From IMG/VR virus record IMGVR_UViG_3300005589_000113, positions 1 to 21,393 of that record: a DNA stretch of 21,393 nucleotides; one strand, 5' to 3'. The notes beneath the pieces were generated by a model. That model was given only the letters and a program-made list of their open reading frames with translations, did no database searches and was not told the DNA's origin. This DNA is from a virus. Below are positions 1 to 21,393 of this stretch, piece after piece (position 1 is the stretch's first letter; the number at the start of each line of letters is the position of its first letter). The position numbers were made by a program, and so were the translations under genes.

Positions 1-1507
1 GGATATTTTGTACCGATTGGTTTACGTTGTCAACTGGTCGGGCCACCGGTGCATCTGCCACCTCCATTTCCAGCTCTTCGACAATTACGTCAATCTCTTC
101 ACTAGTCCAGCCGCCTTTCTCAAGTTGGCGCATGAATTCTTTCTGGCTGATTTCGCGGTCAATACGCAATTCACGCAGCACCCGAACCTCATCAACAGTT
201 AATCGTGGTGTTGCAAAGTCGCGAGGCAGGTCAATGGATACCTCACCGCTCTTACCCTCAAACACCATGCAATATTCAATAACGCGAATAAACGCACTTT
301 CGATGCTGGTCGATAATGATTCAAGCATGGCATTCTGGTCGCTGGCATTAATGTCTGCCTCAGTCGCCGTCATGGTGCCAACGTCTGACTTAACAGCCCC
401 ACCCATCTCTGATATTTCTTTTTTGTTGTGCTCGAAATACCACTGGAAATCTGACATTTCAGCCGACGCGCTTTTAACGTCTACTGTTACACCTTCAGGC
501 AGGTTATTTACTGAGCCTGGACCTGTGGCTACGTATGCGCGACCGTTGTTAGCCTCTTTGAATATCTTGCCGTCACCCTCTTTCCACCCTTCAGTGTAGG
601 TGGTAGGTGCTAAGTTGCGTTGAGTCTCTTTGTACGCAGCAGACACACGATAACGGTGCAATGTTTTTAGGCAGACAGGGTAAATATAACCCATGCCGCA
701 CGGTAGCTTGTGGTCTTTGATTTTCTCAAGTGATACGAATTCAGCAGGTATGTACTTTAGCGGAGCGCCGCCAACCATCACATAGGAGCGCTCACCTTTC
801 TGCTGCTTCTTATTGCTGTTGTAAATGATTTTCTGCTGGTAGTAATTGCCTTCGTCATCGAGCGCCAGGATCAAGTAAGATTCAATGTCGTCATGACTCA
901 TTGTCTCTTCGTCGAATTCTGTGCCGCGCTCAAGTAATGCAAGAAACGTTAACTGCGACACGCCGTTGCGTTTACCAAATGCCCAGTTAACCACATTTTT
1001 TCGAGAGTAAACTTTAATCTTTGCGCGCGGGTTCGCTGCGTCTGATTGCTCTTTGCTAACGTCGGTCAAGTCAACATCACCTAAGCCGTTATAGTCAGCA
1101 GCCACGACGCACCAGTTATCAACCAGTGAATCAGAAGCCGCTACTTCCATTAACTCGTAAATAGAACAGCCGTTGCCGTCAGCATCTTCTTCAAGGTAGT
1201 CAAGCGGTATTTTTGTCGCAGTATCATCTATACGCATCTTGCCAAGTAGTGAGCGCAACGTTTTGGCTGGGTAATCATCAAACTCAGCACCAGCGATGAA
1301 TTCACGATAGCGGATAATCGCGTCATCTGTTTCGGTGTCAACCTGTGACGGGTGCGGCAGGTAAGTGTAGGTCATCGACTTAACCCTATCCTCACCTTGC
1401 AAACAATCCTCAGCAACTGACATTTGGAGCGCTGCGAATGGATAGTCTGGATGAGACTCAATACTCACCACTACCTTTGTTCTAATGCCATTGCTGATAA
1501 TGTACAT
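1..1507 (-). CDS. DUF4055-type phage portal protein (C-terminus cut by window edge)
   Basis: About 502 codons are open from the ATG at 1507 to the left edge, so the C-terminus is missing. The start is preceded by AAAGGT, 8 nt upstream. The protein opens MYIISNGIRTKVVVSI. It carries features I associate with the DUF4055 portal family: an early TYTYLPHPSQ segment, then a DYNGLGD segment, then PRAKIKVYSRKNVVNWAFG, and later YRVSAAYKET and ATEADINASDQNAMLESL, typical of the portal stem/crown region. Portals form the dodecameric ring at the capsid vertex through which terminase pumps DNA. It lies downstream of the Mu F-like gene in the packaging cluster, with a 49-nt gap. Family assignment is by remembered sequence pattern; a portal role is likely from both sequence and position. 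Confidence 0.8.
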   Translation of the reverse strand, partial: MYIISNGIRTKVVVSIESHPDYPFAALQMSVAEDCLQGEDRVKSMTYTYLPHPSQVDTETDDAIIRYREFIAGAEFDDYPAKTLRSLLGKMRIDDTATKIPLDYLEEDADGNGCSIYELMEVAASDSLVDNWCVVAADYNGLGDVDLTDVSKEQSDAANPRAKIKVYSRKNVVNWAFGKRNGVSQLTFLALLERGTEFDEETMSHDDIESYLILALDDEGNYYQQKIIYNSNKKQQKGERSYVMVGGAPLKYIPAEFVSLEKIKDHKLPCGMGYIYPVCLKTLHRYRVSAAYKETQRNLAPTTYTEGWKEGDGKIFKEANNGRAYVATGPGSVNNLPEGVTVDVKSASAEMSDFQWYFEHNKKEISEMGGAVKSDVGTMTATEADINASDQNAMLESLSTSIESAFIRVIEYCMVFEGKSGEVSIDLPRDFATPRLTVDEVRVLRELRIDREISQKEFMRQLEKGGWTSEEIDVIVEELEMEVADAPVARPVDNVNQSVQNI

Positions 1508-1556
1508 AATTAACCTTTACTCGTTTTGCTCCAATTTTAGCCACTGGTCTAACCAC

Positions 1557-2657
1557 TTACAAGCCCAATCGCTTAAATACTGTCGATTCCTCTTGCTCAA
1601 GCTCGTTTAATGTGATTGTGCGTCCTGTCATATCCGTGAATTTGGATAGCGATAATTTACCGTCAAGAAACAATTTAGCCCTTGTGGTGCCAAGCGATGA
1701 TTCAACAAACCATCTAGGCTGTCTGCGCAACCATGCCTCGTGGCTGGTATCGCTTCTAACTGTTGTCGGGTCGAATGCGTCTTTGTCGCGCTTGCCTCGA
1801 TACTTGGGTTTGCCATCTGTGCGGGCTTCTTTCTTCTCAAACGCCTCTTTTGCTGCCGGTCCTGATTTACCGCCTATGGCAACCTGCTGACCTGTTAGCT
1901 CGAATCCTTCGGGCCCATAGATTAGTGTGCTACGACAAAAATAGTGGAGAGGAGGAACCGGTAACTTCGGGTCATCAGCCTTAAACCGTTTTTTAGAATT
2001 GTTGCGACATATCAAACTAGTCCGATTATCCCACACAGCAACGAATATCGCTTCCTGATAGTACTTAGGGTGCGCAGATACATTGGCTCGTCTCGCCTGT
2101 TGTACGTAATGCGTGAAGGCTGTTCTGGCTAATGACTCAGCGCGGGTTTTCAGTGTGCCGTCAAACTCAGCGCGGATATTCTTTATCACCTGATTAACTG
2201 TCTCGGCGCGTGAATAGCCCTGTCGAACCATTGACATAATGCGCTGATTGCGTCCGGCGTTATTACCAGTGATGAATTCATCCCAGAAGCCAGCCTGCTT
2301 TGACTGCTCCATGACAATCATTTGCTCGCCGATAAACGATAGGATTTCATTTCTCGCCGGTGGCGTTAGCTCAGTATTGCGAAGCATGTAACGCACTTCA
2401 TACAATGCCGCCTCTTGCATATCCTTGGTGTAATCGGCCCAGCCTGAGTTCAATTCGATGATGCGTTGTATGCGCTTCTCGATAGTCTCAAGCTGTTTTG
2501 GCGTGCGTGGTAAGCCGCCGTCAAGAATAAGCAGCCTGATTAACCGGTACGTTTCCTCTAACCCTGGATACACAGACGCGTTGATATACCCTGAATTTAA
2601 CCTATCAAGGTATACCTCGTGCATTAATTGTGCGTCTAGGTTTATTGTGATTGTCAT
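1557..2657 (-). CDS. Mu F-like minor head / head morphogenesis protein
   Basis: 366 aa. The start codon overlaps the terminase large subunit stop (ATGA), so translation is probably coupled. The central part carries the Mu F signature: residues around 175-195 (RAESLARTAFTHYVQQARR) form the typical helix, followed by VAVWDNRTSLICRNNSKKRF and then PPLHYFCRSTLI, which matches the family's W-D-(D/N)-R-T-x-x-x-C ... P-x-H-x-x-C-R pattern. Mu F-like proteins are minor capsid components that bind near the portal and are often injected with the DNA. The C-terminal third is lysine-rich (GKPKYRGKRDKDAF) and may touch DNA or scaffold (inference). Unlike most phages, the gene comes before, not after, the portal gene. 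Confidence 0.82.
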   Translation of the reverse strand: MTITINLDAQLMHEVYLDRLNSGYINASVYPGLEETYRLIRLLILDGGLPRTPKQLETIEKRIQRIIELNSGWADYTKDMQEAALYEVRYMLRNTELTPPARNEILSFIGEQMIVMEQSKQAGFWDEFITGNNAGRNQRIMSMVRQGYSRAETVNQVIKNIRAEFDGTLKTRAESLARTAFTHYVQQARRANVSAHPKYYQEAIFVAVWDNRTSLICRNNSKKRFKADDPKLPVPPLHYFCRSTLIYGPEGFELTGQQVAIGGKSGPAAKEAFEKKEARTDGKPKYRGKRDKDAFDPTTVRSDTSHEAWLRRQPRWFVESSLGTTRAKLFLDGKLSLSKFTDMTGRTITLNELEQEESTVFKRLGL

Positions 2658-4036
2658 CCAAACCTCGGTGCGGCTGCTGGTTTATTATAGTTTATTATCA
2701 TATCTTGGACAGCATCCATCATAGGGTCTATTTGGTCATCATGCTTGCCGTTAGGGAATAGTGAATGCTCACGGATAAACTCAGGTAAGAATTGCGAATC
2801 TCTAGGAAGAAATACGCGCCCAGACTCTATTACCGGAGCAGCGTCATACGCTCTAGTAATTTTATCTCTGTTCCTTTGTATATCGCCAACTAGCATTCTT
2901 TTTTGCCTCATCTGCTGGATAAGCCCTGTTCCGCTTGCTTTGTCCTCTATCTTCATTCTTCTTAGGTTACCATTTTTATTAGATGAATGCTTCATCCAAA
3001 ACATTTCTGCCATCTGCAATAATTGCGGTGCTTCCCATTTACCTCTAAGTTGGTCTATAAGATAAATGCCGCCTTCCGATTTACCCCAGCACTGAAAAAC
3101 AGAATAGTCGTTTTCTTCGCCTGTCTTTTGGGCGGTATCCGCATAAATCATTCTATATTCAAACTCAGGCTCTTTGTCGTAAAACCTCCACCAATCATCC
3201 TTAAATATGCCGCCTCCAATAGGGCTAGGCTCCTGCATCATCTGCCCTGAAAACATGTAAGTGTTGGATGCTCTAAGCCTGTGCAAATCTTCAGTGACAA
3301 ATTGTCCATCCCAAAACGTTTTGTCGCTTTCGTCAAGCGCAGGTATCTTAATATGTTCCCAATCTTCGCCGTTTCCGCCATTTAGCAAGAAGCCGCTCAA
3401 GTCGTCCTCATGCAACCTTTGCATGATAACAATGATTGGTGTGTCTGGTGAGTTCTTACGGCTCTCCATGGTGGTGCTAAACCAATCGATGACATTCTGC
3501 CTCATAGTATCACTGTTAGCTTCACCAGCCTTGTGTGGGTCATCTATGATTATTGCTCCGCCAAAGTAATCGCGCATCTTCCCAGCGCCATACCCCGTAA
3601 TTGTGCCTTCTGCGCCAGTAGCGTAGACAATGCCGCCATCTGACGTTCTGAATTCATCCTTGGCTCTTGAGTCGTTCTGCATCATCACATGCGGGAATAT
3701 CTCGGCGTATTTCTCGTGCTGCATTATTGCGCGTGTTGCATACGCGTTTGCTGTAGCAAGTCGCTTTGAGTACGACGCGTGAATAAACTCAGAATCAGGG
3801 AAGTTACCCATGCACCATGCCATAAAATTAATCACAGCTAACTCTGTTTTACCTGAGCGTGGCGGCACGTTTATTATAAGTCTCTTTATTTGCCCAGTAA
3901 CGATACGCTCAAGTGCATTGCATATTATGTCTTGGTGCCAATTATGCTTTAGGTCAGCGCCTTTTCTTGCGCTGAATAGCGTGCGGGTAAACATGAGTAA
4001 ATCTGTGCGGTTATCAGCTATCTCATTCGGCGTCAT
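2654..4036 (-). CDS. terL: Terminase large subunit (packaging ATPase-nuclease)
   Basis: 460 aa, normal length for the family. The N-terminal ATPase has Walker A PPRSGKT (residues 58-64), Walker B AIIIDD (161-166) and the coupling segment VIMQRLHEDDLSG (203-215). The C-terminal RNase H-like nuclease has its acidic residues in YADTA (D300), IEDKASG (E364/D365) and HDDQID (D433/D434). The protein translocates DNA into the prohead through the portal and cuts the concatemer. The start at 4036 lies 14 nt inside the end of the HNH gene, with GGGCG upstream as a plausible ribosome site. The stop overlaps the start of the Mu F-like gene. The motifs make this one of the surest calls in the window. Confidence 0.96.
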   Translation of the reverse strand: MTPNEIADNRTDLLMFTRTLFSARKGADLKHNWHQDIICNALERIVTGQIKRLIINVPPRSGKTELAVINFMAWCMGNFPDSEFIHASYSKRLATANAYATRAIMQHEKYAEIFPHVMMQNDSRAKDEFRTSDGGIVYATGAEGTITGYGAGKMRDYFGGAIIIDDPHKAGEANSDTMRQNVIDWFSTTMESRKNSPDTPIIVIMQRLHEDDLSGFLLNGGNGEDWEHIKIPALDESDKTFWDGQFVTEDLHRLRASNTYMFSGQMMQEPSPIGGGIFKDDWWRFYDKEPEFEYRMIYADTAQKTGEENDYSVFQCWGKSEGGIYLIDQLRGKWEAPQLLQMAEMFWMKHSSNKNGNLRRMKIEDKASGTGLIQQMRQKRMLVGDIQRNRDKITRAYDAAPVIESGRVFLPRDSQFLPEFIREHSLFPNGKHDDQIDPMMDAVQDMIINYNKPAAAPRFG

Positions 4037-4733
4037 ACTTTGCGCCCTTACTTAAGTTGTCTTTAGCCCATAATGGCTGTAGATTATCTAAAGCGTTTAT
4101 AACTTTTGGATCTGTTTCACCCTCTGAAATAAAGACAGATACGGGCTTTATATGGTCAATATGCCATTCTCCGTGATTTTTCCAGCTCATCCCCTCAGTG
4201 AACTTTGATTCCATGTTTGCTCTCAACTCATCTTTTGAGTATCCAAGCTCTAATTCTGTTTTGGTTTTCTTCTTTCTGCCAGTTATTAGAATTATTCTTG
4301 CAAGAAGTTTTCTGCACAATATGTAAGGCTTGTTGTCTGGGTTTGCATTGAATTTTCTAGAGTATCTTCTAGATATAGACCTCCTTTTCTCAGGATTGTC
4401 ACTAGCCCATTTAGCCGCGTACTCTATCTTTTTTTGTTTCGCATTTTGATATTCTTTTTGTCTGCAACCTGGATTGTCCCTTCTCCATTTTGCCGCCCTT
4501 TCTATTGCTGCCTGTTTGTTTTCTTGGTAGTACTTCTTTGACTTCTCTCTGTATTCAGGGTCTCTTTCCAGCGCCCTTTTGTATAAAACATCATAACCTA
4601 TCTCTGCCGCCTTTTTGTTGTTATACGAGTTCCTGCAAGACTTGCAGTGCGACATTTTGCCTGATTTTTTTGATTTGCAATTATGGAAGTCATCGAGTGA
4701 CTTGATGGTTTTACATTTTGTGCATTGTTTCAT
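4023..4733 (-). CDS. HNH endonuclease inserted between terminase genes
   Basis: 236 aa. The N-terminus is a four-cysteine zinc finger (C4-x2-C7, then SHCKSC), typical of free-standing phage HNH enzymes. A long basic middle repeats a pattern of Trp/Tyr followed by DNP (WRRDNPG, WASDNPE, FNANPDN). The C-terminal HNH core is GEWHIDHIKPVS followed by NALDNLQPLWAKDNLSKGAK, with the His-Asp-His metal/catalytic residues and the terminal Asn. The gene has a possible promoter of its own (4822-4849) and a structured leader (4767-4816). Its end overlaps terL by 14 nt. It may be a homing endonuclease that has settled between terS and terL, or a nuclease that works with terminase, as shown for HNH proteins in some cos phages. 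The sequence does not decide between these. Confidence 0.9.
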   Translation of the reverse strand: MKQCTKCKTIKSLDDFHNCKSKKSGKMSHCKSCRNSYNNKKAAEIGYDVLYKRALERDPEYREKSKKYYQENKQAAIERAAKWRRDNPGCRQKEYQNAKQKKIEYAAKWASDNPEKRRSISRRYSRKFNANPDNKPYILCRKLLARIILITGRKKKTKTELELGYSKDELRANMESKFTEGMSWKNHGEWHIDHIKPVSVFISEGETDPKVINALDNLQPLWAKDNLSKGAKYDAE

Positions 4734-4766
4734 GTGACACCTCTGCTAAAGGTTAGCTTGAAGGGA

Positions 4767-4816
4767 TTGCGGCAACCACTAGCAAGGTGGATTTCGTCTG
4801 GCCGGACTAGCCGCAA
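4767..4816 (-). other. Structured leader upstream of the HNH gene
   Basis: The 95-nt gap between the terminase small subunit and the HNH gene contains a 7-bp inverted repeat (GCCGCAA/TTGCGGC; plus-strand 4767-4773 pairs with 4810-4816). It encloses two smaller hairpins: CCAC 4776-4779 with GTGG 4787-4790, and GTC 4796-4798 with GAC 4805-4807. Transcribed on the minus strand, this would fold as a compact three-way junction about 34 nt before the HNH start codon. No U-tract follows, so it does not look like a terminator. A role in translation control, or as a trace of a mobile intron/homing element, is speculation. Confidence 0.45.
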
Positions 4817-4821
4817 CTTTG

Positions 4822-4849
4822 ATTATACTTACTTGTGTTTATTTCTCAA
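4822..4849 (-). promoter_or_regulatory. Possible sigma70 promoter for the HNH gene
   Basis: On the minus strand TTGAGA (plus 4844-4849), a 16-nt spacer and a perfect TATAAT (plus 4822-4827) lie across the last codons of the terminase small subunit gene. Transcription from here would give the HNH gene an 80-nt leader containing the inverted repeat at 4767-4816. One mismatch from consensus in the -35; no experimental support. Confidence 0.45.
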
Positions 4850-5251
4850 TGCTTCAAGCACAGCTTGGCTGTTGTCTTTTGGTGACATAGTACCATCGGA
4901 TGATTTGTGGTCGATTTCCTGCTTGGCTGAATGGTGCTTGCTTGCCATGCGCTCAGCAGCCCACTTGTAAGCATCCATCATCACTTTTGCAGCTTGCGGC
5001 TCAATCATGCCGCCTTCAATCATTTCAGCGATATCAATCATACGGTCAGCGTGAGCAAAACCAGCAGCTTCTCTCGCACTTGCGTATTGTGCCCAAAACT
5101 CAGGCTTTCCAACTATCCAGCGGCACACAGTAGACGTAGACGGCTTTGATTCTATACGGCAGTACTCGCGCAATGATTTACCGCCAGCGATATGCTCACA
5201 TATCTCTTTCGCTATTTCATCTGAGTAAATTGTAGGTCTGCCACCGGCCAT
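4829..5251 (-). CDS. terS: Terminase small subunit
   Basis: 140 aa. The N-terminus has the form of small-terminase DNA-binding domains: GGRPTIYSDEIAKEICEHIAGG is followed by a helix-turn-helix (SLREYCRIESKPSTSTVCRWI), then KPEFWAQYASAREA and a helical oligomerisation part (ADRMIDIAEMIEGG ... MMDAYKWAAERMASKHH). Similar proteins are annotated as phage terminase small subunits that recognise the packaging site. It is the first gene of the minus-strand packaging block, just downstream of a terminator (5302-5328) and an extended -10 box (5282-5290). No good Shine-Dalgarno precedes the ATG at 5251. Although the HNH gene separates it from terL, the packaging order terS-terL is conserved. Confidence 0.85.
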   Translation of the reverse strand: MAGGRPTIYSDEIAKEICEHIAGGKSLREYCRIESKPSTSTVCRWIVGKPEFWAQYASAREAAGFAHADRMIDIAEMIEGGMIEPQAAKVMMDAYKWAAERMASKHHSAKQEIDHKSSDGTMSPKDNSQAVLEALRNKHK

Positions 5252-5281
5252 ATAATCAACACCGTTAATTAGTCAGCCTTA

Positions 5282-5290
5282 AATATACCA
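5282..5290 (-). promoter_or_regulatory. Possible extended -10 promoter of the packaging/late operon
   Basis: On the minus strand TGGTATATT gives an extended -10 (TGn plus TATATT, plus-strand 5282-5287), about 30 nt upstream of the terminase small subunit start and directly downstream of a terminator. No convincing -35 is present, which would fit a promoter needing an activator. The 14-nt motif seen at three other promoters is absent here. Confidence 0.35.
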
Positions 5291-5301
5291 CATGATAGGA
5301 T

Positions 5302-5328
5302 AAAAAAAAGCCCTGCGGATAACAGGGC
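5302..5328 (-). terminator. Rho-independent terminator ending the leftward small-gene operon
   Basis: GCCCTG (5310-5315) and CAGGGC (5323-5328) form a 6-bp GC-rich stem with a 7-nt loop. Read on the minus strand, the stem is followed by eight T residues (plus-strand A-tract 5302-5309). It separates the leftward small-gene operon from the terminase operon. The segment 5329-5391 holds no gene that I can support. Confidence 0.85.
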
Positions 5329-5391
5329 AACTGGAGGGGAAGAAACAAAATGATTTACTCACTAACACCATAGCGGGTTAGTTGTGTGGTG

Positions 5392-5607
5392 TCAATCATT
5401 AACCACTAACGGCTGATAACTAACACCTACCGGCAACTGCATAAAGTCCAGTTCATATTCGCTATACATCCATTGTTGAAATGCGTGCTCGGCTTCTTGG
5501 AGATTGCGTGCGTCGTATATGTCGCACGAGTACTCCTTGCCGCTGATTGTTGTAGATGCGCGGTAGTTCACGACAACAACCCCCCAACCCAGCATAAACA
5601 GCCACAC
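5392..5607 (-). CDS. Small membrane-anchored protein of unknown function (start uncertain)
   Basis: 71 aa if it starts at GTG 5607; ATG 5595 is another possible start. The frame is open back to an amber codon at 5665-5667. The N-terminus is strongly hydrophobic (WLFMLGWGVVVVN), one probable membrane helix. A soluble part follows: ISGKEYSCDIYDARNLQEAEHAF and a short C-terminus. No family is recognised. The open frame above the start (after the amber codon) looks protein-like (NVAATCFGWAV extends the hydrophobic helix) and is in the same frame as the 24-codon ORF at 5665-5739. The two may therefore be halves of one interrupted two-helix protein. It is the last gene before the terminator at 5302-5328. 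Confidence 0.5.
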   Translation of the reverse strand: MWLFMLGWGVVVVNYRASTTISGKEYSCDIYDARNLQEAEHAFQQWMYSEYELDFMQLPVGVSYQPLVVND

Positions 5608-5664
5608 AGCCCACCCGAAACACGTCGCCGCAACATTACCTTTCGTCTGCTCGATATACTCACC

Positions 5665-5739
5665 CTATGCAAGCTCAAGCGATGCCCAGGCTATACCGGC
5701 GAATGTGACTACCATGTATGTGTAATAGAATTCGTTCAT
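5665..5739 (-). CDS. 24-aa hydrophobic peptide ending in an amber codon
   Basis: The ATG at 5739 overlaps the stop of the preceding gene (ATGA), like the other genes of this chain, which argues that translation really starts here. The peptide begins MNEFYYTYMVVTFAGIAW and is one predicted membrane helix, ending at TAG (5665-5667). The sequence AGGGTGAG overlaps and follows the stop. The open frame continues in phase for 91 more codons (down to 5392) with a second hydrophobic helix. It may be a genuine mini-protein, or the first half of a gene interrupted by a nonsense mutation. Other genes here (for example the primase and the DECH helicase) end at TAG, so a general reassignment of TAG is unlikely. 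Confidence 0.45.
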   Translation of the reverse strand: MNEFYYTYMVVTFAGIAWASLELA

Positions 5740-5924
5740 TTCCTCGCCCTCCAACTCTTCTTAGCTTTATGTATCGCTGTAAACGCTTCGATATTGTCGT
5801 TTACCACACGATACGCGTATTGTGGGTGACAGCCTACCGCATTCGATAATGACAGCACCGTGCGATGTTTACCCGTTTTCGCCTCTGCGATGATTGCAGG
5901 GGCTATTGTGCCGTATCGTTTCAT
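5736..5924 (-). CDS. Small HTH-like protein
   Basis: 62 aa, basic. It begins MKRYGTIAPAIIAEAKTGKH; the middle, TVLSLSNAVGCHPQYAYRVVND, looks like a helix-turn-helix (helix, Gly turn, recognition helix with polar residues). The family is not recognised. Both ends overlap neighbours by 4 nt (ATGA), so it belongs to a translationally coupled chain. It could be a small phage regulator; DNA binding is inferred from the pattern only. Confidence 0.65.
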   Translation of the reverse strand: MKRYGTIAPAIIAEAKTGKHRTVLSLSNAVGCHPQYAYRVVNDNIEAFTAIHKAKKSWRARK

Positions 5925-6079
5925 TCCTCTTCCTCACAGTCCAGTATCTCTGCGTCGTACCAATAACTGTCAACGTACTGTGCTTCCGCATGTGCCATTG
6001 CTTTTGCGTCATCCGCATTATCAGCCTCAACCCACAATTCATCTTCCATCATCATTTGTGTTTTTACTAAATATTTCAC
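5921..6079 (-). CDS. Very acidic 52-aa protein, unknown function
   Basis: The GTG start at 6079 overlaps the stop of the upstream gene (GTGA), and the TGA stop overlaps the next ATG. The protein begins (M)KYLVKTQMMMEDELWVEA and ends LDCEEEE; DNADDAKAMAHAEAQ lies between. Its composition (about one third Asp/Glu) and the 'YLV-T... VEADNADDAKAMA' pattern resemble short phage proteins with a single beta-alpha unit. Strong acidity could mean DNA mimicry, but nothing here proves it. Confidence 0.65.
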   Translation of the reverse strand: MKYLVKTQMMMEDELWVEADNADDAKAMAHAEAQYVDSYWYDAEILDCEEEE

Positions 6080-6240
6080 ACCCTACCCCCATTCTCTGCG
6101 TATTTGCGCATAAGTTCCGGATGATTGAAAATCTCAAATGCTACCTTGTGCGTTTTCAATCCCGTTACCTGCGCGATTTTAATGTAGCTACGTGCGCCGT
6201 CTTGTAGTGCGGCGCTCACTTTGCGGTAGTGTTTGTTCAT
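6076..6240 (-). CDS. 54-aa HTH-like protein
   Basis: The ATG at 6240 overlaps the preceding stop (ATGA) and the TGA overlaps the GTG start of the next gene. The protein runs MNKHYRKVSAALQDGA, then RSYIKIAQVTGLKTHKVAFE, a likely helix-turn-helix (KIAQVTGLKTHKV), and ends PELMRKYAENGGRV. I do not recognise a family. Small size, basic N-terminus and position among other mini-HTH proteins suggest a regulatory role (inference). Confidence 0.65.
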   Translation of the reverse strand: MNKHYRKVSAALQDGARSYIKIAQVTGLKTHKVAFEIFNHPELMRKYAENGGRV

Positions 6241-6623
6241 AGAAAGTCTGACCAATCATAACCAACCGGCATTTCTTCAGACGTAACGATATGATTATAA
6301 ATCTCGTCTTTCGCCAACTTGTCGAATAGCTCTTGATTCAACTGCCCGATATCAGTGCCAGCCATTGATATTGCAATCAGCCTGCGCATTTCTTCCGACT
6401 CGCACATAGAGCCAATAACGGTTCCTCGTGACACGATGTGAGTGTTATTGCAGTATCTCCACTCCATCGATTTACCATCTGCAACGCGCTCTGCCAGCCT
6501 CTCGGCGATATACCATAGGTTATCATTGCTGATACTGTCATAAGTCAGTAGCGTTGCTTCTGGCTCGTCTGGTAACTGTCTGTCGTATGCGGTTTGCAAG
6601 TTTGTGAATTTTAAGCCGGTCAT
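6237..6623 (-). CDS. Hypothetical phage protein, 128 aa
   Basis: I start it at ATG 6623 (MTGLKFTNLQTAYDR), which has GAGGTGG about 9 nt upstream and follows the previous stop by 2 nt. An upstream in-frame start would overlap that gene by 40 nt. The protein is soluble and acidic with DNLWYIAERLAERVADGKSMEW, then TVIGSMCESEEMRRLIAISM and a C-terminal YDWSDFL. No catalytic motif or known fold is evident. Tight coupling on both sides places it in the same transcript as the mini-HTH genes downstream. Confidence 0.7.
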   Translation of the reverse strand: MTGLKFTNLQTAYDRQLPDEPEATLLTYDSISNDNLWYIAERLAERVADGKSMEWRYCNNTHIVSRGTVIGSMCESEEMRRLIAISMAGTDIGQLNQELFDKLAKDEIYNHIVTSEEMPVGYDWSDFL

Positions 6624-6625
6624 AA

Positions 6626-6961
6626 TTAAAGCCACCTCTTTTCGCCGTTGGTGAAGTGAATGCAAACTTCCTTCCCTTCCTTCATCCAGCGCATAAAATT
6701 AAATTCATCTTCCAGCAAATCTGTGCCGGAGTACATTGGCGACTCTGTAGCATCGCTATCATCGCATTCGTACCACCTTTCGCCACAGCATGGACAATAG
6801 CCACTTTTTCCGCCTTCAAAATCCCCAACAAGGAATAGCAACTTTTCATTAGCTTCATGCGACGAGTTAGCCTCAATAATAACGTGACGAGTAATGCCGT
6901 CATCCTCGTCAAAATCAAAGTGACCGCCGCTGTTGTTTTGCGTAAAAGTATAAAACGCCAT
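6626..6961 (-). CDS. Conserved phage protein with FYTFTQNNSGG N-terminus and CPCC zinc motif
   Basis: 111 aa from the ATG at 6961, which has GGAGGGG 6 nt upstream; an in-frame ATG six bases earlier lies too close to that site. The N-terminus MAFYTFTQNNSGGHFDFDED, followed by GITRHVIIEA and later YCPCCGERW, matches a conserved phage family I recall (probably DUF7296; function unknown). The C-x-x-C pair probably binds zinc. It is the first gene after the promoter-like element at 6988-7025, so that element may drive this gene and the chain down to 5392. Confidence 0.8.
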   Translation of the reverse strand: MAFYTFTQNNSGGHFDFDEDDGITRHVIIEANSSHEANEKLLFLVGDFEGGKSGYCPCCGERWYECDDSDATESPMYSGTDLLEDEFNFMRWMKEGKEVCIHFTNGEKRWL

Positions 6962-6987
6962 TTTCATCCCCTCCATTAGTTTCACCC

Positions 6988-7025
6988 ATTATAACGGGTT
7001 AATTTTGTTTTGTGGTTTGACCAGT
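6988..7025 (-). promoter_or_regulatory. Phage promoter of the 14-nt dyad class (copy 1)
   Basis: On the minus strand ACTGGTCAAACCAC (plus 7012-7025), exactly 18 nt, then TATAAT (plus 6988-6993). Transcription would start near 6981 and give a short leader with GGAGGGG before the ATG at 6961. The same 14-mer with the same 18-nt spacing to a TATA-type hexamer is present at 16515-16552 and 18319-18356. No TTGACA-like -35 exists. The -10 itself sits inside a small inverted repeat (ACCC/GGGT, 6984-6999). Confidence 0.7.
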
Positions 7026-7213
7026 TAGTCGTCGCACCAAGCCTCGACATCTTCCCATTCGCCGTCTTGAATATCCCCTTTACTCATTATGTTGCCAACA
7101 ATATCTGTACCAAAGTCTTCTAGGTCATTTTGAAACTCGTCGAATTCCTCCTCTGTCATATCTACCACTTTTGAGTACCTGATTATTTCTGTCGCCGTAA
7201 TTCTTACTTTCAT
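7025..7213 (-). CDS. Acidic 62-aa hypothetical protein
   Basis: The ATG at 7213 (MKVRITATEII) has GAGGTGA 5 nt upstream and shares one base with the previous stop (TGATG). The protein has a short beta-like start, then a very acidic helix (MTEEEFDEFQNDLEDFG) and an acidic C-terminus (WEDVEAWCDD). Small phage proteins of this form are common in early regions; the function is unknown. Its stop codon abuts the 14-nt promoter motif at 7012-7025. Confidence 0.7.
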   Translation of the reverse strand: MKVRITATEIIRYSKVVDMTEEEFDEFQNDLEDFGTDIVGNIMSKGDIQDGEWEDVEAWCDD

Positions 7214-7764
7214 CACTTCACCTCGTAGTTTTCAAGAATGTAAAATGGCGATGCATCTTCGCTAACAGCCTTATTCCAAGCCTCAGCCTTGCTGATGGAT
7301 GGTTTGCGTTTCTTCCATGTTGCGCTTGAGCCAGACTTGCTTACACGCTCCCACTCAAAACCGTTGGCATCGGTTATAATGTACGGCAAACCCTCGCTGA
7401 CATCTTCGTGCGGGTCTTTTTCACCCTTCCTCCGCTCTACCTCTGCTTCGAATTCTTCGCGGGTGCAGACCGTATCACTTACTTTAACTCTGGTTAGCGC
7501 AAAATTATAACCAGTCCAAGATACGTATTTACAATCTTCTGCTCGACTTGGCCATTCGAATTTAAAAGCTTCAACCGCATCGCTCACCGTTTTGCGTGGT
7601 TGTGTGGCAGCGTTATAGCCAGTCGATTTTTCGTTAACCGATACTGGCTGAATTCTGGATTCTATGTAATTAATCCAGTCATAAATTTTTTCTGCATCAC
7701 CGTGATTCAATTTAATTTCTGGAAAAGTATCTAGCATTTCGATTAACTCAGTTGGTCTTTTCAT
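7213..7764 (-). CDS. Hypothetical phage protein, 183 aa
   Basis: The start at ATG 7764 follows a strong GGAGGAAGGG and overlaps the preceding stop by 4 nt. The N-terminal part (MKRPTELIEMLDTFPEIKL ... IYDWINYIESRI) looks helical. The middle holds WPSRAEDCKYVSWTGYNFAL and a charged EEFEAEVERRKGEKD helix. The C-terminal part has YIITDANGFEWERVSKSG, a beta-hairpin-like stretch. I do not recognise the family. It is part of the leftward operon. Confidence 0.7.
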   Translation of the reverse strand: MKRPTELIEMLDTFPEIKLNHGDAEKIYDWINYIESRIQPVSVNEKSTGYNAATQPRKTVSDAVEAFKFEWPSRAEDCKYVSWTGYNFALTRVKVSDTVCTREEFEAEVERRKGEKDPHEDVSEGLPYIITDANGFEWERVSKSGSSATWKKRKPSISKAEAWNKAVSEDASPFYILENYEVK

Positions 7765-8117
7765 TTCCCTTCCTCCAATTTCTCTAACCGAACAGCTAAA
7801 ACCTGCTCGCCGTTTACAGGCAACCGCCCTTTTGACTTAATCCATACCTGGCCGTCTTTGTCGATTAATGCGCCTGCTTTAATCCAGCGGCGTAGTTGCG
7901 TGTCAGCTATACCAGTTTCTTTTACTGCGCGGTATACGCTGCCGTAGGTTTGTTTGATGTGTTGTGATAGTGGTGCAAGTGAGCAACCTCTAACTCTTGT
8001 CAACTCATAGTCAACCTCCACTATCACCTCATCTTCAATTAACGGGCAAGGTCCATTTAACGCAGCCTCAGCGCAGGCAACCATTAATGCCCAATCTTTT
8101 AAACATTGATCATTCAT
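7761..8117 (-). CDS. Hypothetical protein with probable HTH
   Basis: 118 aa, coupled to its neighbours at both ends by 4-nt overlaps. The first 50 residues contain MVACAEAALNGPCPLIEDE. Residues about 50-95 read LSQHIKQTYGSVYRAVKETG followed by IADTQLRRWIKAGALIDKDG and VWIKSKGRLP. This is the form of a helix-turn-helix that ends in a small beta wing, as in phage regulators of the YdaS/Cro type. A DNA-binding role is likely but unproven; its target is unknown. Confidence 0.7.
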   Translation of the reverse strand: MNDQCLKDWALMVACAEAALNGPCPLIEDEVIVEVDYELTRVRGCSLAPLSQHIKQTYGSVYRAVKETGIADTQLRRWIKAGALIDKDGQVWIKSKGRLPVNGEQVLAVRLEKLEEGK

Positions 8118-8323
8118 GCTTCATCCACCACAAATTGAATATTTGCCCACTGCAATACATATGTGTCTATTTCTTCACCATGGCTGCTGCAGCTAAATCC
8201 GCTGCCATCATAAGTGACAACTTCATACCCGTGTTCAGACCATAGCGGACAATAAGCAAGTATTGTCGAGTACTTCGGGATAGGGTGAACCCCATCGTTT
8301 TTGTGCCATTGTATTTTGTACAT
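8114..8323 (-). CDS. Small hypothetical protein, possibly DUF551-like
   Basis: 69 aa: MYKIQWHKNDGVHPIPKYST, then ILAYCPLWSEHGYEVVTYDG and a VLQWANIQFV end. The order W-H ... P-P/K ... V/I-L-A-Y ... W-A resembles DUF551-type phage proteins (W...P...VL...W), but the match is loose. No clear Shine-Dalgarno precedes the ATG at 8323; the preceding gene ends 17 nt upstream, with a CTGCAG inverted repeat between them. Confidence 0.6.
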   Translation of the reverse strand: MYKIQWHKNDGVHPIPKYSTILAYCPLWSEHGYEVVTYDGSGFSCSSHGEEIDTYVLQWANIQFVVDEA

Positions 8324-8339
8324 AAAATAAAACTGCAGC

Positions 8340-8555
8340 TTATTGGGCTGCAGCCATCCAATCCTGGGTTAGGTTTAAATTTTCAACTGAAACATCGTTA
8401 AAGGTTCTAAAACATTTTCCAGCAACGTACCAGCGTAACTGAGGGTTGCACTTACGGCCTTTTGCTTTATAGCCAGTCTTTACCACTTTAAAAGCGCGCT
8501 TACCTTTAGGCGTTAAATCTGCAGTTGTGTTGATTACGATAGCTGGCATCTTCAT
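8340..8555 (-). CDS. Small basic hypothetical protein, 71 aa
   Basis: The ATG at 8555 has GAGGAGA 8 nt upstream, a strong ribosome site. The protein starts MKMPAIVINTTADLTPKGKR and is rich in Lys/Arg (AFKVVKTGYKAKGRKCNP), with a small beta-like LRWYVAGKCFRTFND unit; it ends WMAAAQ. Family unknown. The composition would fit a nucleic-acid-binding mini-protein (inference). It is the first gene after the sigma70-type promoter at 8583-8610. Just after its stop, CTGCAG is repeated around a short loop followed by a T-rich stretch, a possible weak attenuator. Confidence 0.65.
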   Translation of the reverse strand: MKMPAIVINTTADLTPKGKRAFKVVKTGYKAKGRKCNPQLRWYVAGKCFRTFNDVSVENLNLTQDWMAAAQ

Positions 8556-8582
8556 TTATTATCTCCTCTAGTTGATGATTCA

Positions 8583-8610
8583 ATTATACCTACTCATTTT
8601 TGTTTGTCTA
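8583..8610 (-). promoter_or_regulatory. Sigma70-type promoter for the leftward small-gene operon
   Basis: On the minus strand TAGACA (plus 8605-8610), 16-nt spacer, perfect TATAAT (plus 8583-8588). Transcription would start near 8576, about 20 nt before the ATG at 8555. The -35 has one mismatch. The element overlaps the 3' end of the gene at 8594-8764. Confidence 0.55.
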
Positions 8611-8764
8611 CACTTTTTTGTGTTTTATTCTCTGGCCGTACCACTTCACACTCACACCCCGGAAACCGCTCCTGCAAACTCTGCTCGATGTCGTCGGCAT
8701 CGGATAGCATGGCGAATTGGTATTGCTTGCCTTTGTAGGTGAGTTTTATTTGGTAGGGTTTCAC
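8594..8764 (-). CDS. 56-aa hypothetical protein
   Basis: The GTG at 8764 overlaps the previous stop (GTGA), giving coupled translation. The protein runs (M)KPYQIKLTYKGKQYQFAM, then LSDADDIEQSLQERFPG and CECEVVRPENKTQKS, ending at TGA 8594-8596. The pattern is beta-hairpin, helix, beta-strand (KLTYKGKQYQFAML / ADDIEQSLQERFPG / CEVVRP), as in small conserved phage proteins. Function unknown. GTG start and overlap are the main reasons to accept it. Confidence 0.65.
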   Translation of the reverse strand: MKPYQIKLTYKGKQYQFAMLSDADDIEQSLQERFPGCECEVVRPENKTQKSVDKQK

Positions 8765-9012
8765 TCAATACGACCCACATACAGCTTCCCGTCAACAACT
8801 TTTGTTTTGAATTTATAGCCAATATCGCTGGCTATTTTGCTTAGATTCATTCTAAATCTTGATACTGGCCTATCGCCAATATTTACAATTTTTAAATCAT
8901 CAACTTTCATATCTTCAACTTGCGACTTAACAAAGTTTCTGTAATTCATGCTTTCCATTTTTCCAAAAAAATCTGTGGCTTTCATATATAAATCTCTAGT
9001 TGTTAAATTCAT
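8761..9012 (-). CDS. 83-aa hypothetical protein, first gene after the AT-rich repeat region
   Basis: It begins MNLTTRDLYMKATDFFGKM and ends KFKTKVVDGKLYVGRIE; the middle has VNIGDRPVSRFRMNLSKIAS, basic and possibly nucleic-acid binding. No Shine-Dalgarno precedes ATG 9012. The in-frame ATG at 8985 (MKATDFF) has a weak AGAGA upstream and is an alternative start. The stop overlaps the next gene's GTG. Family not recognised. Confidence 0.6.
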   Translation of the reverse strand: MNLTTRDLYMKATDFFGKMESMNYRNFVKSQVEDMKVDDLKIVNIGDRPVSRFRMNLSKIASDIGYKFKTKVVDGKLYVGRIE

Positions 9013-9078
9013 ATTTATTATTTCAAATAATACCTAATCCATCAACAATATTATGAAATAGTAAGAGTTAGTTTTTTA

Positions 9079-9338
9079 ACCACTATCTCTTAACTATAAT
9101 AAACTCTTTATAATACATATACTTATAACTACTATAATAAGACATAGTGACATAGTAGAGATAGTTATAGATATATTTTAGTAGTAGTAAAAGTAGTGTA
9201 TAAGTGATTTTCTATCTCTTTTAGTAGTGTTATTTTTATATGTATCTTAGGAAAATCCACTATCTCTACTATCTCTTCTAAGTCTATGATTTCATTAAAC
9301 TTTAAGACATAGTGGCTTTCACTATCTCACTATCTCTT
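9079..9338. repeat. AT-rich repeat array (ACTATCTC units), candidate replication origin
   Basis: The gap 9013-9343 has no supported gene and is strongly AT-rich. The unit ACTATCTCT occurs at 9082-9090, 9259-9267, 9268-9276 (tandem) and 9329-9337. ACTATCTCA lies at 9321-9329, and a one-mismatch copy at 9211-9219. An inverted copy (AGAGATAGT) is at 9157-9165. The related GACATAGTG occurs at 9141-9149 and 9306-9314. TAGTAG runs fill the middle (9180-9197). Such repeats in an AT-rich stretch next to a primase-helicase gene resemble iterons of replication origins. Regulation or a recombination hot spot are alternatives. Confidence 0.6.
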
Positions 9339-9343
9339 AAATG

Positions 9344-9365
9344 AAAAAAGGCGCTAATGCGCCTT
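9344..9365 (-). terminator. Terminator at the end of the primase-helicase gene
   Basis: AAGGCGC and GCGCCTT form a perfect 7-bp stem around a 4-nt loop (9348-9365), followed on the minus strand by a T-tract (plus-strand A-tract 9344-9349). The TAG stop of the primase gene (9354-9356) lies inside the stem-loop, so the last codons double as terminator sequence. Confidence 0.85.
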
Positions 9366-11606
9366 AATTCGATATTTCACAGTTTTTCGCCGGTTCCTGT
9401 TTTCTGATTCATACTCATAATTTTCTACCAGTCCTTTTTCGGTTAATGCCTCCAGAACGCTTCTGACCTCCTCTTTTTTGTGCGGCCTGCAGCGGTTAAA
9501 TATAACACCCTGAGTTTCACCGTCAGCGCTGTTTTGTAGTATGTCTTGAATTTTTACGGCGATAGAATCGTTTGGCGACTCGTCTTTAGTAATGTTAGAA
9601 AGCGCCAGTCGCATTTTACGCTCGCAATCAGACTTAGCTAATGCGTAAGCCCATTCTACGTGTTCAAGCGTTCTAACGCCTTCGCTGATAGATAAAACGA
9701 AGCTGACCTTTGCGCATAGCTCATAGCCACGTCTAGGGATAGCTTCCAATCCGCTGTCTTTCGCATCCTCTGCCATTTGCCAGAACTCGTCTATTATTTC
9801 ATCAAGCCTGTCTGCAGCATCATCCATTGTGCTAATTGGCTTTTTGTCTGCGTAGTTTTCTATGCGCGTTCCACCCAACACGTCAAACTCGCCTAATGCG
9901 AACAGCTGGCTTAATTGCGCTGCCAAGTGCGCTGGTAGTTCTTTTTGCGTGCGTTTTCGGTTTGGTTTCGGATTGGTCTCAGGTTCGTCAAATATCATTG
10001 CGCGTGATAAAAACCCGTTAGTGGCTGTCTCAAAGTCAATCAGGCTATTAAAGGTGACGGGCGTTGTGTAGCCTATAACAGAAAGAAACGGAGCCTCGAT
10101 GCCGCTTGAAATATTATTAAGTGCGCGTTGTATCTGTGGAACCCTCCTGGCGCATACGCCGCTTGAATCCTCATTTTCTTCTATGCGCTTTTCACATGAT
10201 GACAATTCATTTTGTAGCTCTACGCGTAACGCCTCCTTTACGTCTCCACTAACGGGAAGGAATGAATCTGCTTTGCTGTAGCCACTCATAATTAAGCCGA
10301 TAACACCCTCAAGGTATGACGCGTTGCGGCTGTTCATTATCTTACGCAGTACCAGTCCCATCTCGTCGATGCTATAGAAAGCGGCCTGGTGTCGAGTAAG
10401 GTTTCTTACTATTTCTTGTTCCGACTTAATGGCGCCATGCATCGCATCAATTAAACCTGCTGCGCGTAAACAGTCAGCGAAGCATTGCTGTATATGCTCT
10501 TTGCCAGTGGAGGAGCCAGCAACGCAGAAGCTAATAAGATTTGCGGTCATACCGTCGCGCTCGTCGATGTATTTTAGGCCAGCTATATTGCCAACCGCCT
10601 GAAGCGCTGCAGCAACTGCCAGGTTTTCGCGCTTGTAACGTGAGCTATCGTTTATCCATTTTGCAATCTCTCCCACAAGACCAGGCGGGCGCTTCAAGTC
10701 AACCATTGGATTAGAACCGGTTGGCTGCTCGTCGTATTCAAAGGTCACTGGCTGTTTGTATCCGCCCTCTTCTGCGTAATGAATAAGCGTGCCCATTTGA
10801 ACTGGGTTACTGCATTTACCAAAGCTGTGCCAGTGGCGCTGTATGACATCAAAGCCAGGGTACTTTTCGCCTCGACTGCTCCATGTATCGAATATGTCGA
10901 TACCATCACCGTTAAATGTGTGATGGATAGCCATGCCGCATCGTATCCAGGTATCGTAGTCAGTGTCTGGTGAAATGTAAGACAGGATATCCGAACACTG
11001 TTGCTGTGTCATATCAATAACGCCACGGGGGGTGTGGGCGCGATATGTGTCTGGTTTCTTTAGTAGCTGCAGCAAACCGGCAGGAGGATCTGAAATGTCT
11101 GACGCGCTACCATGCAGGACTTCATACTCCATGCCGCTTTTATGTAACGAAGATGGACCAACTACATACCCGCTACTTTTAAAATCAATACCTCTGTATT
11201 TCTCATGATGCTGCTTTAGTGCGGCGCCACTGCCATTTTTAAAGTAAAGGTGCATGGAGCCATTCCCGCTACCTGTAGCAACTACTAGTCCGGATTCACT
11301 TAACAAGTCGCAGTCAAGGTCGTGACAAAGCTTCACAAACGAGTCCACACCGCCATTCCTTGCATCAACATCTATTACTAGTAAACCAGATACCAGAACA
11401 CCGTAACCGGTAGAAAAGTGGCCCATTTCCTCCATGGTTTCTAATTGCTCGTCTGACCAATCTGGGGTGTGCTGCCAATTGCTATTGCATGGGTGCTTTC
11501 CTATAGCCTCACATTCTTGGTCTCCACAAGCGCACTTGCCATTAATAATTTGGTGCAAGCCAAATACCTTGTAGCCTTCTTCCACGAAGTCGTAATGATT
11601 AGCCAT
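9354..11606 (-). CDS. Primase-polymerase / DUF3987 helicase replication protein
   Basis: 750 aa. Residues 1-190 are an AEP-type bifunctional primase/polymerase: C25-x-C27 ... GKHPC (36-40), the catalytic IDVDA (D79, D81), TGSGNGSMHLYF (111-122) and GIDFKSSGYVVGPSS (139-153). Residues about 200-285 form a PriCT-type C-terminal primase helical domain (YDTWIRCGMAIHHT ... GTLIHYAEEGG). The rest matches DUF3987, a helicase-like domain with a Walker A-like AGSSTGKE (363-370) and a SIDEMG Walker B-like segment further on. Together these domains would prime and unwind phage DNA at the replication fork. The start has GGAG 8 nt upstream; the HTH gene lies immediately before it. It ends in a terminator and faces the AT-rich repeat array. 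Confidence 0.92.
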   Translation of the reverse strand: MANHYDFVEEGYKVFGLHQIINGKCACGDQECEAIGKHPCNSNWQHTPDWSDEQLETMEEMGHFSTGYGVLVSGLLVIDVDARNGGVDSFVKLCHDLDCDLLSESGLVVATGSGNGSMHLYFKNGSGAALKQHHEKYRGIDFKSSGYVVGPSSLHKSGMEYEVLHGSASDISDPPAGLLQLLKKPDTYRAHTPRGVIDMTQQQCSDILSYISPDTDYDTWIRCGMAIHHTFNGDGIDIFDTWSSRGEKYPGFDVIQRHWHSFGKCSNPVQMGTLIHYAEEGGYKQPVTFEYDEQPTGSNPMVDLKRPPGLVGEIAKWINDSSRYKRENLAVAAALQAVGNIAGLKYIDERDGMTANLISFCVAGSSTGKEHIQQCFADCLRAAGLIDAMHGAIKSEQEIVRNLTRHQAAFYSIDEMGLVLRKIMNSRNASYLEGVIGLIMSGYSKADSFLPVSGDVKEALRVELQNELSSCEKRIEENEDSSGVCARRVPQIQRALNNISSGIEAPFLSVIGYTTPVTFNSLIDFETATNGFLSRAMIFDEPETNPKPNRKRTQKELPAHLAAQLSQLFALGEFDVLGGTRIENYADKKPISTMDDAADRLDEIIDEFWQMAEDAKDSGLEAIPRRGYELCAKVSFVLSISEGVRTLEHVEWAYALAKSDCERKMRLALSNITKDESPNDSIAVKIQDILQNSADGETQGVIFNRCRPHKKEEVRSVLEALTEKGLVENYEYESENRNRRKTVKYRIKAH

Positions 11607-11607
11607 G

Positions 11608-11847
11608 TTATTGCTCCACCCAAGTTAACACGTCTGGCCGCAACTCCTCTTTTTTGAAGTAGCCTTTTGTCAGCCTTTCAACTTCTATAGCCATGGTCGC
11701 TGGTATCCTCCCTCTTTTTTCCCAATACTGCACAGCTTGTCTTGTTACGTTAAGCTGCTCAGCAAGCCTGGCCTTACTTCCTACCCATTCTATGAGCCGG
11801 TTAAGCTCAACCCTTTGCTGTATCTCTATATGTTTAGCTGATTTCAT
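11608..11847 (-). CDS. YdaS/Cro-like HTH regulator
   Basis: 79 aa starting at ATG 11847 (MKSAKHIEIQQRVELN), with AGGT about 8 nt upstream; the in-frame start further up would run into the promoter region. The core LIEWVGSKARLAEQLNVTRQ followed by AVQYWEKRGRIPATMAIEVE is a classical Cro/YdaS helix-turn-helix: ARLAEQLNVT, then the recognition helix RQAVQYWEKRG. The C-terminus (TKGYFKKEELRPDV) matches YdaS-type proteins. It is the first leftward gene, facing the recombination operon across a 102-nt control region, and lies 1 nt before the primase gene. It probably acts as a switch repressor that limits one or both divergent transcripts (inference). Confidence 0.85.
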   Translation of the reverse strand: MKSAKHIEIQQRVELNRLIEWVGSKARLAEQLNVTRQAVQYWEKRGRIPATMAIEVERLTKGYFKKEELRPDVLTWVEQ

Positions 11848-11861
11848 ATTTTTACCTGATG

Positions 11862-11880
11862 TTTTACATTTTATTTTACA
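11862..11880. promoter_or_regulatory. Direct repeat in the divergent control region, possible operator
   Basis: TTTTACA occurs at 11862-11868 and 11874-11880, 12 bp apart, between the HTH regulator gene and the rightward promoter. A spacing near one helical turn would suit a dimeric or cooperative repressor such as the adjacent HTH protein. The repeat is short and AT-rich, so the assignment is tentative. Confidence 0.35.
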
Positions 11881-11886
11881 AAGTGT

Positions 11887-11916
11887 TTGACAAGCATAAT
11901 TCAATAGTTCTATGAT
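11887..11916 (+). promoter_or_regulatory. Rightward sigma70 promoter of the recombination operon
   Basis: A perfect TTGACA (11887-11892), an 18-nt spacer and TATGAT (11911-11916) lie upstream of the Sak4-like gene. Transcription would begin near 11923. The gene has AGGAGGA (11939-11945) before its ATG. This is the strongest promoter match in the window and the likely early rightward promoter. The leftward promoter for the HTH gene must lie in the same 102 nt but is not clear. Confidence 0.7.
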
Positions 11917-11949
11917 TACAACCGTTGAAGAGAGAAAGAGGAGGATATT

Positions 11950-12714
11950 ATGTCTTTACTATCAACAGTGTCTAAACCAAAAAACCGGCCTGTCATAGCC
12001 ACTTTTCTAGGTGACTCGGGCCTTGGCAAAACATCAACCGCCGCAACATTCCCAAAGCCAATTGTTATTCGTGCTGAGGATGGACTGCAGGCAATCCCAG
12101 AAGCGCATCGCCCTGATGCATTCCCAACATTAACCAAAGTCGACGACTTATGGGAGCAATTGACAGCGCTAGTTAAAGAGGAGCACAACTATAAAACATT
12201 GGTTGTTGATTCTGTTACTGCGTTAGAGCGTTTATTTATTCAGCATGTCATTGAAAGTGACCCAAAACAGCCTCGATCAATCAACCAGGCATTAGGCGGA
12301 TACGGTGCGGGGCTTGCAGCAGTGGCAGCCATGCATCAGCGTGTGCGAAAAGCGTGTGGTGTCCTAAATGAGCGCAAAGGTATGCATGTTGTATTTATCG
12401 GCCATGCCGACACAGAAACGATTGAGCTGCCAGACCAGGACGCTTACACGCGGTATAGCTTGCGCCTTGGTAAGAAGTCAGTAGCGCCTTATGTTGATGA
12501 TTCTGACATTGTAGGCTTCATTAAGCTAACCACATTCACTACAGGCGATGGTGAGCGCAAAAAGGCAATTTCTGACGGAAGCCGTCAGCTTGTTTGTTAT
12601 GCGACTGCCGCAAACGTATCAAAAAACCGCTTTGGCATTACGGATGATATTCCTGTTGAGCTAGGCAAAAACCCATTAGTTAACTTTGTTCCATCATTAA
12701 AAGAAGGTAAATAA
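11950..12714 (+). CDS. Sak4-like RecA-fold ATPase (single-strand annealing recombinase)
   Basis: 254 aa, usual length for phage Sak4/AAA_24 'nucleotide-binding' proteins. Walker A GDSGLGKT is at residues 21-28, IRAEDGLQAI at 40-49 and Walker B TLVVDSVTAL at 83-92 (Asp87). The segment HVVFIGHADTE (about 146-156) is the sensor-like strand with its His. A later part, KSVAPYVDDSDIVGFI, resembles RecA-core ATPases such as Sak4, which anneal ssDNA together with an SSB. It has a strong AGGAGGA ribosome site. It is the first gene of the rightward operon, followed after 2 nt by the SSB-like gene and then an exonuclease, the usual phage recombination order. Confidence 0.85.
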   Translation: MSLLSTVSKPKNRPVIATFLGDSGLGKTSTAATFPKPIVIRAEDGLQAIPEAHRPDAFPTLTKVDDLWEQLTALVKEEHNYKTLVVDSVTALERLFIQHVIESDPKQPRSINQALGGYGAGLAAVAAMHQRVRKACGVLNERKGMHVVFIGHADTETIELPDQDAYTRYSLRLGKKSVAPYVDDSDIVGFIKLTTFTTGDGERKKAISDGSRQLVCYATAANVSKNRFGITDDIPVELGKNPLVNFVPSLKEGK

Positions 12715-12716
12715 TT

Positions 12717-13238
12717 ATGTCATTTTGGAATCTATCAGATAACAGCGAAAACCTGCAAAACAACAACGGAACATTCGACGCTGGCGGCGGCGAAATGGAG
12801 CCAATCCCAAAAGACACGCAAGTAAAGGCGGCGTGTGAAGAAGCTAAGTGGGATTCATACGAAGGTGATGAATACATCAATCTTAAATGGACGGTCCTGG
12901 CGCCAGCGGAATATAAAAACCGCAAAATCTTTCAGAAAGTGCGCGTTATGGATTCTGACACCAAAAAAGCGGACAAGGCAAAGCGTATGCTTGCTGCGAT
13001 TGCCGCCAATGCTGGTGGCGGGTTATTGAAAGTTGAAGGCAAGCCGACCGATATGGACCTGCAAAAGAACCTAGCAATGAAGCCCATGGCGCTAACACTG
13101 CAGGTGTGGGAGATTGAAAAATCAGACGGCACGGGCAAGGCAAGTGGAAATTGGGTGCAGCAAGTGGCGCCATTAAAAACGCAAGCGCCAGTTGAAGAGG
13201 CGCAGAAAGGTAGCGTAGACCCAGATTTGGGCTGGTAA
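12717..13238 (+). CDS. DUF669-like single-stranded DNA-binding protein
   Basis: 173 aa. The core ACEEAKWDSYEGDEYINLKW followed by TVLAPAEYKNRKIFQKVRV has the beta-rich form of DUF669/OB-type phage SSB-like proteins ('y.gR.if...v'), and DKAKRMLAAIAANAGG resembles the helical part of DUF669. The C-terminus PDLGW is short, acidic and ends in an aromatic residue, like the tail by which bacterial SSB recruits partners. Together with the Sak4-like ATPase just upstream it forms a likely annealing pair. AAGGT precedes its ATG. Confidence 0.75.
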   Translation: MSFWNLSDNSENLQNNNGTFDAGGGEMEPIPKDTQVKAACEEAKWDSYEGDEYINLKWTVLAPAEYKNRKIFQKVRVMDSDTKKADKAKRMLAAIAANAGGGLLKVEGKPTDMDLQKNLAMKPMALTLQVWEIEKSDGTGKASGNWVQQVAPLKTQAPVEEAQKGSVDPDLGW

Positions 13239-13276
13239 TTTTAATGGGCGGTTCGCCGCCCTATATAGGAGGATTT

Positions 13277-14116
13277 ATGGAGCAACGTACAAACGAATGG
13301 TTTCAGGCTCGTAAAGGCCGCATTACTGGAAGCGTAGTAGGTGCTATTTTAGGGTTGGCGCCTTATATGACGCGTGATGATGTTATGCGTCAAATGGTGC
13401 GTGAATACCACAATCAGGAGCGTGAGTTTAAAGGCAATGCCGCGACGCAGTGGGGCACGGCAATGGAGGAAACGGCAAAGGCTGATTTTGAAATAACGTG
13501 CGGGCACGATGTAGAAGATGCGCCGTTTGTCCAGTGGGATGAAGATTGGCTTGGCGCATCACCGGATGGCTACGTTGGTGACAATGAGTTGCTAGAAATA
13601 AAATGCCCGTATGGTTTACGCAATCAATATCCGACCATCTTTAAGAGCATTGATGAGCAGCCGCATTACTATGCTCAAATTCAAATTCAACTGCTTGTTA
13701 CGGATCGCATAGGGTGTTATTTCTGGCAATGGTCACCGCACGGAAATCAATCTGAATACGTTCCGTTTGATCCGCTATGGATTGATGAAAACCTTCCAAG
13801 GTTGCGCGAGTTTTACGCGGAATACTTAAACGAGCGCGAGCACAACGCGTGGAAATACATTACAGGCGGCGAAGTAGCAAAGCGCTACCAATTGGCAAAG
13901 GCTGCGCTTGAAGTGGCTAAAGTCGAAATGGAAGAAGCAAAAGAAGCACTGATAGCTGCCACCAATAACGAAGGTGGGAAGATTGGCGACTTAACTATTA
14001 CGCGAGTAAAGAAGAAAGGTGCCGTATCTTATCAGAAGGCACTTAAAGAGTTGGCGCCAGATGCTGACCTAGAAGTTTATCGTGGTAAAGATAGCGAGTA
14101 TTGGAGGATTAGTTAA
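13277..14116 (+). CDS. YqaJ / lambda-type recombination exonuclease
   Basis: 279 aa from ATG 13277, which has GGAGG 6 nt upstream; an in-frame upstream ATG at 13244 lacks such a site. The PD-(D/E)XK core is complete: GTAMEE (60-65), LGASPDG (92-98, D97), LEIKCP (106-111, E107 and K109) and the helix YYAQIQIQL (131-139). These are the residues of lambda exonuclease/YqaJ family enzymes, which resect one strand of dsDNA to give ssDNA for annealing. The N-terminal NEWFQARKGRITGS is the family's usual opening. The C-terminus has a lysine/glutamate-rich helix. Context (Sak4 and SSB before, helicase after) supports the role. Confidence 0.92.
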   Translation: MEQRTNEWFQARKGRITGSVVGAILGLAPYMTRDDVMRQMVREYHNQEREFKGNAATQWGTAMEETAKADFEITCGHDVEDAPFVQWDEDWLGASPDGYVGDNELLEIKCPYGLRNQYPTIFKSIDEQPHYYAQIQIQLLVTDRIGCYFWQWSPHGNQSEYVPFDPLWIDENLPRLREFYAEYLNEREHNAWKYITGGEVAKRYQLAKAALEVAKVEMEEAKEALIAATNNEGGKIGDLTITRVKKKGAVSYQKALKELAPDADLEVYRGKDSEYWRIS

Positions 14117-14117
14117 T

Positions 14118-15947
14118 ATGCCATTGCGCGACTACCAACAGGAATCTCTAGATAAAGCGATCGATTGGCTAAAAACGTCTTTTGAGCCTGGAGTTCTAGA
14201 CCTAGCAACTGGAGCAGGGAAAAGCCATATAGTCGCGGCATTGGCAGAATGGGCAAGCAAAGCAAGCGGTAAAAAGGTGCTTTGCTTGGCCCCTTCCAAA
14301 GAGCTAATAGAGCAGAACAGAGAGAAGTTTTTAGCAACTGGAAATCCTGCCAGTATATTTAGTGGCAGTGCTGGTAGAAAATGTCTAAAACATAATGTTG
14401 TGTTTGCGACTGAAAAAACCGTGCTGAACGAAATAAACAAATTCTGTGGAAAGTTTGGGTTGATAATTATTGATGAATGCCACCGGATAACGCCGACAAT
14501 TAAACAGATAATTTCACACATAAAAAAACAGAATAACAAGGTGCGCGTTTTAGGGTTAACAGCCACGCCTTACAGGTTAGGCACTGGCTACATTTACCAA
14601 TACGGGGAGGACGGGGCGCCAGTTGCTGAAAGCGAAACGCGGGAGCCATATTTTAACAAGTTAATATTCCGAGTTCCTGCGCAACTTTTAATTGACAGAG
14701 GCTACCTGACGCAGCCGCACGCCGACCCTGACGTTATTGACCATTACGATACGACGGCGTTAGAGCGAAATTCCACCGGAGCATTCACTGCAGCAAGCCA
14801 GGAAAAAGCATACGAAGGTAAGGGTCGGTTAACATCTAAAATAGTTGCCGATATAGTTGAGAAATCTCGCTATAGAATGGGCGTGATTGTTTTCGTGTCG
14901 AGCGAAGCGCACGGGAAAGAAGTAATGGAGTCACTTCCAAAAGAAAACAGCCGCATGCTAACTGGAAAGGTTAGCAAAAAAGAGCGTGAGAGACATATTG
15001 CAGATTTCAAGGCGCAAAAGTTCAAATACTTCGTCAATATCCAGGTATTAACAACCGGATTTGACGCGCCGCATATCGACGTAGTGGCCTTACTAAGACG
15101 CACCGAGTCCGTAAGTCTACTGCAGCAAATGATTGGCCGTGGATTGCGATTGCACGACCATAAAAAAGATTGCTTGGTTTTGGATTATGCAGAGAATATT
15201 GAAAATCATTGCCCAGATGGTGATTTGTTTAACCCAGATATAAAAGTTTCCGGAGGAACAGGCGATGGCGAGCCTGCAGAGATAATCTGCCCAAGCTGCG
15301 GAACTGCAAATTTATTTAAGTTGCGCCCAAATGATGAAGGGTTTGAATTTGACGAAAACGGGTATCTGATAGATCTTGAAGGTAATCGTATAATGACAGA
15401 TGAAGACCAGCCTATGCCAGCACACTGGGGACGCCGGTGCTTTGGTCAATCAATAATTAGAGGAATAAGCGACAGGTGCGAATACAGATGGTCGCACAAG
15501 TTGTGCGAAGATTGCGGCCATGAGAATGACATAGCCGCTAGGGTTTGTGAGCAATGCAAAGGTGAATTGGTGGACCCAAATGAGAAGCTAAAAATTGAGT
15601 TCGCCAGGATAAAAAAAGACCCATACACCCCAACTATTGACCGTGTTTTGTCATGGAATGTTAGGCTAACAAAGAGCATGAAAGGCAATGAAGTTATACG
15701 AGTGACTTATGTCACTGAATGCCGTACGTTTGAAATGTTCTACAGCCTGAATATGCGTTATGAATGGGTTCCATTTTGCAGGGCCACACTGGGAAGAATT
15801 GTTGAATCTGAGCAAGATTACATCGAAGCGCATTGGGCTGGTGAAGCGGTAATGCCAGAAAACATAAAAGCATATCGTGAAAATAAAAAATCACGATTTT
15901 ACAGAATAGAGGGATATAACTATGAAGATACCGAAGTGGCTGCCTAG
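14118..15947 (+). CDS. DECH-box superfamily 2 helicase with C-terminal zinc fingers
   Basis: 609 aa from ATG 14118, one base after the exonuclease stop, with GGAGG upstream. Motifs: MPLRDYQQESLDKAI (Q-motif-like), Walker A ATGAGKS (30-36), DECH (119-122), TATP (148-151), TTGFDAPHID (312-321) and motif VI QMIGRGLR (337-344). The C-terminal part has paired cysteines at C391/C394, C463/C466 and C477/C480, two zinc-ribbon-like units (CPSCG; CEDCG ... CEQCK). It resembles the SSL2/UvsW-type phage helicases that unwind or migrate recombination intermediates. It overlaps the VRR-NUC gene by 26 nt. Confidence 0.9.
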   Translation: MPLRDYQQESLDKAIDWLKTSFEPGVLDLATGAGKSHIVAALAEWASKASGKKVLCLAPSKELIEQNREKFLATGNPASIFSGSAGRKCLKHNVVFATEKTVLNEINKFCGKFGLIIIDECHRITPTIKQIISHIKKQNNKVRVLGLTATPYRLGTGYIYQYGEDGAPVAESETREPYFNKLIFRVPAQLLIDRGYLTQPHADPDVIDHYDTTALERNSTGAFTAASQEKAYEGKGRLTSKIVADIVEKSRYRMGVIVFVSSEAHGKEVMESLPKENSRMLTGKVSKKERERHIADFKAQKFKYFVNIQVLTTGFDAPHIDVVALLRRTESVSLLQQMIGRGLRLHDHKKDCLVLDYAENIENHCPDGDLFNPDIKVSGGTGDGEPAEIICPSCGTANLFKLRPNDEGFEFDENGYLIDLEGNRIMTDEDQPMPAHWGRRCFGQSIIRGISDRCEYRWSHKLCEDCGHENDIAARVCEQCKGELVDPNEKLKIEFARIKKDPYTPTIDRVLSWNVRLTKSMKGNEVIRVTYVTECRTFEMFYSLNMRYEWVPFCRATLGRIVESEQDYIEAHWAGEAVMPENIKAYRENKKSRFYRIEGYNYEDTEVAA

Positions 15948-16347
15948 TTACGGCGACATGGAATTTAGGGGCAAATGCCCATTAGAAAGCGCTGAGCAGA
16001 TAACGCTATTTAATATTATCAGAAAGCGTTACCCACAAGCTATCCATCCGAGAAATGAAGGAAAGAGAACGCACAACCAAGTTAAGCGTCAAAAAGCGGA
16101 AGGTATGACGCCAGGCGCGAGCGATTTAATTATACCTGCAGCGGTATGTTTCGTTGGTGAATTAAAGCGACAGGATCACACGCAAAGCGTTTGGCAAGAT
16201 GGGCAAATAGAGTATTTAGAAAATGCAAAAAATGACGGCGCATTCGTATGCGTGGCGTTTGGATATAAAGCAATGTTAGAGGCCATAAGAGAATGGGAAG
16301 AATTGAACAATCAAATCAAATTGATGATATCTTCGAAGGAAAGTTAG
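15922..16347 (+). CDS. VRR-NUC domain nuclease
   Basis: 141 aa, nearly the whole domain. SAEQITLFNIIRKRYPQAIH has the family's early acidic/Gln residues, followed by HPRNEGKRTHNQVKRQKAEG and the catalytic GMTPGASDLIIP (Asp68), then FVGELKR (Glu80, Lys82) and the closing Gln-x-x-Tyr-Leu helix (GQIEYLENAKNDG). This PD-(D/E)XK subfamily includes structure-specific nucleases used in recombination and repair. GAGGGAT precedes the ATG. Its start lies inside the end of the helicase gene, indicating coupled expression, so the two probably act on the same intermediates (inference). Confidence 0.88.
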   Translation: MKIPKWLPSYGDMEFRGKCPLESAEQITLFNIIRKRYPQAIHPRNEGKRTHNQVKRQKAEGMTPGASDLIIPAAVCFVGELKRQDHTQSVWQDGQIEYLENAKNDGAFVCVAFGYKAMLEAIREWEELNNQIKLMISSKES

Positions 16348-16349
16348 CT

Positions 16350-16556
16350 GTGCCAGATGCTGACCAAGAAGTTCAAACATGGTTTGAACTTACCGTTTAT
16401 AACCTGGCTATGCAGATAGTGAAGGCGCCCACAGAGAAAAGAAAAGAACTAGCAGAAATGGTAGATCCGCAATGGCGAGATGATGTTTTGCCATTAGCTA
16501 GGAAGTTAGTCGCCACTGGTCAAACCACCTTGGCGCGTAGAGATGGTATATTGTAG
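16350..16556 (+). CDS. Small hypothetical phage protein (68 aa, alternative start 16293)
   Basis: I prefer the GTG at 16350, which lies 2 nt after the VRR-NUC stop and has AAGGA 9 nt upstream. An ATG at 16293 would add 19 residues and overlap VRR-NUC by 55 nt. The protein, (M)PDADQEVQTWFELTVYNLA, then QIVKAPTEKRKELAEMVDPQ and RDDVLPLARKLVATGQTT, is helical and acidic, like small conserved phage proteins near recombination genes. Function unknown. Its last 14 codons contain the promoter motif copy at 16515-16528. Confidence 0.65.
   Translation: MPDADQEVQTWFELTVYNLAMQIVKAPTEKRKELAEMVDPQWRDDVLPLARKLVATGQTTLARRDGIL
16515..16552 (+). promoter_or_regulatory. Phage promoter of the 14-nt dyad class (copy 2)
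   Basis: ACTGGTCAAACCAC (16515-16528), exactly 18 nt, then TATATT (16547-16552). The start would be near 16559, right before GGAGGGG and ATG 16574. It lies inside the 3' end of the preceding gene, so the protein carries TGQTT. The spacing matches the copies at 6988-7025 and 18319-18356. Confidence 0.75.
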
Positions 16557-16573
16557 GAAATGGAGGGGAAATT

Positions 16574-16756
16574 ATGACACAAGACGAATTTTTAAAGATG
16601 GGATGGGGCGCAAGCTCAAAATGCAAAGTTATTGATAGCGGCGAGATTCTCGATGTTGTTAGCGTTAACTTTGGAGAGAGGTTAATAGGACTTGATAGGT
16701 ATGACGACATTGATGACCTTGCTTGGTTTAGATGCGAATCGGTGGAGGTTGTTTGA
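16574..16756 (+). CDS. 60-aa hypothetical protein
   Basis: MTQDEFLKMGWGASSKCKVI, then GEILDVVSVNFGERLIGL and a C-terminal DDIDDLAWFRCESVEVV. The short beta-rich sequence with the W-F-R-C-E end is typical of small phage proteins that I cannot name. The start has a strong GGAGGGG and lies right after the promoter at 16515-16552, making it the first gene of the second rightward block. Confidence 0.65.
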   Translation: MTQDEFLKMGWGASSKCKVIDSGEILDVVSVNFGERLIGLDRYDDIDDLAWFRCESVEVV

Positions 16757-16758
16757 TT

Positions 16759-17112
16759 ATGACAAAACAACAACTACTAGCGCTGTTGCGTGAGGCGTTC
16801 AATATGGGCTATGAATCAAGCAGCCGATATCATTGCGACATTGCAGGAGATTTAATGAACGACCATGGTTTTATTGACTTGGTAGAACACACAAACCGCG
16901 TAGGTGATTTGGAGTTGCCTGTGCTTTCATCTGACACCCAATGCGAGCATGAATATGTCACTGGATATGACCATGGCACATGCAAAAAATGCGGATGGAT
17001 ATTCACTGACGGCGGATGGGGAATTGCTAAACGAATGTGGTTTAAAAGCCTTGATGATGCAAAGTTCTATAAGCAGCATGGTCGACTACCACAACCACCG
17101 GAGGGAGTATGA
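16759..17112 (+). CDS. Hypothetical protein with a zinc-binding C-H-C-C motif
   Basis: 117 aa from ATG 16759, which has GGAGG about 10 nt upstream and lies 2 nt after the previous stop. Residues: MTKQQLLALLREAFNMGYES, a helical start. Near residues 65-85, CEHEYVTGYDHGTCKKCGWI gives C-x-H and C-x-x-C, a probable zinc knuckle. Further on come KSLDDAKFYKQHGRLPQPP. The family is not recognised; a nucleic-acid or regulatory role would be a guess. The stop overlaps the Lar gene by 4 nt (ATGA). Confidence 0.7.
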   Translation: MTKQQLLALLREAFNMGYESSSRYHCDIAGDLMNDHGFIDLVEHTNRVGDLELPVLSSDTQCEHEYVTGYDHGTCKKCGWIFTDGGWGIAKRMWFKSLDDAKFYKQHGRLPQPPEGV

Positions 17113-17402
17113 GTGAGTTAAAGCCGTGCCCGTTTTGTGAGGGGAAAGCAAGATTTGAAAGGATTGGAAATGCAAGGCGTTCGACGGTTGTGGTTTGCGA
17201 GGATTGCGGCTGTAGGCATGAATCAGGGTTTGTCGGACATATGACATACGCTGGATGGAACAACCGCCCACACGAAAACAAACTCAAAGCCGATGCTGTG
17301 CGTGAGGCCATAGGTAGTGTGTCATACAAGGGTGATACTCAGTATGACGTTTTGCGCCAGCTTGAGGAATACGCCGACAAGCTTGAAAGGGGTGAGTTAT
17401 GA
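17109..17402 (+). CDS. Lar family restriction-alleviation-like protein
   Basis: 97 aa. The N-terminus MSELKPCPFCEGKARFERI followed by STVVVCEDCGCRHESG matches the Lar family (CPFC ... VxCxxCGC), a small zinc-binding fold. Further on, TYAGWNNRP gives the family's conserved W-N-x-R. In lambdoid phages, Rac-encoded Lar eases host type I restriction; the same role here is inferred from family only. The C-terminal part (LRQLEEYADKLERGEL) is an added helix. Coupled to both neighbours (4-nt overlaps). Confidence 0.85.
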   Translation: MSELKPCPFCEGKARFERIGNARRSTVVVCEDCGCRHESGFVGHMTYAGWNNRPHENKLKADAVREAIGSVSYKGDTQYDVLRQLEEYADKLERGEL

Positions 17403-17611
17403 AAATCATATCATCAAAAGTAGATTACCCGAACATGACCTGTGAAGAGATAGTTGCAAGTGGGATTTCTCTATCAGGTGATGCGCTGGAGTTGTTTATG
17501 CATAATGCAAAAGAAAGCGATGCTGACGAATTGACAGAGTTAAAGGAATCTGTGCACGAGGCGTTATCAACCATTATGCTTGCCGTATCAGAATTGGAGG
17601 GCGAGCTATGA
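17399..17611 (+). CDS. 70-aa acidic hypothetical protein
   Basis: MKIISSKVDYPNMTCEEIVA, then SLSGDALELFMHNAKES and a helical, acidic C-terminus (DELTELKESVHEALSTIMLAV). The gene overlaps its neighbours by 4 nt at both ends. The helical end could form a coiled-coil dimer. No family recognised. Confidence 0.65.
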   Translation: MKIISSKVDYPNMTCEEIVASGISLSGDALELFMHNAKESDADELTELKESVHEALSTIMLAVSELEGEL

Positions 17612-17796
17612 CACGCGACTGGGTTAAAAACCAACTTATCGCCATCGCCAAGACCAACGGAGCTACTCAGAATCAAGCTGAGAGCATCGCCAACCCATTA
17701 GCGACTAAGTGGGAGCATAGCCAAATAAAAGGCACTGACAAGCTTTTTAAAGAGGCTATCAAGCAAGCCAAGAAACTAAGTAAGGCAAAGAAATGA
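17608..17796 (+). CDS. 62-aa basic hypothetical protein
   Basis: MTRDWVKNQLIAIAKTNGAT, followed by QNQAESIANPLATKWEHS and a lysine-rich tail (LFKEAIKQAKKLSKAKK). The basic helical tail suggests nucleic-acid contact (inference). GGAGG precedes the start and it overlaps both neighbours by 4 nt. No family recognised. Confidence 0.65.
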   Translation: MTRDWVKNQLIAIAKTNGATQNQAESIANPLATKWEHSQIKGTDKLFKEAIKQAKKLSKAKK

Positions 17797-17996
17797 CCAA
17801 AAACACAGGCAAAGCATCGTCGCCAGGATTAATCGCCTTGCTTGAGCGTAATGGTGTAAGGCCACTAAGCGGAAGCACTGAAAACATAGCAATCGTCAAG
17901 ACAAGTGAATTAGCGCTTTCTAAATTTAGCGGGCTTTGCGGTGATGGTAAGTTAAGCCTTGTGAATATAGGATGGATTAAAAATGAAATTAACTGA
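17793..17996 (+). CDS. 67-aa hypothetical protein
   Basis: MTKNTGKASSPGLIALLERN, GVRPLSGSTENIAIVKTSEL, then LSLVNIGWIKNEIN. The gene overlaps its upstream neighbour by 4 nt and the next gene by 14 nt. No motif or family is recognised. Confidence 0.6.
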   Translation: MTKNTGKASSPGLIALLERNGVRPLSGSTENIAIVKTSELALSKFSGLCGDGKLSLVNIGWIKNEIN

Positions 17997-18336
17997 TTTA
18001 ATTGGTCAGCACGTCGAATCGGTAAGTTGGAATGACTTGGACCTGCTGAGAAGTCACGAGCCGTTGATTTTCACTGACAGGAATTCAATTGACCTGATAG
18101 CGGAATGGGCTGAGCACAACAAAAGGAAATTTAAAGCTGTTGTCGGAAAGTATGGCTTTAAAAGATATGCAGTTTTCCTTGTAAAGAAAACAAAAAGAAA
18201 ACACCCATGGCACGAGCCACAAAGGGTTAGTTGTGACTTTTTGGAGAATCAGCTATTTTCATATCAGGGTAAGGGTATTCTTACGGCCAGTGAGTTTACC
18301 GATAAAATGAAAGGCTTAACTGGTCAAACCACATAA
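17983..18336 (+). CDS. Hypothetical phage protein, 117 aa
   Basis: MKLTDLIGQHVESVSWNDLD, then SIDLIAEWAEHNKRKFKAVV and a basic KKTKRKHPWHEP segment; the end reads GLTGQTT. An N-terminal domain and a basic middle suggest possible DNA binding, without proof. The start lies 14 nt inside the preceding gene. Its last codons contain the 14-nt promoter motif at 18319-18332, with TAA directly after. Confidence 0.65.
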   Translation: MKLTDLIGQHVESVSWNDLDLLRSHEPLIFTDRNSIDLIAEWAEHNKRKFKAVVGKYGFKRYAVFLVKKTKRKHPWHEPQRVSCDFLENQLFSYQGKGILTASEFTDKMKGLTGQTT

Positions 18337-18356
18337 TCGAAAAATGGTGGTATAGT
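18319..18356 (+). promoter_or_regulatory. Phage promoter of the 14-nt dyad class (copy 3)
   Basis: ACTGGTCAAACCAC (18319-18332), exactly 18 nt, then TATAGT (18351-18356), preceded by TGG as an extended -10. The start would be near 18363. The following lipoprotein gene has GGAGAAG 8 nt before its ATG at 18387. Same arrangement as the copies at 6988-7025 and 16515-16552. Confidence 0.75.
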
Positions 18357-18386
18357 TAAATTATCAACTAACGGAGAAGTGAAGAA

Positions 18387-18791
18387 ATGAAAAAAATAAC
18401 AGCTTTAACATTTGCATTGTCGGCAATATTGCTTGCTGCTTGTGACGATGCAACGGTAGCATCAAGAAACCTGTCAAAAGCAGCGGATAATTTTGAGATT
18501 GCCAGAAGGGTTGTTTTTTACAACGGAATAACGGGTGACTATATACTATCAGTGCAAGGGTTGTGCTCTGTGAGCGACTCAGGCAGAAGTGTTTCATTTA
18601 CCTGCAAAACAGACGACGGAAAATATGTCAAGCACATGCTTGGTCTTTCTGATAATGTCACTTACTTCTCTGAGCAGCTTTCTTCTCATGAAGTTAGCGT
18701 TTATCAGTACCGTGTAACATTCAAGCCTGACGCGATTATTCCTGACTTTAATTTGCGTAGCTCTTTAGTGCAGGATGGCAGCAATTACTAG
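18387..18791 (+). CDS. Phage lipoprotein, inner-membrane type (beta-sandwich BSLP-like)
   Basis: 134 aa. MKKITALTFALSAILLAACD is a lipoprotein signal with lipobox LAAC (residues 16-19); Cys19 would be acylated. Asp20 and Asp21 follow, and Asp at +2 keeps lipoproteins in the inner membrane of gammaproteobacteria. The mature part (DDATVASRNLSKAADNFEIA, VVFYNGITGDYILSVQGLCS, GLSDNVTYFSEQ, YRVTFKPDAIIPDFNLRSS) matches my memory of a phage family annotated 'beta-sandwich lipoprotein', which may exclude superinfecting phages. It has its own promoter and is flanked by hairpins. Function in this phage is inferred. Confidence 0.8.
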   Translation: MKKITALTFALSAILLAACDDATVASRNLSKAADNFEIARRVVFYNGITGDYILSVQGLCSVSDSGRSVSFTCKTDDGKYVKHMLGLSDNVTYFSEQLSSHEVSVYQYRVTFKPDAIIPDFNLRSSLVQDGSNY

Positions 18792-18819
18792 GGAGTGCGA
18801 TTCACTCCCGTAAGGAGTG
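18791..18819 (+). other. Competing hairpins after the lipoprotein gene
   Basis: GGGAGTG (18791-18797) pairs with CACTCCC (18803-18809) directly at the TAG stop. A second GGAGTG (18814-18819) can pair with the same CACTCC, so two stem-loops exclude each other. There is no T-tract directly after the first stem, so it is not a standard terminator. It may act as a processing site or attenuator. Confidence 0.4.
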
Positions 18820-18950
18820 TGTTTTTGGTGTGGCTTTCAAGGATGTAACGCGAGAAGCGCCCGAAAGTTTTGGCAAGTAGATTACGAAAGCTTTGACAAT
18901 TAAGGTAATGAGCTCGGTCAGTGTGGTATCGAGAGCCACACACAAAAACA
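18820..18950 (+). ncRNA. Candidate structured RNA closed by a 19-bp helix
   Basis: 18820-18838 pairs with 18931-18950: 8 bp, one bulged A (18942), then 11 bp with one G-U pair. The loop of 92 nt contains CGC-GAGAA-GCG (18849-18859) and an 8-bp helix (18864-18871 with 18887-18894). GTGTGG (18921-18926) competes with the 5' arm for CCACAC (18936-18941), so an alternative hairpin exists. No ORF that I can support uses this region. It could be a phage sRNA or a leader of the small membrane gene at 18993. No Rfam class can be assigned by eye. Confidence 0.5.
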
Positions 18951-18992
18951 TTTAACAACACCGCAGCAGTATCGCGGATAACGGAGATACTC

Positions 18993-19127
18993 ATGCGTAG
19001 AATTAACATAGAGACACCACTTGTACAAAATGAAACGCCAAGCGCGTGTATTATTAGCGCTCTTATTGTGGGCATCATGGCTTCTGCTGTGGCCTTTGTT
19101 GCTTACATGGTAGGGTGTTTGCTTTAA
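18993..19127 (+). CDS. 44-aa single-helix membrane protein
   Basis: The ATG at 18993 has CGGAG 7 nt upstream. The protein begins MRRINIETPLVQNETPSACI and its C-terminal half (ISALIVGIMASAVAFVAYMV) is one membrane helix. The basic N-terminus suggests that end stays in the cytoplasm. A frame opening upstream at 18921 lies in the structured RNA and is unlikely. Function unknown; possibly a holin/antiholin accessory or an exclusion protein (guess). Confidence 0.6.
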   Translation: MRRINIETPLVQNETPSACIISALIVGIMASAVAFVAYMVGCLL

Positions 19128-19143
19128 CCAACGGAGAAACAAA

Positions 19144-19563
19144 ATGAACGAAGAATTACAAAAGGCTTTAGCTGACGTTATAAACAAAGCTGCATCGGGG
19201 ATTGATACTGCATCGGACTTTATCATGGCTGAATTGCCAGAAGTGGTGCAGCAGGCCATGACTTGGTACATGGTGGAGTCTCTGATTTATTTTGTGATTG
19301 GCGTCATCATGATTGCATCTTCATACAAGATCATAAAATATCAACATTCACTTTTTTATGATGATGAGGGAAATCTTGCTAATTGGTGCAGTAGCTACTC
19401 ATATACAAATGGCATAGGAGATTTGGCGATATTGGGTATTGCTATTTTAGACATTGTTGCGTCAGTAGTGGCAGTATGCTTTGTTTTTAATATTACATGG
19501 CTAAAAATCATGATTGCGCCGAAGCTATGGCTAATCGAATACGCGGCTAAATTAGCCGGATAA
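19144..19563 (+). CDS. Phage membrane protein (two or more helices), holin-like
   Basis: 139 aa. MNEELQKALADVINKAASGI, then DFIMAELPEVVQQAMTWYMV, a membrane segment (LIYFVIGVIMIASSY, residues about 47-61), a polar loop (YQHSLFYDDEGNLANWCSSY), a second segment (GDLAILGIAILDIVASVVAVCFV, about 92-114) and APKLWLIEYAAKLAG at the end. This order resembles phage membrane proteins with an amphipathic N-terminus and a 'P(K/T)-W-L-I-E-Y-A' end that I recall near lysis or exclusion genes. Some are annotated as holins; the evidence here is limited. Starts after AACGGAG. Confidence 0.7.
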   Translation: MNEELQKALADVINKAASGIDTASDFIMAELPEVVQQAMTWYMVESLIYFVIGVIMIASSYKIIKYQHSLFYDDEGNLANWCSSYSYTNGIGDLAILGIAILDIVASVVAVCFVFNITWLKIMIAPKLWLIEYAAKLAG

Positions 19564-19570
19564 TTTCAAC

Positions 19571-19639
19571 GCCACCGGCAGTCACGCATAATTTAACTGT
19601 TAGCGCAGTCGCGATGTGTGACTACCTCAAACCGGTGGC
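19571..19639 (+). ncRNA. Long intergenic stem-loop RNA
   Basis: A nearly continuous hairpin: GCCACCGG (19571-19578) with CCGGTGGC (19632-19639), 8 bp; AGTCACGCAT (19580-19589) with ATGTGTGACT (19614-19623), 10 bp including one G-U; ACTG (19596-19599) with CAGT (19606-19609). One strand of the internal loop has 1 nt, the other 8 nt. T5 follows 4 nt later (19644-19648), so partial termination is possible. The length suggests a functional RNA element or a processing/antitermination site between the two genes. Confidence 0.5.
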
Positions 19640-19657
19640 ACCATTTTTGGAGTGGAT

Positions 19658-20071
19658 ATGATTCACAACGTAGAAGACAAAACGAAAAAAGAACTTGTCG
19701 AGATAGTCAAGATTCAAATGGAAGAATATAAAAAGCTTCTAGATGTCAATATAGAGCTTGGTAAACGCCTAGCAGCAGTTGAGCGGGAACGGGATGAGTT
19801 AAAAGGTGCTTACATTCTGTTAGACGGATTAAAGCGGAGAATAAGAAGTGCTTTCGAGTATTGGCCTGATTTAGCTATGCACAAAGACCTATCAGTATTG
19901 CTCAATACGCGTCCTAGTCAGCAAGTGATAAACAAATTCGCCATCGAGCAGCAGATTGAAGGAGCTAGATGTTATGCAAGAAGGCTTCATGATGTTGGCT
20001 TGGTTGGGGTTTGGGATGTATTTGATTCAGTGTGCGAGCAACTACGCCAAAAGATAAACGGGGGTGAGTGA
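19658..20071 (+). CDS. Coiled-coil hypothetical protein, 137 aa
   Basis: ATG 19658 (MIHNVEDKTKKELVEIVKIQ) has GGAG 5 nt upstream; a GTG two codons earlier is less likely. The first 60 residues (MEEYKKLLDVNIELGKRLAAVERERDEL) form a coiled coil. A soluble part follows (SAFEYWPDLAMHKDLSVLLN), ending LRQKINGGE. Common in phage accessory regions and usually uncharacterised. Confidence 0.65.
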   Translation: MIHNVEDKTKKELVEIVKIQMEEYKKLLDVNIELGKRLAAVERERDELKGAYILLDGLKRRIRSAFEYWPDLAMHKDLSVLLNTRPSQQVINKFAIEQQIEGARCYARRLHDVGLVGVWDVFDSVCEQLRQKINGGE

Positions 20072-20190
20072 TGATTCTAACACGCTGGCTAAAAAGATGG
20101 ACGCTGGAAGAGATAGCGCTAAAACACGGCGTTAAAGTTGAAACTGTCGTGGATTATTTGCGGGTTCGTAGTGGGGAGTGGGTGAAGTGA
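20071..20190 (+). CDS. 39-aa HTH-like mini-protein
   Basis: The ATG at 20071 shares one base with the previous TGA (TGATG); GGTGAG precedes it. The protein begins MILTRWLKRWTLEEIALKHG and continues VKVETVVDYLRVRSGEWVK. TLEEIALKHGVKVETVVDYL matches a helix-turn-helix. No family is named. The end overlaps the GTG of the next gene by 4 nt. Confidence 0.6.
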   Translation: MILTRWLKRWTLEEIALKHGVKVETVVDYLRVRSGEWVK

Positions 20191-20390
20191 AGATAGAAGT
20201 AAAAGGCGGTGACATTGTAATGATTATGCTGTGTATTTTTGCAGCGCCAGAGTTGAGAGGCATGTTCTTAGATTACGGGTTTTGGGTTTCATCCGTAGTG
20301 CTAGTCGCAATGTTTTTAATTATCGGGCTTGCGCTTCTGTTTATTGACTTGCTGTCTTACTTGGCGGCAGAATTTATTAAAAGTAAATAG
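20187..20390 (+). CDS. 67-aa membrane protein with two helices
   Basis: The GTG at 20187 overlaps the previous stop (GTGA), with GGGGAG 8 nt upstream; a GTG at 20178 is an alternative. (M)KIEVKGGDIVMIMLCIFAAP leads into a first hydrophobic segment, then a polar turn (ELRGMFLDYG) and a strong helix, FWVSSVVLVAMFLIIGLALL, then a cytoplasmic tail. Size and two-helix form fit a small holin/antiholin or a general phage membrane protein. It is the last gene of the rightward transcript; the terminator follows at once. Confidence 0.6.
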   Translation: MKIEVKGGDIVMIMLCIFAAPELRGMFLDYGFWVSSVVLVAMFLIIGLALLFIDLLSYLAAEFIKSK

Positions 20391-20411
20391 CCGCCTTCGG
20401 GCGGTTTATTT
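20391..20411 (+). terminator. Terminator between converging operons
   Basis: CCGCC-TTCG-GGCGG (20391-20404) is a perfect 5-bp stem with a stable TTCG tetraloop, followed by TTTATTTTTT. It ends the rightward operon. The TAA of the holin gene (20406-20408, minus strand) lies in the T-tract, so both transcripts converge here. Confidence 0.9.
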
Positions 20412-20879
20412 TTTACTATCAATACCATTCTTTTTGTCATAGCTGCGCATACTCGCAACTCCAAGCAAAGCCATGACCAGCCCGATAATGTCAGATACGC
20501 CCAAATCAGGAAATGCGGGCACAATAAGATTAGACGCACCATCCCAAGCATTAAGCATAGTAATCGCCTGTACGGTCCATATGTAGGTCATAACAAGCGC
20601 CTTGGGCACGTACATTAGGAATAGCGACACAGCGCCAACCCATCCTATTGCAGGTCGCCACCACGCTTGAAACTTGCTTTTACTATTAGCGTCAATCTTG
20701 TTTATGTCAATCTGACCAACCAAAAGCTTAACTTCAGCCTGCAACCTTTCCATATCGCCACTGTGAGCGATTGTGGCAAGCTCTAGTTTGCGCTTGTCGG
20801 CTTCATCAGCATCAGGCCAAATCTTGTCTATAATTGTGCTGCCTGCGTCTAACAGGGCTGTAATTGGGTCGGCTGCCAT
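20406..20879 (-). CDS. Holin of the 3TM superfamily
   Basis: 157 aa. Opening MAADPITALLDAGSTIIDKI followed by WPDADEADKRKLELATIAHS and an amphipathic helix, then the hydrophobic WWRPAIGWVGAVSLFLMYVP (residues 73-92), a further hydrophobic stretch around 93-107 and a final helix (DIIGLVMALLGVASM). This matches the Holin_3TMs family, in which the N-terminal 'P-x2-A..D/E..K/R' and 'W-W-R-P' segments recur. Such holins make membrane holes at lysis. The ATG shares one base with the upstream DUF5675 stop (TAATG). Confidence 0.85.
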   Translation of the reverse strand: MAADPITALLDAGSTIIDKIWPDADEADKRKLELATIAHSGDMERLQAEVKLLVGQIDINKIDANSKSKFQAWWRPAIGWVGAVSLFLMYVPKALVMTYIWTVQAITMLNAWDGASNLIVPAFPDLGVSDIIGLVMALLGVASMRSYDKKNGIDSKK

Positions 20880-21271
20880 TAGCTTGCAATCTCCAAAACA
20901 AATGAATCCTCACCATACCACTGTAAGAGTAATTCGCAAGCTTTCGTCGAATCCACCGCGACTGGCTCGCTTGTCATTGGGCCGCCTTTTATGTCGAGGC
21001 ATGGCGCGATACATCCTTGCAAATGGCGTAGTAGTGATGCGGGGTGAATCTCAATATGTGTACGCGGGTCAGTTTCTTCGTTGCGGAATTTATACCAGCG
21101 ATGTTTGCCGGTGTGGTCTCGGTCAACGATGTATTGACCTTCTGGAATGCATGATTTGCCGATTTCGTTATTTCGCCAGGGTAGCTCTAATGTGTAGATT
21201 AATTGGCCGTCTGGTAGATACCATTCGCCGGCCGTGTAGTGTTTGTGGTAGTTACGAGTTATTTTCGCCAT
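20879..21271 (-). CDS. DUF5675 family protein, possible cell-wall enzyme
   Basis: 130 aa, whole domain: IYTLELPWRNNEIGKSCIPE followed by GQYIVDRDHTGKHRW and THIEIHPASLLRHLQGCIAP. This matches DUF5675. The pairing of His76 (IEIH) with Cys87 (GCI) resembles the active site of L,D-transpeptidase (YkuD) proteins. Its place between a membrane protein and the 3TM holin suggests a role in lysis, for example endolysin-like, but no activity has been established by sequence. No other lysozyme is seen in the window. The start overlaps the previous gene by 20 nt. Confidence 0.8.
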   Translation of the reverse strand: MAKITRNYHKHYTAGEWYLPDGQLIYTLELPWRNNEIGKSCIPEGQYIVDRDHTGKHRWYKFRNEETDPRTHIEIHPASLLRHLQGCIAPCLDIKGGPMTSEPVAVDSTKACELLLQWYGEDSFVLEIAS

Positions 21272-21393
21272 TGCGCTTAGATTCCTGAGCTTTTAGCTTG
21301 TACTCTAAACGTCTATAGTACACATCGCAAGCATTCTTAACAGCAAGCGAAATAACACCGATTAGCGGTGCCCATGCTAACCAGTCTGGTGCG
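21252..21393 (-). CDS. Partial membrane protein, N-terminus beyond the window
   Basis: The frame is open from the right edge to TAA at 21252-21254; about 46 residues are visible. DWLAWAPLIGVISLAVKNAC is a membrane helix, followed by a basic cytoplasmic part (VYYRRLEYKLKAQESKRNG). It sits immediately upstream of the DUF5675 and holin genes, so it may be another lysis protein (holin/antiholin), but the N-terminus is missing and the family cannot be fixed. Confidence 0.6.
   Translation of the reverse strand, partial: APDWLAWAPLIGVISLAVKNACDVYYRRLEYKLKAQESKRNGENNS

What the first reader, a model, noticed from the sequence alone, without database searches (positions are those of the whole stretch)
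18319..18356. Three identical 14-nt dyads each placed exactly 18 nt before a -10 box: a dedicated phage promoter class
ACTGGTCAAACCAC occurs at 16515-16528 (+), 18319-18332 (+) and 7012-7025 (-). Each copy is followed by exactly 18 nt and then TATATT, TATAGT or TATAAT, and then by a Shine-Dalgarno and a gene (16574, 18387 and 6961). A 14-mer three times in 21 kb is not expected by chance, and the fixed spacing argues for function. The 18-nt segments themselves are not alike. There is no TTGACA-like -35, so the dyad probably binds an activator (or a repressor) at about -44 to -31. The copies stand before the accessory/small-gene blocks on both strands, pointing to a coordinated regulon, perhaps middle or lysogenic expression.
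Basis: seen in the sequence. Interest (0 to 1): 0.88.

Follow-up and report, generated by a model that had tools for sequence, protein, structure and literature searches.

The report
Phage promoters with fatty-acid-sensor-like operators
A short palindrome sits at a fixed distance before the start signal of many small-gene operons in diverse uncultured phages; it looks like the DNA address of the bacterial fatty-acid regulator FadR, which suggests, without yet proving it, that these viruses switch on accessory genes with the host's own metabolic sensor.

Summary
ACTGGTCAAACCAC occurs exactly at 7012(-), 16515(+) and 18319(+), each 18 nt before a -10 box and a gene; a one-mismatch copy (1543) lacks a -10. 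In relatives the 14-mer, spacer and -10 stay fixed while neighbouring genes change. In other phages it becomes the palindrome AACTGGTYNRACCAGTT: in six phages 31 of 60 sites have a -10 exactly 19 nt away. Scans of viral contigs peak at 18/19 nt; two control motifs do not. There is no -35, and most sites in those six phages have an extended -10, so an activator is likelier than a repressor.

The palindrome resembles the FadR operator (GntR family). A matrix from E. coli FadR sites exceeds its controls in six phages, but not in the window's own group. FadR-activated fabA promoters have nearly the same layout (20 nt, 26 of 30). Two related records encode a stand-alone FadR-like DNA-binding domain. 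No regulator-like family is shared by all eight gene sets compared, so I favour host FadR (or a close GntR relative) as activator. The host is unknown, ten cultured relatives lack such a promoter set, and binding is untested.

The parts
7012..7025 (-). operator 1 (ACTGGTCAAACCAC), centre about -37 of promoter P1
   Evidence: identical in 6 distinct instances from related phages with differing flanks
6988..6993 (-). P1 -10 box TATAAT, 18 nt after the operator; predicted start near 6981 (inferred)
6626..6961 (-). first gene after P1 (DUF7296, PF23969), first of a minus-strand block of small genes
16515..16528 (+). operator 2 (ACTGGTCAAACCAC) of promoter P2
16547..16552 (+). P2 extended -10, TGG-TATATT
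16574..16756 (+). first small gene after P2 (60 aa, no Pfam or PHROG match), start of a small-gene block
18319..18332 (+). operator 3 (ACTGGTCAAACCAC) of promoter P3; it lies inside the 3' end of gene 17983-18336 (protein ends LTGQTT)
18351..18356 (+). P3 extended -10, TGG-TATAGT
18387..18791 (+). gene after P3: small protein that looks like a lipoprotein by eye; database labels PF25682 Phage_VG64 and PHROG 478 (labelled RDF)
1543..1556 (+). variant operator ACTGGTCTAACCAC between the Mu-F-like gene and the portal gene (names by eye); no -10 at 18/19 nt on either strand; same context in G001, G002, G004, G005, G007 and G017

Best explanation
The dyads are operators of a FadR-type (GntR family) regulator, placed much as in FadR-activated promoters: the dimer sits where a -35 would be (centre about -37/-38) and helps host sigma-70 RNA polymerase start from an extended, often weak -10. 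The most likely protein is the host's own FadR, the long-chain acyl-CoA sensor, so accessory ('moron') operons scattered among replication and structural genes would be on from the beginning of infection while the host has little free acyl-CoA. Some phages also carry a stand-alone FadR-like DNA-binding domain that could compete with or replace host FadR at the same sites. Shown: motif, fixed spacing, missing -35, conservation, similarity to FadR operators in other motif-bearing phages, fabA-like layout, phage FadR-like domain. Inferred: binding, activation, timing, acyl-CoA response, and that the window's own variant sites are read by the same protein.
For: Spacing: 24 of 64 distinct sequences from viral contigs lie at 18/19 nt, other spacings 0-5 each; everted control 1 of 65 and ATTGGT-type control 7 of 62 at 18/19. 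In six phages 31 of 60 sites have a -10 at exactly 19 nt, 4 at 18. TGN precedes the -10 at 27 of the 35 promoter-type sites in those six phages (list). FadR matrix built from E. coli probe sequences (PMC4259882): sites at 11 bits or more number 17 (G006), 9 (G010), 8 (G019), 19 (G020), 20 (G021) and 7 (G022), more than in any of 10 shuffled sequences or 100 column-shuffled matrices each. Host fabA: the best FadR-like site lies exactly 20 nt before a TANNNT in 26 of 30 loci, 24 of them distinct, also with a matrix that leaves fabA and fabB out; passages of PMC4537474 report that FadR activates fabA. Phage FadR-like domain: the best six PDB sequences are all FadR (E 8.6e-6 to 1.2e-5), best NCBIfam match FadR (2.7e-8). 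FadR passes its cut-off in 149 of 197 genomes of the order of Alkalimonas. No regulator-like family common to all eight phage gene sets.
Against: The window's own operators score only 9.9-11.7 bits and are not the best hits in the window; counts in the window (4; control maximum 6), G017 (12; 13) and G016 (4; 10) are inside the range of column-shuffled matrices. Spacing is 18/19 nt, not the 20 of fabA. Host unknown; of 10 cultured phages, including relatives that infect Vibrio, Alteromonas and Pseudoalteromonas, 9 have no promoter-type site and one (Vibrio phage pYD21-A) has a single one. The phage FadR-like domain was found in only two motif-bearing records; a second, more diverged GntR-type domain matches GntR proteins other than FadR best, and a third record with it has no site in the 13.5 of 23.4 kb held. 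Many operators have no promoter: only 7, 9 and 6 of 13 sites in G006, G020 and G021 are promoter-type, and the 1543 copy is not. An extended -10 promoter can fire without an activator, so repression is not excluded.
Confidence: 0.5

Rival explanations
1. A phage-encoded DNA-binding protein, not a host one, reads the dyad and activates these promoters as a phage regulon. Candidates are the small HTH-like proteins at 7761-8117(-), 5736-5924(-) and 11608-11847(-) or an unrecognised protein.
For: The 7761 type was found in all 10 window-type records tested (G010 counted) and the 5736 type in 8 of them. Phages often encode such regulators (general knowledge). The FadR-like domain shows that phages can carry a matching reader.
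Against: Neither type was found in G006, G019-G022, G026 or G027, which carry the dyad; the 11608 type is replaced by a different HTH in G001/G007 although promoters P1 and P2 have the same motif, spacer and -10 there; SL25 and PHS21 carry the 7761 type but no site. The only family in all eight sets is a helicase. BLAST and a 40-45 aa floor could miss a short protein, and the sets may be incomplete.
Confidence: 0.25
2. The dyads are repressor operators laid over extended -10 promoters (as with dispersed phage operators such as P1 C1, recalled), silencing accessory genes until the repressor leaves. This concerns the mode and overlaps with the other readings of who binds.
For: Extended -10 promoters can work without a -35 (general knowledge); many sites have no promoter; at some sites a reverse-strand -10 abuts the operator: 11 matches at 1-6 nt over 42 sites, about 0.9 expected, as in the E. 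coli fadL probe, where the site runs into TATACT.
Against: A repressor needs no exact spacing, yet it is fixed at 18/19 nt; many -10 hexamers are poor (TATGGT, TAGGCT), as expected of activator-dependent promoters.
Confidence: 0.2
3. The reader is another GntR/FadR-subfamily host regulator with a similar half-site, not FadR itself.
For: TGGTNNNACCA half-sites are common to that subfamily (recalled); the window-type centre CAA/CTA departs from the CNG of several E. coli FadR sites; the FadR matrix does not single out the window-type sites.
Against: CTGGT-ACCAG, as in E. coli fadBA, occurs with both outer bases in several other phages; ATTGGT-ACCAA sites show no comparable spacing peak; the phage domain's best match is FadR.
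Confidence: 0.3
4. The 60-bp units are kept mainly as recombination joints for swapping accessory genes, and the shared 14-mer reflects descent rather than regulation.
For: In the units of P1-P3, motif and spacer are 100% and the -10 90-100% identical between phages whose flanks differ strongly (in a fourth unit, P4, the upstream flank is also identical).
Against: Different units share only the 14-mer and the spacing, not the spacer, and distant phages keep the same geometry with other spacers.
Confidence: 0.05

Closest known systems
FadR-activated fabA/fabB promoters of gammaproteobacteria (PMC4259882 and PMC4537474, passages read)
   Same: CTGGTNNNACCAG-type operator, no -35 recognised, operator a fixed short distance before the -10
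   Different: 20 nt to the -10 in fabA against 18/19 nt in phages; many phage palindromes are more perfect, the window's are not; the genes served are phage accessory genes; no binding data
GntR/FadR regulator family (for the phage protein G007:337-606)
   Same: winged-helix domain with the REVL and HGKPTK letters of FadR (alignment)
   Different: 89 aa without the acyl-CoA-binding C-terminal domain; the position of FadR R35 is not kept (residue number recalled)
Dispersed phage operators such as P1 C1 sites or mycobacteriophage stoperators (recalled)
   Same: many copies over one phage genome, some not at promoters
   Different: fixed activator-like spacing to a weak extended -10; no shared phage repressor found
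Activator-dependent phage promoters, e.g. lambda CII, Mu Mor, T4 MotA (recalled)
   Same: activator site replaces or overlaps the -35
   Different: those activators are phage-encoded; here the best candidate is a host metabolic regulator

Membership tests
FadR-activated promoter (fabA type) | operator matches the FadR consensus (other phages of the class) | tested here: met
   G006, G010, G019-G022: 7-20 sites at 11 bits or more, above all shuffled-DNA and column-shuffled controls
FadR-activated promoter (fabA type) | operator matches the FadR consensus (window and its close group) | tested here: inconclusive
   window operators 9.9-11.7 bits, inside the 9.1-19.1 range of E. coli sites, but counts in G000, G016 and G017 are inside the column-shuffled control range
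FadR-activated promoter (fabA type) | operator centred near -40 at a fixed distance from the -10, no -35 | tested here: met
   18/19 nt in phages, 20 nt in 26 of 30 fabA loci; the canonical scan finds no -35 promoter at the three sites; off by 1-2 nt
FadR-activated promoter (fabA type) | host carries FadR | tested here: inconclusive
   149 of 197 genomes of the order of Alkalimonas have FadR over the cut-off, but the phage hosts are unknown
FadR-activated promoter (fabA type) | FadR binds, activates, and is released by long-chain acyl-CoA | not testable with these tools
   needs gel shift and reporter assays
canonical sigma-70 promoter | TTGACA-like -35 at 16-18 nt | tested here: not met
   none of the three promoters is in the list
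FadR protein (phage protein G007:337-606) | FadR-type winged-helix DNA-binding domain | tested here: met
   by sequence; the Pfam GntR score (20.3 bits) is below its cut-off of 27, and the single-sequence fold failed (pLDDT 40.5)
FadR protein (phage protein G007:337-606) | C-terminal acyl-CoA-binding domain | tested here: not met
   the protein is 89 aa; NCBIfam FadR matched only at profile positions 26-73 of 235
phage-encoded repressor regulon (P1 C1-like) | one shared phage regulator in all carriers | tested here: not met
   BLAST clusters over 8 gene sets: only a helicase is universal; HTH-type families reach at most 5 of 8; sets may be incomplete

The most novel reading that the evidence does not exclude
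A loose gene pool of tailed phages with otherwise different structural modules puts up to about nine accessory operons per genome under the host fatty-acid sensor FadR. At roughly a third of the promoter-type sites in six genomes (15 of 42) a reverse -10 lies by the same operator, and several of these face structural genes, so release of FadR (by acyl-CoA, or by a phage-encoded FadR DNA-binding domain) could turn accessory genes down and structural genes up: a metabolic early/late switch.
Probability: 0.25. Interest if true: 0.88.

Novelty: new variant of a known kind. Interest (0 to 1): 0.7.

Why it matters
If true, phages read the lipid state of the cell through its own master regulator of fatty-acid metabolism and use it to time accessory genes. 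I found no report of FadR-dependent phage promoters in five searches of an open-licence library (one search matched 512 papers, of which I saw the 12 listed, and one search matched 2, not opened), which does not show that none exists. The signature would also find accessory operons in unannotated phages, and it is testable in E. coli K-12 with existing FadR tools.

Tried and rejected
Phage HTH proteins as the common reader were tested by profile and BLAST clustering and rejected as universal. A GntR family search over 22 phage records gave matches in 4, one over the cut-off. AlphaFold on the phage FadR-like protein, single sequence, was useless (pLDDT 40.5), so no fold search was made. Host identification failed: the genome-contig scan gave 3 stretches (Lachnospiraceae, Campylobacteraceae and Alkalimonas MAGs), about as many as chance would give by my own estimate; cultured relatives infect Pseudoalteromonas, Idiomarinaceae, Vibrio and Alteromonas among others but lack the promoter set. 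One viral scan used a wrong spacing and found nothing. No Rfam family and no tRNA in the window. Integrase and resolvase families: 0 of 13 records. The everted control has an unexplained excess at 32-35 nt (24 of 65). Several exact 14-mer hits have no -10 and were treated as chance by eye; they were not used in the counts. No environment of the viral records was told by any search; I do not claim one.

The histograms rest on those 80 each, with duplicate intervening sequences counted once. fabA: the 30 best-scoring loci of 190 genomes with a match. The matrix includes fabA and fabB sites; the fabA count was repeated without them.

Papers: of PMC4259882 and PMC4537474 I saw passages; of all others only search listings.

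Full report
Observation. A fourth, one-mismatch copy at 1543-1556 stands between a Mu-F-like gene and the portal gene without a -10 at that distance. The record is a 21,393-base virus record with portal, terminase, primase/polymerase and recombination genes (primase; most other names by eye). By terminase its nearest cultured relatives infect Idiomarinaceae and Pseudoalteromonas (71% and 69% identity).

Conservation. A scan of viral contigs for the 14-mer with 17-19 nt to TAT gave 58 stretches; some are chance hits without a -10. Many of the rest lie in one mosaic group (G001-G005, G007, G014-G018); others lie in more distant phages (G006, G010). Within the group at least five promoter units recur. 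For the units of the three window promoters, motif and spacer are 100% identical across 6, 6 and 5 distinct instances and the -10 90-100%, while identity upstream of -5 and beyond +20 is about 0.24-0.52: the same promoter stands before different genes. In a fourth unit the upstream flank is identical too (3 instances). G016 has different structural genes yet shares the units and accessory genes. G017 (73.5 kb) and G007 (67 kb) repeat themselves at about 40 kb and look like joined genomes, so their counts contain duplicates.

Full motif. In other phages the dyad is a fuller palindrome, AACTGGTYNRACCAGTT, with 6-13 sites (at most one mismatch in ten fixed positions) in each of G006, G010 and G019-G022. 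Of the 60 sites in these six records 31 have a -10 at exactly 19 nt and 4 at 18 nt; by orientation 32 of 120 at 19 nt, all offsets from 5 to 44 other than 19 giving 0-6. By a rule that counts 18 or 19 nt on either strand, promoter-type sites are 7 of 13 (G006), 4 of 9 (G010), 6 of 6 (G019), 9 of 13 (G020), 6 of 13 (G021) and 3 of 6 (G022); 27 of these 35 have TGN just before the -10. In the window 3 of 4 sites are promoter-type and all 3 have a ribosome site and start within 75 nt. A free-spacing scan gives 24 of 64 distinct sequences at 18/19 nt; the everted control gives 1 of 65 and an ATTGGT-ACCAA control 7 of 62 (80 loci examined of at least 118, at least 120 and 109 stretches). The everted control has an excess of its own at 32-35 nt (24 of 65) that I cannot explain.

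Which protein. The palindrome resembles E. coli FadR sites: a probe table in PMC4259882 gives fadBA as CTGGTACGACCAG, and the same 13 letters occur in G022. A matrix from seven E. coli sites finds 17, 9, 8, 19, 20 and 7 sites in G006, G010, G019, G020, G021 and G022; shuffled DNA gives means of 0.1-2.1 (maxima 1-5) and column-shuffled matrices means of 0.8-3.0 (maxima 6-16), each below the count for its record. Not every site counted there is one of the one-mismatch sites. The matrix does not single out the window's own sites: they score 9.9-11.7 bits, below two unrelated hits, and counts in the window (4), G017 (12) and G016 (4) are inside the column-shuffled range. The link to FadR for the window therefore goes through its relatives: G006 and G010 carry both the window-type 14-mer and the fuller palindrome. 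In 26 of the 30 best-scoring fabA loci (of 190 genomes with fabA) the best FadR-like site lies exactly 20 nt before a TANNNT, taken as the -10; 24 of these are distinct, and the count is the same with a matrix that leaves fabA and fabB out. Passages of PMC4537474 report that FadR activates fabA and that oleate represses it.

A phage FadR domain. G007 encodes an 89-aa protein whose best six PDB sequences are all FadR (E 8.6e-6 to 1.2e-5; the seventh is another GntR protein at 3e-5), with HGKPTK in the wing, and whose best NCBIfam match is FadR, DNA-binding part only. The same protein is in G017. Its gene ends over an operator. A second GntR-type domain at about 59.2-59.4 kb of G007 matches other GntR proteins better than FadR. 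A viral scan found 4 loci in 3 records; the third record carries the second type and has no operator in the 13.5 of 23.4 kb held. The domain is thus an accessory, not the common reader.

Common reader. Among eight gene sets (G006, G007, G010, G016, second half of G017, G019, G020, G021) only a helicase family is universal; HTH-type families reach at most 5 of 8. The small HTH-like proteins of the window are missing from several motif-bearing phages. The sets may be incomplete, my gene caller had a floor of 40-45 aa, and BLAST can miss short proteins. I therefore favour a host protein; FadR is present over the cut-off in 149 of 197 genomes of the order of Alkalimonas, an order chosen because one of three genome hits lay there, not because it is known to be the host's.

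Mode. Fixed spacing, no -35, and many poor -10 hexamers argue for activation. Against this, extended -10 promoters can act alone, and many operators have no promoter. On the reverse strand a -10 of at least 5 of 6 lies 1-6 nt beyond the operator 11 times over 42 promoter-type sites (about 0.9 expected) and 11-12 nt beyond it 4 times, 15 sites in all; several face genes that look structural in the open reading frame lists (by eye). That would fit a double role, activating one side and blocking the other, but the numbers are small and the window's three sites do not show it. I found no integrase or resolvase family in 13 records, so a lytic life is likelier, but a Cro/CI-like gene and a PHROG 'RDF' label leave lysogeny open.

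Limits. The host is unknown. Of ten cultured phage genomes nine have no promoter-type site and Vibrio phage pYD21-A has one. Nothing here shows binding or transcription. Papers: passages of PMC4259882 and PMC4537474 were seen; all others only as search listings. Statements about lambda, Mu, T4, P1, stoperators, PdhR-type half-sites and FadR residue numbers are recalled.

Noticed in passing
window 9000-9360: AT-rich stretch with repeated CCACTATCTCT words and 17-nt inverted repeats beside the primase gene; a possible origin or regulator site.
   Followed up: partly
window 11887-11916: Canonical sigma-70-like promoter (TTGACA, 18 nt, TATGAT) before the recombination operon, opposite a YdaS/Cro-like gene (11608-11847 -): core genes may use an ordinary promoter.
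   Followed up: no
window 6984-6999: The P1 -10 lies inside an inverted repeat ACCC-N8-GGGT, possibly a second operator.
   Followed up: no
window 18387-18995: In G016 and G017 the P3 unit runs directly into the leader that the window has at about 18951-18995, so gene 18387-18791 looks like an insertion behind P3.
   Followed up: partly
L090 and L091 (Pseudoalteromonas phages SL25, PHS21): Another dispersed palindrome, TTATA-N4-TATAA (6 and 4 copies): perhaps a different regulon in related phages.
   Followed up: partly
G017 (73.5 kb) and G007 (67 kb) viral records: Both look like two related phage genomes of about 40 kb joined in one contig.
   Followed up: partly
Viral contigs control scan: The everted control motif shows an unexplained excess at 32-35 nt before the extended -10 (24 of 65).
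   Followed up: no
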